A stretch of DNA of 64,000 nucleotides from Shewanella sp. (GTDB lineage Bacteria; Pseudomonadota; Gammaproteobacteria; Enterobacterales; Shewanellaceae), in assembly GCF_013214165.1 (NCBI RefSeq), contig NZ_JABSSM010000021.1:1-64000 (forward strand), given 5' to 3'. The translations under genes were made by a program, and so were the position numbers. The notes below the pieces were generated by a model. It made no database searches. It saw only the letters and a program-made list of their open reading frames with translations, and was not told the DNA's origin. Positions 1 to 64,000 of the stretch are shown here, piece after piece. The number at the start of each line of letters is the position of its first letter. Positions within the stretch are counted from its first letter, which is position 1.

Positions 1-38
1 TTAATGGTGCCAGCCATAGTAAAAGGCTAAAAATTTGT

Positions 39-76
39 TCTCCTACTAAGCTTTAATTATTGGTTATAGTAGGAGA
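39..76 (+). promoter_or_regulatory. Hairpin masking the ribosome binding site of the transposase gene
   Basis: A 10-bp perfect inverted repeat, TCTCCTACTA at 39-48 and TAGTAGGAGA at 67-76, has an 18-nt loop. The right arm contains the AGGAG ribosome binding site of the gene that starts at 83. If transcribed, the stem would pair the site away and lower transposase translation. The pairing is read directly; the regulatory effect is inferred. Confidence 0.6.
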
Positions 77-82
77 GCCGTT

Positions 83-1063
83 ATGCCGCGTCCCAGAAGA
101 ACTCAAATCAGTATTGAAGACACTTCCTGGTACCATTGCTGCTCACGTGTTTGCCGGCGTGCATTGTTGATGGGAGATGATAATCTTACAGGAAAAAACT
201 ACGACCATCGACGTGCCTGGGTTGAATCACAACTGCTGACATTAACCAGTGCTTTTGCCATCGATGTTGCAGCCTATGCAGTGATGTCTAACCATTTACA
301 CCTTGTGTTGAATGTTGATATTTATCAGTCTAATCGTTGGACTGACAGAGAGGTTATTGAGCATTGGCATCAACTGTTTAAAGGGACTGAAATCACTCAA
401 AAATTTGTGCAAGGTGAAATAATAGAAAGCGATGAAATCACCGCCCTCAAACATTCAATAGCCCAGTATCGCAGTCGATTAAGTGACATAAGTTGGTTTA
501 TGCGGGCATTAAACGAGCCCATAGCTAGAAAAGCCAATATCGAGGATAATTGTACGGGTCACTTCTGGGAGGGTAGGTTCAAGTCACAAGCCCTGCTCGA
601 TGAAGCGGCAGTGCTGGCCTGTATGGCCTATGTAGACCTTAATCCTATTCGAGCCAAAATGGCTGATACGCCAGAACAGTCAGATTACACCAGTCTTAAA
701 TTACGAGTAAAAGCGGCTTTAAAAGGCAAACAACCAAAAAGACTGCTGCCTTTTATTGGCAATGAATGCCTAAACCAACCTAAAGGCATCAACTTCTCAC
801 TAAAAGAGTACCTTGAATTAGTCGATGAAACTGGCCGAATAATTCGTAATGATAAACGAGGTGCTATCTCTTCGAATACGGCTAAGATATTAACCAGATT
901 AAATATTCCCAGTGATATATGGATCAGAATCATCTCAGAATTTGGCAAGTTATTTCATGGGCCAGTGGGGACACTGCAAGAACTCACCAGCTACTGTGAT
1001 CATTTAGAGAAACGACGACGGCATTTCTCTAGCTGTTGTCAGTATTTTCAAGCTGGCGAATAG
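83..1063 (+). CDS. REP-associated tyrosine transposase (RAYT, Y1/IS200-like)
   Basis: This 326-residue protein belongs to the single-tyrosine HUH transposases related to IS200/IS605 that are associated with REP hairpins. The HUH metal motif is His-Leu-His at residues 71-73 (context SNHLHLVL). The segment GHFWEGRFKSQ near residues 159-169 and the following AYVDLNPIRAKM are typical of this family. It is longer than classical IS200 TnpA of about 150 residues, as RAYTs usually are. The ATG at 83 follows AGGAG with a normal spacing, inside a hairpin. No second transposase gene or IS ends are seen, so it is probably a domesticated single gene. A REP-like palindrome lies at 52018. The catalytic tyrosine could not be assigned by eye. 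Confidence 0.85.
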   Translation: MPRPRRTQISIEDTSWYHCCSRVCRRALLMGDDNLTGKNYDHRRAWVESQLLTLTSAFAIDVAAYAVMSNHLHLVLNVDIYQSNRWTDREVIEHWHQLFKGTEITQKFVQGEIIESDEITALKHSIAQYRSRLSDISWFMRALNEPIARKANIEDNCTGHFWEGRFKSQALLDEAAVLACMAYVDLNPIRAKMADTPEQSDYTSLKLRVKAALKGKQPKRLLPFIGNECLNQPKGINFSLKEYLELVDETGRIIRNDKRGAISSNTAKILTRLNIPSDIWIRIISEFGKLFHGPVGTLQELTSYCDHLEKRRRHFSSCCQYFQAGE

Positions 1064-1252
1064 TTCCAATCATTTATTTTGATAACGAGCTCAATATAAA
1101 TTGGGTTAAATAGTGCCGTTTAAATTTCCTCATTTCCCCCATTAAATCCTCTTTTTGCAGCAATGCTGACTTTGAATATGTCATTCCCCTATGCGAATGG
1201 GTTTTTGGGTAAATATTATTGATTATTTATGCTCTAGACTGGATTTGTTATT

Positions 1253-1308
1253 GATTAGCAATGGGTGGCTATATTTTTTTGATTAGCAATGGGTGGCTAT
1301 ATTTTTTT
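1253..1308. repeat. Perfect 28-bp tandem duplication
   Basis: Two identical 28-bp units lie head to tail at 1253-1280 and 1281-1308, each starting GATTAGCAATGGGTGGCT and ending in a T run. The stop codon of the minus-strand lipoprotein gene (1297-1299) lies inside the second unit. The unit shares the decamer ATGGGTGGCT with another tandem duplication at 4227-4320. Confidence 0.9.
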
Positions 1309-1752
1309 ATCAGCAAAATCACTATCGCCGAAGGTGGCTCGTCGATTAGCGGATAATTGGATGCTTCCTATCACAGGTTGCCCAGCTGTGGCACCAATAG
1401 CAATATCAAAATATTTAATGAAGACTCGGTCTAATCCCATATTATCTAACAGATCAGGATCACTGTTATCACCATGCTTATCGCCGTCGCTGTCTAGCCA
1501 TTCTTGAGCATCATTCGGGAAGGCATCGCCGTTATTACCTTGCTTATCGCCGTCGCTATCAAGCCATTCTTGAGCATCATTCTGAAAGGCATCGTCGTTA
1601 TCGCCATAGTTATCGCCGTCGCTATCAAGCCATTCTTTAGGCACAGCACTTGTATTTGAATCAGCACTTGAGTCAGTGCTTGAATCATTACAACCAAAGA
1701 GTGAAAACATGAGTAAAATCGCCGATAATAATTTATTAAATGTGTTGTGCAT
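1297..1752 (-). CDS. Small lipoprotein with Asp-rich calcium-type repeats
   Basis: The predicted protein has 151 residues from the ATG at 1752; an in-frame TTG at 1770 is a less likely start. A lipoprotein signal peptide ends in the lipobox Leu-Phe-Gly-Cys with Cys21. Three near-identical repeats of about 19 residues follow, each containing DSDGD and GDNxDAF/NNGDAF, with acidic positions like thrombospondin type 3 calcium-binding repeats. A non-repetitive tail of about 50 residues closes the protein and ends within a 28-bp tandem duplication, so the original C-terminus may have been lost. The function is unknown; an envelope calcium-binding role is only inferred from the repeats. Confidence 0.6.
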   Translation of the reverse strand: MHNTFNKLLSAILLMFSLFGCNDSSTDSSADSNTSAVPKEWLDSDGDNYGDNDDAFQNDAQEWLDSDGDKQGNNGDAFPNDAQEWLDSDGDKHGDNSDPDLLDNMGLDRVFIKYFDIAIGATAGQPVIGSIQLSANRRATFGDSDFADKKI

Positions 1753-1770
1753 ATAGAGAATGTATCCCAA

Positions 1771-2751
1771 GTTAAATCATCGCCACACTTTGACAATAAT
1801 TTATCGATAATTGATGTTTTTGTTACTGCCAACAATTTGTTATTATAAGCGTTTTGAGCATTTACAATTTAAGAATTTCAATACTTGATGCCTCACTACT
1901 AATAGTGACCGTGTGTTGTACCGGCACCCGAAACCTAAACTAAAATCATGTTACTCAACAGCATTAACTACAATACAGTACAGAGTAATTTGTTAATTAG
2001 TGCATAAAAATTATTTATGACTAGTTAAGGCGCCAAGCAAAACATTATAGTCTTATAAGCAGTATGAAAAAAGAATTTTATTACATTTCCATATAAAAAT
2101 ACGGACCCAAACAATATCGATTGATAAAAACCAAAAGCCACAAGCTAAATAACAATGAATTACATAATATTATTTACAAACAATGAAACGACTTTAAATG
2201 ACAAAATAAAGATCTTTATTGATAGAATACGCGTTAATAACTTAAGTAGATAACGACAAAATATTAATAAGTACTAAAATATAGATGGAGCACTACATTA
2301 AATGAAGTATACTGATATTCAATTTAGTTCTCTGCGGCTGCTGAAGGTGATCTTTGTCCAAATTCCATGACAAATTCTGTTATAAGATAGGCACAAGTCA
2401 AACAATCATCGGATCACTCACACCCCAACATTTCAATTTTCGCGTAATAAACAAACGGGCTAGCGGCCCTCTAAGATGACCCTTACCATTAACGAGTAGA
2501 GGGTCGCCTCATGAGTTTATCTATTTTACTCTTCAGTAGCTTCTGAGACTGAACACGAATAGCCTAGCGGCAGTGCGGCTTATCCAATACCGATTATAAT
2601 GGGAAAAATTTATCTTAAACTAGGCAACTGTTACCAATCTGATGCGATTAAAAATAAAATTAAATCTTGGGATAAATAAATTGACAGCAGCTGTGATTTC
2701 ATAAAGTAGCTAGGAAACCCTAGCTAATTCCCACACACTGCGGCATGGTGA
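1771..2751. other. AT-rich gene-free interval with one long inverted repeat
   Basis: About 980 bp without a convincing gene. The only structure noticed is an inverted repeat, GCGGCCCTCT at 2463-2472 and AGAGGGTCGC at 2498-2507, which pairs over ten positions with one G-T pair. It has no T run, so it is not a clear terminator. Confidence 0.5.
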
Positions 2752-3279
2752 TTATTCTTTCTTACGACCGATGTCATACCAGTACATTGGCCAGCTATTT
2801 TGAGCACCCAAGTTATTGATCACTGAGGCGATCAAAACCAGCATAGTACTGCCGAGTAATACCGGCGTTATCAGATAGTCGAATCCCACTAGGCTCTGGC
2901 CCGCAAGAATTATCACCACAGGGTTGGCACCCGCTGGCGGATGTACCGCGCGAAAGTACTGCATCAACATAATGGACACACCGACGGCTAACGACATCAC
3001 GATAATGGAGTCACCTAACGCGTGCAAGGCAATTAGGCCAACTGTTGAGGTGATTAAGTGACCCAAGATGACATTTCTAGGCTGCGCCAAGGGCGAAGTT
3101 GGCGCGGCAAAAAGCAGTACACAGGTGGCACCGAAAGGAGCCATCAGCCAAGGTACTCCGGTGGACAGCCCTAGTAAACTAAGCACCCAGATCCCGAGAA
3201 AGCCGCCGACCAGTCCTTTCATCAATTGAATAAATGTTGGTTTTGGTGGTAACGCGCCGCCAGCTCTTAGTTTGTTCAT
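2752..3279 (-). CDS. HPP family integral membrane protein
   Basis: A 175-residue membrane protein of the HPP family (PF04982), named for its His-Pro-Pro motif, here residues 113-115 in AVHPPAGANP. Four to five hydrophobic segments are visible (about 22-40, 47-60, 70-88, 93-107, 137-155). Some family members are linked to nitrite transport in phototrophs, but the role here is unknown. The start is placed at the ATG at 3279, preceded by AAGGG ten bases upstream, rather than at a TTG at 3318. It is divergent from a TetR-type regulator and the shared interval holds two palindromic sites, so it is probably that regulator's target. Confidence 0.8.
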   Translation of the reverse strand: MNKLRAGGALPPKPTFIQLMKGLVGGFLGIWVLSLLGLSTGVPWLMAPFGATCVLLFAAPTSPLAQPRNVILGHLITSTVGLIALHALGDSIIVMSLAVGVSIMLMQYFRAVHPPAGANPVVIILAGQSLVGFDYLITPVLLGSTMLVLIASVINNLGAQNSWPMYWYDIGRKKE

Positions 3280-3364
3280 TATGTTATTTCCCTTAGAAAA
3301 CGAGGCAATATCATGCAACCAATCGAGTTAGACTCGATCTGAGTTCTGCTAGATTTCGGCCTGA

Positions 3365-3408
3365 GTGTACAAGTCTGTACACTTTCATTTGAATAATACA
3401 GATCTGTA
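3365..3408. promoter_or_regulatory. Two related palindromic operators between the HPP and tetR genes
   Basis: Site 1 at 3365-3382 is GTGTACA, four bases, TGTACAC. Site 2 contains the perfect palindrome TACAGATCTGTA at 3397-3408, followed by CACA. Both share the core TACAnnTCTGTACAC and their centres are 29 bp apart. Their place between divergent genes, one encoding a TetR-family protein, fits autoregulation plus control of the HPP gene. Binding is inferred. Confidence 0.7.
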
Positions 3409-3455
3409 CACAGAAAACAATATCCAATACCTTAAAAAGTGGATAACATATCCTG

Positions 3456-4016
3456 ATGAATAAAAAAGAACATGTTATGGATATCGCCGAGGCCCTGTTT
3501 AACGACTTTGGCTATATCGCTGTTGGAGTAGATTTAATCCGCGATAAGGCGAGCGTCTCTAAAACGTCCATGTACCGATATTTCGGTTCAAAAAATAAAT
3601 TGATTGAAGCCGTGCTGATACGCAGGCACCAGCGTTTTGAGGAAGAGCTAAACGCCACAGCACCAATCAAGGAAGACGCCAACAACAGGTTAGATGCGAT
3701 CTTAGACTGGCACTTTAGCTGGTTCCGAAGCGTTAATTTTAAGGGATGCTTATTCATACACGCCTTAGCCGAATTCAAAGGAAAAGACGAGGCCATAGTA
3801 CAGCAGGCATTACAGCATAAGGCTTGGCTTAAATCTAAGTTGTACTCTGTGTTCGAACCTGGACAAAAAGACATTGAAACTAAAACTGAAGCTATAATGA
3901 CCTTTCTAGAAGGCATGATTATCAGGGCGGAATTTGGAGATGTTAGCGAGCACGAGGATATTTATAGGCAAGGAATCAAGGCTTTAGCCATAATTAATTT
4001 CCCGCACTCCCTCTAA
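3456..4016 (+). CDS. TetR/AcrR family transcriptional regulator
   Basis: This 186-residue protein has an N-terminal TetR helix-turn-helix (about residues 8-50; KTSMYRYFGSKNKLIEAVL is the recognition helix and its C-cap). The C-terminal ligand/dimer domain contains WHFSWFRSVNFKGCLFIHA and a single conspicuous Cys. The ATG at 3456 has only a weak ribosome binding site. It is transcribed away from the HPP gene, and two palindromes between them (3365-3408) are probable operators. The ligand is unknown. Confidence 0.85.
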   Translation: MNKKEHVMDIAEALFNDFGYIAVGVDLIRDKASVSKTSMYRYFGSKNKLIEAVLIRRHQRFEEELNATAPIKEDANNRLDAILDWHFSWFRSVNFKGCLFIHALAEFKGKDEAIVQQALQHKAWLKSKLYSVFEPGQKDIETKTEAIMTFLEGMIIRAEFGDVSEHEDIYRQGIKALAIINFPHSL

Positions 4017-4226
4017 TATGGATGGCACTATCATTCTAATTTGAGAGGTTTAATCATGACTGGCACCATGCATTCGCTACGTTGAACTTGAGGGAAGTTA
4101 AAGTATCAAAAATCTTATGGGTGTCCACTTATCACGGTTACATCAAACTCATCGCCTTGATACTTTAAGTTAAAATAAATCATCGCCTTATATGCCATTT
4201 AGCACTCACAATGTCAGTACTGGCAT

Positions 4227-4320
4227 GTGGTCAATGGCTTCATTTTTATGATGGGTGGCTCGATAAAGCCTTTGTGGTCAATGGCTTCATTTTTATGATG
4301 GGTGGCTCGATAAAGCCTTT
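4227..4320. repeat. Perfect 47-bp tandem duplication
   Basis: Units at 4227-4273 and 4274-4320 are identical and directly adjacent. Each contains GATGGGTGGCTCGATAAAGC. The second unit abuts the last codons of the minus-strand lipoprotein gene, whose stop codon is at 4319-4321. The shared ATGGGTGGCT with the 1253-1308 duplication is noted as a finding. Confidence 0.9.
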
Positions 4321-4546
4321 ATCCTAAAAAGGTATGAGCTTCCGCGACACCATATATATTATTAGATTTATCTAAATCTGTTAGAGCCTCCAACCCTAAT
4401 TTCTCTGCTGCCAGCCCTCTACCTTCTGTATTCATTAGCTGATATGCATAATCAAGCTTTGTCATAGGATCACTGGTATAAGGGACTCCCGCGGCAGCAC
4501 AGCCAAGTAAAAGAATAGAGATTAGTGAAATAACGGTTAGCTTCAT
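4319..4546 (-). CDS. Small lipoprotein, probably 3'-truncated
   Basis: A 75-residue product with a lipoprotein signal peptide (lipobox Leu-Leu-Gly-Cys, Cys16) and a helical, TPR-like tail (YAYQLMNTEGRGLAAEKLGL and IYGVAEAHTFLG). The last residues look like the start of a further helix, and the stop falls at the edge of a 47-bp tandem duplication, so the gene has probably lost its 3' end. A good ribosome binding site, AAGGA, lies nine bases before the ATG at 4546. It lies directly after an attC-like site, as a cassette gene would. Function unknown. Confidence 0.55.
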   Translation of the reverse strand: MKLTVISLISILLLGCAAAGVPYTSDPMTKLDYAYQLMNTEGRGLAAEKLGLEALTDLDKSNNIYGVAEAHTFLG

Positions 4547-4564
4547 GCTGGATTATCCTTAGGT

Positions 4565-4666
4565 GTATAACGTTCGCATATGGGGCGGATTATACGTAGT
4601 GAGGAACGAACGAAGTGTAAGCCGTCCCAGCAGCCGCAGGCTGCGATCATGATGCGCTTGTTAACT
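4565..4666 (-). other. Integron attC-like recombination site
   Basis: Read on the minus strand, the site begins AGTTAACAAGCGCAT (4666-4652) and ends ATGCGAACGTTATAC (4579-4565). The ends are an imperfect inverted repeat: TAAC and CGCAT pair, separated by unmatched triplets, which is the R-box, spacer, L-box layout of attC sites. Inner arms at about 4582-4595 and 4613-4626 also pair imperfectly. The TAA stop of the upstream gene (4661-4663) lies inside the first core, as is common for gene cassettes. The length of about 100 bp is within the family range. No integrase gene is visible, so this would be an orphan site. Confidence 0.5.
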
Positions 4667-5050
4667 GCTTTTTTCATTCAGGACACCCATTTCTAATTCA
4701 AACCTATCAGCTGTAACAAACCACTCATACCATGGGATTGTCTCTTTAAAACCATCGAAGTGAAAAACTCCATTCTCGAATTTGGCATGCATAATTTCAT
4801 CTAATGGCATATCCGGATCCGGATGTACTTTCGGTGATTTAGTATCATCCCAGAACTTTGCCTCTTCACCAGAAACACCAAGAAGCTTCAGAGTAGCAAC
4901 ATCAAAAGTCCAATCCTTTCCTTGTGACCACGGATGCTCTCGACTCACGAAAACACCGCATAGTTTAACGATAATACTATCGTTCTTTCTCTCGATGCTT
5001 TCGATACTCGCATCATGAAAGCTAAGATTCTCAAAATTTGTAGAAATCAT
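4661..5050 (-). CDS. Hypothetical protein, candidate integron cassette gene
   Basis: A 129-residue soluble, acidic protein that I do not recognise by family. It opens with FENLSFHDASIESIERKNDS, a pattern I associate with small cassette or immunity-like proteins of beta-sheet type, and is rich in Trp and Phe (WSQGKDWTFD, IPWYEWF). No signal peptide or membrane segment is visible. The ATG at 5050 lacks a clear ribosome binding site. The stop codon lies in the first core of the attC-like site, supporting a gene-cassette arrangement with the truncated lipoprotein gene next in the same direction. Confidence 0.6.
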   Translation of the reverse strand: MISTNFENLSFHDASIESIERKNDSIIVKLCGVFVSREHPWSQGKDWTFDVATLKLLGVSGEEAKFWDDTKSPKVHPDPDMPLDEIMHAKFENGVFHFDGFKETIPWYEWFVTADRFELEMGVLNEKSS

Positions 5051-5076
5051 AATAGGCAGCTAACAGCTTATTGATT

Positions 5077-5103
5077 AGCAGCAGGATAACGTTCCTGTCT
5101 GCT
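5077..5103. repeat. Hairpin with one bulged base, possible degenerate attC
   Basis: AGCAGCAGGA and TCCTGTCTGCT pair over ten positions with one extra base, around a six-base loop. A bulged base in the stem is a feature of attC sites, and it lies just upstream of a candidate cassette gene. The expected outer cores (AAC and GTT boxes) are not well placed, so the attC reading is weak. Confidence 0.3.
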
Positions 5104-5381
5104 TATTAACTTTCCGCCAGCCTATCACCGCTAAGTGGTTGTTGTAAATTCGTTATTTCATAACTCACAGATAGAATACCGTAAATAATCAGATAAAAAA
5201 GATGCGCGGGTGTTTACGAGGTCTGCATAACGCTTTTCACCACATTATAACCTATTGATAAGGTTTGATTAATATTTTTACATTCGTGTTATCGATGCAT
5301 TAACCCAGCGATTTATGCATCTTTTTTATAGTAATTATCTCAACCCCAGTTATACCTGAATATAAACACAGTAGACTAATG

Positions 5382-5603
5382 AGGTGACGACTATGGAGAA
5401 GTTAACATTTCTGGAGGCTATACGGACCGAGATCAGGGGGAGATAGGAAATGTCTAATGTATGTCTGGAACATACAAGACCCTGCACGGCACCACGGCAA
5501 GTGATAGATAGCCATGAAGGAGCGACCTCAAACGCACTCCTCAATACCAACTCAGCCAGAAGCTAAACCAGAAAATGTGATCCGCCTTCATTCCAAGTCC
5601 AGC
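5382..5603 (+). repeat. Structured interspersed repeat, copy A (degenerate or partial)
   Basis: The tail half (from 5482) closely matches the tails of copies B, C and D: a CATGAAGGAGCGACCTC block, then CAATACCAACTCAGCCAGAA, then a CCTTCATTCCAAG block. The head half is shortened and only GGAGGCTATACGGACC is recognisable, compared with AGAGGCTATAGGGACC in copy B. The outer stem seen in the other copies cannot be found. Confidence 0.65.
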
Positions 5604-5669
5604 ACGCTTTGGGCCAGAAATGAGTTAGCTACCCTCCAACAAAACCTAAATCGAAGAGATGAATAAAAG

Positions 5670-6016
5670 GTGTGAACGCGGCTGTGACCTTCGACAGCAG
5701 GGTGAGGTTTCACTGCGTGAAACTATCCGAGCGAGAGATAGGGATAACGAACTGGCTGTTAAACACGGACGTTGTTTGATGTCGCAGAGGCTATAGGGAC
5801 CCTTCCGTCAATTAGAGAGGGTGCCGTGTCACAGAAGTGTTTACATATTAGGGTCGTTCATTCACATCCATGTGAGCACGACATTGGTGCATCCTGCACG
5901 GCACCGCCGCAGGCTATAAATTACAATGAAGGAACGATCTCAAACACACTTCCCAATACCAAATAAGCCAAAAGATAAACCAAAAAATGTAATCTAGCTT
6001 CATTCCAAGGCTAGCC
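5670..6016 (+). repeat. Structured interspersed repeat, copy B (long form)
   Basis: Starts GTGTGAACGCGG. Outer stem P1 pairs CTGTGAC (5682-5688) with GTCACAG (5828-5834). A second stem pairs CGACA (5692-5696) with TGTCG (5780-5784) around an expanded loop that itself contains the hairpin arms GTTTCA and TGAAAC. The block CAGAGGCTATAGGGACC follows, then arms ACCCT and AGGGT, then P1'. The tail from about 5890 matches copies A, C and D. Confidence 0.8.
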
Positions 6017-6025
6017 AAACCGCTG

Positions 6026-6057
6026 GATCCCCGCCCACACGCATTGCGGGAAAGACG
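6026..6057. repeat. Short hairpin repeat, GGATCCC type
   Basis: GGATCC, then stem CCCGC (6030-6034) and GCGGG (6046-6050), then AAAGACGAG. A second copy at 39965-39995 has the same flanks and loop but a different stem, CCGGC with GCCGG. The stem changes keep pairing. Confidence 0.6.
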
Positions 6058-6120
6058 AGTGTTGAATTGCTATCCCATATAGAGGTTCAACAAACAAATA
6101 ACCTGCTTTGATAAATTCAG

Positions 6121-6356
6121 GTGTAGATGCGGCTACGAGCTTCGGTTTCAGGGATGAAATCGCAGAGCGTATAGGGATGACTCTTATAAAATCAAGAGCC
6201 GGCGTCTCGTAGAACCTTCTCAAAGTAAAGAGTGCACATTCGCCCAGGGCAGGCGATAGATAACCATGAAGGAACGACCTTCAAAAAATATCCCAATACC
6301 AACTCAGCCAGAAGCTAAACCACTTAAATGTAATCAAGCTTCATTCGAAGGCTTGC
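6121..6356 (+). repeat. Structured interspersed repeat, copy C
   Basis: Starts GTGTAGATGCGG. Outer stem P1 is CTACGAG (6133-6139) with CTCGTAG (6206-6212). Stem P2 is CGGTTTC (6143-6149), loop AGGGAT, GAAATCG (6156-6162). A third stem pairs ACTCTT with AAGAG around 6178-6198. The tail, with a GAAGG/CCTTC hairpin and a CTTC/GAAG hairpin, ends at the stop codon of yaaA, with which it abuts tail to tail. Confidence 0.8.
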
Positions 6357-7133
6357 CTAAAGCTGTTCTTCGCGCAGGAAGACGGGAGAAGCATCGGTAG
6401 ATTCAGCTTCACAGTAATGGTATCCCGCGCAGTCAAACTTGATCAGCTCAGCAAGGGTACTCACCTTGTGATCTAGGATATAGCGCACCATCATGCCGCG
6501 GGCTTTCTTAGCGAAGAAACTGATCACCTTGTACTGACCATTTTTACGATCTTTAAACACCGGCGTAATGATACTGCCCTTCACCAGCTTGGGCTTAACC
6601 GCCTTGAAGTATTCGTTCGAAGCCAGGTTGATAAGTATGTCATCGCCCTGCTCTTCCAGCGCTAGATTCACCTCATCGGTAATGGTGTTGCCCCAGAATT
6701 GATACAGGTTAGTGCCCTTGTCATTCGCTAAGCGGGTGCCCATCTCTAAACGATATGCCTGCATCAAGTCCAGAGGACGCAAGAGACCATATAAGCCTGA
6801 GAGTATTCTAAGATGCTTCTGTGCACGTGCGATGCCTTCTGCGGGCAAAGAGTCGGCATCTAGGCCGGTATACACATCACCGCGAAATGCATACAAGGCT
6901 TGTTTGGCATTTTCGGTAGTGAAGTGTGGGCTCCAGGTGCCGAAACGCGCCGCATTCAAACCAGCAATTTTATCACTCACCTTCATCAAGGAAGCGATTT
7001 CTGCCGGCGTCAATTTACGGCACTGTTCGATTAACTGAGCGCTGAAGTCGACAAGCTTAGGCAAGGTATATTCAGCCGTCCCTGCGGGGTTGTCATAGTC
7101 TAATGTTTTTGCTGGTGAAACTAAAACTAACAT
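6357..7133 (-). CDS. yaaA: Peroxide stress protein YaaA (UPF0246/DUF328)
   Basis: A full-length 258-residue YaaA. The N-terminus [16 protein letters not shown] and the central [20 protein letters not shown] are diagnostic, and the basic [14 protein letters not shown] near residue 215 is a conserved DNA- or metal-related patch. In E. coli YaaA lowers free intracellular iron during hydrogen peroxide stress and binds DNA; the same role is inferred here. The ATG at 7133 is the only sensible start. A terminator of the upstream symporter gene separates the two, so it is probably transcribed on its own. Its stop codon abuts the structured repeat copy C. Confidence 0.95.
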
Positions 7134-7183
7134 AGCCGATCCTTACACATCTTTGATGCGACCATCATACTGATGCACACATA

Positions 7184-7213
7184 AAAAAACCACGCTAATA
7201 AGCGTGGTTTTTT
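7184..7213 (-). terminator. Rho-independent terminator, symporter gene
   Basis: AAAAAACCACGC and GCGTGGTTTTTT form a 12-bp stem around TAATAA, with a T run on either strand. It lies just after the minus-strand symporter gene and before the start of yaaA. Confidence 0.9.
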
Positions 7214-7257
7214 AGATTGTGCTAATTCATTCTAGCGAATCAATGCGCTCAAACAAT

Positions 7258-8700
7258 TTATGCTTCTGACTCGGCCGCTTTCTTACCGCTCCACTCACTG
7301 GTTTCTATGCCATTAATTTCAGGGAATTTACTGGCATCGAAGGTGGGTGTCTGGCCTGCTTTAAGCTGACGTTCATAATCTTTAATTACCGCAAAGGCGA
7401 CTTTCGATAACATGACAATGGCTGCTATGTTAACCAGTGCCATCAGTCCCATAGAGACATCGGCAAAGTTCCATACTAGCTGTAGCGATGCTACTGAGCC
7501 TGCCATCACCATGGCTAACACGGCGCCGCGGAAGATAAACAAGACCTTCTTACTCTTAGTAAGGAACATGATGTTGCTCTCTGCATAGCTATAGTTAGCA
7601 ATGATTGAAGAGAAACAGAAAAGTAAAATAGCAAAAGAGATGAAATACGCTGACCAGCCACCTAACTCATTGGACAGAGCCAACTGTAACAGTCCAATCC
7701 CCTGCTGTTCCCCTGGGTTGTCTAACACACCAGATAGCAAGATAATCGCAGCCGATGCGGTACAGATCACAATCGTATCGACAAAAACGCCGATCATCTG
7801 CACGAAGCCTTGAGACGCAGGGTGGTTTGGATTGGGCGTGGCCGAAGCCGCAATATTGGCCGCGCTGCCCATGCCCGCTTCGTTAGAAAACAGACCGCGA
7901 GCGATACCCGCCATCATAGCGCCCATCGCGCCACCAGCAGCCTCTTCCCAACCAAATGCACTCTTAACGATCAAGCTCAATGCTGCGGGCACCTGGTCAA
8001 TATTCAATACCAGCACAAGCATGGCAATCGATAGGTAAGCCACTGCCATCACAGGTACTATCAGCTCGGAAGCACGAGCGACCTTCTTAAGGCCACCACA
8101 GATGATATAAGCAGAGGCGAGTACGATACCGAGTCCGACAATCGTCTTATCGAAACCGAAGGCATTATTGAGGGCGTCAGTAATGGTATTGGCTTGAGCC
8201 GCATTGAACGCGAAGCCAAAAGCGATAATAAGTAAGATGGAGAACAAGGTGCCCATCCAACGCTTACCTAGGCCTTTTTCCATGTAATAGGCAGGACCGC
8301 CACGAAACTGACCTTCGCTGTCTTTTTCTTTATAGACTTGAGCTAAGGTTGACTCAATGAAGGATGTCGCCATGCCTAATAATGCGATTAACCACATCCA
8401 AAAAATAGCACCCGCACCACCCACTGTGATCGCGACGGCAACACCGGCCATATTTCCGGTACCGACACGAGCCGCCATCGAGGTACAGAAAACTTGGAAT
8501 GACGAAATTCCATCGACCTTTTCACGGCCTTGAATGACCAGTTTTACACCATGGCCAAATAAACGAAACTGAATAAAACTCAGACGAAGTGTAAAAAATA
8601 CACCCGCAGCGACCAGTACGTATATAAGCACGCTGCCCCATAACATGCCATTAATGGCATTCACTACAGATTCAACCGCACTAATTAATGATTCAAACAT
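7258..8700 (-). CDS. Alanine/glycine:cation (sodium) symporter, AGCS family
   Basis: A 480-residue inner membrane transporter of the AGCS family (AlsT/DagA/AgcS type), importing alanine or glycine with sodium. The family signature is clear: RVGTGNMAGVAVAI near residue 78, GLFSNEAGMGSAANIAASA near 265-285, and about ten to eleven hydrophobic helices between residues 20 and 440. The N-terminus MFESLISAVESVVNAINGMLWG is typical. It ends with a hydrophilic tail. It is followed by its own terminator and is divergent from the phosphoketolase gene; a CRP-like site lies in the shared interval. Alanine versus glycine preference cannot be read from sequence by eye. Confidence 0.92.
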   Translation of the reverse strand: MFESLISAVESVVNAINGMLWGSVLIYVLVAAGVFFTLRLSFIQFRLFGHGVKLVIQGREKVDGISSFQVFCTSMAARVGTGNMAGVAVAITVGGAGAIFWMWLIALLGMATSFIESTLAQVYKEKDSEGQFRGGPAYYMEKGLGKRWMGTLFSILLIIAFGFAFNAAQANTITDALNNAFGFDKTIVGLGIVLASAYIICGGLKKVARASELIVPVMAVAYLSIAMLVLVLNIDQVPAALSLIVKSAFGWEEAAGGAMGAMMAGIARGLFSNEAGMGSAANIAASATPNPNHPASQGFVQMIGVFVDTIVICTASAAIILLSGVLDNPGEQQGIGLLQLALSNELGGWSAYFISFAILLFCFSSIIANYSYAESNIMFLTKSKKVLFIFRGAVLAMVMAGSVASLQLVWNFADVSMGLMALVNIAAIVMLSKVAFAVIKDYERQLKAGQTPTFDASKFPEINGIETSEWSGKKAAESEA

Positions 8701-8891
8701 AATTATTACTCTATCCCTATGATAATCAAGTAGCTTATACTATCAGCCCCTAGACTAACGTGTTTTAGTTTTCTTCCATCTATTCGATAAAAATTGGTAA
8801 CTTTCTTTTAGAGTTTTGCTTTCGTGAATATATTACATCACACTCACCAATTTTCCCTGCGGCAAAATAGCATACCATCAAAAATATCTCG

Positions 8892-8907
8892 CGTGACCCG
8901 GGTCACA
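8892..8907. promoter_or_regulatory. CRP-like palindrome
   Basis: CGTGACCCGGGTCACA matches the CRP consensus TGTGA-N6-TCACA at nine of ten positions and contains the 14-bp perfect palindrome GTGACCCGGGTCAC. It lies between divergent genes, about 190 bp before the symporter start and about 220 bp before the phosphoketolase start. Binding is inferred. Confidence 0.5.
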
Positions 8908-9125
8908 ATTAATCATTTACATAACACGAGTATCACACGCTAAAACGTATTCCAGTCAGCTTAGCAACCGTTCACACACGTTTTTCACCAGAAAATCGCA
9001 ACAAAATTAAAATGTTATGACTTTACAAAAACAAGATGCAGGACACATTCTTGTAATAAAATTACAAATATAGTGGCTGGCATAAGCTTTGATTAAATTT
9101 TTGCCTACTATAGATGGGGTTATTT

Positions 9126-11492
9126 ATGTCACAACAGCAAGAGATCGGCGCATTAAAGAAATTTGTAAGAGCGACTAATTTTCTAGCGACATCGCAAATT
9201 TATCTAAAGAAGAACGTACTGCATAAGCGTTCACTCGAACACACAGATATTAAGCCTAGGCTATTAGGCCACTGGGGCACTTGCCCGGGGATCAACTTTG
9301 TTTACGCTAACATCAACCGTCTTATCGTTAAAAACAACCGCTCATTCGTCTACCTTGTAGGCCCAGGTCACGGTTTCCCCGCAGTACAAGCCAACCTATT
9401 CATGGAAGGTTCTCTGAGTCACTATTACCCTGAAACTATTCCATACAATGAAGCTGGTATCACAGATATCTGTCAGAAGTTCTCAGCAGCTTATGGTTAC
9501 CCTTCACACGCTAACCCGGAAGCACCCGGACAAATCCTTGAAGGTGGCGAACTCGGTTACTCACTTTCTGTGGCCTGGGGGGCAGTGTTAGATAATCCAG
9601 ACCTTATTGCAGCATGTCTGATTGGCGATGGCGAATCAGAAACCGGTCCTCTGGCCGCTTCTTGGTATGCCAACCGTTTAGTAGACCCTGCCACTAACGG
9701 TGCGGTACTCCCCATCGTTCATATCAATGGTTACAAGATCTCGGGTCCGACGCGTATGGGCCGCATGAGCCACGAAGAGTTAGATCTTGAATTCCGTGGC
9801 CTAGGTTACCAGCCGATCATAGTTGACGATGAGCTCGAACAAGACGTCTATGTGCAGATGATTAACGCCATGGATAAGTCATATGAGATGATCACCGACA
9901 TTCAGAAACGCGCCCGCAGCGGTGAAGATGTTGTTAAGCCACGCTGGCCTGTCATCTTGATGCGTACCGCTAAAGGTTGGACAGGTACTGCGCAGTACAA
10001 CGGCAAGAAGCTTGAAGGTAACTGCGAATCTCATCAGGTTATCGTCAATAAGTGTGCTACCGATAAGGGACACCTAGATGCACTCGATACCTGGTTAGCC
10101 AGTTATAAGTTCAATGAGCTTTATTCGATTAACGATAAAGGCGAGCTCATCTTCGATGAAGCGATCCAGAGCCTACTCCCACCTAAGCAGCTAACTTGTG
10201 GTCAGCAACACTTAAGCTACGGTGGTGAGGTGGTTCGCGCACTGACTAACCCAGATCTAACTAAACTAGCCTACGGTCCAGAGACACCTCGTGGTACACG
10301 TGGTCACTCCATGTACAAGATGGGTGAATGGATGCGTGATGCGATGAAACTCAACCGCGATCAACGTAATCTGCGTATCTTTAGCCCTGATGAAACTTAC
10401 TCGAACCAGCTTCAAGCCGTATTCGAAGAGACTGACAGAGCATGGCAGTGGCCCATCGAAGAGTGGGATACCGACATGGCCCGTGACGGTCGCGTCATCG
10501 AGCTATTATCCGAGAACTTGCTCTTCGGAATGATGCATGGATACACAGTGACGGGGCGTCACGCCATGTTCCCTACTTACGAGGCATTCTCACAAGTTGT
10601 CTCCTCGATGGCTGACCAATACTGTAAGTATGTCTATGCTAGCCAAAGCGTTCACTTCCGCAAGCCGGTGCCAGCTTGTAACGTGGTGCTCTCTTCGCTG
10701 CTAGAACGCCAAGATCACAACGGTTACTCGCATCAGAACCCTTCATTCTTAGGCGCCATGCTTGAGAAGCATCCGAAGATCATCTCAGCTTATCTGCCGG
10801 CAGATGGTAACACCACTCTGGTTTACACCGAGCGTGCCTACGCGGGTCGAGATAAGTTGAACATCATAGTTGCCGGCAAGAAAGACTTGCCACAATGGCT
10901 ATCACTCGATGAAGCACGCGCACAGGCGAAAAATGGTGTCATGGTTTGGGACTTCGCTTCCGATGAAAACCCTGATGTCGTCCTGGTCGGTTGTGGTGAT
11001 TACGTCACCCAAGAAGCCATGGCAGCTCTGGTATTGATCAGAGAAATCTTGCCTCGCGTTCGTATTCGTTTCGTCAGTGTCACCGAACTCACCAGTAGTG
11101 GTCTTGGTAGCTTAGACTTCCAGAGCAAGCCTTGGTTGATGGATGAAGTATTCACGGCCGATAAGGGCGTTATCTTTAACTACCATGGCTACCCGAACAC
11201 CATCAAGAAACTGGTATTCGATTATAAAGGCAATGACAGATTCAGAATCAAGGGCTATGAAGAGGAAGGCTCTACCACGACACCATTCGATATGGGTGTC
11301 AGAAACGGGACCTCGCGTTACCATCTCGTTATCGACATGGCTTACAAGCTGTTCCAGCAAGGTGTTATCGATGAGACACAACATGTCACCATCACCACAG
11401 ATATGCTCCAGCGTCTGGTGGAACACAGAAATTATATCAAGGAAAACGGTGTCGACCCCATCAGCCTAGATAACTGGATCTGGACCCGATAG
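9126..11492 (+). CDS. xfp: Xylulose-5-phosphate/fructose-6-phosphate phosphoketolase
   Basis: A thiamine diphosphate enzyme splitting xylulose 5-phosphate (and usually fructose 6-phosphate) with phosphate to acetyl phosphate plus glyceraldehyde 3-phosphate (or erythrose 4-phosphate). The protein has 788 residues from the ATG at 9126; an ATG at 9114 is in frame but has no ribosome binding site, whereas GGGG lies seven bases before 9126. Motifs seen: LVGPGHGFPAVQANLF, the ThDP motif GDGESETGPLAASW, HINGYKISGPTRMGR and SHQNPSFLG. The length is normal for the family. It stands alone with its own terminator; tal and pgi lie downstream as separate units, placing it in a sugar-phosphate neighbourhood. 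Confidence 0.95.
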   Translation: MSQQQEIGALKKFVRATNFLATSQIYLKKNVLHKRSLEHTDIKPRLLGHWGTCPGINFVYANINRLIVKNNRSFVYLVGPGHGFPAVQANLFMEGSLSHYYPETIPYNEAGITDICQKFSAAYGYPSHANPEAPGQILEGGELGYSLSVAWGAVLDNPDLIAACLIGDGESETGPLAASWYANRLVDPATNGAVLPIVHINGYKISGPTRMGRMSHEELDLEFRGLGYQPIIVDDELEQDVYVQMINAMDKSYEMITDIQKRARSGEDVVKPRWPVILMRTAKGWTGTAQYNGKKLEGNCESHQVIVNKCATDKGHLDALDTWLASYKFNELYSINDKGELIFDEAIQSLLPPKQLTCGQQHLSYGGEVVRALTNPDLTKLAYGPETPRGTRGHSMYKMGEWMRDAMKLNRDQRNLRIFSPDETYSNQLQAVFEETDRAWQWPIEEWDTDMARDGRVIELLSENLLFGMMHGYTVTGRHAMFPTYEAFSQVVSSMADQYCKYVYASQSVHFRKPVPACNVVLSSLLERQDHNGYSHQNPSFLGAMLEKHPKIISAYLPADGNTTLVYTERAYAGRDKLNIIVAGKKDLPQWLSLDEARAQAKNGVMVWDFASDENPDVVLVGCGDYVTQEAMAALVLIREILPRVRIRFVSVTELTSSGLGSLDFQSKPWLMDEVFTADKGVIFNYHGYPNTIKKLVFDYKGNDRFRIKGYEEEGSTTTPFDMGVRNGTSRYHLVIDMAYKLFQQGVIDETQHVTITTDMLQRLVEHRNYIKENGVDPISLDNWIWTR

Positions 11493-11536
11493 CAACAACA
11501 AAATCAACATCTTAAAAATATATTAACCAGATAACT

Positions 11537-11568
11537 AGGTGCATTTTTTTTAGAATGCACCTTTTTTT
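11537..11568 (+). terminator. Rho-independent terminator, phosphoketolase gene
   Basis: AGGTGCATT (11537-11545) and AATGCACCT (11554-11562) form a 9-bp stem followed by seven T, 45 bp after the phosphoketolase stop. Confidence 0.9.
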
Positions 11569-11692
11569 ATGCTTTAAAACTATAATTTGAATGTTCTAAA
11601 TCATATTAATACCTAGGGACGCCTATAATTTAATCAACAATAATACCCGCTAGCGATTAAACCCCATATTTCCCTACAGAGGTGCTGGCACC

Positions 11693-11712
11693 GTTTCACC
11701 AAGAGGTGAAAC
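11693..11712 (+). promoter_or_regulatory. 5' leader hairpin before the OmpA-like gene
   Basis: GTTTCACC and GGTGAAAC form a perfect 8-bp stem with loop AAGA. A smaller palindrome, GGTGC and GCACC, directly precedes it (11681-11692). They lie 37-68 bases before the start codon and could stabilise or control a porin mRNA leader; this is inferred. Confidence 0.5.
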
Positions 11713-11748
11713 ACTATTAGGGAAAGGAACAGTCACTAAGGATTTGAA

Positions 11749-12840
11749 ATGATGAACAATACATTGAAAGCTATTCTGTTGACTTCAATGCTCCCTTTCG
11801 CTGCTAACGCGGCTCAAGAACTCACCCCCTGGTATGTCGGCGGCGGTCTTGGCGTAAATAATTACCAGCCAAATTGCGACATGAAGACCATGAAGAGCTG
11901 TGGCAAAGATGATCCTTACGCATGGGATGTGTTTGCGGGTTACCTCTTCAACGACTATTTCGGTGTTGAATTAGGTTATCGCGATCTTGGCCGTGCCGAG
12001 TGGATAGATTATGCCAATAAAATGAATGATGTTGGCGCTAAAGGCTTGAGCTTGGGAGTCGTAGGTTTCTGGCCAATTGCTGACCGCTGGAGCCTATCGG
12101 CTGAAGCCGGTGCGATGAACTACACGCTGTCGAACAATAAAGAATATGGCAGTGAGTATTACAGTGACAGCGGTATTGCACCTTACATTGGGGCTGGTAT
12201 TGGTTATAACATCACCGAAAATCTAAAGCTTCAGGCCAAATATCGTCGTTACGAAAACCTAGATGATGACAAGTGGAACACACTGGCTATGGAAAGCAAC
12301 TACTGGGGCCTAGAGCTTAGCTATCGTTTCGGTACTCCAGCTACTGTTATTGTTGCCGCTGTTGTTGTCGATTCTGATAACGATGGCGTCACCGATGATA
12401 TGGATCAGTGTCCAGACACTGCAGCCAATCACAAGGTTGATGCGAAAGGTTGTACTATCTATTCTGAGACTACCGAGCAGCGCGATATGGGCTCTATCCA
12501 GTTCGCGAATAACTCTGCAGTGGTAGAGACTGAGTCTTTCGAGCGTATTGAAAAGCTGGCAACTTACATGAACAAGAAGCCTGAATCGACAGTGTTGATC
12601 TCGGGTCACGCTTCAGATGTAGGTAAAGCGGACTACAACATGGCCTTATCAGACAAGCGTGCGAAAGCCGTGGCTAAGATTCTTGTCGAGAAGTATGGCA
12701 TTAGCCAAGATCGCGTTGAAGCTAAAGGTTTCGGTATCACACAAGCTGTTATCCAAGGTAACAGCGCCGCAGCAAACAAGGCTAACCGTCGTATCGAAGC
12801 TCACGTCACCGGCGTAAAAAGAGAAGCCGTGATCAAGTAA
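11749..12840 (+). CDS. OmpA-like outer membrane porin with TSP3 linker
   Basis: A 363-residue outer membrane protein. A signal peptide (MMNNTLKAILLTSMLPFAANA) is followed by an eight-strand OmpA-type barrel (about residues 22-198, ending YWGLELSYRFG), a hinge with one thrombospondin type 3 repeat (DNDGVTDDMDQCPDT), and an OmpA C-terminal peptidoglycan-binding domain (about 245-355; VLISGHASDVGKADYNMALS and NRRIEAHV). It would link outer membrane to cell wall. AAGGA lies before a double ATG (11749 and 11752); either could serve. It is monocistronic with a clear terminator. The closest functional analogue is E. coli OmpA/Pseudomonas OprF; the exact name is not assigned. Confidence 0.92.
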   Translation: MMNNTLKAILLTSMLPFAANAAQELTPWYVGGGLGVNNYQPNCDMKTMKSCGKDDPYAWDVFAGYLFNDYFGVELGYRDLGRAEWIDYANKMNDVGAKGLSLGVVGFWPIADRWSLSAEAGAMNYTLSNNKEYGSEYYSDSGIAPYIGAGIGYNITENLKLQAKYRRYENLDDDKWNTLAMESNYWGLELSYRFGTPATVIVAAVVVDSDNDGVTDDMDQCPDTAANHKVDAKGCTIYSETTEQRDMGSIQFANNSAVVETESFERIEKLATYMNKKPESTVLISGHASDVGKADYNMALSDKRAKAVAKILVEKYGISQDRVEAKGFGITQAVIQGNSAAANKANRRIEAHVTGVKREAVIK

Positions 12841-12863
12841 TCACTCTCTCTTGTCGATACATA

Positions 12864-12890
12864 AAAATCGCTGCCTGATGCAGCGATTTT
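12864..12890 (+). terminator. Rho-independent terminator, OmpA-like gene
   Basis: AAAATCGCTGC (12864-12874) and GCAGCGATTTT (12880-12890) form an 11-bp stem with a five-base loop and T-rich tail, about 25 bp after the stop codon. Confidence 0.9.
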
Positions 12891-13223
12891 ATTTATGATG
12901 CGAGAACAAGCTAAATAATGGCACTCATGCCGATGGGGATAGCTCCCCATGTGTCATTCATTCTTATCCAGAGTGTAATCCCCCCTGTAATGGTAAAGAT
13001 GGATTTTATCTATAGTCAAAATCAACTGACACGCTATACTCTCAGCTACCTATTTTTGATTAACATTGAGCGTGAACTGGCTATTAAAAAACGCTTTTAC
13101 TGATATTTTACAACTTTTCTGTAAGTTTTACTCATTTACGGTTGGAAATATCATCAAAATCGCTTCTAATACTCTCAAGCAATCACAAACCTTAAGCTGC
13201 TTCTTAAGAAGGATGTTATTTAT
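12891..13223. other. Interval before tal, no gene supported
   Basis: About 330 bp with short open frames but no ribosome binding sites or recognisable products. It must hold the tal promoter; no individual box was convincing. AAGAAGGA at 13205-13212 is the tal ribosome binding site. Confidence 0.5.
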
Positions 13224-14180
13224 ATGGCTAATACACTCGAGCAATTGAAATCTTTTACCACCATAGTCGCCGATACGGGTGACATTGAGGCCATCAAGCG
13301 TTACCAACCACAAGACGCGACCACCAATCCGTCTCTCATATTAAAAGCAGCCCAGATCCCAGATTATGGCCATCTAATCGACAACGCTATCACTTGGGCT
13401 CAATCACAAAGTGATGTAATTGAGCAACAGCTCGAAGATGCGGGTGACAAGCTTGCGGTCAATATTGGCGTAGAGATCTTAAAGATCGTTCCTGGTCGTA
13501 TCTCCACCGAAGTCGACGCAAGACTCTCTTTCGACCAAGCTGGTTCGATCGAAAAAGCCCATAAACTGATTAAACTGTATCAAGAAGCTGGCATAGATAA
13601 GTCACGTATTCTGATCAAGCTAGCTTCCACATGGGAAGGCATCTGCGCCGCTAAGCAGCTAGAGCAAGAAGGCATTAACTGTAACCTAACTCTACTATTT
13701 AGCTTTGCTCAGGCCCGTGCTTGTGCAGAAGCCGGTGTTTATCTTATCTCACCGTTTGTCGGCAGGATCTTAGATTGGTATAAGAAAGACACAGGTCAGG
13801 ACTACAGTGCTAGTGAAGACCCAGGTGTAGTTTCTGTTACCGAGATCTATAACTATTACAAATGTCATGGCTTCAACACAGTCGTCATGGGCGCCAGCTT
13901 CCGCAACACGGGTGAAATCCTCGAGCTTGCGGGCTGTGATCGTCTAACAATAGGCCCTGCACTACTCGAAGACATGGCAAATTCACAGGTTCAGGTTGTG
14001 CGTAAACTGGTGCCTGTTGAGCCATCTGTTGCAGCCGGCGAGCCACTGACAGAGGCACAATTTCGCTGGGAATTTAATGAAGACCCTATGGCGGTTGAAA
14101 AACTAGCCGAAGGCATCAGAAACTTCGCCATCGACCAAGCTAAGCTCGAAGTGATGCTGAAAGAGAAACTGACCTTTTGA
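13224..14180 (+). CDS. tal: Transaldolase
   Basis: Class I transaldolase of the pentose phosphate pathway, moving a dihydroxyacetone unit between sedoheptulose 7-phosphate and glyceraldehyde 3-phosphate. At 318 residues it matches E. coli TalB. The Schiff-base lysine lies in [14 protein letters not shown] (near residue 132), and [11 protein letters not shown] (about 30-40) and [16 protein letters not shown] are family signatures. The ATG at 13224 follows AAGGA. The pgi gene starts only 14 bp after the stop, so the two form an operon for sugar-phosphate interconversion. Confidence 0.97.
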
Positions 14181-14194
14181 AGGAGTAAGACGGG

Positions 14195-15832
14195 ATGACT
14201 GAGCTAACCCAGAGTCAGACTTGGAATGAGCTAAAGGCTCACACCAAGACTTTGCCTCATATGAGAACGCTTTTTGAACAAGATAAACTCAGGTTCGACA
14301 CTATGTCGACTTCGGCTTGTGGCCTGTTTTTGGATTACTCCAAAAACAGGGCAAATAATGAGACCTTATCTCTATTATTCAAGCTTGCAGACGAAACTAA
14401 GCTTGCGTCTAAAATCAAGGCTATGTTTGACGGTGATGCGATCAACACCACCGAAAAACGTGCGGTGCTACATACCGCACTGCGCGCAAAGCCTGAGCAA
14501 AAGATCTTTCTGGACGGTATCAATATTGTCGAAGAAGTTCAGCAGACTCAAGCTCAAATGGCGACATTTGTCACTGCAATCACTTCCGGAAACTGGAAAG
14601 GCTACACAGGCAAGTCGATCACAGATATCGTCAGTATCGGTATCGGCGGTTCCTTCTTAGGGCCTAAGATAGTGTCTCAAGCGCTCAGACCTTATTGGAA
14701 TAAAGCGCTTAACTGTCACTTCGTTGGTAATGTGGATGGCACGTCCATCACCGAGAAGCTTAAGCCTCTCGATGCAGAAACGACCCTGTTTATCATGTCA
14801 TCTAAGTCTTTCAGTACTCAAGAAACCTTGACTAACACCTTAAGCGCTAAAGATTGGTTCATAAGCAAGGGGGCGAGTCAAACGGATATCGCTCAGCATT
14901 TTGTTGCTGTCACCTCCAATGTAGCAAAAGCGACAGAGTTCGGTATCGATGCCGATAATATCTTCCCTATGTGGGATTGGGTTGGCGGTCGTTATTCACT
15001 CTGGTCAGCCATAGGCTTGCCCATAGCATTGATGATAGGCATGGATAACTTCCATGAACTGCTTGATGGTGCTCATAAGATGGATAAGCATTTTGCCAAC
15101 ACGCCGCTAGCAGAAAACATGCCGGTAATTATGGGACTATTTTCACTACTGTACGGCAACTTCCATAATGCTCAGTCCCATGTGGTATTGACCTATGATC
15201 ATTATCTGAGAGGACTTCCCGCCTATTTCCAGCAGCTAGACATGGAGAGTAATGGTAAGTCGGTCACCTTAGATGGCACTGCCGTCGACTTCAGCACTGG
15301 GCCGGTTATCTGGGGCGGTGAAGGCACTAACGGTCAACACGCCTATCACCAGCTGTTGCATCAAGGCACGGCGCTCATTCCTGCCGATTTTATTATGCCT
15401 CTCAAGAGCCATAATCCCTTAGGAGAGCATCATATCCAACTGGCATCAAACTGTTTTGGTCAAACCCAGGCACTGATGCAAGGGCGCTCTTATGCAGAAG
15501 CCTTAGCCGAGCTTGAAGCCAGTGCGCTTTCGAATGATGAAAAAAGTACCTTAGCCAAGCATAAAGAGATGCAAGGTAACAAGCCAAGCAATACCCTATT
15601 AATGGACAAGCTGACGCCTGCAACTCTAGGTTCCCTAATCGCACTCTATGAGCACAGAACCTTCGTTCAGGGCGCAATTTGGAACATCAACTCATTCGAT
15701 CAATGGGGCGTCGAGCTAGGTAAAACATTAGGTAATGATGTTTTAGCCAGACTCGGAGCTGAGCAAGATGCAAGTGAGCTGGACAGCTCGAGTAATGGTC
15801 TTATCAATATGTTCAGGCAAGGAGCTATCTAG
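14195..15832 (+). CDS. pgi: Glucose-6-phosphate isomerase
   Basis: Interconverts glucose 6-phosphate and fructose 6-phosphate. At 545 residues it is full length. The signatures [15 protein letters not shown] (about 150), [13 protein letters not shown] (about 205), [17 protein letters not shown] (about 265) and [19 protein letters not shown] (about 490) include the active-site Glu, His and Lys segments. The ATG at 14195 is preceded by AAGGAG overlapping the region after the tal stop. It is the last gene of the tal-pgi operon, followed by a strong terminator. Confidence 0.97.
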
Positions 15833-15857
15833 ATCACGCTGCAAATCCCCTGATGAT

Positions 15858-15888
15858 AAAAAAGCCAGTTTACACTGGCTTTTTTTTA
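15858..15888 (+). terminator. Rho-independent terminator, tal-pgi
   Basis: AAAAAAGCCAGT and ACTGGCTTTTTT pair around TTAC, with eight T at the 3' side, 25 bp after pgi. Confidence 0.95.
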
Positions 15889-16066
15889 TTCCTTAGCTCA
15901 TATCCCTAAATATTGCCAATATTGTTTGTACTTAACGTAAAATAATCACCTTTAACGTCATAAAAGCATCACCTACTGTTAACATAAGGTAAACATTTTT
16001 GTTGCACACTATTAAAAAAGTGTGGTACTTATTTGATTGACAGAAATACAACAACAGGAGGTCACC

Positions 16067-16252
16067 ATGAATCGACTCGATTATGGTAGTGCGCTAGATA
16101 CAGTGATAGAAAGACCAAGCCGCTCGAGAAGCTCCAACAAGAAACGCAAATGGCGTGAAATTGAGGCACTGCAAGAGAAGCACCGTTTACTCAAAGAACT
16201 GCAAGATATAGATAGCAACTTCGATGGTGAATTAGACAACCTCCTGATGTAA
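16067..16252 (+). CDS. Small basic DUF3545-type protein
   Basis: A 61-residue protein starting at the ATG at 16067, chosen because AGGAGGT at 16056-16062 precedes it; an in-frame upstream start at 16037 has no such site. It has a basic centre (RSRSSNKKRKWREIEALQEK) and an acidic end (DSNFDGELDNLL), and resembles the DUF3545 family of marine gammaproteobacteria. A helical, possibly coiled-coil segment spans about residues 22-48. Function unknown. It is a single-gene unit with its own terminator. Confidence 0.75.
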   Translation: MNRLDYGSALDTVIERPSRSRSSNKKRKWREIEALQEKHRLLKELQDIDSNFDGELDNLLM

Positions 16253-16267
16253 AATAATCCAACAAAG

Positions 16268-16291
16268 AAGAGCGCTAACGCGCTCTTTTTT
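16268..16291 (+). terminator. Rho-independent terminator, DUF3545 gene
   Basis: AAGAGCGC and GCGCTCTT pair around TAAC and are followed by a T run, about 15 bp after the stop. Confidence 0.9.
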
Positions 16292-16433
16292 GTGTCTGGA
16301 ACACTTATGTAAATTTCCCATGGGTCAAAGATGCTCCTGGCATCTAGATGACATTCCCTCCATCCATGGAGGTCATGGATAGAAATTTACTTTGTGTCTG
16401 GATTTCGCGTAATAAACACTTATGTCTATTTCC
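16289..16433. repeat. Hairpin cluster flanked by duplicated and inverted segments
   Basis: TTTGTGTCTGGA and AACACTTATGT occur at 16289-16310 and again, spread by an insert, at 16391-16425. Between them GTAAATTTC (16309-16317) and GAAATTTAC (16382-16390) form a 9-bp inverted repeat. Inside are two small hairpins, GATGC/GCATC and CCTCCA/TGGAGG. It resembles a miniature repeat element inserted between two genes. Confidence 0.55.
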
Positions 16434-16442
16434 TAGGATCTT

Positions 16443-16979
16443 CTACTCATCTCTAGTGATGTAATCTCTTAGCTCCTCGAATAGCGCATTGTCATTATCA
16501 CTAAATAGCGGATCATCGATGAGTTTCAGTGAGCAAAGGGCTTGTATCTCCTGCCAATCAGTTTGATCTAACACCTCCGCCCATCGCGGAAATATATCGC
16601 TTTCTTCAAACAACATATGATCTTCTTGCAAGATAACATATGCCTTAAGATCCAGTACCAACTGCTCTCTAGAGACGACGACATCACTTAATATGAGATT
16701 TAGTGATGCCATTAAAGCAGCCGAGGCCTCAATCAAGCCCTGATGTTGCTCAGCCAGCTTGTTAGTCCCCGTCTGAGTTATTTTCTTTAGATAGTAACTA
16801 TAAATAATATCTTCTAAAGGGTGATGGCTATGCTCGGCATAACTCTGCATATACTCAACAACATCCCTGATAAGATTAAAGTTAACCGCTTCACCCTGAG
16901 CTAATCTGTTGTGTTTTACCTGCAGAATATTGAGTAATATCGCGATATGCTTATGATCATGATTAAGCCTTGTCAGCAT
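16443..16979 (-). CDS. Hemerythrin-domain protein
   Basis: A hemerythrin HHE-domain protein of 178 residues. Candidate diiron ligands are visible: HDHKH near the N-terminus, HSHHPLED, EQHQGL and EEDHMLFEESDIF in the order expected for a four-helix bundle. Such proteins bind oxygen or nitric oxide or handle iron. The start at 16979 is chosen because GGAG lies seven bases upstream; an ATG pair at 16994/16991 is also in frame. It lies 142 bp behind a response regulator gene and a hybrid kinase gene on the same strand, which suggests a shared signalling or defence role against oxygen or NO; this is inferred. Confidence 0.85.
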   Translation of the reverse strand: MLTRLNHDHKHIAILLNILQVKHNRLAQGEAVNFNLIRDVVEYMQSYAEHSHHPLEDIIYSYYLKKITQTGTNKLAEQHQGLIEASAALMASLNLILSDVVVSREQLVLDLKAYVILQEDHMLFEESDIFPRWAEVLDQTDWQEIQALCSLKLIDDPLFSDNDNALFEELRDYITRDE

Positions 16980-17136
16980 ACTTGTCTCCATCATCCGAAT
17001 ATCTTATATATACAATACTAGTAAATAGATGAAAAAACGCCCAATAGTTCAAAGGTGATTATTAAGGCGTTCTGATTAATAGCAATGAAGTAGGGAGGAT
17101 TTAAATTAATTAAATCAAATGGTAATTATTATTTAC

Positions 17137-18234
17137 CTATGAGGCAACACTGGATTCGACAAAATTCTTCACCGTCTTTAATGAGCCCTGTAAACGATAG
17201 AAGGCATCTCCAGCCGAATTGGCTTGCTTTAAGTTTCGCTCCAGCAGTGAGGCAAAATAATGCTCCTGCTCCTCGGTCATATCGAGTACATGGAAACTAC
17301 TACGGATCTCTGTGGTCATTCCTGTTAATGCTGCACTGAACTTCTCATCATGTTCTAAGATTGCGCCGTTAATCTTACCAAGCAGGGCTTGTATCTCCAC
17401 AAATACATGCTCAAGTGTCTGTTGACGACCGATATCCATCACCCTGGCCTCCAGCCCCTCGACAATAACGGCAATGATGTCCCTGAGCCGTCCATAGAGG
17501 ACTTCATCATCCACCGGCATATTCTTTATCAAGAAGGAGACATGCTTGTCATTACAGATTGTGCGGCTGCCAAAATCATATAAACGTCCGTGCTTATCCA
17601 GTAACTCCAGAATATTCGCTTCAATCGGACTGATATCAGCATGCTGAGGAGCAAAGTAATGCACCTCAGTATCTCTTATCTCCAGGCAGGTATTAAGGTT
17701 GAGTTGTTGCATCAGGTCAAAGAAGGCATCGGCCAGACTCTGAAAATTTTGGCATAAAAAACATTGCCTAAAAAACTGTAACACGGCGCCGTATTGAGAC
17801 GATTCGGTCATAGACTGAAACGCCATATTCCTCGACATAGATTCTGCCTGAACGAGTGAACGCCTCTTTGACTGATAGGAAGCCACAGCCTGAACTTTTG
17901 CCAGAAGTTCTTTTATCTCGAAAGGCTTGGCAATAAAATCCACAGCGCTAACATCATAGGCTCTGAGTCTCTCCTCTAACGTATTCATTCCAGAGACAAA
18001 AATAACCGCACTGTCTTTGCCTGACTCTGTGAGTTCCTGACAAAGTTCGATACCACTCACATCCGGTAAATTGATGTCCATCAACACAAGATCTGGGGTG
18101 ATATCAATTAAAGATTCTCGATATGTACTCGCATCATGGAACACAGCAACCTGATAATGATCATTAAGCACTTCCTGGATCAGCGCACAATAATCTTCAT
18201 CATCATCAACAATCCATACTAATATCTCTTCCAT
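17137..18234 (-). CDS. Response regulator with REC domain and unassigned output domain
   Basis: A 365-residue protein with an N-terminal receiver domain (residues about 4-120): acidic pocket VDDDED, phospho-acceptor Asp in LVLMDINLPD, and the FIAKPF lysine. The remaining 240 residues contain no helix-turn-helix, GGDEF, EAL or HD motif that I can see; they include two Cys in FFRQCFLCQNF and long helical segments near the end. Output is therefore unknown. The ATG at 18234 follows AGAGGGAT; the upstream GTG is less likely. It sits 119 bp downstream of the hybrid kinase gene, its likely partner. Confidence 0.85.
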   Translation of the reverse strand: MEEILVWIVDDDEDYCALIQEVLNDHYQVAVFHDASTYRESLIDITPDLVLMDINLPDVSGIELCQELTESGKDSAVIFVSGMNTLEERLRAYDVSAVDFIAKPFEIKELLAKVQAVASYQSKRRSLVQAESMSRNMAFQSMTESSQYGAVLQFFRQCFLCQNFQSLADAFFDLMQQLNLNTCLEIRDTEVHYFAPQHADISPIEANILELLDKHGRLYDFGSRTICNDKHVSFLIKNMPVDDEVLYGRLRDIIAVIVEGLEARVMDIGRQQTLEHVFVEIQALLGKINGAILEHDEKFSAALTGMTTEIRSSFHVLDMTEEQEHYFASLLERNLKQANSAGDAFYRLQGSLKTVKNFVESSVAS

Positions 18235-18356
18235 CACAAAATCCCTCTCGAATTGCAGCCATTGTTCGTTGCAATGACGTCCAAACAGTTAATACTCATT
18301 GATTCATGCCTATAACATCCTTGTGTTAGATCTAGATGGACTATATCCCCCCAGCA

Positions 18357-20405
18357 TCATGTATCGAACTCTTTCTCTGTGCGCTGAGAAAAGTGAATAC
18401 CAAGCTGTTGCAGTGCCCCAACCAAACCATCGATAGCGAACGGTTTATGCAACACCTGATAGGGCATATCCTCGTTACTGGTTAACCCTATATCACCAAT
18501 AAATCCAGAGATAAGCAGTACCGGAATATCTGCCTTAGCACTGAGTTCCTTGGCCAACTCATAACCATTAATTCCACCAGGCATGAGTACATCGGTGATC
18601 AATAAATCAATGCCTTTAAGTCCTGCTTGATATTTTTCCCTTACCACTAAAGGCTCTGAATATGCTTCGACTTCCATACCCAAGATCTCACAATAATCTT
18701 GCAAGACATTCAACAAGTCCGCTTCATCATCGACAATCAAGACTTTAAGACTCTGAGATACCTTAGGAGCAGCGGGTCTCTCAACCACAGCTTGCACTTG
18801 CCGCCCCTTCTGTTTCGCCACGGGGAACCAGAGCCTGAATTCAGTGCCAGAACGATCCGACTTAATGACGCTCATATAGCCATTAGATCGCTTCACAAAA
18901 CCATAAACCATAGAGAGTCCCAGTCCGGTGCCATCGCTCTTGTCTTTGGTGGTGAAGAAAGGTTCGAAGATTTTCTCTAATAGATGCGGAGCAATACCTG
19001 AGCCAGTATCTAATACCGACACTGTGATGTATTGGCCGGTTTCCACCATAGGGCGACCACATAAACCTGGCAGAACCCCTGTCAGAGACTCTATACCGCT
19101 ACGTATGATTATCTTCCCTTCACCTCCCATGGCATCTCTTGCATTTAAGACAAGATTTAATAACGCATCCTCCAGATCGCCACGATCGACAAGAATCTCA
19201 TCCAGTGCTTGCCCAGGCTCTAATATGAGGCAGATCTGGGAGGTTAAAGATTTACCTATCAGCTCCTCGATACCTTCAATAACATCATTGACCTGATATA
19301 GGTTGGCACTGAATTGCTCCTGCCTAGAAAACTGCAGTAGACGCCTAGTCAGATCAGTTCCCCTCTGGCATGCTTTGAAGGCTGTGGCAAGATGACGGGC
19401 TATTTTCTCCTCATTATTCTTAAGTCCCATTAACTCCAGATTGCCCTTCAATACTCCGAGAATATTATTAAAATCATGGGCTATGCCACCGACTAACTGT
19501 CCCATGGCCTGCATTTTTTGAGTCCGCGCCATGATCTGCTGCAGTTGCTTATGCTCGGTAATATCTCTGCCTACTAGCGCAAACAAGCTGCCATGTTGAC
19601 TGCGTTCCTCCAACGCGACCAGATGCATATGTAGCACAGCCGTCTCATTATCGGCCTTACTACAGATAAGCTCTCCATCAAACTCTCGTCGCGCATTAAT
19701 CGCTTGTAGCAGCTCACTCTCTTGGCCACCAGCCACGGATTGATTCAGCTCCTCTTGAAATAACAGAGTGATGGGTTTGCCTATGAGCTGACTGCGTGGA
19801 TAGTGACTGATACTGGTCGCCGCCGCATTGGCGTACATGATACTGGGTACCCCAAATGGGGAGCGGCTAGCGACTAAAATCAGGTCTTCACTGTTACTGA
19901 CTATAGATTGAAACATCTCGCTATCTACTGAGTTGACGGCTCTGTTTCTCTCTTGCCAACCAAGCGACTCTTGTAGCAACATCCCCATGATAATATCTGA
20001 CAAAAGATCGCTTGAACTTAATAAAAATGACAACCATTGCTCGCTGGATGAATGAAAAAATATCTGTATATTGACTCGCTTTGCTGGCCAGATAACGAAA
20101 GACTGCCAACGATGAATTATAGGTTCCTGATTGGAAAACGGCCAAGCCTTAGCTTCTTTCCATAGGGTTAAATAGCGAACGGGATCTCGACACCAGCATG
20201 TGGCAGTAGCAGGCATATCGTCGCTGTCCAGTGTGTCTTTAGGAATAATCATTACCGCTTGAGATTGGCTGACTTCCGCTAATATGCGGCACAGGGGCAG
20301 GAGTATGTCTGCGCCATTGATGAAATTTGCTTGTAGTTTTCCTAGCTCGGCCAAGAGTCTGGGCCAAAGGGGGTTAATATCGGTTGGAGAGAATTCTTTA
20401 AACAC
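18357..20405 (-). CDS. Hybrid sensor histidine kinase (PAS, HisKA, HATPase, REC)
   Basis: A 682-residue cytoplasmic-looking kinase with no membrane segment. The order is an N-terminal uncharacterised sensor region (1-165), a PAS domain (about 168-285; ends GRDITEHKQLQQ), a histidine kinase dimer domain with phospho-His in GGIAHDFNNILG, an ATPase domain with N box NLVLNARDAMGG and G boxes VLDTGSGIA and GTGLGLSMVYGFV, and a C-terminal receiver (about 548-670; VDDEAD, ITDVLMPGG, LHKPF). The start is GTG at 20405, with GGAACGGAAT upstream and no nearby ATG. It heads a kinase-regulator-hemerythrin gene set. The signal is unknown. Confidence 0.9.
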   Translation of the reverse strand: MFKEFSPTDINPLWPRLLAELGKLQANFINGADILLPLCRILAEVSQSQAVMIIPKDTLDSDDMPATATCWCRDPVRYLTLWKEAKAWPFSNQEPIIHRWQSFVIWPAKRVNIQIFFHSSSEQWLSFLLSSSDLLSDIIMGMLLQESLGWQERNRAVNSVDSEMFQSIVSNSEDLILVASRSPFGVPSIMYANAAATSISHYPRSQLIGKPITLLFQEELNQSVAGGQESELLQAINARREFDGELICSKADNETAVLHMHLVALEERSQHGSLFALVGRDITEHKQLQQIMARTQKMQAMGQLVGGIAHDFNNILGVLKGNLELMGLKNNEEKIARHLATAFKACQRGTDLTRRLLQFSRQEQFSANLYQVNDVIEGIEELIGKSLTSQICLILEPGQALDEILVDRGDLEDALLNLVLNARDAMGGEGKIIIRSGIESLTGVLPGLCGRPMVETGQYITVSVLDTGSGIAPHLLEKIFEPFFTTKDKSDGTGLGLSMVYGFVKRSNGYMSVIKSDRSGTEFRLWFPVAKQKGRQVQAVVERPAAPKVSQSLKVLIVDDEADLLNVLQDYCEILGMEVEAYSEPLVVREKYQAGLKGIDLLITDVLMPGGINGYELAKELSAKADIPVLLISGFIGDIGLTSNEDMPYQVLHKPFAIDGLVGALQQLGIHFSQRTEKEFDT

Positions 20406-20773
20406 TGTAGATTCCGTTCCCTATTATCCATGAAGTTATCGCAGCTGCATTTTATAAACATAGTTCAAATAGCAGAATTGAATAAAGCATAGTAAAGCTT
20501 GGATAATTCGCGACAATATTAGTGGCAAAGCTTGTAACTAATTCTTTCTTCTCGACGAAGAGGCCCAGTTAATGGCAGTAAGACGCCGCTGAACAGCAGA
20601 GTCAACACACATGAGTCGCTGGGATTGGGTCATATTGGCCAAGCCGGCTTTGGCTTTATCATGACCCCGACTGCGAAGAGAATCCAAATGGTGGTAGAGA
20701 CGATTAACGCCGATATATGGCCTCGGGAGATAAACTGGCTACACAGTTTAACCCAAGGTGAGTGGGAGATTAG
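20406..20773. other. Interval before the kinase gene, no gene supported
   Basis: About 370 bp. A 43-codon frame on the plus strand (20661-20792) lacks a ribosome binding site and overlaps the end of the DUF4156 gene, so it is not called. No terminator with a T run was seen. Confidence 0.4.
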
Positions 20774-21070
20774 CTACAGCAGACATTTATAGACAACTGC
20801 AATCACCTTGGTCTCCTCTTCTTCATCGACCTGTAGCCAGACAATATGGGTGCCGCCAATCTCCTCGCCGTAACTTTTCGCCTGCATCTTTGCATCTTTT
20901 AATGCAAACTCGCCTCTTCCCTTACCTCTGGCCATGGCGAAACTATCGCAATGGGTGACTTCGAAATCGTAAGCTTCATTGATGCGGTAGTAAAACTCTT
21001 GTTGTTCCTCTGAAGTTGCGCAACCTAAAAGGAGGCAACTGGCAAGCAAAGCAGTTATAAATTTTAACAC
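20774..21070 (-). CDS. DUF4156-type lipoprotein
   Basis: A 98-residue lipoprotein beginning at GTG 21070, preceded by AAAAGG; a GTG at 21118 is also in frame but gives an over-long basic leader. The signal peptide LKFITALLASCLLLGC ends in a Leu-Leu-Gly-Cys lipobox. The mature part has a paired-cysteine fold with VTHCDSF, LKDAKMQAKSYGEEIGGTHI and the final VYKC, a pattern fitting DUF4156 (RcsF-like small outer membrane lipoproteins). The role is unknown. A CRP-like palindrome at 21129-21144 lies upstream. Confidence 0.75.
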   Translation of the reverse strand: MLKFITALLASCLLLGCATSEEQQEFYYRINEAYDFEVTHCDSFAMARGKGRGEFALKDAKMQAKSYGEEIGGTHIVWLQVDEEEETKVIAVVYKCLL

Positions 21071-21128
21071 CGTATAAAACCTTTTGGATAAACTGTGGCG
21101 CAAGATATAAAAATTCACCCAGCATAAA

Positions 21129-21144
21129 CGTGATCCAGATCACA
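21129..21144. promoter_or_regulatory. CRP-like palindrome
   Basis: CGTGATCCAGATCACA matches TGTGA-N6-TCACA at nine of ten positions. It lies about 60 bp upstream of the preferred start of the DUF4156 lipoprotein gene. It has the same core as the site before raiA at 30042. Regulation is inferred. Confidence 0.5.
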
Positions 21145-21280
21145 GTAAAAATCAAGGGTAGGTTACAAGGTGATACAGAGGTAACGAGCAAGGGGCAGTA
21201 ACTGCAAAAGCGGATCTGTAGTACATGTCAAAGCACTAAAAAACCACAATAAAAACATAAACAACACACTTGTGGTTCAT

Positions 21281-21306
21281 AAAAAAAGAGGGTTAATACC
21301 CTCTTT
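21281..21306 (-). terminator. Rho-independent terminator, thrABC
   Basis: AGAGGGT and ACCCTCT pair around TAAT, with a seven-base A run at 21281-21287 giving the T tract on the minus strand, 25 bp after thrC. Confidence 0.9.
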
Positions 21307-21330
21307 AGTTTATGTTTCAGCGAGTCAGGT

Positions 21331-22611
21331 TTATAACACTTTAAATAGATGGGCCTTCAGCTCGGCAAAATTGTCATCTAAGGTGACAGACAAGATGTCT
21401 TTATCTGCGACTGCCGCTAACTCGGGGGGCAGAGGTAAATTGATGCCGAGTTCACGATCGACAACATCTTTAAATTTAGCCGGGTGAGCGGTCCCTAAAA
21501 AGATACCTTTCTCAGCTTCAGTCATGGTGATATTCAATGCCTGAGCGGCAATAGCCGCGTGGGGCTCCGACAGGTAACCGGCATCATTTAACTCTTGTAG
21601 TGCTGCCGAAGTATCTGATTCAGACAATGCCACACCAGAGATATCCGCCAGTGACCAGTTCATCTTCTCTATGATGGCCTCGACTCTGGGCCAGTTACTC
21701 GGCTCGGCAACATCCATGGCATTGGACATAGTCCCTACCGTCGCATGAGGTAACCAATCGCCCTTATCTAGATAACGTGGCACAGTGTCATTGCTGTTAG
21801 TGGCGGCAATAAAACGTTTAACGGGTAAGCCCATGGCTTGAGCAAACAGACCAGCAGTTAAGTTACCAAAGTTACCGCTAGGCACAGAGATAACAGGACT
21901 TTGATCATGTTGGCGCTTAAACTGAGCCACAGCTTCGAAGTAGTAGCAAATTTGAGCCAGAAGGCGACTGATATTGATCGAGTTAGCCGAATTGAGATGT
22001 AGGCCATCACGGATATCGCTATCTTCGAATGCGCGCTTTACCAGCGCCTGACAGGCATCAAAATCCGACTCCACTGCGACAGTATGTATGTTGTCACCTA
22101 AGGTGGTGAACATCTTCTCCTGCAATAGACTTATTTTTCCCTTGGGATAGAGTACAACAACCTTGATCTTGTCTAAGCCAAAGAAGGCATCGGCAACCGC
22201 CGCGCCGGTATCGCCGGAAGTTGCGGTCAGGATATTAATTTTATCGTCTGCTGCCAGCTCATTTAGACATTGAGCCATAAACCTGGCACCAAAGTCTTTG
22301 AAGGCTAAGGTAGGGCCATGGAATAGCTCTAAACAGTGTCTATTTTCGTCGACTTTAGCTAACGAGAGCTCGAAATTAAATGCATTTTCAACCAGTCTAT
22401 CAACGGTATCTTGTCCAAGCTCAGAGGCTAGCCAGGCCCCCAATATTTTTTTACTCCTAGCCACAAACGGCAATGCCAGTAGTGAGTCGACATCATCCAA
22501 TACCGGGATAGCGGTTGGGAAGAATAGTCCTCTGTCTCTGCCTAGTCCTAACTTAAGTGCCTGAGTAAAGCTCACCACCTGAGAAGGATGCTTTAAATTG
22601 TACAGTTCCAT
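21331..22611 (-). CDS. thrC: Threonine synthase
   Basis: PLP enzyme making threonine from O-phosphohomoserine, the last step of the pathway. The 426 residues match the E. coli form. Seen: MELYNLKHPSQVVSFTQAL at the N-terminus, the PLP lysine in HGPTLAFKDFGARFM (near residue 107), ATSGDTGAAVADAF and VPSGNFGNLTAGLFA. It begins 11 bp after the thrB stop and is the last gene of thrABC, followed by a terminator. Confidence 0.97.
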   Translation of the reverse strand: MELYNLKHPSQVVSFTQALKLGLGRDRGLFFPTAIPVLDDVDSLLALPFVARSKKILGAWLASELGQDTVDRLVENAFNFELSLAKVDENRHCLELFHGPTLAFKDFGARFMAQCLNELAADDKINILTATSGDTGAAVADAFFGLDKIKVVVLYPKGKISLLQEKMFTTLGDNIHTVAVESDFDACQALVKRAFEDSDIRDGLHLNSANSINISRLLAQICYYFEAVAQFKRQHDQSPVISVPSGNFGNLTAGLFAQAMGLPVKRFIAATNSNDTVPRYLDKGDWLPHATVGTMSNAMDVAEPSNWPRVEAIIEKMNWSLADISGVALSESDTSAALQELNDAGYLSEPHAAIAAQALNITMTEAEKGIFLGTAHPAKFKDVVDRELGINLPLPPELAAVADKDILSVTLDDNFAELKAHLFKVL

Positions 22612-22622
22612 AATAGATAACC

Positions 22623-23627
22623 TTAATCCAGAATCTTAAAATTGTTTAACGAGTCGGTTCTGCGAGTCCCTAGGGCATCAATTTTACAGATATGTGAGAA
22701 GCCCCCCTGCTTAACATAGTTTTTATCAAGCCAGGCTTGCGCCTCTTGTGCCGTCTTTAAGTTATCGGTAATAGAGAAAAGTGTCGGGCCACTGCCTGAA
22801 ATCCCACTGGTTAACATGCCTATCTCAGCCAGGGCTGCTCTGGACTCTTCATAGCCAGGAATAGCCGCCGCGCGGTAAGGCTCGGCCAACACATCTTTAA
22901 GTACTGAGATTGCCAAGTCAGGGTCTTTGTTATAGGAAGCATGGACAAAAGCACTTAAATATCGACCAAAATCGATCGCCACGGCCTTATCGTATTGCTT
23001 TGGCAAGAGATCGCGCATCTTGGCCGTCGAGAGTGAGATCCCCGGATAGGCAACAAGCCAATACCATTCATCGAATGTCGGAATCGCGTCGCACAGCCTA
23101 GATGGAGTATCCAGCATCAACTGCATGCCACCTAAATAACTGGGCGCAACATTATCATAATGAACCGAGCCGCTTATCTTACCCTCGAATTCCCCCATCA
23201 GACGCAGCAAGGCTTGCTCATCATAGGGCTTATCGAAATATTCATTGAGCGCATAAAGCGCCGCAACCACTGAGCTGGCACTAGAACCTAAGCCACTCCC
23301 CACCGGCAGGTTCTTCTCTAATACCAGTGCTAGGCCGTCCTGTCGATTGAGCTGCTTTAGAAAGAAGTCGGCGCATTGGTAGACGATATTTTCTTGCGGA
23401 TCTTGGGGCAGTTTATCGGCCCAGTGACCCGCGAGAGACAGGTGTATGCCAGTATCTGCCGCACAGACACAGACTCTGTCCCCCAGTAAGCTGCCATCTA
23501 TTGGCGCTAAAGCCGCGCCGAGCAGGTCAAACCCAACACCCACGTTGCCCATGGAAGCCGGCGCATATACAGTTACGCCGACACGATTGCCCATAGAAGC
23601 CGGTACACTATCAATATTCACACTCAT
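22623..23627 (-). CDS. thrB: Homoserine kinase with duplicated N-terminal segment
   Basis: GHMP-family kinase phosphorylating homoserine. ATP loop LPVGSGLGSSASSVVAAL (about residue 105) and ISGSGPTLFSI near the end are diagnostic. The family normally starts close to VTVYAPASMGN; here about 17 extra residues precede it and repeat the PASMGN module, caused by a local DNA duplication. The ATG at 23627 has AAGGTG upstream and overlaps, as ATGA, the stop of a 27-codon ORF that itself overlaps the thrA stop. The extension makes the protein 334 residues, against about 310 usual. The catalytic core looks intact. Confidence 0.95.
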   Translation of the reverse strand: MSVNIDSVPASMGNRVGVTVYAPASMGNVGVGFDLLGAALAPIDGSLLGDRVCVCAADTGIHLSLAGHWADKLPQDPQENIVYQCADFFLKQLNRQDGLALVLEKNLPVGSGLGSSASSVVAALYALNEYFDKPYDEQALLRLMGEFEGKISGSVHYDNVAPSYLGGMQLMLDTPSRLCDAIPTFDEWYWLVAYPGISLSTAKMRDLLPKQYDKAVAIDFGRYLSAFVHASYNKDPDLAISVLKDVLAEPYRAAAIPGYEESRAALAEIGMLTSGISGSGPTLFSITDNLKTAQEAQAWLDKNYVKQGGFSHICKIDALGTRRTDSLNNFKILD

Positions 23628-23708
23628 GACATCACCTTAACCTGGTCAAACCCAACGCCGACACGATTGCCCATAGAAGCCGGTGCACTATCAATATTCA
23701 CACTCATG
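23575..23708. repeat. 54-bp direct repeat at the thrA-thrB junction (80-bp period)
   Basis: Copies at 23575-23628 and 23655-23708 differ at one base. Each contains, on the minus strand, a start codon overlapping a stop codon as ATGA. The stretch between them carries GTTGGGTTTGACC, also present further inside thrB, showing that the extra unit was copied from the thrB 5' end with a short internal deletion. Confidence 0.9.
23624..23707 (-). CDS. 27-codon intervening ORF between thrA and thrB
   Basis: The ATG at 23707 overlaps the thrA stop (ATGA) and the TGA at 23624 overlaps the thrB ATG (ATGA). The peptide begins [14 protein letters not shown] and repeats the thrB N-terminus, then reads VGVGFD and ends KVMS. 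It is at the original thrB start position. It likely couples translation between thrA and thrB rather than making a functional peptide; this is inferred. Confidence 0.6.
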
Positions 23709-26169
23709 CACTCATCTCCCGCGTCCAGTTCAGTGTCCTAAGCAGATCGGCAAAGACGCCAGCCGCGGTCACGTCTGTCCCCGCACCGTAACCTCTGAGC
23801 ACGAAGGGAATGGGCTGATAATAACGGCTGTAGAAAGCCAAGGCATTCTCACCACCTTTTACGCTATATAAGGGGTCTTGAGAGTCCACTTCGGCTATTT
23901 TAACTCGGCAACCGTCATCATCTATCTGACCTAAATAACGCAATACCTTGCCTGAATTCTTGGCTTTCTCAACCCGTTGAGCGATATGCTGGTCCAACTT
24001 GGCTAGATTCGTCATAAAGGTTTCCACATCGCCGCTGGCATCGAATGACTCAGGTAATACAGACTCTATCTGAATATCTTCCAGCTCCAGTTCCATGCCG
24101 ACTTCACGAGCCAAGATGAGTACTTTTCTGGCGACATCCATGCCACTAAGATCGTCACGAGGATCAGGCTCTGTGAAACATTTATCCCTGGCAATTACCG
24201 TCGCCTCAGACAGAGACATGCCCTCATCTAACATGCCGAAGATGTATGAAAGAGAGCCGGATAATATGCCATTAAACTTGAGTAATTTATCGCCGGCAAA
24301 CAGGAGCTTCTTCAAGTTATCGATGACAGGCAGCCCGGCACCGACCGTGGTTTCATATAAAAACTGTCTACGCTGATTAAGCGCGGTTTCACGCAGCCCA
24401 TGGTAAAAAGCGATATCTCGGGTATTCGCTTTCTTATTGGGCGTTACCACATGTAAACCCGCATTCATCACATCGATATAGCGATCTGATACGCGCTCGC
24501 TCGAAGTACAGTCGACCAAAACCGGATTTAACAGCTGCTCCTCTTTGGCCCATTCAAGCATCAGCTCAATATCCCATTGAGTCTGACTATCTGCGAGTAG
24601 CCCCTGCCACTCGTTAAGATTAACGCCCTTGGCATCGAGTAGCATATGTCGAGAGTTGGCAATGGCGCATACCCTGATACAGATATTCTCCTGCTTTAAC
24701 ATCTCTGTTTGTTGCTTAATCTGTTCCAGCAGCCCGGCGCCTACATTGCCACAGCCCACGAGGAATACATCCAGATAATGCTGCACATCGAAGAAGCTCT
24801 GATGACAGGCACTGATGGCATGCTTTGTCTTGCGCTGTTCTATTACCGTCGAGATAGAGCGCTCTGAGGAGCCCTGGGCGATAGCGATGATGTTCACCGT
24901 CGCCTGAGCTAGCGCCTGGAAGAATTTACCCGCTACGCCTTTATGGGTGCGCATGCCGTCACCAATGAGCGACACTATGGCTAAATCATGGCGCATCTCG
25001 ATAGGCTCTAGAATGTCACTCTTAAGTTCCAGTTCAAACTCAAGCTCTAATGAATCCTTGGCTTTCTCTGCATCTTGAGTATTGACACAGAAGCTGATGC
25101 TGTATTCAGATGAGCTTTGGGTGATCAAGGAAATTGAAATTCCGGCTCGTGAGATAGCCCCTAAGGTGCGACTCGCCATACCCACCATGCCTTTCATCCC
25201 AGGTCCTGAGACATCAAACATGGTTTGATCGTCTAAATTAGAGATGGCTTTAACATTTAAGCCACTCTTATCGGCTTCATTTGAAACTAAGGTTCCCGGC
25301 GCTTTAGGATTGAAGCTATTACGGATAAAACAAGGAATGTGGTACTGAGCAATAGGAGAAATGGTCTTTGGATGCAGCACTTTAGCCCCAAAGTAAGATA
25401 ACTCCATCGCCTCTTGGTAACTCAACTGAGACAGTAATTTAGCATCGCTGACCACACGGGGATCGGTATTGTACACGCCATCGACATCAGTCCAGATCTC
25501 GCAGCACGACGCATCGATACAGGCTGACAATACCGCAGCAGAGTAGTCTGAGCCGTTACGGCCTAGAATCACAGTGCGCCCCAGCTTATCGCCGGCGGTG
25601 AAACCCGGCATCACCCAAACCCTATGTTCATCTAAATTAATTTGACTGAAGCGCGCCTTACTCGACTCGATATCGACCAGTGATTCGAGCGGGTCTCCGG
25701 TCCCCAAAAGTAAGTCTTGAGGCACGAGTTGCTGTGAGCTAAGACCTTTCGTTTTCATCAACTGCACCATAAGCGCCGCAGACAACTTCTCCCCCCCCAC
25801 TAAGACCTCAGCCCTCACAAAGTCTGGACACTCCTTGAGTAGGCTGATACCAAGCAGTTTATCTTCCCAGAAGCTAAGCTGCTCTGTCAGTTTCGACATA
25901 AGTGAATCAATCTGTGACGTTTGCAGTACAGCAGAGGCTTCTTGATAGAGTGCGCTAAACACAGACTCCACAGTAGCTAAAACAGAGGTAAAGTCTCCCC
26001 CCCGCACGGCAGCTTCGACCATCTCAAGTAGACCGTTAGTCACAGTCGCCGGAGCCGATAACACCACGGCTACCGCTTCTTCCTTTGCTGTATCGGCGAC
26101 TATGTCGGCAGCGGTGTTAAATCGTTGCCAATTGGCCAGCGAGGTACCACCAAATTTCATCACTTTCAT
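23704..26169 (-). CDS. thrA: Bifunctional aspartate kinase/homoserine dehydrogenase I
   Basis: The first and third steps toward threonine in one 821-residue protein. The aspartate kinase domain ([14 protein letters not shown] at the start, [12 protein letters not shown] near 217) is followed by ACT domains (about 310-450) for threonine feedback, then homoserine dehydrogenase ([16 protein letters not shown] near 462, and [15 protein letters not shown] near 640). The ATG at 26169 follows AAGGAG; an in-frame GTG at 26187 is not used. It heads thrABC, preceded by a leader peptide and attenuator. The stop overlaps the next ORF by four bases. Confidence 0.97.
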
Positions 26170-26200
26170 ATCTTCTCCTTGTACCACGCTACCTTAGAAA

Positions 26201-26234
26201 CAAAAAAGCCCGCTCCTTGGTATGGGAGCGGGCT
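26201..26234 (-). terminator. thr operon attenuator
   Basis: AGCCCGCTCC (26207-26216) and GGAGCGGGCT (26225-26234) form a 10-bp stem with an eight-base loop, and six A at 26201-26206 give the U tract on the minus strand. It lies between the thr leader peptide and thrA, where an attenuator should be. Confidence 0.9.
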
Positions 26235-26260
26235 GTTATTTACATTCTGTTAGAGTATGT

Positions 26261-26332
26261 TCAGCCTGCCCCCACGATAATAATCGTGGTGGTTGTAATT
26301 ATGGTCGTTACGACTGAATTCAGGCTTGGCAT
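26261..26332 (-). CDS. thrL: thr operon leader peptide
   Basis: A 23-residue reading frame starting at ATG 26332, with the core VVTTIITTTTIIIVGAG. Six Thr and five Ile codons and the ending VGAG parallel E. coli ThrL, which ends GNGAG. Ribosome stalling at these codons when charged Thr or Ile tRNA is scarce would prevent the downstream terminator and allow thrABC transcription. The ribosome binding site is weak, and the ATG overlaps a TATAAT-like string. Confidence 0.88.
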   Translation of the reverse strand: MPSLNSVVTTIITTTTIIIVGAG

Positions 26333-26881
26333 TATAAAAACGTACTCATCAAATAAGTTTAAAATCTGTGCCTACAGAATTGCTTTTTTTAAAGGTGTGT
26401 GTCAACCCTTGATTAACAAGTTAGTCAAAAAAACACAGTTCGGTCCTACTCTCTGCTATTACCCACCAGATAAGCGCATTTTAGTAGAGTTTTGCCATGT
26501 TCAGGCTGGGTAACTTAATTTGGTGACGTTTACGACAAGGTAAACAAATCTTTTATTTAATTGTTAAATAAGGATTTAATTATACACTTAAGTCTAACCA
26601 CTGAGTAAACCGGGTAAAATACACCTTCATCATAACGATTCTGATATAGCGAGTGAAATGGCAAGTTTCCCCTTATATTCTCGCCCAGGCCCACTATGAA
26701 TTTTATCGCATAAAATATAACTAATTAGTCACTTTCGGTTCATTTGGCCTATCAGCCCCACCTTACCTTAAGCTAGCCCTGGCTGTTTTATTCGTGAGCT
26801 TGCTACCATAAGCTGATTCAAATCATCGCTAACTCATAAAAACCACGCTAGAATGCGCGCTCATTTTGAATTGGAGGCGAT
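26333..26881. other. Interval between thrL and slyD, no gene supported
   Basis: About 550 bp that must hold divergent promoters for the thr operon and slyD. AT-rich; no convincing gene, palindrome or operator was picked out. Confidence 0.5.
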
Positions 26882-27499
26882 ATGAAAATCACCCAACACA
26901 GCGCTGTTAGCATCCACTACCGTTTAACCAATGAAAAAGGTGAGTTACTTGAAGACTCCTTCGATGGCGAACCTATGCTCTATCTTCATGGTACCGAAAG
27001 CATGATCCCCGGGCTGGAAGCTGAACTTGAAGGTAAAGTTGCAGGCGACAAACTGGATATTACAGTTGATGCAGAAAATGGTTATGGTCCTTATCATGAC
27101 GGACTGCGTCAGGAAGTGCCCTTGAGTGCATTCGGTGATACAGAAGATATCGTTCCTGGTATGCGTTTCATCGCTGAAACAGACATGGGACAACGTCCAG
27201 TTCAAGTCAAAGAAATTAAAGATGATGTCGTCGTTGTCGACGGCAACCACCCTTTAGCCGGTCAGTCACTGCATTTCAGCGTCGAAGTACTGGAAGTCCG
27301 TGAAGCGACAGCCGAAGAGATAGCCCACGGCCATATTCATGCCCACGGTAGCTGTGGATCTGAACATAAGCATAGCCACGAAGGCGGCTGCTGTGGCGGT
27401 TCTGATCACAGTAATGAAGCCGCTTGCTGTAGTGAGAAAAAAGATGAGCCTGCGAAAGAGGGTTGTGATGGCAACGGTGGCTGTGGCTGTAAGAGCTAA
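26882..27499 (+). CDS. slyD: FKBP-type peptidyl-prolyl isomerase SlyD
   Basis: A 205-residue prolyl isomerase, chaperone and nickel-binding protein. The FKBP domain with inserted flap covers residues 1-145 (YRLTNEKGELLEDSFDGEPM, YLHGTESMIPGLEAEL). The C-terminal 60 residues are rich in His and Cys (AHGHIHAHGSCGSEHKHSHE and repeated CCGG, CGCKS), a metal-binding tail as in E. coli SlyD, which serves nickel delivery to hydrogenase. GGAGG precedes the ATG. It is followed by a terminator. Confidence 0.96.
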   Translation: MKITQHSAVSIHYRLTNEKGELLEDSFDGEPMLYLHGTESMIPGLEAELEGKVAGDKLDITVDAENGYGPYHDGLRQEVPLSAFGDTEDIVPGMRFIAETDMGQRPVQVKEIKDDVVVVDGNHPLAGQSLHFSVEVLEVREATAEEIAHGHIHAHGSCGSEHKHSHEGGCCGGSDHSNEAACCSEKKDEPAKEGCDGNGGCGCKS

Positions 27500-27525
27500 T
27501 CTCGCGCTTATAAATAATTGATATG

Positions 27526-27563
27526 AACCTGTGACGCTTTAAACGGTGTTGCAGGTTTTTTTT
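27526..27563 (+). terminator. Rho-independent terminator, slyD
   Basis: AACCTG and CAGGTT pair, with an inner ACGC/GTGT stem and an interior loop, then eight T, about 27 bp after slyD. Confidence 0.85.
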
Positions 27564-27627
27564 GTTCTATACTAACCAATATTCAATTCGCGAAGGATTC
27601 GCAGCCATTCAAACAAAGGACTGTTAT

Positions 27628-28014
27628 ATGTTAACCAAGCCCATATACGAAATTCTCCCCGTTAGCTATATGCTCATAGGCGCTACCAGCCTACTCATGC
27701 TAGATCAGGGCTATGCTATCGTTTTTTCCCTCGTCATCTTTACTTTAGGGGCGAAGATTTACACTATGCGATCACAGAACAGACGTACAGATCCCCTGAA
27801 AAAACGTAAATCTGGCACACTTCCCAGATCAGTCTATGATGCCACTCCCTTCGTCTACCTCTTGCTTGCCACACTGGTGTTCAAACTGTTGCCATCCGGG
27901 ATAGGCCCCGTCATAGGTATAGTGCTAATGACTTACTCTGTGTATATTTTAGCCAGACGTTCATCAAACAGGCACCACTGCGCACATTCTGCTCAAGAAT
28001 ATCCGAATATTTAA
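27628..28014 (+). CDS. Small conserved-looking membrane protein
   Basis: A 128-residue protein from the ATG at 27628, chosen because AAGGA precedes it; upstream in-frame starts fall in the slyD terminator region. Four hydrophobic segments in two pairs (about residues 7-24, 28-44, 70-86, 90-106) are separated by a basic loop (RSQNRRTDPLKKRKSG). I do not recognise the family. It converges on trpR with an 11-bp gap. Function unknown. Confidence 0.65.
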   Translation: MLTKPIYEILPVSYMLIGATSLLMLDQGYAIVFSLVIFTLGAKIYTMRSQNRRTDPLKKRKSGTLPRSVYDATPFVYLLLATLVFKLLPSGIGPVIGIVLMTYSVYILARRSSNRHHCAHSAQEYPNI

Positions 28015-28025
28015 CCTGTGCTGGA

Positions 28026-28304
28026 CTATTCAAGGATTAACAATTTAATTCTCTCTCTTTGCTCTTCTGTCATGTTTTTCAGATAATTTGAGCAGCGAGT
28101 GACCGTCGCGATACTAATCTGAAATTCACCGGCGATCTGACGTTGACTCAAGTCACCCTTGAGGAGTGCCTGAAACACCTTGAGCCGACTGGCAATCGCA
28201 CTACGCTCATCTTCTGTGAGTAACAGCTCAAACAGCTCCAACAGCGCATTATGATCGTGGTGATTCACCACCTTCTCTAACACCAATCCCCACTGTGCTC
28301 TCAT
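28026..28304 (-). CDS. trpR: Trp operon repressor
   Basis: A 92-residue tryptophan-dependent repressor. The helix-turn-helix region LSQRQIAGEFQISIATVTRCSNYLK (shown here by its ends LSQRQ and NYLK) matches the TrpR DNA-binding helices, and LLLTEDERSAIASRLKVFQA matches the dimer core. The start is placed at the ATG at 28304 because AGGAG lies five bases upstream; an ATG at 28331 has no such site. It would repress trp and related genes when tryptophan is abundant. No trp genes are in the window. Confidence 0.92.
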   Translation of the reverse strand: MRAQWGLVLEKVVNHHDHNALLELFELLLTEDERSAIASRLKVFQALLKGDLSQRQIAGEFQISIATVTRCSNYLKNMTEEQRERIKLLILE

Positions 28305-28589
28305 ACACTCTCCTATGTACTGTTCTACCATTACGATAGTGTATCAATAAATCCACCTAAGCCAAACCATTCCAACTAATTTACACAGAGATTTACTCGC
28401 AATAGAAGATGAGTCATAACTTGTTGCATCTATACCAGTTCCATTAAGTAAGTGATCATTGAGCGAGAAAAATTAATGGCATTAGTATTAGATGTAACGC
28501 GTTGAATTTAGTCATGGTATCTGAACATGAAAACGGAATACAATAGCGAGTGGAACATCACATAATCAGAACAATTTGAGAGCAATACA

Positions 28590-29051
28590 ATGAACAAAAA
28601 ATTAAAGATGACCGTTTTGGCATTAGTATCTAGTGCCATCTTATCTACCGTGGTACAGGCAAGTAATTTTAAAGAAGCTGATGATGCGATACATTACCGT
28701 CAATCAGCCTTCAGCTTGATGGCACATAACTTCGGTGATATGGGTGCCATGTTAAAAGGCAAGAAGCCGTTTGACTCAGAAATTTTTGCCATGCGTGCGG
28801 AGAATGTCGCCGCACTGTCTAAGCTTCCTCTGGAAGGGTTTATCCCAGGTTCAGATCAGGGAGAGACCGAAGCCTTAGCAAAGATCTGGACTGAAAAGTC
28901 AGACTTTGACGCCAAGATGAAAACACTACAGGACAATGCTGCGGCGCTGCTTCTTGCATCTGCATCTGACGATAAAAAATTATTGAAGCAATCTTTTATG
29001 CAGGTCGCTAAGAGCTGTAAAGGTTGTCATGACGTCTACAAGAAAGATTAA
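28590..29051 (+). CDS. Cytochrome c'
   Basis: A 153-residue periplasmic class II cytochrome c. A signal peptide ends at VVQA, the mature part is a four-helix bundle, and the heme site is CKGCH near the C-terminus (residues 144-148), as the family requires. Cytochromes c' bind NO and can protect from nitrosative stress or act in electron transfer. It converges with a cytochrome b561-type gene; the two are commonly paired as membrane donor and periplasmic acceptor, although here they are on opposite strands with a shared terminator. Confidence 0.93.
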   Translation: MNKKLKMTVLALVSSAILSTVVQASNFKEADDAIHYRQSAFSLMAHNFGDMGAMLKGKKPFDSEIFAMRAENVAALSKLPLEGFIPGSDQGETEALAKIWTEKSDFDAKMKTLQDNAAALLLASASDDKKLLKQSFMQVAKSCKGCHDVYKKD

Positions 29052-29076
29052 TCGATAAGCTTGCTTATATTGAGCC

Positions 29077-29113
29077 AAAAAAGGCCAGAGTCTGATGAAC
29101 TCTGGCCTTTTTT
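29077..29113. terminator. Bidirectional terminator between cytochrome genes
   Basis: AAAAAAGGCCAGAGT and ACTCTGGCCTTTTTT form a 15-bp stem with a seven-base loop and T runs on both strands, serving both convergent genes. Confidence 0.95.
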
Positions 29114-29144
29114 ATGGCTGATTTATCAAACCAATATTTGAGTA

Positions 29145-29813
29145 TCACAGCATCTGGACAATCGGCATGATGAGGTAATTCCCCACGACTCCAGCTAAAA
29201 ACACAAAAAGCAATAGTGCGATAAAGAAAGATCTGAATGCGAGCCTGGCGCCAGATTGCTCCGCGACCTTCTTATAACCAGTGATCATAGGTAAAATAAG
29301 TTTATCGCCTTTCAACGTATGTACCAGCACAGCCAATACATGAATGGCTGCCAGCAATAAGATGAAATTGAATGTTTGTTTATGCAGCCAGGTCAACCAC
29401 AAGGCTGTTTCATGTGAGACATAGGTATAGAGTGGCCCTTCGGTAAAGATATCGTCAGTCGCGAACAATCCTGTTGATAGCTGAAGCGTTAAAATACCAA
29501 TTAAAGCCAACACCATATAACCCCCAAGCGGGTTATGGCCCAGACTAGGCGACACACCATGACGTTTGATGTTAGTGATATACTGCAACACCGTTTTGGG
29601 ATGCTTGATAAAATGACTGAACCTAGCGGTATCACTGCCGACTATGCCCCAGATGAGTCGAAATACAATCAGTACCAGCATCGAATAAGCCATTACCTGG
29701 TGCCACACCAATTCTCCGGAATCTGCCGACCACCATAAGCCCGCTAGCACGCCTATCATTGCCCAATGAAATACTCTTGTTGGGATATCCCAAACTCTCA
29801 CTCTATTATTCAT
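29145..29813 (-). CDS. Cytochrome b561 family membrane protein
   Basis: A 222-residue diheme-type membrane cytochrome (PF01292, bacterial cytochrome b561/Ni-hydrogenase b subunit). Four main helices carry heme-ligand His candidates: FHWAMIGVL (about residue 15), the His in LVWHQVMAY, the His in YVSHETALWLTWLHKQ and the His in LLAAIHVLAVLVH. A fifth hydrophobic helix lies at the end. It probably passes electrons from quinol to the neighbouring cytochrome c'. ATG start at 29813. Confidence 0.92.
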   Translation of the reverse strand: MNNRVRVWDIPTRVFHWAMIGVLAGLWWSADSGELVWHQVMAYSMLVLIVFRLIWGIVGSDTARFSHFIKHPKTVLQYITNIKRHGVSPSLGHNPLGGYMVLALIGILTLQLSTGLFATDDIFTEGPLYTYVSHETALWLTWLHKQTFNFILLLAAIHVLAVLVHTLKGDKLILPMITGYKKVAEQSGARLAFRSFFIALLLFVFLAGVVGNYLIMPIVQML

Positions 29814-30041
29814 TTTTGACCTAGTAAAAAACTAATGACTTAACACCCAGTGGCTGCTTAAAGGATACGTGGCAGATGATATTTGAAGACGGTTTTGGAG
29901 GCAAGAAAATATAAAGGACTCAAGTTATCCATTCAAATATGAGCCTGTTTCGATCCGTTTTCAAGGCTTTTTGAACAGATATTTTCTAAAAATGCCTGAG
30001 TGATCAAATTAAAAGCTAACGGCCAAAAACCACTACAAAAA

Positions 30042-30057
30042 TGTGATCCAGATCACG
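30042..30057. promoter_or_regulatory. CRP-like site before raiA
   Basis: TGTGATCCAGATCACG matches TGTGA-N6-TCACA at nine of ten positions and its centre lies about 65 bp before the raiA start. Control of this stationary-phase gene by CRP would be sensible; it is inferred. Confidence 0.55.
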
Positions 30058-30114
30058 ACTTTTGCTGCTGAGCTTGGTAATCTGAATTCAAGGAAACAAC
30101 AAGAGGTTCAATAA

Positions 30115-30477
30115 ATGACAAAGATTACCAGTAAACACCTTGAAGTTACTCCACTAATACGTGAACGTATTCAGGCACGTTTAGAGAAACTTTCTAGACA
30201 TGATATACAGCTTATCAATCCTCATGTGATCATCATTCAAGAGAAGCAACGGTTTAAAATTGAAGCGAATATCGGCATTCCCGGCCATAAGCTCTTCGCC
30301 CAAGCCAAACATGAAGATCTGTACTCCGCCATCAATGCCATGGGTCAGAAACTTGAGAAGCAGCTAAACCGACAGAGTCATAAGCCAGAGGCTCAGCGCT
30401 ACACCTCGCTAAAAAGAGCTAAAACAGTGCTCGATGATGGTCTCGAAGGGGAATTTGAAGAGGAATATGCAGCCTGA
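30115..30477 (+). CDS. raiA: Ribosome-associated inhibitor / hibernation factor (HPF/RaiA family)
   Basis: A 120-residue protein of the YfiA/HPF family that binds the decoding region of the 30S subunit and halts translation in stationary phase or cold. Seen: MTKITSKHLEVTPLIRERIQARLEKLSRHD, here given by its two ends MTKITSKHLEVTP and ARLEKLSRHD, the internal EANIGIPGHKLFAQAKHEDLYS(AI) region, and an acidic tail (DDGLEGEFEEEYAA) as in RaiA rather than short HPF. AGAGGT lies upstream of the ATG. A CRP-like site lies 65 bp before it. Confidence 0.93.
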   Translation: MTKITSKHLEVTPLIRERIQARLEKLSRHDIQLINPHVIIIQEKQRFKIEANIGIPGHKLFAQAKHEDLYSAINAMGQKLEKQLNRQSHKPEAQRYTSLKRAKTVLDDGLEGEFEEEYAA

Positions 30478-30896
30478 GCCGTCAATGATTCAGCGCTTTT
30501 CAAACAAAAACAACCAGTGTTAAAAACGGTCGATTTACATTGTGAAAAAACGATTGTAAATCGGCCCTAATACAGAGCGAAACCCTTACACCATGCTACT
30601 ATTAAGATATGGTGAAGATGAAAAAATGTTCTACAGCACTTCGGAGGTCAAAAGCATTTAACTTGCACGATAGGCGTAAAAATGTCATCTGGGATGCTTA
30701 GTAATTAGCAATAGATGATGACTGACTCAGTGTCAAACATTCGCCTAGTCATAAGAGGAGCATCTCCAACTGGGGCTGCGCATAAGGCCAAATAGTCTAA
30801 CTTTCCACAACTTAGGTGGTGAAGTATCACTAAGGTCTACCATCAGAGTAAGATAATTAACGAGCTTGGGAAACTTAGCAAATGAGTTTGTAACAG

Positions 30897-30990
30897 GGAT
30901 GGGCGACAGAGATGCCACTATGCAGCAATAGCTAACGACAATAGCGCCAGCAATGCATAAGGCCAATAAGCTAAAAACAGCTAACACGCC
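30897..30990. repeat. Diverged direct repeat, copy 1
   Basis: Shares blocks TGCCACTATGC, GCTAA(C/T)GACAA, GCATnnGGCCA and AGCTAAAAACAGC in the same order with 31207-31299. On the minus strand both copies read open in one frame as hydrophobic residues starting AVFS. Confidence 0.6.
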
Positions 30991-31206
30991 CTATTTTGTA
31001 AAGCACGCATCTCACTATCGCTTTTACTAGGTTAATGGCAGCAGTAAATTGAAAGATGTAAACCAAGAGACCATTGACCGGGGTGCGGTGAAATCAAGAC
31101 TCCACTTTCTATCATAAATGGTAAAGTGAAAGACGAGATTTCCATTAGAAAGCAGAAGGTATATTGATACATAAAACGGTTATACGCGTGATGCTAGACG
31201 TAACAT

Positions 31207-31299
31207 GGGTACGGGCGATGTAAAGTGCCACTATGCGGCAAATGCTAATGACAACAGCAACGCATTCGGCCATTGAGCTAAAAACAGCGATAAAGCCTG
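31207..31299. repeat. Diverged direct repeat, copy 2
   Basis: Partner of 30897-30990, 310 bp away in the same orientation. Contains TGCCACTATGCGGC, GCTAATGACAACAGC and GCTAAAAACAGC. Confidence 0.6.
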
Positions 31300-31451
31300 A
31301 ACAGTTAACGATATCTGATCCATATTTTCTGTAGAGATATCGAGTGAAGCTAAGATCTCGCTTCCCTTATTTGAGGTTAAGAAGCGCAAGATTGAAGATT
31401 CAACCACCATTAGGAGGCATTCTCAGTTTGATTTTTTATTCGTTTCATCCT

Positions 31452-31477
31452 AAAGCGCACCTCAGGTGCGCTTTTTT
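31452..31477 (+). terminator. Rho-independent terminator upstream of pheL
   Basis: AAAGCGCACC and GGTGCGCTTT form a 10-bp stem with loop TCA, followed by T to 31477. It ends whatever transcript enters from the raiA side. Confidence 0.85.
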
Positions 31478-31580
31478 AATGCTAAGTTTTAATCGGCAAA
31501 ACGTTATCTTTAACTATAAATTTATAAATTATGCATAAATTTTCATTGACAGTGCAGAGCACGGGCTTTAATTTGTACAG

Positions 31581-31634
31581 ATGAAAATATTCAACGATCA
31601 CTTTTTTACTTTCTTTTTTATTCCCCCCACCTAG
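31581..31634 (+). CDS. pheL: pheA leader peptide
   Basis: A 17-residue frame reading MKIFNDHFFTFFFIPPT, with six Phe. It parallels E. coli PheL (seven Phe in 15). The stop at 31632-31634 is directly followed by the antiterminator arm, so stalled or finished translation would switch the downstream terminator as in classical phenylalanine attenuation. Confidence 0.93.
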   Translation: MKIFNDHFFTFFFIPPT

Positions 31635-31700
31635 GGAGGCGGAATTTCGGTGTAAAAACGAAAGTGAAAATTCCAAAGCCTCCCTTAGGGAGGCTTTTTT
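31634..31700 (+). terminator. pheA attenuator with visible antiterminator
   Basis: Terminator: AAAGCCTCCC (31675-31684) and GGGAGGCTTT (31688-31697), then T. Competing arm: GGGAGGC then GGAATTTC (about 31634-31648) can pair with AAATTCC and GCCTCCC (31668-31684), which would block terminator formation. This arrangement is read directly from the sequence. Confidence 0.88.
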
Positions 31701-31736
31701 GTAACCGATTTTTGTCGTAGCGACATTGAGGGCAAC

Positions 31737-33719
31737 ATGAGCAAACCACAAGCTTTGAACCAGACGCGTGAACAGATCACCGCATTAGATAAAGATCTAT
31801 TATCACTCTTAGCTAAGCGGCGTAATTTAAGTCTGGATGTCGCCCGCAGTAAAGAGGTCGATATTCGCCCTATCCGCGATACTCAAAGAGAAAAAGAACT
31901 GTTGGCAAGACTGGTTAAAGAGGGGCGTGATCAAGGGCTAGATGCACATTACGTTATCTCTCTCTATCAGAATATCATCGAAGATTCTGTACTCAACCAA
32001 CAAGCTTACCTTCAAGGCAGGGCCAACCCAGACAGTCAAAAGCAGCAATATTGTATCGCTTACCTTGGTGCGAGGGGGTCATACTCCTATTTAGCGGCGA
32101 GCCGCTATTGCGACAGACGTCAAGTCGATATGCAAGACCTGGGCTGTAAGAGTTTCGACGAGATCATTCAATCGGTAGAATCCGGCCACGCCGATTATGG
32201 CTTCCTCCCTATCGAAAATACCTCATCGGGTTCAATCAATGAAGTTTATGATGTGCTCCAGCACACCAGCCTTGCCATCGTTGGCGAGACAACCATAGAA
32301 GTCGATCACTGTCTGCTAGCCAAGAGCGGCGGCATGACCAAAGAGATAAAAACCGTCTATGCTCACCCACAGCCTATCAGTCAGTGTAGTCGTTATCTAA
32401 GTTTACACCCTGAATTTAAACTCGAATATTGCTCCAGCAGTGCCGAAGCCATGGACAAGGTGATGCAGAGCCATGATGCCAGTGTTGCCGCAATTGGCAG
32501 CGCTGAAGGCGGGGCCCTCTATCAGCTCGAAGCCATACAGAATGAGTTGGCCAACCAGAAAATTAACCAGAGCCGCTTCATCGTCGTTGCCCGAAAATCG
32601 ATAGCCGTACCTGAGCAACTTCCGGCTAAAACGACGCTCATCATGGCGACCGGCCAGAAGCCTGGTGCCTTAGTCGAAGCCTTGTTAGTGCTCAAGGCGC
32701 ATGACCTCAACATGAGTAAACTCGAATCCCGCCCCATTCCTGGCACGCCTTGGGAAGAGATGTTTTACCTAGATCTCGATGCAAATTTATCCAGTTCACA
32801 GATGCAATCCGCCCTCAAAGAACTGGAGCGCATTACCCGTTTCATTAAAGTTTTAGGCTGTTACCCCTGTGAAACAGTGAACCCGACGCAACTTACAAAC
32901 AGTCAACTTATGATAGAGCCTAATACCAGCAGAGCACAAAACCTGGATCATAGCCGGGATAGGCAGGCCAACTCCCAGCGCTTACGCTCAAGTAAAGAGC
33001 ATAAACAAGATGCCACTCAGATAAGTTCAGGCCAGTTACAAATTGGTGATGGGCAATTCGGTGCATTAGCACAGGTGTCATTGCCCCAAGAGAGTGAGCT
33101 GTTCAGTCAGAAAGCCAAGTCGCTGAAAGAGGCTGGGTTCCAAGCCGTGATCCTGGAAGGCTTATCACGCCAACACAAGGCCGAACACAATATCCTCGCC
33201 TTTAAAAAGTCTCTCTATCAGTTTGGCTTGGAGTGTATAATTTCTGTTGAACATGAAGTCGAGCTAAAGCTTGCTGCCGAGCATGGCAGCTTATTATTGA
33301 TCACAGGTAAACAGATGCATAATCACAGCCTGCTGAAGCAAGTTGGCTGCCTGCATATGCCTGTCATTCTAGAGCGTAATACCATGGCCAGCGTCGAGGA
33401 ATATATTGATGCGGCAGAAGTCATCTTAAGCCAGGGGAATCAACAGCTCATCTTGTGTGAATCTGGGATCAGAACCTTCAATGATTCGGTCAAACCCGTG
33501 CTCGACCTAGCCGCATTGGTGGAGTTAAAGGGACTATCTCACCTGCCAATCTTAGTGAATCCAAGCTACGCCTCTACGCCAACGACACTGGCGACACACG
33601 CAATAGCGGCCAAGCAACTGGCAGCCGATGGCCTGATACTCAACTTTTCATCGAATAATGACGATTTTGACACCGAGTTACAGCTTCGCGGTGAGATCCT
33701 AAGAAGGCTCTATCAGTAA
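31737..33719 (+). CDS. pheA: Chorismate mutase/prephenate dehydratase with extra DAHP-synthase-like domain
   Basis: P-protein converting chorismate via prephenate to phenylpyruvate. Chorismate mutase spans about residues 5-92, prephenate dehydratase 105-285 (PIENTSSGSINEVYD near 158), and the ACT domain 297-375 with the Phe-sensing GALVEAL and ESRP. E. coli PheA stops near 386; this one runs to 660. After a Ser/Gln-rich linker (about 376-436), residues 437-650 resemble the DAHP synthase type I-beta fold: MHNHSLLKQVG, VEEYIDAAEVILSQGN, LILCESGIRTF, LSHLPILVNPSYAST. Key residues are changed (no AGPCS Cys, no KPRTSP, KRG to ERN, DPSH to NPSY), so this domain is probably inactive. Expression is controlled by pheL. 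Confidence 0.95.
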   Translation: MSKPQALNQTREQITALDKDLLSLLAKRRNLSLDVARSKEVDIRPIRDTQREKELLARLVKEGRDQGLDAHYVISLYQNIIEDSVLNQQAYLQGRANPDSQKQQYCIAYLGARGSYSYLAASRYCDRRQVDMQDLGCKSFDEIIQSVESGHADYGFLPIENTSSGSINEVYDVLQHTSLAIVGETTIEVDHCLLAKSGGMTKEIKTVYAHPQPISQCSRYLSLHPEFKLEYCSSSAEAMDKVMQSHDASVAAIGSAEGGALYQLEAIQNELANQKINQSRFIVVARKSIAVPEQLPAKTTLIMATGQKPGALVEALLVLKAHDLNMSKLESRPIPGTPWEEMFYLDLDANLSSSQMQSALKELERITRFIKVLGCYPCETVNPTQLTNSQLMIEPNTSRAQNLDHSRDRQANSQRLRSSKEHKQDATQISSGQLQIGDGQFGALAQVSLPQESELFSQKAKSLKEAGFQAVILEGLSRQHKAEHNILAFKKSLYQFGLECIISVEHEVELKLAAEHGSLLLITGKQMHNHSLLKQVGCLHMPVILERNTMASVEEYIDAAEVILSQGNQQLILCESGIRTFNDSVKPVLDLAALVELKGLSHLPILVNPSYASTPTTLATHAIAAKQLAADGLILNFSSNNDDFDTELQLRGEILRRLYQ

Positions 33720-33754
33720 ACTCTCCATAAGAAAGAATAAATAAAACCGAGCAC

Positions 33755-33785
33755 AAAAAAGAGGACCTTATGTCCTCTTTTTTTA
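33755..33785. terminator. Bidirectional terminator after pheA
   Basis: AAAAAAGAGGAC and GTCCTCTTTTTT pair around CTTAT, with T runs on both strands, serving pheA and the convergent membrane protein gene. Confidence 0.93.
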
Positions 33786-33807
33786 CTCGTCTGCCGCTAC
33801 TCGTGTA

Positions 33808-34191
33808 TTACACGGCGGCACCATCGGTGAGATTCAACCAGCCTTTGACAATTCTATGGCAAAACCAGAGTATCGCTATTGAGTAGACAATGGAGCTCAG
33901 CCATATTTGAGTTAACGATAAGCCGACTCCCCCCATCAACATAAAACCAATAATGGAATGTCTCTGCCAGCGGAGGTGCGACGATATCATCTCACCGGAA
34001 CAGGAAGTCCTCTGGCCTAAATTGATAAAGAGCCCAACTAAAGTAGGCAGAAAGAAAATGGGAAATGCTGACATCAAGGCATAGAGCAAATGCGCCAAAC
34101 TTGGATCGTCTATAGATACTCTCTCTGAGGTTGTCGATATCATAGATTGGCTCCACAAACAAAAAATTAAAGATAAAGCAGCGAGTTTCAT
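33808..34191 (-). CDS. Small membrane protein, DUF4870-like
   Basis: A 127-residue protein with an N-terminal hydrophobic stretch (signal peptide or helix, residues 1-19) and three further hydrophobic segments (about 36-58, 78-95, 97-112). The pattern SSHLRWQRHSI followed by two helices and HRIVKGWLNL near the end resembles DUF4870-type proteins. The ATG at 34191 is preferred over a TTG at 34200; neither has a strong ribosome binding site. It lies between hcr and pheA with no evident functional link. Confidence 0.6.
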   Translation of the reverse strand: MKLAALSLIFCLWSQSMISTTSERVSIDDPSLAHLLYALMSAFPIFFLPTLVGLFINLGQRTSCSGEMISSHLRWQRHSIIGFMLMGGVGLSLTQIWLSSIVYSIAILWFCHRIVKGWLNLTDGAAV

Positions 34192-34290
34192 CTTTAACAA
34201 TACGTTGTCATAGGCTATAGCGCAAATTCAGTCTCATAAAAAATCACCGCTTTCACTTATCATCTGGATCATATCCGGCTCAGTTCATCG

Positions 34291-35394
34291 CTATAGCTGC
34301 AGTAAAACATCACTGGTTAACTTAGTAGAGCAAGCCAGTACATAACCCTGCGCAATCTCGTCCAGGGTCAATGTCATCTCACTGCTCGACTCGGTCTCAC
34401 CCTCGACAACCTTACACTTACAGGCGCCGCACACACCCGCGCGGCAAGCAGCTATTATGGACAAGCCTTCGGCTTCGATACCCTCTAGCAGAGTCTCATC
34501 TTGTCCCATGGCACGTGAATGTTCACCGATACGCAGCATGAAGCCCGTTGCTGCATTCTCGACCTCAGTGATAACCGTTTTATCGTGCCCCGATGACTCA
34601 GTGCCGAAGCTCTCATAATGGTAGCGGCTCATATCGAAATTCAAAGATTCGAGTAGCGACTCGACTCCCTGCATAAATGGCTCAGGGCCACAGACAAAAA
34701 TGGTCCTATCTTTATAATCTTCAACGAGTCTGGCGAGCAGTTCGGCATTGATGCGTCCCTCTCCACAACTAAGCCCTTGGGGAAGTCGCTCCGCGCCTGA
34801 CTCCAGAATATAACTGAGATTAAAGGCCGAATGATTAAACCTTATTGTGTCCAGTTCAGTCCTAAAAATCATATCCTCCGGACTCTTGGCACAATTGAGA
34901 AAGGCAATATCGGCACCTACCTGAGTATCGGTTAACCATAGTGACATGGAAAACATGGGCGTGATGCCACTGCCGGCACTTAAAAACAGATATTTATCGG
35001 CCTTGATATCAACCAGATTAAATACGCCATCGGGCCCGCTGGCGTTAATAATGCCACCGACATTGAATGACTCGGCTAAGTAATTTGATACCCGTCCGCC
35101 CTCGATGCATTTGACAGTCACGACAATCGAGTAGGGACGAGATGGAGAGGAGGAGATAGTATAACTGCGATAGGTTTTGTTACCGTCGATGTCCATACTA
35201 AACGTAAGGAACTGCCCGGGCTTGAACTGAAATTTTACCGGCTCAACCCCCTGAAACCGATAACTGAACACATCATGGGTCTCTTGCCACTTGTCGACGC
35301 ACAGGAGCGCTACTTGCCCATGTTGCCAGTCGTTGGATGCCAGTTGACGTTCATGATTGTGTCGCGAGGGCTGGGAAATAGTGTCAATACTCAT
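34291..35394 (-). CDS. hcr: NADH oxidoreductase HCR (hybrid-cluster protein reductase)
   Basis: A 367-residue flavoprotein that feeds electrons from NADH to the hybrid-cluster protein. A ferredoxin-reductase FAD domain (about 25-135; YRSYTISSSPSRPYSI), an NAD domain (SAGSGITPMFSMSLWL, and FVCGPEPFMQGVESLL) and a C-terminal plant-type [2Fe-2S] domain with cysteines in CRAGVCGACKCKV and a later Cys (CST) are in the expected order. It starts 75 bp after hcp on the same strand, so hcp-hcr form an operon for NO or hydroxylamine detoxification. Confidence 0.95.
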   Translation of the reverse strand: MSIDTISQPSRHNHERQLASNDWQHGQVALLCVDKWQETHDVFSYRFQGVEPVKFQFKPGQFLTFSMDIDGNKTYRSYTISSSPSRPYSIVVTVKCIEGGRVSNYLAESFNVGGIINASGPDGVFNLVDIKADKYLFLSAGSGITPMFSMSLWLTDTQVGADIAFLNCAKSPEDMIFRTELDTIRFNHSAFNLSYILESGAERLPQGLSCGEGRINAELLARLVEDYKDRTIFVCGPEPFMQGVESLLESLNFDMSRYHYESFGTESSGHDKTVITEVENAATGFMLRIGEHSRAMGQDETLLEGIEAEGLSIIAACRAGVCGACKCKVVEGETESSSEMTLTLDEIAQGYVLACSTKLTSDVLLQL

Positions 35395-35469
35395 GTAAAA
35401 CCTTAGAGATCGAAAGTAAAAGTAACTGACCGGCTAATCAAGGAGCCGGTCAGTTATTCAAGGGGCAGA

Positions 35470-37128
35470 TTAAGCGGCGTTTAAGATAGTGTTAAGATCT
35501 TCTTCGGCAGTTGTCGTGGTACGCAGACCAAATTTATCCTCTAAGATCTTGACTAGGTTAGCACTCAAGAAAGCAGGTGGAGTCGGGCCGGTACGGATAT
35601 TCTTAACGCCTAATGACAACAAGGTCAGCAAGACGACAATCGCTTTTTGCTCGAACCATGAGAGTACTATGCTCAAAGGCAACTCATTGAGTTCGCAGTC
35701 GAATGCCTCAGATAGCGCGAGCGCGAGTTGGATGGCAGAGTAAGCATCGTTACACTGACCGATATCGAGCAGACGCGGGATACCATTGATGTCACCAAAC
35801 TCGAGTTTGTTGAACTTATACTTGCCACAACCTAAGGTCATGATGATCGAATCTTTGGGAGCCTGAGTCGCTAAATCGGTGAAATAGCTACGCTCATTCT
35901 TATCGCCGTCACAGCCACCGATAAGGAAGAAATGCTTAATCGAGCCATTCTTCACATTCTCGACTACGGCTGGAGCCGCCGCCATCAATGCATTACGGGC
36001 GAAGCCTATGGTGATCATATGAGGAATTTCGTCATAGGCGAATCCTTCCAGCTTCAAGGCTTTGTCGATAACTAGGCTAAAATCTTCACCGCTAAGATGA
36101 GTAACACCTGGCCACCCCACGATACTGCGGGTGAAGATTCGATCCGAATAGTCACCAACATTGGGATCGATAATACAGTTAGAGGTCATCACCACGGCGC
36201 CGGGGAAGTTGGCGAATTCTTTCTGTTGATTCTGCCAGGCGCTGCCGTAGTTCCCTACTAGATGCGGGTATTTCTTAAATTCTGGGTAAGCCAGAGCCGG
36301 TAACATCTCACCATGGGTAAAGACGTTGATGCCCTTGCCCTCAGTCTGCTGCAGGATAAGCTCAAGATCGACCATATCATGGCCCGAGACTAAGATAGCC
36401 TTACCTTTCACCGCAACCGTATTGACTTGAGTCGGCTCAGGATGACCGAAGGCCATTGTTTCGCCTTTATCCAACATCTCCATGATGCGATAGTTTAACT
36501 TGCCTATCTCCATCGCCGTACCGAATAGCTTATCGCCATCTACCGAGTCTTCACCCAAGAAAGCCATGATCTCATGGAACTCAGCGGCGACTTCATCATT
36601 GGTCTGGCTGAGCACGCGTGCATGCTCCATATAAGCGGCCGCACCTTTGAGCCCGTATAAGCATAATAGACGCAGCCCAAGAATATCTTCGTGCACATCA
36701 CCACGATTTGGCAGTGCAACCACGGCCTGAGCCAACATTTCCGGCTTAGATGCACCTAGGACTAGCTGAGCTGGCGCACTCAATTCCACAGGAGTCTGCC
36801 CCGCGGCCGCACATGCTGCTTCATAGGCCGTCTTTAAACGTGTACGCAATTCATTCGCATGCTCAACATAGCCGACAATTCGATCATCATCGAAGTTGAC
36901 ATTGGTCAGGGTGGCGAAGAAAGCTTTAGGCACGAAGGTATCGACTTCGCTGTCTATGATATCGAATTCACGAGCTTTAACCGCGTAGGCCGAGACCCCC
37001 TGAAGTAGATAAATGAGTAGATCTTGCAGATCCGAAGTCTCGGCAAGCTTGCCACACATGCCCTGGGCATAACTACAGCCATTTCCGACTGGCGTTCTCA
37101 TTGTTTGTTCACACTGAATACAAAACAT
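35470..37128 (-). CDS. hcp: Hybrid-cluster protein (hydroxylamine reductase)
   Basis: A 552-residue class II Hcp. The N-terminal cysteines follow C-x2-C-x11-C-x6-C (C3, C6, C18, C25), the spacing of facultative anaerobes. Cys and His ligands for the hybrid Fe-S-O cluster appear in [33 protein letters not shown] and [10 protein letters not shown]. It reduces hydroxylamine in vitro and acts on nitric oxide in vivo. AAGGAG is placed before the ATG at 37128. Followed by hcr. Expression under anaerobic or nitrosative conditions is expected, but no clear FNR or NsrR box was found. Confidence 0.97.
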
Positions 37129-37305
37129 TACTGTTGCTCCTTAATCATGCTTTTTATTTACATGTTTAAGGCGAGTCTAAAGCCATAGTCTTGATAGAGG
37201 TAGGGGTTTCTATTTTAATAAAGATAATGATGCGCTAGATCAATTTAGCTTCTCTTCTATATAGAGAGGAGCTCTTCTAGAAATATAACTGCAGTAGAAG
37301 AAAAC

Positions 37306-37325
37306 AAAAAAGGAGCCTAAGCTCC
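37306..37325 (-). terminator. Rho-independent terminator, aroF-tyrA
   Basis: GGAGC and GCTCC pair around CTAA, with an A run at 37306-37311 giving the T tract on the minus strand, 29 bp after tyrA. Confidence 0.8.
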
Positions 37326-37353
37326 CATTTTATATCGATACAAATGATGTTAA

Positions 37354-38493
37354 TTAATCGGTCTTCATATCATTGACGCTCTGTAGCATGACACGACTCT
37401 CGCGTTGGAACTGAGGTGCGAAATCACCAAACCACTGGGCAACGTCCTTGAACTGAGCGATAAACGCATCCCTATCGCCAGCCTGTAGAAGTGACAAGGC
37501 TTGAGAATAGTTATTCAGGTAGTCCCCTATGGCCTGCATGCTCTCTTTCTGCGCGAAGATAATATCGGCGTACAGCTCCGGACTCTGAGCAAATAAACGC
37601 CCCACCATGGCCAGCTCCAATCGGTAAATTGGCGAGCTAAACTGTAACAAGGTGTCAATATCGGCTTCTTCCTTGTAGAGGTTTAATCCATACACGAAGG
37701 ATGAAAAATGGCGCATGGCCTGAACCAGCTGCATGGCTTTATCATGCCTTTCAGGCTCTGCTTCGACGAGACGAGCCCCCCAGATCTGGATCTGTTCCAG
37801 CAGCCATTGATACTTATCACTATCTCGACCATGACAGACCACAACCACCTGCTTAGCTAAACTGCCAACATCTGGGCCAAACATGGGATGAAGTCCCACC
37901 ACAGGACCGCTATGAGCCGCAAGCATGGCCTTAACGGGCTCAGTCTTAACAGAGGTCAAATCGGCTAAGATACAGTCGCTTGGCAAGGAAGACAGCTTAT
38001 CTCTAATCAGTTCACAGGTAATAGAGATAGGCACAGTGACTATGACCAGGCCTGCGCCTTCGAACGTCTGCGCCGCGCTGGCCCAGTCATCTTTATCCAA
38101 TACTTTAACCTGGTAACCTGACAAAGTGAGCATCTGCAAGAATAAGCCGCCTAGCTTACCCTCGCCGCCCACGATCACGACATCACCGAGGTTTTTATTT
38201 ATTTGCTTAAAGCCAACATCTTTCTCGTTGAGATAAGATTCACGCATCAGGCGACGCAGGATGTCTTCAATCAACTGAGGAGAGACGTTCATCTTCTGGG
38301 CTTCGTCACGGCGTTTGGCCAACATAGCGGCCTCTCGCTGAGGAGCATAGATAGGAAGTCCTGCGCCATGTTTAACCGCGCCGACCTGAGCCACAAGGTC
38401 GAGACGCTTTCTTAAAAGGTGGATCAATTGCTGGTCCACGCCATCGATCAGACCTCTGAGATTCTCAAGATCCGATGTTGTTTTTTCATTCAT
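37354..38493 (-). CDS. tyrA: Chorismate mutase/prephenate dehydrogenase (T-protein)
   Basis: Bifunctional enzyme for tyrosine synthesis, 379 residues as in E. coli. The mutase domain (about 5-92; [20 protein letters not shown]) is followed by an NAD-binding dehydrogenase ([18 protein letters not shown] near 110 and [11 protein letters not shown] near 197). The start is ATG 38493. It follows aroF by 75 bp on the same strand, and the pair form the tyrosine-linked operon, ended by a terminator. Confidence 0.97.
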
Positions 38494-38567
38494 CTATATT
38501 CTGTCCATCAAGAAAACGTAAAATCGATTGCTCAACGATTAACTGTCAAACTAGCTAACCGCTAAAT

Positions 38568-39659
38568 TCAGGCATTGACGACTTTAAGCATATCAAATCG
38601 AGACGGTAGTACGTGAGCTAATAATGCCGAACCCTCACGTAAAATCTGCTCTGTGGTTGCCCAATCCATACAGGCATCCGTGACAGAAACCCCATAAGCC
38701 AATTCACTCATGGGCTTATCGCTGCTTTGGCGCCCTTCGTTGAGATGGCTCTCGAGCATAACACCTATGATAGATTTATTGCCCTGCAAAATCTGAGAAA
38801 ACACATCTTCACAGACCCCTTGCTGTTTTCTATGATCTTTCAAGGAGTTGCCGTGGCTACAATCGACAATCAGGCGAGCATTAAGCTTAGCTGCATGTAA
38901 CTGACGCTCACATTCGGCAACGCTCTGGGCATCATAATTAGGTGCCTTACCACCACGTAAGATCACGTGACCATCCGGGTTACCCGCCGTTTGCAGTAAC
39001 GCCACCTGCCCCTTTTGGTTAATTCCCATAAATCGGTGGCCGCTCGCCGCAGATTCAAGTGCGTTGATGGCAACCCCAAGCTTGCCATCGGTGCCATTCT
39101 TAAAGCCCACCGGCATAGACAAACCCGATGCCATCTCTCTATGAGTCTGGGATTCGGTCGTACGCGCACCTATGGCAGACCAGGTGACTAACTCAGACAT
39201 GTATTGTGGGCTGATAGGGTCTAATGCCTCGGTTGCCACCGGAAGGCCGAGTTCAGCAAGCCAGATCATCAGCTCACGCGCCTGCCTAAGGCCCTTCTCC
39301 ACATCGAATGATTCGTTCATATCTGGATCGTTGATCATGCCTTTCCAGCCCACTGTGGTTCTGGGCTTCTCGAAATAGACTCGCATCAGGATGTAGAATT
39401 CATCACTCAATTCATCATGTAGCTTCTTTAGCCTGAGGGCATACTCTTTGGCCGACTCGATATCATGAATAGAACAAGGTCCGGTCACGATCAACACGCG
39501 ACTATCACGCTTATGCACGATATCGGCAACGGTCTTACGGGCATTAAGCACGTAATGATATGCAGCCTGAGACAGAGGAATTTCACGCTTCAACTCCTCT
39601 GGAGTCACCAATACTTTCTCTGAACTGATATGAACGTTGTTAATCGTATCTTGCTGCAT
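38568..39659 (-). CDS. aroF: DAHP synthase, AroF (Tyr-sensitive) type
   Basis: First enzyme of aromatic biosynthesis, joining phosphoenolpyruvate and erythrose 4-phosphate. From ATG 39659 (AGGTGGG just upstream; a GTG at 39668 is not used) it has 363 residues. The type I-alpha signatures are intact: VTGPCSIHD, MRVYFEKPRTTVGWKG, GARTTESQTHREMASGLS, VDCSHGN. The N-terminus QDTINNVHISSEKVLVTPEEL is closest to AroF, and the operon with tyrA supports the tyrosine-sensitive isozyme. An inverted repeat lies in its leader. Confidence 0.93.
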   Translation of the reverse strand: MQQDTINNVHISSEKVLVTPEELKREIPLSQAAYHYVLNARKTVADIVHKRDSRVLIVTGPCSIHDIESAKEYALRLKKLHDELSDEFYILMRVYFEKPRTTVGWKGMINDPDMNESFDVEKGLRQARELMIWLAELGLPVATEALDPISPQYMSELVTWSAIGARTTESQTHREMASGLSMPVGFKNGTDGKLGVAINALESAASGHRFMGINQKGQVALLQTAGNPDGHVILRGGKAPNYDAQSVAECERQLHAAKLNARLIVDCSHGNSLKDHRKQQGVCEDVFSQILQGNKSIIGVMLESHLNEGRQSSDKPMSELAYGVSVTDACMDWATTEQILREGSALLAHVLPSRFDMLKVVNA

Positions 39660-39687
39660 ACTACCCACCTAAGGTCTATCGTTATAA

Positions 39688-39709
39688 ATCGATTAAGTTA
39701 TTAATCGAT
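39688..39709. promoter_or_regulatory. Perfect inverted repeat in the aroF leader
   Basis: ATCGATTAA (39688-39696) and TTAATCGAT (39701-39709) are separated by GTTA, 29-50 bp before the aroF start codon. It may be an operator or an mRNA hairpin. It does not match the TyrR box TGTAAA-N6-TTTACA. Confidence 0.5.
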
Positions 39710-39933
39710 CGTGTCTTCAATGCTATTTGTAAGGCATGATTGCGACATAAACCGTATCGCCGTACTGTTACACCATTACGCTTGTGGACTCACTATGCCT
39801 GTTGATTAAAATAAGATCAAGCAAGATCGGTAAACTAAATAAAAAATCATCGGATGGGGGAAAAGTTCCTAGGAAACTAGCAAGGAAGCTTGAAACTTTC
39901 TTGCCTACAGCGATTTGAACTCCCGCTGAATGA

Positions 39934-39959
39934 TCAGATACTTACTCGCAATGGTATAA
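39934..39959. repeat. 26-bp interspersed repeat, copy 1
   Basis: Identical over 26 bp to 46481-46506; the repeat contains CAGATACTTACTCGCAATGG. Both copies lie in gene-free spacers. At the second site the first half forms a hairpin with upstream sequence. Confidence 0.8.
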
Positions 39960-39964
39960 GAACA

Positions 39965-39995
39965 GGATCCCGGCCACAAGCATGCCGGAAAGACA
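39965..39995. repeat. Short hairpin repeat, GGATCCC type, copy 2
   Basis: Stem CCGGC (39970-39974) and GCCGG (39984-39988) around CACAAGCAT, flanked by GGATC and AAAGACAGAG. Same flanks and loop as 6026-6057, but the stem bases differ in a compensatory way. Confidence 0.6.
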
Positions 39996-40087
39996 GAGGC
40001 TCGATGAATGTGCGAAACTTTCTCAGCCTTGTCTCGAGACTTACCGCTTAAAACTTATAGCTCGAAAATTTTCTCTGCCCCTAGATC

Positions 40088-40112
40088 ACAAAAACCCGCC
40101 ATAAGGCGGGTT
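40088..40112 (-). terminator. Rho-independent terminator, rpsP-rimM-trmD-rplS
   Basis: AACCCGCC and GGCGGGTT pair around ATAA, with a further A run at 40090-40094 giving the minus-strand T tract, about 43 bp after rplS. Confidence 0.85.
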
Positions 40113-40154
40113 ATTGTGCGAACACTGCATCTTTTCTTACTGCGTACTACTAAA

Positions 40155-40508
40155 TTACTTAGTAGTTAGCTTCTCACGGATACGTGCAGACTTGCCTGAA
40201 CGATCACGTAGGTAGTAAAGCTTAGCACGACGAACACGGCCGCGACGCTTAACTTCGATGCTAGAGATGATTGGGCTGTGAATCTGGAACGCACGCTCAA
40301 CACCTTCACCATTAGAGATCTTACGTACTGTGAATGCAGAGTGAACGCCACGGTTACGCTTAGCGATTACAACGCCTTCGAACGCCTGTAGACGCTCTTT
40401 ACCGCCTTCTACAACACGTACTTTAACAACTACTGTGTCACCTGCACCAAACTCTGGTACATCTTGCTTCATTTGCTCTTCGTTGAGCATTTTAATGATG
40501 TTATTCAT
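40155..40508 (-). CDS. rplS: 50S ribosomal protein L19
   Basis: 117 residues, matching L19 in length. [20 protein letters not shown] at the N-terminus and [17 protein letters not shown] at the C-terminus are diagnostic. L19 sits at the 30S-50S interface. Last gene of the rpsP-rimM-trmD-rplS operon, followed by a terminator. Confidence 0.98.
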
Positions 40509-40561
40509 GAAATAAACTCCATACTAGAAATAACTGATCGTAACTATCCGCTTGAGTTCGT

Positions 40562-41290
40562 TTATTCAACAAACTCATTTAACAGCTTCGTTTGCTCGTC
40601 AGTCAGAGCTAGATTTTCTAATAAATCTGGTCGTCGTAACAAAGTTCTTCCGAGACTTTGTTGCAGACGCCAGCGTCTAATATGTTCGTGGTTGCCACTT
40701 AACAAGACTGCCGGTACATCTAAACCATCCAAGCTTTCAGGGCGAGTATAGTGGGGACAATCCAATAATCCGTCAGAGAAGGAATCCTGCTCCGCCGAGG
40801 CCTTTTTTCCCAGAACACCAGGAACCAGCCGTGATACTGAATCAATCAAAGCCATCGCAGGAAGTTCACCGCCCGAAAGCACGTAATCTCCGATTGACCA
40901 CTCTTCATCCACTTCAGTCTGAATAATGCGCTCATCAATACCTTCGTATCGACCACACACTAAAACCAAACTGTCTGATTTAGCTAACTCTTCGACGCCT
41001 TGCTGTGTCAGCTTGCGTCCCTGAGGAGAGAGATAAATCACCTTCACACTGTCACCAATAGCAGCTTTCGCTGCATGGATAGCGTCGCGCAATGGCTGCA
41101 CCATCATCAACATGCCAGGGCCACCACCGTAAGGGCGGTCATCCACTGTATTATGTTTATCATGGGTGAAATCACGAGGATTCCACGTTTGCAACTCCAG
41201 CAGGCCATTCTTAACGGCCCGACCCGTTACTCCAAAGTCTGTTACGGCGCGAAACATCTCAGGAAACAGGGTTACTACCCCTAACCGCAT
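40562..41290 (-). CDS. trmD: tRNA (guanine-37-N1)-methyltransferase
   Basis: A 242-residue SPOUT-class methyltransferase making m1G37 next to the anticodon, which prevents frameshifting. [11 protein letters not shown] at the start, [25 protein letters not shown] and the knot segment [18 protein letters not shown] are clear. 53 bp separate it from rplS and 15 bp from rimM. Confidence 0.98.
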
Positions 41291-41305
41291 ATGTTCTACC
41301 TCGAC

Positions 41306-41836
41306 TTAAAAGTCCGGATCCCAATCCACTATGATCTGTTTTTCCGTCAAGTTCACCTCTATGATGAACTGTTCGGTGACAAAGGGGATCATACGTTCCG
41401 CTTTGCCGAAGCCATCTTTCGCGTTGGCTTTAACTAAGAGCACGTCATTCGATCCTGTTTCCACGATCTCCTGCACCTTGCCCATGTTGTAACCTTTGGT
41501 ATTAACCACTTCACAACCGATAAGATCTCGCCAGTAGAATTCATCTTCCGGTAAGGTCTCTATCTGCTGCGGGGTGACCGCAATCTCACAATTTGTGAGC
41601 ATTTGCGCCTGGTCCCGAGTTTCTACCCCTTCAAGAGAAGCGACAACCGCTTTCCCCTGAAAGCGCCACTGCAGCACCTTAACCTCGCGCCATTCACCTT
41701 GCTCTTTAATCAACCAAGGAGAATAGTCAAAAATACCTTCAACAGAATCGGTATAGGTAGTGATCTTCAACCAACCCTTAATGCCATGACTGGATCCTAA
41801 TTTCCCCAGTACGACAGGTTCTTGTTTACTACTCAT
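41306..41836 (-). CDS. rimM: Ribosome maturation factor RimM
   Basis: A 176-residue protein that assists maturation of the 30S head region with S19. [18 protein letters not shown] near the N-terminus and the PRC-barrel segment [14 protein letters not shown] are family signatures. The start is ATG 41836 with AAGGT upstream rather than the TTG at 41839. It is in the rpsP operon. Confidence 0.96.
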
Positions 41837-41856
41837 CAATCTATACCTTAACGCTA

Positions 41857-42108
41857 TTAAGCAGCAGCTTTACGTGCGTCTTTGATCAACTTAGCTACAC
41901 GATCAGATGTAGTAGCACCAGTAGCAACCCAGTGATCAACGCGAGCTAGGTCTAAACGTAGAGTTTCTTCCTGGCCACGAGCCATTGGGTTGAAGAAACC
42001 AACACGTTCGATGAAACGACCGTCACGAGCCTTACGGCTATCAGCAACTACGATGTTGTAAAATGGACGCTTTTTTGCGCCGCCACGAGCTAAACGAATG
42101 GTAACCAT
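41857..42108 (-). CDS. rpsP: 30S ribosomal protein S16
   Basis: 83 residues from ATG 42108, giving the normal [20 protein letters not shown] start; longer in-frame starts are not needed. Ends [15 protein letters not shown]. First gene of the operon. Confidence 0.98.
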
Positions 42109-42325
42109 GCGTCTTTTATCCTCTAATGATTTGCTTCTCAAGAAGCAAAAATAAAAACTGGAACTCCGTGTTCGCGAAGAGCCCAGATAGAAAGCCGCAC
42201 GATTTTACCTTACTCGTCGGCGAATGCAACCCAATATAGCAATTCTGATTAAATTCCACTCTCATTAATCAAAATGCCTATTAATGATTTTTACATCTAA
42301 CGCTTACTTAGAAGTCGATGTAAAT

Positions 42326-42363
42326 AAAAAACCCACAGGCAAGAATACTCGTATCTGTGGGTT
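42326..42363 (-). terminator. Rho-independent terminator, ffh
   Basis: AACCCACAG (42330-42338) and CTGTGGGTT (42355-42363) form a 9-bp stem with a 16-base loop; A run at 42326-42331 supplies the T tract on the minus strand. 23 bp after ffh. Confidence 0.85.
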
Positions 42364-42385
42364 ATTAAACTGATTAAACAGGGAC

Positions 42386-43759
42386 TTAACGACCCGGCAT
42401 CTTCATGCCTGGTGGTAACATGCCACTCATGCCGCGCATCATCTTCTTCATGCCGCCTTTAGCTGACATCTTCTTCATCATCTTCTGCATCTGAGTGAAC
42501 TGCTTAAGCAAACGGTTCACATCTTGGATCTGAGTACCCGAACCTAAGGCGATTCTGCGCTTACGTGACCCTTTAATGATATCGGGACGCTTACGTTCAC
42601 CCGCTGTCATAGAGTTGATGATGGCTTCCATCTGATTAGTCATCTTACCGCTCTGCACCTGAGCCAGCGCTTCAGGCGGAAGTTGGCCGACGCCAGGCAG
42701 TTTTTCAATCATGCCCATCATGCCGCCCATGTTCTTCATCTGCTGCAACTGCTCACGGAAATCTTCGAGATCGAAACTACCGCCCTTCTTCACTTTAGCA
42801 GCAAGCTTCATCGCCTTGTCTTTATCGACGCCGCGCTCCACTTCTTCGATAAGTGACAGCACATCACCCATGCCTAAGATACGTGAAGCGACACGATCCG
42901 GATGGAATGCCTCTAAGGCATCGGTTTTCTCGCCGACACCTAAGAATTTAATTGGCTTGCCGGTAATATGGCGAATAGACAGAGCCGCACCGCCGCGGGC
43001 ATCACCGTCGACTTTAGTCAGTATTACGCCGGTTAAGGGTAACGCTTCATTGAAAGCCTTAGCCGTGTTAGCCGCATCTTGACCCGTCATGGCATCGACA
43101 ACAAACAGAGTCTCGACAGGATTAACCGCTGCATGCAACGCCTTAATCTCATCCATCATGCTCTCATCGACATGCAGACGACCCGCGGTATCGATAATCA
43201 CCACATCGATGAACTTAAGCTTGGCATGTGCCAGCGCCGCGTTAACAATATCGATAGGCTTCTGGCTGACATCCGATGGGAAGAATTGCACATCGACTTC
43301 GATAGCCAAGGTTTCCAGCTGTTTAATCGCCGCAGGACGGTATACGTCGGCGCTCACAACCAATACAGATTTCTTCTCACGCTCGCGGAGGAACTTACCC
43401 AGCTTTGCAACACTGGTGGTCTTACCCGCACCTTGAAGACCCGCCATCATGATCACTGCCGGCGGCTGCGCCGAGAGGTCCAGACCTTCGTTGGCCTCGC
43501 CCATGGCGTTTTCAAGTTCACTCTGGACTATCTTGATGAATGCTTGACCCGGACTCAAACTCTTAGAGACCTCCTGACCAACGGCGCGCTCTTTAACGCT
43601 GTTGACGAAGGTTCGTACAACAGGCAAGGCAACATCGGCCTCAAGCAGCGCCATACGCACTTCTCTTAGGGTGTCCTTAACATTATCTTCTGTTAAGCGA
43701 CCACGACCGCTAATATTTTTTAGCGTGCGTGACAATCTATCCGTTAGGTTCTCAAACAT
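42386..43759 (-). CDS. ffh: Signal recognition particle protein Ffh
   Basis: A 457-residue GTPase that with 4.5S RNA targets membrane proteins to FtsY. N domain (1-95), G domain with P-loop GLQGAGKTTSVAKL (about 107-120), DTAGRL and TKVDGDARGGAAL, and a Met-rich M domain at the end (KMMKKMSAKGGMKKMMRGMS) binding RNA and signal peptide. ATG start at 43759. It has its own terminator separating it from rpsP. Confidence 0.98.
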   Translation of the reverse strand: MFENLTDRLSRTLKNISGRGRLTEDNVKDTLREVRMALLEADVALPVVRTFVNSVKERAVGQEVSKSLSPGQAFIKIVQSELENAMGEANEGLDLSAQPPAVIMMAGLQGAGKTTSVAKLGKFLREREKKSVLVVSADVYRPAAIKQLETLAIEVDVQFFPSDVSQKPIDIVNAALAHAKLKFIDVVIIDTAGRLHVDESMMDEIKALHAAVNPVETLFVVDAMTGQDAANTAKAFNEALPLTGVILTKVDGDARGGAALSIRHITGKPIKFLGVGEKTDALEAFHPDRVASRILGMGDVLSLIEEVERGVDKDKAMKLAAKVKKGGSFDLEDFREQLQQMKNMGGMMGMIEKLPGVGQLPPEALAQVQSGKMTNQMEAIINSMTAGERKRPDIIKGSRKRRIALGSGTQIQDVNRLLKQFTQMQKMMKKMSAKGGMKKMMRGMSGMLPPGMKMPGR

Positions 43760-44063
43760 TATCGCGTTCTTACCATTTAGAATTCATATTAATAGACAGT
43801 ATTATAGCGATGCCCAGATAATATGCTACTGCTAAGGTGCAAGTTAACCCGTCCCCCTAGGCCACAAATTCCACACCAAAGTATAAAAAATTGCTCTAAC
43901 GATCACAAAGCACTAACTTTTGTCACGCAGCGACTGCACAAGTCACCTTAGCTCGTGTTACTCTAGGAGTAAGATTAAGAAGAAGGCGTTGCTTGCTCCT
44001 CACCCTTGGCATTTGTGGTGAGTTAAGCTGTCCATAGCAAACAAAACGATAGGTCAATATTAA

Positions 44064-44852
44064 ATGGTTTTATTTTCCGCTTCAGCCATGTTTTTTTATT
44101 CCATAGCCTTAGTGTTGGTGGCCGGCCGCCTATTTCATGCCCAAGGACCTAATCGCCGTCTGGTCGCAGGCTTTGCCGCGATAGGAGTGGTGCTTCATGC
44201 CGCGGCATTATCTCAGGCTATCCTGACAAGCGACGGACAAAATTTCAGCCTGACCAATGTCATCTCTATGGTGAATTGGATCATTGCCTTCAGCTTCACC
44301 GTCTTATTATTCAGACTCAAGATGATTGTGGTCGTGCCCGTCGTGTATGCCTGCTCCGTCATTTCGGTGGCACTACTCTGGCTAGTACCACCGCAATACA
44401 TCACTCACTTTGAGATCCATCCCGACATATTGGTGCATGTGGTCCTGTCATTAATGGCCTATAGCGCCCTGATGATCGCCGCACTTTACGCCATACAGCT
44501 GGCGATAATTCAACATAGATTGAAGAGTAAGAAGCTGATGCTGAGCCCGTCAATGCCACCTCTGATGACAGTTGAAAAACAACTTTATCATCTGGTGATT
44601 GTTGGCGTTATCTTATTGAGTCTCTCCCTCGCCACCGGTTTTATCTTCCTCGATGACATGTTCGAAGATGGCAAGGGCCACAAGGCTGTACTGTCTATCT
44701 TGGCCTGGTTTACTTATATCGCCATGCTAGCTCAGCAATATTGGGTAGGCTGTAGAATAAGAACCGCGGTGGTTTATACCCTCACGGGAGCCACCATGCT
44801 ATCCTTGGCCTACTTTGGCGCCAGAATAGTAAAAGAGCTAATATTATCTTAA
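44064..44852 (+). CDS. ypjD: Cytochrome c assembly (CcsA/HemX-like) inner membrane protein YpjD
   Basis: A 262-residue protein with eight hydrophobic helices, of the CcsA/HemX superfamily. The region HPDILVHVVLSLMAYSALMIAALYA (ends HPDIL and AALYA) and later His in EDGKGHKAVLSILAWFTYIAML are the conserved His-containing helices. E. coli YpjD sits in the same place next to ffh and upstream of yfjD. The exact role is unproven; heme-related function is inferred from the fold. Confidence 0.88.
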   Translation: MVLFSASAMFFYSIALVLVAGRLFHAQGPNRRLVAGFAAIGVVLHAAALSQAILTSDGQNFSLTNVISMVNWIIAFSFTVLLFRLKMIVVVPVVYACSVISVALLWLVPPQYITHFEIHPDILVHVVLSLMAYSALMIAALYAIQLAIIQHRLKSKKLMLSPSMPPLMTVEKQLYHLVIVGVILLSLSLATGFIFLDDMFEDGKGHKAVLSILAWFTYIAMLAQQYWVGCRIRTAVVYTLTGATMLSLAYFGARIVKELILS

Positions 44853-45072
44853 TACTTTCAACGACTAACTCTCTATATGCGCTGCGTTTCCCCCTGCGCA
44901 TATAGACGGGCTAACTTGACACCAAACTCAAACCAATGTAATTACTATTCTTTGAATAAATTCTAAATACAGACATAGCCGAAATTCAGATAAGCTAACA
45001 GATATAGCGATAACTGAATTGCGGATGTCGTGGTCAATTTCAGCTATCTTAGCCAACTAATGGAGCTCCTTC

Positions 45073-46350
45073 TTGGACGCCATCTCAACCAGCGCACTGC
45101 TCATCATCCTTGTCGTATTACTCATCATCTCAGCCTATTTTTCGGGCTCAGAAACCGCCATGATGACACTGAACCGCTATCGGCTTAAGCACCTAGCCTC
45201 CAGCGGTCATAAGGGGGCAAAACGCGCGATGACATTACTCGACCGGCCAGACAGACTCATAGGCCTGATCCTCATTGGCAATAACCTGGTCAACATCCTC
45301 GCCTCAGCTATCGCGACTATTATAGGTATGCGCTTGTTTGGCGATATGGGCTTGGCCATCTCGACCGGCGTACTCACCTTAGTGGTGCTGGTCTTCGCCG
45401 AGGTGACGCCGAAAACCATAGCGGCGCTGCACCCAGAGCGCGTCGCCTTCCCATCTAGCCTACTGCTTAAATGGTTGCTAGTTATCCTCTTACCCCTGGT
45501 CAAAGCAGTCAACTTGTTCACCTCAGGATTTCTGCATTTGCTGGGAATACGTTCCGTTAAAACCTCAGATGCCCTAAGCAAAGAGGAACTCAGAACCGTG
45601 GTTCACGAGGCGGGCGCACTCATTCCCAGGCGTCATCAGGAGATGTTGCTGTCGATAATGGACCTTGAAAAAGTGACCGTAGAAGACATCATGATCCCCC
45701 GCTCTGAGCTGTTCGCCATCAATATCAATGATGATTTCAAGAGCATCACCAAGCAGATGATCCAGAGCCCTCACACGCGGGTTCTGCTATTCAGAGACAA
45801 TATCGACGATGCCGTCGGCTTCGTGCATCTGCGCGATGCACTGCGTCTGCAGTCTAAGAATCAGTTCAGCAAGTCGTCCTTGCTTAGAGCGGTCAAAGAG
45901 CTCTACTTCATCCCAGAAGGGACGCCGCTCAATGTGCAACTGGGCAACTTCCAGCAGAACAAGGAACGTATCGGCTTAGTCGTAGATGAATACGGTGATA
46001 TTCAGGGGTTAGTCACCCTCGAAGACATACTTGAAGAGATAGTGGGCGATTTTACCACCTCATCGGAACCCACCCCGAGTGAAGAGATAAGCCAGCAACA
46101 AGATGGTAGCTTCGTTATCGAAGCCTGCATCAATATTCGGGAACTCAATAAAGAGATGAAATGGGACTTCCCCACCAACGGACCTAAGACCCTCAACGGT
46201 CTGATCATCGAGTATCTGGAAGATATTCCCACCCCCAATACCAGCATGCGTATTTCAGGCTACCCCATCGAAGTCATCGACGTGGCCGAAAATATGATTA
46301 AAACTGTACGCATCATACCCCATCATTACGAACTTCCAAAGAAGGCATAA
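45073..46350 (+). CDS. yfjD: CNNM/CorC-type transporter-associated protein YfjD
   Basis: A 425-residue membrane protein of the HlyC/CorC (DUF21-CBS-CorC) family, implicated in magnesium or cobalt handling. DUF21 with hydrophobic helices (residues 1-180), two CBS motifs (about 200-330; VEDIMIPRSELFAI and VVDEYGDIQGLVTLEDIL), and a C-terminal CorC_HlyC domain (345-415). The start is a TTG at 45073 with GGAG eight bases upstream, giving MDAISTSALLIIL, which aligns with the E. coli YfjD start. Follows ypjD, as in E. coli. Own terminator. Confidence 0.93.
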   Translation: MDAISTSALLIILVVLLIISAYFSGSETAMMTLNRYRLKHLASSGHKGAKRAMTLLDRPDRLIGLILIGNNLVNILASAIATIIGMRLFGDMGLAISTGVLTLVVLVFAEVTPKTIAALHPERVAFPSSLLLKWLLVILLPLVKAVNLFTSGFLHLLGIRSVKTSDALSKEELRTVVHEAGALIPRRHQEMLLSIMDLEKVTVEDIMIPRSELFAININDDFKSITKQMIQSPHTRVLLFRDNIDDAVGFVHLRDALRLQSKNQFSKSSLLRAVKELYFIPEGTPLNVQLGNFQQNKERIGLVVDEYGDIQGLVTLEDILEEIVGDFTTSSEPTPSEEISQQQDGSFVIEACINIRELNKEMKWDFPTNGPKTLNGLIIEYLEDIPTPNTSMRISGYPIEVIDVAENMIKTVRIIPHHYELPKKA

Positions 46351-46423
46351 AGGACTGTAGTGACTGTACTGGTGTAAAGAGTGCCGATGCAAAAGCACTG
46401 GTATTATAAAAAGTACTCACAGA

Positions 46424-46446
46424 AAAGGCGCATAATGCGCCTTTTT
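46424..46446 (+). terminator. Rho-independent terminator, yfjD
   Basis: AAAGGCGCA and TGCGCCTTT pair around TAA, followed by T. 74 bp after the gene. Confidence 0.85.
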
Positions 46447-46463
46447 CATTAATAGCATTCCAT

Positions 46464-46506
46464 GTAAGTATCTGGTCAGTTCAGATACTTACTCGCAATG
46501 GTATAA
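46464..46506. repeat. Hairpin plus 26-bp interspersed repeat, copy 2
   Basis: GTAAGTATCTG (46464-46474) and CAGATACTTAC (46482-46492) form a perfect 11-bp stem with a seven-base loop. From 46481 the sequence equals 39934-39959 for 26 bp. The upstream arm is absent at the first site. Confidence 0.8.
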
Positions 46507-46525
46507 CAGATACATCCGAGTTAGT

Positions 46526-47071
46526 CTAAAGTCTCGACTTCCGGCGCAGAGCCTCCAGCGCGCGGCGCTTTTCTACCGCCATGGGGGTTACCCGCTTATC
46601 TAACGCTTTCTCCAGCCCTAACATAAAATACAATTCTGCCATCAGGAAAAATGGCCCTATCAAGAGCTGGTTAAGATCATCGACAAACGCAGGCTTGGCC
46701 TTTTCATATTTATGGCCAATAAGCTGGAACACCCAGCCCACGGCAAACACGGCTATAGCTATCCACACTGCGCCTTGCACCTCGGTAACCAGATGGGAGG
46801 TATAGAGTACAGGCAGAATGAACAAGGTTAAGCCAATCGCCAGGCGGGCATGTAGTTTGAAATAATAGCTAAGCACACCAATAGCAAAAGCCGACGCCAT
46901 ATTGATGCTAATAGCGGGATCATCCCAGGCGAAAAAATTAACCGGGATAAGGTTTAGCAGTAAAAATATAGACCAGATGATCAAGGGCACCCCAACGAAG
47001 TGAGTCCTGATATTCTTCGGATTCAGGTGCACACTCTTATAAGTCGATAACTGCTCTTCGGCGGATTTCAT
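46526..47071 (-). CDS. Mpo1-like (DUF962) membrane protein
   Basis: A 181-residue membrane protein of the DUF962/Mpo1 family. In yeast Mpo1 is an iron-dependent dioxygenase acting on 2-hydroxy fatty acids. Candidate metal-binding His occur in VHLNPKNIRTHFVG near the N-terminus, the ABA-like YTSHLVTEV and IGHKYEKAKPAFVDDLNQLL. Four to five hydrophobic helices. The start at 47071 has GGGAGAAG upstream; a longer start at 47095 is possible. The substrate in bacteria is unknown. Confidence 0.85.
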   Translation of the reverse strand: MKSAEEQLSTYKSVHLNPKNIRTHFVGVPLIIWSIFLLLNLIPVNFFAWDDPAISINMASAFAIGVLSYYFKLHARLAIGLTLFILPVLYTSHLVTEVQGAVWIAIAVFAVGWVFQLIGHKYEKAKPAFVDDLNQLLIGPFFLMAELYFMLGLEKALDKRVTPMAVEKRRALEALRRKSRL

Positions 47072-47095
47072 CTGCTCTTCTCCCAAGATAATCAT

Positions 47096-47589
47096 ATTTA
47101 ATTATAGTGATTAAACTTTTCGCTTTTATTTAGATCGCCACTAGCTTGTAGTGTATGCAGCGACTAAGTGTGACGTTCGTCTCATTTAACACGATCCTAA
47201 CCTAATGGATTTCGCCCTGTTTTAATAGCGTAAAAGGTCAAAAACTTGCTGACTTAACGGATAACAAGTTTCTGAAATATCCTTTGAATAGGGTTCATTG
47301 GGCTTAATTGTTATTTGATTAGTTTGCTAAGTACCAATATTGCATTGTTATCTACCGCCTGTCCGGCGAGGAATGTGCGCTCTTTATTTTGACAAGGCTC
47401 TAATTCGCTACGACCCCTTTATCTGACATTGACCGCCATCACCGCCAGCAGTGTCAATATTTATGAACATCTGTGCGGCAATTGTTTTAGGTCTCAGCTA
47501 TCAGTTTTCGGCCTGATCGATATTGCATTTCATCCGGCCTTGCTAGTATTTCGGTAGCTAACAATTAAAAAATACCCAGGGAAATATCA
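47096..47589. other. Interval before the CoA-transferase gene, no gene supported
   Basis: About 490 bp, AT-rich. It must hold the promoters of two divergent genes. No clear operator, terminator or repeat was seen. Confidence 0.5.
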
Positions 47590-48876
47590 ATGGCACCAAT
47601 AGTATGTACTAGTGCGCTCGAAGCTGTCTCTCTGATCCAGAGTGGTGAAACCCTCTGGACCCATTCCATGGGAGCCACCCCCAGGCTGCTACTGGATGCC
47701 TTGGCGGAGCATGCCTTGAGCCGACAAGATCTAACTCTGCTGCAACTCCACACCGAGGGCGCCGAGTCACTGAGTAATGACAATCTCAAGGGGCACCTGC
47801 GCCATCGCTGCTTCTTCGGCGGCTTGCCGACACGGCGACTGCTGCAACAGGGAGACGCAGATTATGTGCCTATCTTCCTCTCCGAAGTGCCGAAATTGTT
47901 CCGCTCGGGGGAGCAGAAGATCGATACCGCAATCATTCAGGTCTCACCGCCGGACAAGCATGGCATCTGCTCGCTGGGGATCTCGGTGGAAGCCACGCTG
48001 GCGGCCTGTCAGGTGGCGGGCAAGATCATCGCCCATATCAACCCGCAGATGCCCCGCACCCACGGAGACGGTTTCATTCACTACAGTAAATTTGCCGCTG
48101 TCTATGAGGAGAGTTCAGCACTGCCACAACATCCGTTAGCCGCCAGCGATGCAGTCAGCTTGGCGATAGGCAATAACGTGGCCGAGCTGGTCAGAGACGG
48201 TGATTGTCTGCAGATGGGCATAGGCGCCATTCCCGATGCTGTACTCAGCTGTTTAGGGGGCCATAAAGACCTAGGGATCCATACCGAACTCTTCTCCGAC
48301 GGGGTGCTCAATCTGGTTGAGCTTGGGGCTGTCAACAACAGCAAGAAGAAGGTCTATCCAGGTAAGACAGTGACAGGCTTTGCCCTGGGCAGTCAACGCC
48401 TGTATGACTATGTCGATGATAACCCCTCGGTAATATTCATGGATATCGAGCAGGTTAATGACACCGCCATCATTCGCAAAAACCCCAATGTCATGGCGAT
48501 CAACTCGGCGCTGCAAATCGATATATCGGGCCAGATTTGTGCCGATTCCCTGGGCACTAAGATCTACTCTGGCGTAGGTGGCCAGATGGACTTTATTCGT
48601 GGTGCCGGCCTGTCCGAAGGTGGCCGCTCTGTGATTGCCCTGCCGAGCACCGCATCAGGGGGCAAGGTGTCGAGGATTGCCACCGTACTCTCACCCGGCG
48701 CTGGGGTGGTAACCACCCGAGCCCATGTCCACTATATCGTCACCGAATACGGCTGCGTAAACCTGCGGGGGCGCTCACTCATAGAGCGAGCCAGGGCACT
48801 TATCGATATTGCCCATCCTGACTTCAGGGAGCAGCTGTGTAGAGAGACCTTCGACATGTGGGGACTCAGTGTCTAG
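47590..48876 (+). CDS. Acetyl-CoA hydrolase/CoA-transferase family protein
   Basis: A 428-residue class I CoA-transferase of the acetyl-CoA hydrolase/4-hydroxybutyrate CoA-transferase type (PF02550 and PF13336). The glutamate segment GIHTELFSDGVLNLVELGAV (about residue 226), the GVGGQMDFIRGAGLSEGGRS region and HYIVTEYGCVNLRGRSL near 380 are conserved. It probably moves CoA between acyl groups and acetate or hydroxybutyrate; substrate not determined. AGGGAA lies before the ATG at 47590. The coding sequence looks more GC-rich than neighbours by eye. Confidence 0.9.
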   Translation: MAPIVCTSALEAVSLIQSGETLWTHSMGATPRLLLDALAEHALSRQDLTLLQLHTEGAESLSNDNLKGHLRHRCFFGGLPTRRLLQQGDADYVPIFLSEVPKLFRSGEQKIDTAIIQVSPPDKHGICSLGISVEATLAACQVAGKIIAHINPQMPRTHGDGFIHYSKFAAVYEESSALPQHPLAASDAVSLAIGNNVAELVRDGDCLQMGIGAIPDAVLSCLGGHKDLGIHTELFSDGVLNLVELGAVNNSKKKVYPGKTVTGFALGSQRLYDYVDDNPSVIFMDIEQVNDTAIIRKNPNVMAINSALQIDISGQICADSLGTKIYSGVGGQMDFIRGAGLSEGGRSVIALPSTASGGKVSRIATVLSPGAGVVTTRAHVHYIVTEYGCVNLRGRSLIERARALIDIAHPDFREQLCRETFDMWGLSV

Positions 48877-49031
48877 TGGCCATCTATACATATGAAGAAA
48901 AAATAAAATAAAAACTTTACTATCAATAGCTTGATATTAATAGAGTATATTATTAGTTAACTATAACTAGGTTTATTTCTCTGCTAGTAATATAAAGGAA
49001 ATCATCAGTAACAATTCGTTGGTGAAATAGG
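48877..49031. other. AT-rich spacer before GNAT remnant
   Basis: About 155 bp, strongly AT-rich, between the CoA-transferase gene and the minus-strand GNAT remnant. No gene or terminator was recognised. Confidence 0.4.
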
Positions 49032-49172
49032 CTAGGCTGCCTTTACAACTGGTTTTTGCCAGAACAGGGCATCGCTATTTTTTATGTTTAATTGATAGAG
49101 TTCGAAGCCATATTTTCTGTAGGCATTCTGTGCAGTTTTATTGCCTTCTTGGACTTTTAAGCTGACTTTTCA
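49032..49172 (-). pseudogene. GNAT acetyltransferase C-terminal remnant
   Basis: The minus strand reads KVQEGNKTAQNAYRKYGFEL, then YQLNIKN and FWQKPVV, ending at TAG 49032-49034. The N-x-x-A-x-x-x-Y-x-x-x-GFE pattern is the last conserved motif of GNAT acetyltransferases. A TGA stop precedes it in frame, and no 5' part exists, so only the last 40 or so codons survive. It lies directly after the dsdC stop. Confidence 0.7.
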
Positions 49173-49175
49173 AAC

Positions 49176-50132
49176 TCATAAACTGTCACACCTATTGGCG
49201 ACAGTACCCTCACCGGCCTGCAGTTTTAGCCAGTTGAGGAAGGCCTGGACTCTCGGGTTTGGCTCTGCATCGGCGCTATAAACCGCATGATACTGGTAGC
49301 TGGCGGGAGTACTTAATGAGGTGAAAGGCGCGATTAGTTCACCGCTTCGTAGGCGTTTATCCACCAAGCGCTTACGGCCTATGGCGAGTCCCGCATTGTT
49401 CATGGCGGCAATAACGGCCAAATCAGAACGATCGAAGCTTAAGCTGCGACTATTGTCTATGCCCGTAATTTGATGATGCTTCGCCCACTCTAACCACTCG
49501 GCATTATAGGCCGCCTGTGGCCAAGCTTTGCAATCATGCAGCAAGGTGCATTGACTCAAGTTGTGTGGTTTACCGATAAGATCGAACCGCTCGGCATAAC
49601 TTGGGCTACATACTGGCGTCACTGCTTCAGACATCAGCTCTATGCTGGCTAGGCCAGGAAAGGGCCCACTGGCATAATAGAGGGCCACATCGATAAATTG
49701 GGTGCGAAAGTTAACATCTTGGTTCCCCGTAAGAATATCGAGCTGAATAGCGGGATAAGCTTGATGAAAATCATGAATACGCGGCACCAGCCAACACTGA
49801 GTGATAGAAGGGCGAGCATAGATAGTGAGCCTGCCCGATAATTCGTTGGTTCGAATCTCATTAAGCTCTTCATCTAACTGGGAGAATAATAAGGTACAAC
49901 TGCGAAATAGCCGCGCTCCTTCTTCGGTCAATTTAAGTTGCTTATGTAAACGATGAAACAGCTTAAAGCCAAGCTCTTGCTCAAGCTTGCCAATTCTATG
50001 GCTGACCGCACTGGGTGTCAGACACAGAACCTCAGCAGTCTGGGTAAAAGACAGGTGCTGCGCCGCATTAACGAAGGTATTGAGGTTCGCCAATTGACTC
50101 GCGCCCAGTTGTGCATGCCTGCCTTGATACAT
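49176..50132 (-). CDS. dsdC: LysR-type activator of D-serine catabolism, DsdC-like
   Basis: A 318-residue LysR-family protein. The N-terminal helix-turn-helix is FTQTAEVLCLTPSAVSHRIG (about 29-48). SGRLTIYARPSITQCWLVPR and the later FDRSDLAVIAAMNNAGLAIG and RKRLVDKRLRSGEL match E. coli DsdC closely. It lies 48 bp downstream of dsdA on the same strand, unlike the divergent E. coli arrangement. It would activate dsdA with D-serine as inducer. The last residues run close to a GNAT remnant. Confidence 0.9.
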   Translation of the reverse strand: MYQGRHAQLGASQLANLNTFVNAAQHLSFTQTAEVLCLTPSAVSHRIGKLEQELGFKLFHRLHKQLKLTEEGARLFRSCTLLFSQLDEELNEIRTNELSGRLTIYARPSITQCWLVPRIHDFHQAYPAIQLDILTGNQDVNFRTQFIDVALYYASGPFPGLASIELMSEAVTPVCSPSYAERFDLIGKPHNLSQCTLLHDCKAWPQAAYNAEWLEWAKHHQITGIDNSRSLSFDRSDLAVIAAMNNAGLAIGRKRLVDKRLRSGELIAPFTSLSTPASYQYHAVYSADAEPNPRVQAFLNWLKLQAGEGTVANRCDSL

Positions 50133-50180
50133 AAGCTCTTGTTCCCCTCAAATTAATCGATACGCATCACGGTACGAGTA

Positions 50181-51524
50181 TTACTTCTGCCTTAATAATT
50201 CCTCAGCACGTTCGAGATACTTATTCATCTCATCCGTTGGCACCATGCCGCCGCCAGTCGCCCACACCAAGTGAGTCGCATTGGCCAATTTACCTTTAAA
50301 GCCCATTCTATCGAGGTAAGCATCATTGGCAAGCACATGGACGATACCGGGTACGCCAGCAAGGGCTGATGGCTCAAGCTTAAATTGCTCAGTTTTGTAC
50401 ATCATCCCCAATAATGTATACATCTCATCGTCTTTGATGGTGATATAACCATCAAGCATTCGCTCCATCGCCCTACCGACAAATCCTGATGCACGTCCCA
50501 CAGCCAAACCGTCAGCAGCGGTAATGTTATCTATGCCTAAGTCTTGCACCGAAATATTATCATGTAAGCCGGTGTGCACGCCTAGCAACATGCAGGGAGA
50601 CTGAGTCGGCTCGGCGAAGATACAATGAACATTGTCGCCAAAAGTCTGCTTAAGGCCAAATGCCACGCCGCCAGGGCCGCCGCCAACACCACATGGAAGA
50701 TACACAAATAGCGGATGCTCAGCATCAACCAATATCCCCTGATCGATAAACTGTTGTTGCAGGCGCTCACCGGCAACGGCGTAACCTAAGAACAAGGACG
50801 TAGAGTTTTCATCATCGACAAAGTGGCAGAAAGGGTCTTTGAGTGCTTCTTCACGACCACGTTCAACGGCAATGCTATAGTCAAATTCATACTCGACCAC
50901 ATTAACCCCATGACTACGCAATTTATCCTTTTTCCACTGTCGAGCGTCAGATGACATATGCACGCTCACCTTAAAGCCTAGCGTTGCACTCATGATACCG
51001 ATAGATAGACCTAAGTTGCCTGTAGAGCCCACGGCTATTTTATATTTGCCGAAGAAGGCTCTAAATTCATCTGAGTCTACCTTGCTGTAATCATCATCAA
51101 GACTGAGTAGGCCAGCTTCTAGTGCCAATTTCTCGGCGTGTTCTAGTACTTCATGAATGCCACCTCTAGCCTTAATTGAACCAGAAATAGGCAGTAACGC
51201 ATCAAGCTTGATCATCATTTTACCCGGCAGCTCACACTCATAGCGCTCAGCCAACGCAGCTTGCATGGCAGGAATGGCCTGTAATGGTGACTCGATTATG
51301 CCATTCGTCCCGCGAGTATCTGCAAAAGTACGACAAAAGAAAGGCGCGAATCGTTGTAAACGTTCGCTGGCATCTTGCACATCTTTATCGGTCAAGCCTA
51401 CATAAGGCAGCGCCGTGGCGTGATCGGTAATATTTGGGTTAAACCAGCTCAGAGGCTCAAGGTTAATCAGCTTCTGCAGTAATGGAAACTCGTTGAGCAA
51501 TTGTTCAATTTGTTGTTTATTCAT
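50181..51524 (-). CDS. dsdA: D-serine dehydratase
   Basis: PLP enzyme turning D-serine into pyruvate and ammonia. At 447 residues it is full length. The PLP lysine is in [16 protein letters not shown] (about residue 118), the phosphate-binding loop in [13 protein letters not shown], and [17 protein letters not shown] is conserved. ATG start at 51524. Probably co-transcribed with dsdC. It allows growth on, or detoxification of, D-serine. Confidence 0.97.
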
Positions 51525-52138
51525 AATCGGCTCTTCTATACAAGTTGAGATAATAAGATCCCGCCAAGGGAGACAAGTGATGCCAATACGGTAGCGGCGG
51601 TGAAATACTTGAAGGTGTGTTGAATTGTATTAATTTAAAATGATTCAAGCTCACGGTGATAGCCTACGCTCCTTTGTGGATGGCAAGTATGGGGCAGCCT
51701 AAAAAAATAGACAAAGTATGAATATTTTTGCATTGGTTGAACCTGATTCACCCTAAACCTCGGCAACAAATAGACAGTAAAGCACTAACAGAGCACTAAA
51801 AATTGGCTAAAAAAGGACTAGAAAAGAACGGAGATTGTTAATGGCTGAATTTAGAGGGCGAAACATGGTTAAGCATCCCAGAAAATACGCTTGGTCACGA
51901 CAAGTTTAGAGCCAGCATCCAAGCACATTTAACTGTAAGATTTGGCCTCCTAGCCTAAAACATCCAACCAATAGACAATGCGATATTAGGTTGAGCACGG
52001 TAAAACCTGCCGTACCTTGTAGGAGCGACTTTAGCCGCGAAAAACACAACATACACAGGGGCCATCGCTGATTAAATATGCTTCAAAATACGGTTCTAAA
52101 TATCAGTAAGATGTAATCGAAGAAGGAAGATAACTCAG
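51525..52138. other. Gene-free interval upstream of dsdA
   Basis: About 610 bp. It must contain the dsdA promoter. A REP-like palindrome lies at 52018-52043. No gene is supported. Confidence 0.5.
52018..52043. repeat. REP-like palindrome
   Basis: TTGTAGGAGCGACTTTAGCC followed by GCGAAA resembles the TGTAGGAGCGG-N-CCGCGA type REP hairpins associated with RAYT transposases. The core GCG...CGC pairs around CTTTAGC. The RAYT gene at 83-1063 could be its partner. Confidence 0.55.
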
Positions 52139-52336
52139 TGTAGATACGGCTGCGAGCTTCCAAAACAGGGACGTTTTGGCAGAGCCCACATGGAAGTGTT
52201 CACGGCGTCTCGCAGAAGTAGCTGCACATTAAGCGAGCCGCAGGCTATAGGTAAAATGACACTATAACCTTCAACTATCTGTCCAATACCAATGAAGTAA
52301 AAGAGAAAATGCAATCCACCTTCATTCGAAGGTAAC
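52139..52336 (+). repeat. Structured interspersed repeat, copy D1
   Basis: Starts GTGTAGATACGG. Outer stem P1 is CTGCGAG (52150-52156) with CTCGCAG (52209-52215). Stem P2 is CCAAAAC (52160-52166), loop AGGGAC, GTTTTGG (52173-52179). The tail from about 52220 ends in CTTCATTCGAAGG, as in the other copies. Confidence 0.8.
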
Positions 52337-52340
52337 TAAG

Positions 52341-52470
52341 TTTTCGGTGACTCGCAGAACCTTCTCAAAATATAGAGTGCACATCCCCCGCCGGAGGCGA
52401 TAGGTTACAATGAAGGTACGACCTTCAAAATATTACCAAGTACCAACTTAAAGGGATAACCAAGTCTTAT
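52341..52470 (+). repeat. Structured interspersed repeat, copy D2 (head missing)
   Basis: Begins at the P1' side (GTGACTCGCAGAACCTTCTC) and carries the tail with GAAGG-TACGA-CCTTC and TACCAACTT, closest to copy C. Its head is lost. It abuts the stop codon of acpS. Confidence 0.75.
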
Positions 52471-52472
52471 CC

Positions 52473-52871
52473 TTAAGACTCCAGAATTACTGTTGCAGTA
52501 GCGTAGTGCTGCTCATCGGCTATAGATATGTGCCCTCTCACACCACCAAGCAGCGCGAGTCTTTCAGCCGCGCCGCCACTGAAACTCACCAAGGGTGCGC
52601 CATTGGCGTCATTGCTTATCTCGATATGCTGAAACGAGACGCCGCGGCCAATACCAGTGCCTAAGGCTTTGGCGGCAGCTTCTTTGGCGGCGAAACGCTT
52701 CGCCAGATAACGTCCGGGTTTCGATGAAGCGATAAAAATCGCCATCTCCAATTCGGTAAGTACACGCTTGGCTAAACGGCACTGAGCCAGGCCGTCAAGA
52801 TCTCCTGCGGCTGGCACTTTTTGCTCGATACGTTCAATCTCGGCGATATCGGTACCTAGACCAACAATCAT
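52473..52871 (-). CDS. acpS: Holo-[acyl-carrier-protein] synthase
   Basis: A 132-residue 4'-phosphopantetheinyl transferase activating acyl carrier protein. IVGLGTDIAEIERIE at the start and RYLAKRFAAKEAAAKALGTG (about 54-73) hold the magnesium-binding Asp and Glu. Last gene of the rpoE-to-acpS gene run, 92 bp after pdxJ, with a large palindrome in between. Its stop abuts repeat copy D2. Confidence 0.96.
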   Translation of the reverse strand: MIVGLGTDIAEIERIEQKVPAAGDLDGLAQCRLAKRVLTELEMAIFIASSKPGRYLAKRFAAKEAAAKALGTGIGRGVSFQHIEISNDANGAPLVSFSGGAAERLALLGGVRGHISIADEQHYATATVILES

Positions 52872-52898
52872 ATATATCCTTAAAATCTGATAAGTATC

Positions 52899-52942
52899 GA
52901 GTTCCTAGGTACTAGGATTTTGAGCCTAGGATCTAGGAACTC
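52899..52942. repeat. CTAG-rich nested palindrome between pdxJ and acpS
   Basis: GAGTTCCTAG (52899-52908) and CTAGGAACTC (52933-52942) form a perfect 10-bp outer stem, with CTAGG and CCTAG arms nested inside. Four CTAG tetramers occur within 44 bp. A related stretch (GTTCCTAGGAAACTAGC) lies near 39866. Confidence 0.75.
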
Positions 52943-52963
52943 GCACCTGGAAACTTACTGTAT

Positions 52964-53701
52964 TTATTCGCCTCTGCGACCTTCGTTCATCAGTTGCTTC
53001 ATGTCTCTGACCGCTTTATCTAAGCCATCGATGACGGCGCGGGCTATGATGGCGTGACCTATGTTCAGCTCATACAGCTCTGGGATGGCGGCGATTGGCT
53101 TAACGTTGTGATAGTGAAGTCCATGGCCTGCATTGACGATTAAGCCCTTAGAATGAGCGTAAGTAGCCATTTCCTTGATGCGTGCAAGCTCCTTGGCTTC
53201 TTCCACTTCGTCTGCGGCATCGGCGTAGCAACCTGTGTGGATCTCAATCAGAGGTGCCTTCACGGCAACGGCGGCATCGATCTGAGCCTTATCGGCATCG
53301 ATAAATAGCGAGACCTTAACCCCTACATCATCCAGACGTTGTATTGCAGCGGCTATCTTGCCCATCTGGCCCGCGACATCTAAGCCGCCTTCCGTGGTGA
53401 GTTCTTCACGTTTCTCGGGCACCAGACACACGTATGTCGGTTTAACTTCACAGGCGATATCGAGCATCTCATCGGTGACCGCCATCTCGAAATTCATCCG
53501 AGTCTTAAGCGTTTTCGCCAACAGATAGATGTCTCTGTCTATGATATGACGTCTGTCTTCTCGCAAGTGCACTGTGATGCCTTCGGCGCCAGCATGCTCT
53601 GCGACTGCGGCGGCATGAACGGGATCGGGATACGAGGTCCCACGGGCCTGACGTAGAGTGGCAATGTGATCGATATTAACGCCAAGTAAGATGCGGCTCA
53701 T
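52964..53701 (-). CDS. pdxJ: Pyridoxine 5'-phosphate synthase
   Basis: A 245-residue TIM-barrel enzyme condensing 1-deoxyxylulose 5-phosphate with 3-amino-1-hydroxyacetone phosphate. [21 protein letters not shown] (shown here by [12 protein letters not shown]), [10 protein letters not shown] and [12 protein letters not shown] contain the active-site His and Glu. ATG start 53701, length typical. Confidence 0.97.
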
Positions 53702-53931
53702 TGAGTATCCTCAGAAAAATAGGGTAAGTTTGCGGCGACTTACGCGTCGTCAAACGGATGGGAGTATTGTACTCAGGTTATATGGAAAGGTGAAACGGCA
53801 AAACACTTGCGACAACAGATAGTATGCATAAATACCATCTAAAGATTCAAGATAACAAGGGATTTAACGGGTTTTCGTTTTCACAATTTGAAATTAAGCG
53901 GTTTCAGTGGCTCTGATTTAAGTCGCTCAAA

Positions 53932-54624
53932 CTATTTAGTCAGCGGGGATGCCATCTTATATCTAAAGAGTGCGCGGGATTTAAGTGGCTTATCCCCCAA
54001 ACAAGGTGCCAACATCAGGCGCATCAGGTATTTGGCTTGCCTTAGATGTGAAGCCTCTAACCTATGTTCATCCAATGCCAGTAACATCTCGCCGCTATAG
54101 TGGGATGTCTTGGGACCTAAGGCATTGACGAAGCCTTCGTCGGGTAATAAACGATAATAGTAATCTGCCTCTATGGGATCTTGAGAAAGATCGGTTCTGA
54201 GGGTCGGCATAAGCCCTAACTCTTTGAGCAGGCTTAATTCAAAATATCGTAACTGGCTCTCACAGAAACCTGCCGCCATGGCCATTAAGGTCTTGTGGTA
54301 GGTAAAGAATAGCGACTCGGCGCCATGATCGACGGCGATGCAGCGGACCAATAATTCATTGAGATAAAAACCGGCAAAACTGACGTCACCCGAGAGAGGA
54401 ATAGCCGGGCTCCCAGCCTCTACACTGTTCATATTTCTCAGCGAGGTACGGCCAGATAGCTGAAAAATCAGCGGTTGAAACGGTTGCAGTATGCTCTTTA
54501 TGGAAGTCTTGCCGCTACCCAGGCGAGCGACACAATCGACTCGTCCATGACCATCGACCAGCATATTGACTAACACACTGGAGTCTTTGAAGGGGCGTGT
54601 ATGGAGCACGTAGCCGCGCTCCAT
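53932..54624 (-). CDS. recO: DNA repair protein RecO
   Basis: A 230-residue protein that loads RecA with RecR in gap repair. The OB-fold N-terminus MERGYVLHTRPFKDSSVLVN and the segment LRYFELSLLKELGLMPTL are family features. It follows era by 162 bp and precedes pdxJ by 230 bp; the recO-pdxJ gap contains no gene. Confidence 0.95.
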   Translation of the reverse strand: MERGYVLHTRPFKDSSVLVNMLVDGHGRVDCVARLGSGKTSIKSILQPFQPLIFQLSGRTSLRNMNSVEAGSPAIPLSGDVSFAGFYLNELLVRCIAVDHGAESLFFTYHKTLMAMAAGFCESQLRYFELSLLKELGLMPTLRTDLSQDPIEADYYYRLLPDEGFVNALGPKTSHYSGEMLLALDEHRLEASHLRQAKYLMRLMLAPCLGDKPLKSRALFRYKMASPLTK

Positions 54625-54786
54625 TAATCTATACCTAAGTTGTTACTCACCACTAGCACTCCAACATAAACGACACTCGTTTAACTGTGATCATGATTCA
54701 GAACTCAACGTCTTATTTATAGATAAAATACAGCGAAGCTGCAGCAATTAAGCTGGCAGCTTCACGAACTGAAAGGGTCAGCTTTA

Positions 54787-55794
54787 TTAATCTTCGCCAT
54801 AGCCTAAGCTGCGAAGTGCACGCTCATCATCGGCCCAACCTGACTTGACCTTGACCCACATCTCGAGGAAAACCTTGTTATCGAACATGACTTCCATATC
54901 GACGCGAGCGGCAGAGCTGATCTTCTTCATACGATCGCCCTTGTTGCCTATGACCATACGCTTCTGGGTCTCGCGTTCAACCAGCACTAAGGCATTGATC
55001 TGATAGACACCATTTTCCATCATCTTAAACTGCTCGATCTCGACGGTACAATCATATGGCAGCTCGTCCCCTAAGAAACGCATCAGTTTTTCGCGAACAA
55101 TTTCTGACGCCATAAACTTCTGAGATCTGTCGGTAACATAGTCTTCCGGGAAAAAATGCGGCGCTTCGGGCAGAGAATCGATAGACATGTCTAAGATACG
55201 CTGCACATTGGTGCCCTTAGTCGCCGAGATAGGTAAGATCTCATCGAACGGAAACTTCTTCGATAACGCCTCAAGATAAGGGAATAGCTCCTCCTTATTT
55301 TTGATGTTATCGACCTTGTTTACCGCAAGTACCGTTTTACGACCGTCATCACGGCTCTGTAGTTTACGCAAAACCAGGTCGTCATCTTCGGTCCAGGTCA
55401 TGCCATCGACGACGAAGACAACCAAACTCACTTCGGCTAATGAGCTCGCTGCGGCGCGGTTCATCAAACGGTTGATGGCGCGTTTCTCTTCCATATGCAG
55501 ACCCGGCGTGTCGATAAACACGACTTGGCGCTCGGCTACAGTATGGATCCCCATGATGCGATGGCGGGTGGTCTGCGGCTTCTTCGAGGTGATACTGATC
55601 TTCTGACCCAGTAGCTTATTCAGCAGCGTCGATTTACCGACATTCGGGCGGCCAACAATGGCGACCATGCCACAATAGGTGACATCGTATTTCGCTGCGG
55701 ATGAAGGGTTATTCATCTGTGCTAACAGGTCGTCTAAGTTAGGCTCGTTACTTGAAGCCGCTTCATTGGCTGTTGGCGCTTTGTGCTTACTCAT
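54787..55794 (-). CDS. era: GTPase Era with extended N-terminus
   Basis: A 335-residue ribosome-assembly GTPase binding the 16S rRNA 3' end. G1 GRPNVGKST (48-56), G3 DTPG (95-98) and G4 NKVD (159-162) are intact, with a C-terminal KH domain (about 235-330; [20 protein letters not shown]). The first 36 residues ([18 protein letters not shown] onward) are an acidic, probably disordered extension beyond the E. coli start. The ATG overlaps the rnc stop as ATGA, so the extension is likely real. Confidence 0.97.
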
Positions 55795-56468
55795 TTTTTA
55801 ATTAACTCCAAAACCTGTGCAGCGGCAATCTGCTCAGCTTTTCTGCGGGAACTTGCAACCCCAACAAGGGGTTTCTTCAACTCTTCTACATGGCACTCGA
55901 CCGTAAAGGTCTGTGCATGGGCCTCACCTTTGATGTCAGTCACCTTGTAAACTGGCAGAGGCTTCTTAAAACCTTGCAACAACTCTTGTAGCAAGGTCTT
56001 GGGATCTTTCTGATTGATTGGCTCTATGATTGCCAAGCGAGACTCATACCAGCTCAGGACTCTAGCTCGGCAAGTCTCCAAATCGGCATCGAGATAGATT
56101 GCGCCTATGATGGCCTCTACCCCATCGGCAATGATCGACTCACGTCTGAAACCACCGCTTTTCAATTCACCCGGGCCTAACTTGAGATAATCTCCGAGTT
56201 TGAACTCGAAACCAATTTCCGCCAGCATCTTGCCGCACACTAAGGTGGCTCGCATGCGACTAAGGTCACCTTCGGTCACCTTGGGAAATTGGTGATATAG
56301 GGCATCTGATATAATAATAGACAAGATCGAATCACCCAGAAACTCCAGGCGTTCATTATGCTTGCTAGAGGCACTTCTATGGGTCAGAGCCTGATCCAGA
56401 TGCGCTTGTTGGTTAAATTGGTAGCCTAACGTGCGGCACAGACGCGGGATATTTTTAATCGGTTCCAT
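55791..56468 (-). CDS. rnc: Ribonuclease III
   Basis: A 225-residue double-strand RNase from ATG 56468, which follows the lepB stop by one base; a GTG at 56483 would overlap lepB. The signature [13 protein letters not shown] (about 38-50) carries the catalytic acidic residues, followed by a double-stranded-RNA-binding domain (about 155-222). Processes rRNA and mRNA. Translationally linked to era by ATGA. Confidence 0.96.
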
Positions 56469-56469
56469 C

Positions 56470-57387
56470 TTAAGTAATTCCACCTACGCGGTTGAAACGG
56501 ACACCCGTTGGGATCCATGTCGGTAATAAGTCGGCCTTAGTCCTGTCAAACTCGAAGCTTATCCAGATTGCTACGGCTTTACCGACCAGGTTCTCTTCGG
56601 GAACGAAGCCCCAGAAGCGGCTGTCGGTACTGTTATCTCGGTTGTCACCCATCATGAAATAATGACCTTCAGGCACAATAAACTCACCCACAGGTAACTT
56701 ACCTTCACGGTAATAATAGCCGATAGGATCCGGGCGCTGAGGGTTGATCAAGATGTCATGGCTCACTTCACCTAGTTTCTCGGTGTAACGAGTCAGTGGG
56801 ACACCATTTTGTGAGTATTCACCTTGGTTTACCCCGACGCGAGCCACAGGCTTAAGCTCTGGGCAAGTCTTCTCGCCCTCGACGCATGCAGGCTGTAGAT
56901 AGAGTTGCTTGTTTCGATAGACTATCCTGTCACCAGGCAAACCAACAACACGTTTGATGTAGTCGATGCGTGGGTCTTCCGGATACTTAAACACGGCCGA
57001 ATCGCCTCGTTCAGGCTTGCCTGTTTCGACTAACTGGCTGCGCCAGACTGGATCTTTCAAGCCATAGCTAAACTTTTCTACCAGGATGAAATCACCCACC
57101 AACAAGGTTGGCATCATGGACCCCGATGGGATCTGAAAAGGCTCATAGATAAATGAGCGTAAAATGAGGACGAATGCGATCACCGGGAAAATAGAGCGAG
57201 ACGTTTCGACAAACGCCGACTCACGGGTGATTTTTTCGGCATTTTCCTCACTAATATCCGCGTCGACGGCTTGGGCCATAGCGAGTTTCTCTCGACGCTT
57301 AGGTGCGAGAAACAAGGCATCGGCCATCCACACTAAGCCGCTACACAAGGTGACCAACACCAAGATGAGGGAAAAATTAGCTGCCAT
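56470..57387 (-). CDS. lepB: Signal peptidase I
   Basis: A 305-residue inner membrane protease. Two N-terminal hydrophobic segments (about 4-25 and 68-85), catalytic Ser in [16 protein letters not shown] and Lys in [13 protein letters not shown], and [17 protein letters not shown] near the end (box E). Cleaves signal peptides of exported proteins. It sits between lepA and rnc as in E. coli. Confidence 0.97.
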
Positions 57388-57489
57388 ACTTTATGAACTC
57401 CTGCTTGCAAACAAAAATACTGTTATCACTGCGCGTCTAATCTGACTCGTCAACTGTGATGTATAGGTCAGTTATACGTGAGTAACGAA

Positions 57490-57510
57490 AGCGCCGCAAA
57501 CTGCGGCGCT
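57490..57510. terminator. GC-rich hairpin after lepA
   Basis: AGCGCCGC and GCGGCGCT pair around AAACT, 34 bp after lepA. The T tract on the minus strand is short (TTTCGTT), so it may be a weak terminator or an mRNA-stability hairpin before lepB. Confidence 0.5.
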
Positions 57511-57543
57511 AGATATTGCTCACGATTAACAATTCTTAACGGT

Positions 57544-59334
57544 TTAGTCGTTGAGCTTAAGCACAGCCAGGAAGGCTTCCTGTGGCACTTCAACATTGCC
57601 CACCTGCTTCATGCGCTTCTTACCCTCTTTCTGCTTCTGCAGCAGCTTCTTCTTACGGGAGACATCGCCGCCATAACACTTGGCGGTCACATCTTTACGC
57701 ATGGCCTTGATCGAAGAGCGAGCGATGACTTGTGTTCCCACAGCGGCCTGAATAGCGATGTCGAACATCTGTCTTGGAATCAGCTCTTTCATCTTATTCA
57801 CCAGGGCCAGACCCTTTTGACGAATGAGCCCCTTATGGATGATCATAGCCAAGGCATCGACTCTGTCGCCATTGATGAGGATGTCGAGACGCACCATATC
57901 GGCTGGCTCGAAGCGGGAGAAGTTATACTCCAGAGACGCATAGCCACGACTGGTGGATTTAAGACGGTCGAAGAAGTCCATCACCACTTCAGCCATCGGC
58001 ATGTCATAGGTGATCGCGACCTGATTGCCGTGATAGACCATATTGGTCTGCATGCCACGCTTCTCGACACACAAGGTGATGACGTTACCCAGATACTCTT
58101 TCGGTACCAAAATATTGGTCTCGACGATGGGCTCTCGCATCTCGGTAATATTATTGATTGCCGGCAGATCAGATGGATTATCGACATAGATGGTCTCGCC
58201 ATCTGTCTTGATGATTTCATACACTACGGTTGGCGCCGTGGTGATCAGATCCAGATTGTACTCACGCTCCAAACGCTCCTGAATGATCTCCATGTGTAGC
58301 AGGCCTAAGAAGCCTATCCGGAAACCAAAACCCAGTGCCGATGAGGTCTCAGGTTCGAAGAACAAGGATGCATCGTTGAGGCTAAGCTTGTTTAGCGCAT
58401 CACGGAAACTCTCATAATCGTCGGTAGAGATAGGGAAAACACCGGCATAAACCTGAGGCTTAACCTTCTTAAAACCGCTTAAGGGCTCGGTGGCGCCATT
58501 TTTAGCATGGGTTAAGGTATCACCTACGGGCGCGCCGTGGATCTCCTTTATGCCAGCGATAACATAGCCCACTTCACCGGTTCTAATTGCTGTGGTATCG
58601 GTCTGCTTAGGAGTAAAGATACCCACTCTATCGGCAGTGTGATTCACCCCGGTAGACATGACCTTAAATTTGTCACCCTTCTTGAGCACACCATGCTTGA
58701 CTCGAACCAGGGAGACAACACCCAGATAGCTATCGAACCAGGAATCTATGATCAAGGCCTGCAATGGCCCCGCTTCATTTCCTTCAGGTGGAGGAACTTG
58801 CGCTACTATGACTTCGAGTACGTCCTCGATACCGATACCTGTCTTAGCCGAACAGCGGACCGCATCGGCCGCTTCGATGCCGACTATGTCTTCGATCTCT
58901 TCGGCAACACGATCAGGATCGGCCTGAGGTAGATCGATCTTGTTTAGAACCGGTACCACCTCCATGTCCATCTCGAGCGCAGTGTAACAGTTAGCCAGCG
59001 TCTGGGCCTCTACACCTTGTCCAGCATCTACGACCAGCAAGGCACCTTCACAGGCCGCCAGAGAGCGGGAGACTTCATAGGAGAAATCCACGTGACCTGG
59101 GGTATCGATGAAGTTTAACTGATAGGTTTCACCGTCTTTGGCCGTGTAGTTTAGCGTAACACTCTGAGCCTTGATGGTAATACCACGCTCGCGCTCAATA
59201 TCCATTGTGTCCAATACTTGGGACGCCATCTCACGATCTGAAAGACCACCGCAAAACTGAATTAAGCGGTCTGAGAGTGTTGATTTGCCATGATCGATAT
59301 GGGCAATAATCGAAAAGTTTCTAATGTGCTTCAT
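57544..59334 (-). CDS. lepA: Elongation factor 4 (LepA)
   Basis: A 596-residue translational GTPase from ATG 59334, giving the family start [19 protein letters not shown]; a TTG at 59355 is in frame but less likely. [22 protein letters not shown] and the LepA-specific C-terminal domain (ending [17 protein letters not shown]) are intact. It acts on ribosomes in back-translocation or assembly. It follows rseC by 150 bp. Confidence 0.97.
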
Positions 59335-59484
59335 GATGCGAAATGACTGACTCAAAGTTGGAATTATCTAAAAGTGCGGAATTGTACCCGATCGGCTCCC
59401 CAATACCAATCTAAACCGCTCTTCATCGTCATCAAGACAATGAAAAACAGGGAGAGTAAACCGAATACCCGTGAATAAAAAATA

Positions 59485-59940
59485 TTAAAGAGATTGGCCT
59501 AAATGGGCAAGGATAACGGGTTGACTCGTATGCTCCATCTTCTTTGCCTCTCTTCTGGCATATAGCCAAGCTAGGAAGGCGCCCATGAGTGCTACTGGGA
59601 TCACTTGCAGATCGCTGACTTCGACCTGCAATTGAGACAAGACAAGCGTCGCTAAGCCGGCACCCACAAAGAGCCCAAGTAAGGGAAGCAAGTAGATAAG
59701 AGCCGCCGCCTTAAGAATCACACTTTCGGGCAAACCGAGTCTGAGAAGTTGCCCCGGCTCATATTGATTGTCAGACGGGATAGAGAATACTTGCACCTTA
59801 GGGGAGAAGGCCGACGCCACGGCTGAGGTGCCACAAGACTCACTGTTATCACAATGACTACAGGCATTTTTAACCTGAACCTCTACGGTTACCCAGCCCT
59901 TATCATCACACTTTATGACTTTCGCCATCTCTTCCATCAT
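59485..59940 (-). CDS. rseC: RseC/MucC family positive regulator of sigma E activity
   Basis: A 151-residue protein. A Cys-rich N-terminus (CSHCDNSESCGTSAV, four Cys for an Fe-S cluster) is followed by two hydrophobic helices (about 88-108 and 113-130). In E. coli RseC modulates SoxR reduction and sigma E activity. Third gene after rpoE-rseA-rseB. Confidence 0.93.
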   Translation of the reverse strand: MMEEMAKVIKCDDKGWVTVEVQVKNACSHCDNSESCGTSAVASAFSPKVQVFSIPSDNQYEPGQLLRLGLPESVILKAAALIYLLPLLGLFVGAGLATLVLSQLQVEVSDLQVIPVALMGAFLAWLYARREAKKMEHTSQPVILAHLGQSL

Positions 59941-59992
59941 AGAAGAATACCCTTAACAAAATAAAATAAATAGCCATGCCGCTCGAGCATCA

Positions 59993-60925
59993 TTATCGAA
60001 TACTGATGCTCTTAGCGACGCGAGTTAAGGTTTCAGTCGGAACCTTACCAACCGCCACGACTTCGAAATTACCGACGACTTCCGTCGCCAAAGATAGGCC
60101 ATTTCTAGTCACTAACTCTTCGGGCATCTTAGTATCCCCAACTCGAGCGACATAAACAGAGATGTTAGCCATGCCATCACTGAGCGCGATATACTCTACC
60201 GCCTCATGACTCCCCATGAGTCTATGACTGTCTTTAACTAAGATTTCAAAACCTTCAGGTAACCAGTTAAATGTCCAGTTATCACCGGCATCTCTTTTAG
60301 ACTGGGAGGCTACTGCGGGCCACTCCTGTTTATAAGCTTCAGATAAAATAGCCGGAGGCGCATCTAATACCAGCAGCTCGACCACTAAGATCTGCTCGAG
60401 TAACTGCTTATCTTGAGTCAACATGTCATAGCGTAGTGGGAGGTAAGACTCCATATCTAGCCAGACTTGATAACCGTAGCGAAAATCATCGTTAGGAATG
60501 ATACGCACCAACTGGCTAGGGCGGCCCGCTAAACGACTACGACCACCCAAGACGAATTGATAGCCAGATTCCAGTTTAGAGATATCGGCGGCGAATGCTG
60601 GGGGAAGTATCCCCTGAATGCGATTGGCCCGTACACTATAAGCAGGTTGATCATGCTCGATAAACGTCACCGTATTGCCGAGTCTTACCGCGTTTTTTGG
60701 CGGGCCATTGAGGTGTTCCAGAAAGGCAACTTCTTGATCTTCAATCTTGCCATGAATATAGACTAAAGGACGAATGTGATCCGCCTGTAGCTGGATCAGA
60801 GACATCTTGAATTCTTGCTCCCGCAAGGCCTGGCTCATATTTTCAAGCCAAGCCTTAGCGGACAGTTCTTCCTGCGCCATCACAGGAAAATTAAAAACTA
60901 ACAGGGCCAACAGGATAAGACGCAA
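59993..60925 (-). CDS. rseB: Sigma E regulator RseB
   Basis: A 310-residue periplasmic protein that protects RseA from cleavage and senses lipoprotein or LPS stress. A signal peptide ends at PVMA, followed by the MucB/RseB N-terminal lipid-binding domain and C-terminal domain. The start is a TTG at 60925 with AAGGAG five bases upstream, giving MRLILLALLVFNF. Follows rseA by 31 bp. Confidence 0.92.
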   Translation of the reverse strand: MRLILLALLVFNFPVMAQEELSAKAWLENMSQALREQEFKMSLIQLQADHIRPLVYIHGKIEDQEVAFLEHLNGPPKNAVRLGNTVTFIEHDQPAYSVRANRIQGILPPAFAADISKLESGYQFVLGGRSRLAGRPSQLVRIIPNDDFRYGYQVWLDMESYLPLRYDMLTQDKQLLEQILVVELLVLDAPPAILSEAYKQEWPAVASQSKRDAGDNWTFNWLPEGFEILVKDSHRLMGSHEAVEYIALSDGMANISVYVARVGDTKMPEELVTRNGLSLATEVVGNFEVVAVGKVPTETLTRVAKSISIR

Positions 60926-60956
60926 GCTAACTCCTTAACGTATATAGCTTAGAACA

Positions 60957-61568
60957 CTATTGATCCGCAGAACTCGAATCAAGTTTGTTATTGTCATCTA
61001 TTTCGGTGCCATTATTCAATCTTTGTTGCAACATATGATCTTGTATATAGGCATTGATGCGTTGACGTTGCTCCATCACCTGAACGTTAGTGAAGCTTTG
61101 ACTCGCTTGTATCGGCCCAGTCTGTAGGCTCACAGGAGTCACACTACCCACCAATGGACGGGTATTAAGCACAGGTAACGGCGATGCATCGATGGCGCTC
61201 TGCTGACTGTAATTTTGTACTCCGATGACTGCGAATAAGGCCACACTTGCCGCGATGGCATATTGACCGAACTGCTTAAACATAGGGATCACATTCGCGG
61301 ATCCGCCTATGGCATCTGCTGGTTTTTTACTATCGACGCGCCGCACCGGCGCCATAATTGTTGGCTCTTTATCGATAGCATCTGCAATACTGGCACTGAG
61401 GTCTAAGTTAATTGACTTAGGCAGCTCACCACGTATGGCATCGCCTATCATATGATAATCACGCCACTGCTGATGCGAACCCTCATCGGCTGCCAATTCA
61501 GCCAATGCATGCTCGTCGGTTTCACCATCGACGGCAGCGGATACCCATTCCTGACCTAATTTATCCAT
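60957..61568 (-). CDS. rseA: Anti-sigma E factor RseA
   Basis: A 203-residue single-pass inner membrane protein. The N-terminal cytoplasmic anti-sigma domain (LGQEWVSAAVDGETDEHALA, YHMIGDAIRGELP) binds RpoE, a transmembrane segment lies near residues 102-120 (YAIAASVALFAVIGVQ), and the C-terminal part is periplasmic, Gln-rich. It is degraded by DegS and RseP on envelope stress. Confidence 0.93.
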   Translation of the reverse strand: MDKLGQEWVSAAVDGETDEHALAELAADEGSHQQWRDYHMIGDAIRGELPKSINLDLSASIADAIDKEPTIMAPVRRVDSKKPADAIGGSANVIPMFKQFGQYAIAASVALFAVIGVQNYSQQSAIDASPLPVLNTRPLVGSVTPVSLQTGPIQASQSFTNVQVMEQRQRINAYIQDHMLQQRLNNGTEIDDNNKLDSSSADQ

Positions 61569-61618
61569 TTATCACCTGTATTGGTACTCATATGAATACC
61601 TGTATTAGTAAAAGGCTA

Positions 61619-62197
61619 CTATTCTTCCAGCAAAGGCTGAAGTTTCTTATCGATCGCTTCCCGGGCCCTGAAGATACGAGATCTTACCGTGCCTACGGGG
61701 CAATCCATAACACTCGCTATCTCCTCGTAGCTCATACCATCGAGCTCTCGTAATGAGATAGCCATTTTTAATTCTTCTGGTAATGAATCTAGCGCATCGA
61801 AAACCACTTTTTGAATATCGTCGGCCATTAACAAACGTTCGGGAGAAGCAAACTCCTTTAACGCATCGCTGCCATCGTAATATTCGGCTTCCTCTACATC
61901 GACATCATTTGCAGGAGCGCGTCGCCCCTGAGCAACCAGATGATTCTTGGCGGTGTTTACCGCAATTCGGTACAACCAGGTATAAAATGCACTCTCACCG
62001 CGAAAGTTTGGTAACGCTCGATAAGCTTTAATAAACGCTTCCTGAGCGACATCGGCGACGTCGGCCTGATTTCGTACATAACGTGAAATCAGGTTCATTA
62101 CCTTGTTCTGATACTTGAGCACCAAGAGATTAAATGCATTTTTATCACCCTGCTGAACACGCTCAACTAGTTGTTGATCACTTATTTGTCCACTCAT
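61619..62197 (-). CDS. rpoE: RNA polymerase sigma E factor
   Basis: A 192-residue ECF sigma factor. Region 2 contains NFRGESAFYTWLYRIAVNTA (about 68-88), and region 4 GMSYEEIASVMDCPVGTVRS (about 153-172) is the -35-binding helix-turn-helix. First gene of rpoE-rseABC; a sigma E-type promoter lies upstream at 62262-62289. Confidence 0.97.
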   Translation of the reverse strand: MSGQISDQQLVERVQQGDKNAFNLLVLKYQNKVMNLISRYVRNQADVADVAQEAFIKAYRALPNFRGESAFYTWLYRIAVNTAKNHLVAQGRRAPANDVDVEEAEYYDGSDALKEFASPERLLMADDIQKVVFDALDSLPEELKMAISLRELDGMSYEEIASVMDCPVGTVRSRIFRAREAIDKKLQPLLEE

Positions 62198-62261
62198 TCG
62201 AGCCGACTACTCCTAAATCTAAAATGCTGATTTTTCAGTCGCTCGAATCATATGCACATAT

Positions 62262-62289
62262 GTAGACTAACGAACTTCGAAAAAGTTCT
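62262..62289 (-). promoter_or_regulatory. Candidate sigma E promoter of rpoE
   Basis: On the minus strand GAACTT (62289-62284), 17 bases, then TCTAC (62266-62262). This fits the sigma E consensus GAACTT-N16/17-TCTGA and would give autoregulation as in E. coli. Confidence 0.6.
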
Positions 62290-62397
62290 AAAAAAATAGC
62301 ATCGAAATGAATTTATTTTCTGTTAACTAACAATCTATCCAAAAAAGCTCGCTTGGTTTACCATAGCTAAACCTCACAGAACATACCATGATACCTG

Positions 62398-64000
62398 ATG
62401 AAACAAGTAGTTGAACACCAATCTGACGTTTTGGTTATCGGTAGCGGCGCTGCTGGTTTAACATTAGCACTGCATCTTGCTGAAAAGTCTAAAGTTATTT
62501 TACTCTCAAAAGGTCCACTGAGTGAAGGTTCGACCTACTATGCTCAGGGCGGCATAGCGTCAGTCTTCGATAAAGATGACACCATAGAGTCCCATGTGGC
62601 CGATACCTTGGTCGCGGGGGCCGGACTTTGCGATGAAGCCGTCGTTAAATTTACCGCCGAAAACGCCAAGGGCGCGATGGAGTGGTTAATCGAGTGCGGG
62701 GTGGCTTTCGATAAAGAAGAAACCAGTGACGGTGATAGCGCGAATGCTCCCTATCACTTAACCCGAGAAGGCGGACACAGCCACAGACGCATACTGCATG
62801 CGGCCGATGCCACGGGTAAAGAGGTCCAGGTCACGCTACAGGACAGAGCCAGATCCCATCCCAATATCCAGGTATTAGAACGTTACAACGCCATCGACCT
62901 CATCACGTCCCGCAAATTAAATTTATCGGGAAACCGAGTCTTAGGGGCCTATGTTTGGAATAGGGATGTCGAGCAAGTTGAGACCGTCAAGGCTAGATTT
63001 GTCGCCCTGGCAACCGGTGGAAGTTCTAAAGTTTATCAATACACCTCCAATCCTGACATAGCTTCGGGTGACGGTATTGCCATGGCCTGGCGCTCCGGTT
63101 GTCGGGTCGCCAACATGGAGTTCAATCAATTTCACCCAACTTGTCTCTATCATGCCGATGCCAGAAATTTTCTCCTCACCGAGGCATTGCGCGGTGAGGG
63201 CGCCTATCTTAGACGCCCCGATGGCACTCGTTTCATGCCTGAATTTGACGAGCGTGCCGAGCTGGCACCCAGAGACATAGTCGCACGAGCCATAGATTTC
63301 GAGATGAAGAGGCTAGGATCGGATTGCGTGTATTTAGATATTACCCATAAGCCAGCAGAGTTTGTCATTAAGCATTTTCCGACGATCCATAAGCGTTGCT
63401 TAGAATATGGTATCGATATCACCACAGACCCTATACCTGTGGTTCCGGCCGCCCACTATACCTGTGGTGGCGTGATGACAGACCTTCACGGACAGACAGA
63501 TCTCAACGGCTTATATGCCATCGGCGAAGTCGCATATACGGGTCTGCACGGTGCCAATCGACTCGCCAGTAACTCCTTGCTCGAGTGTTTAGTCTTCGCC
63601 AGGGCCGCCGGTGAAGATATCGAAGGGCAACTGCATAAAATCCCTATGCCGGGCATATTACCTGCATGGGATGAAAGTAAGGTAGCGAACTCGGATGAGG
63701 AAGTTGTCATCGCCCACAACTGGCATGAACTGCGTCTATTCATGTGGGATTACGTCGGCATCGTTCGCTCAGACAAACGTCTGGAGAGAGCCCGCCGTCG
63801 ATGCGACATGCTACAGCAAGAGATCCAGGAATATTACAGCAACTTCAGAGTGAGTAATAATCTACTGGAACTGAGAAACCTAGTGCAGGTCGCTGAGCTT
63901 ATCATCCGCTGCGCCATGGAGAGAAAAGAGAGTATCGGCCTACATTACAACATAGATCATCCTGAATCTTCGGCTAATCCCACTCCAACCATACTTCAGC
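62398..64000 (+). CDS. nadB: L-aspartate oxidase (cut by the window end)
   Basis: Flavoprotein oxidising L-aspartate to iminoaspartate, the first step to NAD. Frame open from ATG 62398 to the window edge, 534 codons of about 540 expected. The FAD motif [44 protein letters not shown]-like [13 protein letters not shown], and [20 protein letters not shown] are intact. The ribosome binding site is weak. It is divergent from rpoE, as in E. coli and other gammaproteobacteria. Confidence 0.96.

Follow-up and report, generated by a model that had tools for sequence, protein, structure and literature searches.

The closest described relatives of the element reported here are the Yersinia repeat YPAL/RU-2 and the Rfam family Ysr224 (RF02770). 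The passages of PMC2229807 devoted to YPAL report target duplications of 3-26 bp, targets that span or adjoin dyad symmetry, and both filled and empty sites; reviews also raise the possibility, in those passages, that YPAL affects the stability of upstream transcripts. An RNAz P of 1.00 is given for YPAL in the relevant part of PMC2267715, and the RU-2/YPAL sequence printed in a section of PMC2759123 has the same P3/P4 core and loops as the element described below. Analysis of a 64,000-nucleotide stretch of a Shewanella sp. contig (NZ_JABSSM010000021.1, positions 1 to 64,000; hereafter the window) revealed three copies of an interspersed element, B, C and D1, for which a first-pass annotation had known no named family. 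YPAL/RU-2 and Ysr224 are such relatives, and comparison of sequence and fold suggests that the element forms a Shewanella branch within a mobile structured repeat that is related to YPAL/RU-2 and far more widespread.

All three window copies are found by model R1 (Table 1), but they are only three of many; a blastn search with copy C hit the genome from which the window comes 66 times. Both stems of the first-pass annotation were located as claimed: the outer stem, here P2, reads CTGTGAC/GTCACAG in copy B, CTACGAG/CTCGTAG in C and CTGCGAG/CTCGCAG in D1, and the inner stem, P3, reads CGACA/TGTCG, CGGTTTC/GAAATCG and CCAAAAC/GTTTTGG, respectively. The P2 pairs stand, but the stem is longer than had been proposed, with P1 (GTGTAGATGC/GTATCTGCAC) lying outside P2 and differing on both sides in copy B (GTGAACGC/GTGTTTAC). 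In copy C, P1 lacks its usual pairing because the 3′ arm has been replaced. The sequence TATAGGGA, previously taken for a junction block, in fact makes up the 5′ arm plus the loop of another hairpin, P4. The 3′ part of copy B carries a repeat of the D1 family at 5893-6015.

Table 1. Features of the element and its neighbours in the window.
Feature	Position	Strand	Details
Older partial copy (3′ part), ahead of B	5492-5597	+	blastn, 81%
Copy B, folded core	5670-5848	+	model R1, 51.8 bits; sequence
Copy B, P1	5670-5679 with 5837-5846		
Copy B, P2	5682-5688 with 5828-5834		
Copy B, P3	5692-5696 with 5780-5784		
Hairpin module in P3 loop of copy B	5700-5779 (ends approximate)	+	
Copy B, 3′ part	5849-6016	+	second inserted module and tail hairpin (about 5990-6016)
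Copy C, folded core	6121-6223	+	model R1, 48.6 bits; P1 3′ arm replaced
Copy C, P2	6133-6139 with 6206-6212		
Copy C, P3	6143-6149 with 6156-6162		
Copy C, 3′ part	6224-6356	+	tail hairpin ends 4 bases from yaaA 3′ end
yaaA	6357-7133	-	convergent to copy C
Copy D1, plain folded core	52138-52229	+	model R1, 106.1 bits; P1-P4 intact
Copy D1, 3′ part with tail hairpin	52230-52336	+	points at 3′ end of acpS-like gene
Further partial copy behind D1	52345-52448	+	blastn, 81%
acpS-like gene	52473-52871	-	convergent to D1

Other copies carry a P3-loop module of the copy B type, which plain copies such as L042:862-953 lack. The hairpin loops of the element contain hairpin modules of several kinds (in the window at 5700-5779 and at about 5850-5910; L011, L014, L019, L035, L041, L042), often directly after the GG of the loop A-N-GGA, and one kind is apparently nested within its own kind in opposite orientation. 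These modules recall the double-hairpin elements of fungal mitochondria. Behind several tails (window 6024-6062, L029, L042) stands a palindrome, GGATTCCCGC...GCGGGAA.GACG, that looks like a CGTC-tagged REP. Elsewhere in the window, positions 31583-31703 match a phenylalanine leader with 81 bits, above the family cut-off.

The repeat is real, and one folded shape is kept while most letters vary. Its core is a 92-nt branched fold, in which P1 (10 pairs), a GG/AA internal loop and P2 (7 pairs) lead to a three-way junction with P3 (2 + 7 pairs) and P4 (3 + 3 pairs). Alignment A1, from which model R1 was built, consists of 34 plain copies (no loop inserts), D1 among them, which were picked by their letters in the P1 arms, in the GG and in the AGAAGT block, and not by P3, P4 or the loops; these are 34 of the 37 distinct plain copies, L033:827, L043:6878 and L067:3178 being omitted as near-duplicates. 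In A1, 97.0% of the pair cells are standard, compared with 24-50% paired when the partner is slid by 1-3 columns, and only 27 of 1087 cells are neither standard nor A-C (6 are A-C). Both sides vary in 20 of the 32 pairs, which none of 500 shuffles reached, and unguided RNAalifold predicted 28 pairs, all within the proposed 32. Alignment A3, comprising 56 model-picked matches from Shewanella and other genera, gave 98.3% paired cells, with 30 of 32 pairs varying on both sides. The A1 shuffles and column slides and the pairing in A3 rule out chance or an alignment artefact. Numerous additional copies, from several genera, thus support the proposal of a selected three-way fold with compensatory change, and neither an absence of covariation in further copies nor stems broken in most of them was found in A1 or A3.

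Two parts of the original description need qualification. Perfect pairing holds for most cells of A1, but some insert-bearing copies have mismatched P3 arms (L047, L051), and "structure conserved, sequence not" is true of the stems but not of the A-N-GGA loops and several junction letters, which are invariant in 34/34 copies. Folded alone, D1 gave -36.0 kcal/mol (z -3.24), compared with -28.4 kcal/mol (z -1.97) for its reverse strand. The fold energy of copy C is no better than that of shuffles (z -0.82; reverse strand -0.80), so that its case rests on comparison. Covariation could in principle be mimicked without selection if template switching or gene conversion brought the two arms of a palindrome into agreement while recombination shuffled a few stem types, and a few P3 stem types do recur per genome, with some copies mixing the arms of different types (L047, L051). 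We reject this as the whole story and regard it as very improbable, since stems vary while loops and junction letters are invariant, the fold is kept in other families with unrelated stems, and arm correction predicts no wobble strand bias.

Such a bias is seen in A1, with 72 G-T and 6 A-C cells in 13 and 6 pair columns, respectively, which favours the strand read by the first-pass annotation as the folded strand. Most of the G-T cells (62/72) fall in P1, whose letters entered copy selection, and the polarity outside P1 is weak (10 G-T versus 5 A-C). In A3, G-T and A-C cells amount to 85 and 4, with 14 and 1 in the 23 rows that we sorted as non-Shewanella. On the same strand, both hairpin loops contain GGA, in 34/34 copies each for P3 and P4 in A1 and in 56/56 and 55/56 in A3; the A, G, G and A of each A1 loop are invariant, and variation is confined to the intervening and following loop letters. 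CsrA/RsmA sites follow the pattern C-A-N-GGA-N-G on stems of variable sequence. The Rfam 12.0 account of the Csr motif describes a short GGA hairpin that usually occurs in twos (PMC4383904, in part). csrA is present in 58/63 genomes with the element and 254/306 without it (p 0.084), and a genome that is 98% complete and has 9 element matches gave no csrA match; csrA co-occurrence, considered as proof of CsrA binding, does not discriminate. An Rfam search of the window copies gave no match to CsrB or another known Csr RNA family. Elsewhere in the window's own genome, L077 (G000:C45:4942-5278) resembles a CsrB-like RNA (RF00018), at 51.5 bits against a family cut-off of 71.

Among Rfam families, only Ysr224 falls on the element consistently, SNORD53 and others being weak single matches. 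RF02770 hits the element's reverse strand below cut-off in L133, L135 and L207 (best E 0.0004 to 0.009), with weak matches in L042 and L067. It exceeds its cut-off in 3/295 genomes of the order, two genomes of one genus having at least 12 matches each, and at 1e-6 no Shewanella genome is among the matches listed. Conversely, R1 matches 10/10 loci found with RF02770, and the printed RU-2 sequence aligns to 8/10 of these loci (77-97% over 30-120 bases). R1 itself matches 124/129 Shewanella genomes and 85/394 genomes of the order at 1e-4, and 63/369 genomes of the class, spanning 56 of 272 sampled genera, at 1e-6. The best 33, 10 and 11 matches per genome were scored in these three sets and the best 150 in single-genome scans, counts equal to those figures being at least that number. 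The single-genome scans gave 60 matches in G059, 69 in G119, 36 in G103, 26 in G035, 148 in G740, 38 in G439, 37 in G581, 16 in G854 and 8 in G158. In G740, 16 of the 20 copies examined (L205-L224) are near-identical 161-167-bp units with terminal inverted repeats of the TATACC...GGTATA type, as expected of a MITE, which indicates that a MITE-like unit can also carry this core. An exact pattern taken from copy C turned up in 34 stretches on named contigs, of which 33 belong to Shewanella and one to Enterovibrio. A truncated copy on an Enterovibrio contig (L064:5287-5340) has a P3 identical to a Shewanella nanhaiensis type, which suggests inter-family transfer. A 251-base query gave no match in plasmid and phage collections, and one exact pattern gave none in viral contigs.

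Copies prefer gene 3′ ends, with the tail toward the convergent gene. For placement, cassette and yaaA counts, genes were called as longest ORFs using our own scripts. The fetched loci contain 81 clusters; a downstream gene was called for 66 of these, convergent in 51 cases and co-directional in 15, and upstream genes show no bias (24 and 28 in the two directions). The tail motif ends within 15 bases of the gene 3′ end in about 16 of the 51 convergent cases. The 20 copies of G740 occur in any orientation relative to genes. At L133:970-1846, six copies spaced by about 150 bases lie on alternating strands, and those on one strand are near-identical to each other.

Facing copies also bracket accessory genes in Shewanella. 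G059 is a complete chromosome for which 54 of the 60 matches are listed; among these, neighbours on opposite strands separated by 0.6-12 kb run minus-then-plus in 14/14 cases, those more than 12 kb apart run plus-then-minus in 15 cases and minus-then-plus in one, and 17 neighbours less than 600 bp apart are same-strand tandems. At 0.6-6 kb, minus-then-plus and plus-then-minus pairs number 4 and 0 in G103, 1 and 0 in G035, and 1 and 1 in G119, among the matches listed. The frequency of facing pairs is taken from these four genomes, as other loci were mostly picked for facing pairs. This strand order defines a unit of element(-), cargo and element(+), with the 5′ ends inward. The arrangement, at gene 3′ ends and tail-outward around accessory genes, looks new; in the open literature, from which subscription journals are largely missing, we recognised no paper on such an arrangement in Shewanella.

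Thirty cassettes from 12 genomes, mostly chosen as facing pairs, contain 83 ORFs of at least 70 residues. In an all-against-all comparison of these ORFs, L136 and L137 shared one identical pair and L143 and L145 two near-identical pairs; L138 held a pair at 97% that also matched L145 in part (65%), the two KAP proteins matched at 27% and an L147/L151 pair at 31%; a transposase common to the cargoes was not borne out. Scans of 63 cargo proteins with Pfam, PADLOC and NCBIfam (plus smaller sets) gave, among the matches listed, KAP NTPase (two, also QatA-like), AAA_13, FRG, Abi_alpha, deaminase and carbonic anhydrase, as well as a group II intron reverse transcriptase, a tyrosine recombinase and several transposases. 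A HEPN family match fell below its cut-off, some PADLOC reverse-transcriptase hits may derive from the group II protein, and many cargo proteins match no family. Judging by these family matches, some of the cargo resembles anti-phage defence genes. The G+C content of the cargo is below that of the flanks in 14/14 G059 cassettes (mean 39.5% versus 45.6%). The gene to the left of G059 cassette L147 has elements beside it, in the expected orientation, in 4/21 other loci; this site supports placement only, because the right-hand gene lies outside the fetched stretch.

Facing pairs that enclose unlike cargo without a shared transposase could reflect a fold that acts as single-stranded DNA, the two copies being transposon-like ends whose hairpins and A-N-GGA loops are read by a nuclease or recombinase in trans that moves the cassettes. 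The resemblance of the loops to insertion points of further hairpin modules would also agree with this. We nevertheless consider it unlikely: neither an enzyme nor an excised form was observed, tandem and single copies are common (in G059, the 17 tandem neighbours among the matches listed), and the wobble polarity suits RNA at least equally.

The yaaA site of copy C was compared across relatives. yaaA was found in 60/60 genomes, and the best 30 loci were examined, 29 of them besides the window's own. A convergent gene, X, adjoins yaaA without an element in 21 of the 29, often with a bidirectional terminator between the two genes (for example L162 and L163); five loci carry elements and three are arranged otherwise. 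In four of the five occupied loci (G073, G074, G125 and G041), the order is X, element(-), cargo, element(+), yaaA, and the longest ORFs of the inserts, of 184, 166, 83 and 271 residues, respectively, represent unlike cargo. One site holds different cargoes between facing copies, and blastn joins the four inserts mainly via the element and X's own 3′ flank. No X was seen within the stretch at the fifth occupied locus (G014) or in the window. In these five element-bearing loci yaaA is closer to that of the window than in any other (82-95% identity), which is most simply read as a single early occupation, after which the cargo changed while the copies stayed in place.

Placement at gene 3′ ends (51/66) and, at the yaaA site, an insert next to the terminator of X itself would fit an mRNA-end element only, as proposed for YPAL; a stable 3′ hairpin would then shield or end transcripts, and the cargo would be ordinary horizontally acquired DNA between convergent genes. 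The YPAL passages of PMC2229807, in which an effect on upstream transcript stability is considered, point the same way. This is improbable in our judgement, since the convergent neighbour's mRNA corresponds to the reverse strand, in which the P1 wobbles become A-C and the D1 fold is weaker, and since an end element alone does not explain the 14/14 facing pairs of G059.

We lean, with modest confidence, towards a mobile YPAL-related repeat whose facing copies are flanks for cargo exchange and whose folded strand is perhaps bound by CsrA/RsmA. Copies would spread by inserting at or near terminators just beyond stop codons, and two facing copies would then provide common flanks between which cargo could be gained, lost or exchanged, either by homologous recombination of the copies or by an enzyme in trans. 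A transcript leaving the cassette in either direction would terminate in the folded strand, and CsrA/RsmA may bind the two GGA hairpins of that strand. Against this proposal, the loops on the reverse strand are not GGA, the preferred placement puts the reverse strand in the convergent neighbour's mRNA, and Ysr224 was modelled on the reverse strand. Facing pairs are also not universal (one of each kind in G119), G740 copies take any orientation to genes, 15/66 clusters have a co-directional downstream gene, and no mobilising enzyme was found. A more far-reaching scheme, possible but rather doubtful, is an integron-unlike cassette system with YPAL-type inverted ends that docks at gene 3′ ends and captures and exchanges short accessory and anti-phage genes, the folded strand being read by an enzyme encoded elsewhere.

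The repeat described from Yersinia proves to be a single branch of a class-wide, structured family that covaries strongly. With two GGA hairpins in each copy and tens of copies in a genome, the element, if transcribed, would be abundant enough to influence CsrA titration. The Shewanella element marks the borders of exchangeable cargo and can therefore serve as a marker in searches for new accessory and defence genes; it is perhaps a new gene-capture route.

Several known systems share individual features with the element. CsrA decoys of the CsrB/RsmY/RsmZ type likewise have paired hairpins with a GGA loop, whereas the element is an interspersed repeat with two GGA hairpins on a long stem. In integron attC sites, the fold is conserved more than the letters, and integron cassettes are alike in having small unlike cargo genes beside such sites. 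An attC origin was rejected: attC is a direct repeat, whereas the element ends are inverted, one on each side (14/14 in G059). An integron integrase was not found as a common cargo partner, with one tyrosine recombinase among the 63 cargo proteins. REP elements of the GTAG and CGTC families are also multi-copy palindromes that often form inverted pairs, but REPs, in the portion of PMC3733652 that treats them, are single hairpins of 20-40 bp and not a 92-nt branched core. Ysr224 spans the same core as the Shewanella element and differs in being modelled on the reverse strand with other pairing. YPAL measures 167-168 bp compared with about 250-300 bp for the Shewanella units (about 280-290 bp for the tandem L067), which have another tail and 5′ part and form tandem units and facing pairs around cargo, neither of which is mentioned in the YPAL passages cited above. 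In those same passages, YPAL/RU-2 is a multi-copy, intergenic and palindromic repeat like the Shewanella element, copies of which also lie beside gene ends (51/66 clusters) and have filled and empty sites (yaaA).
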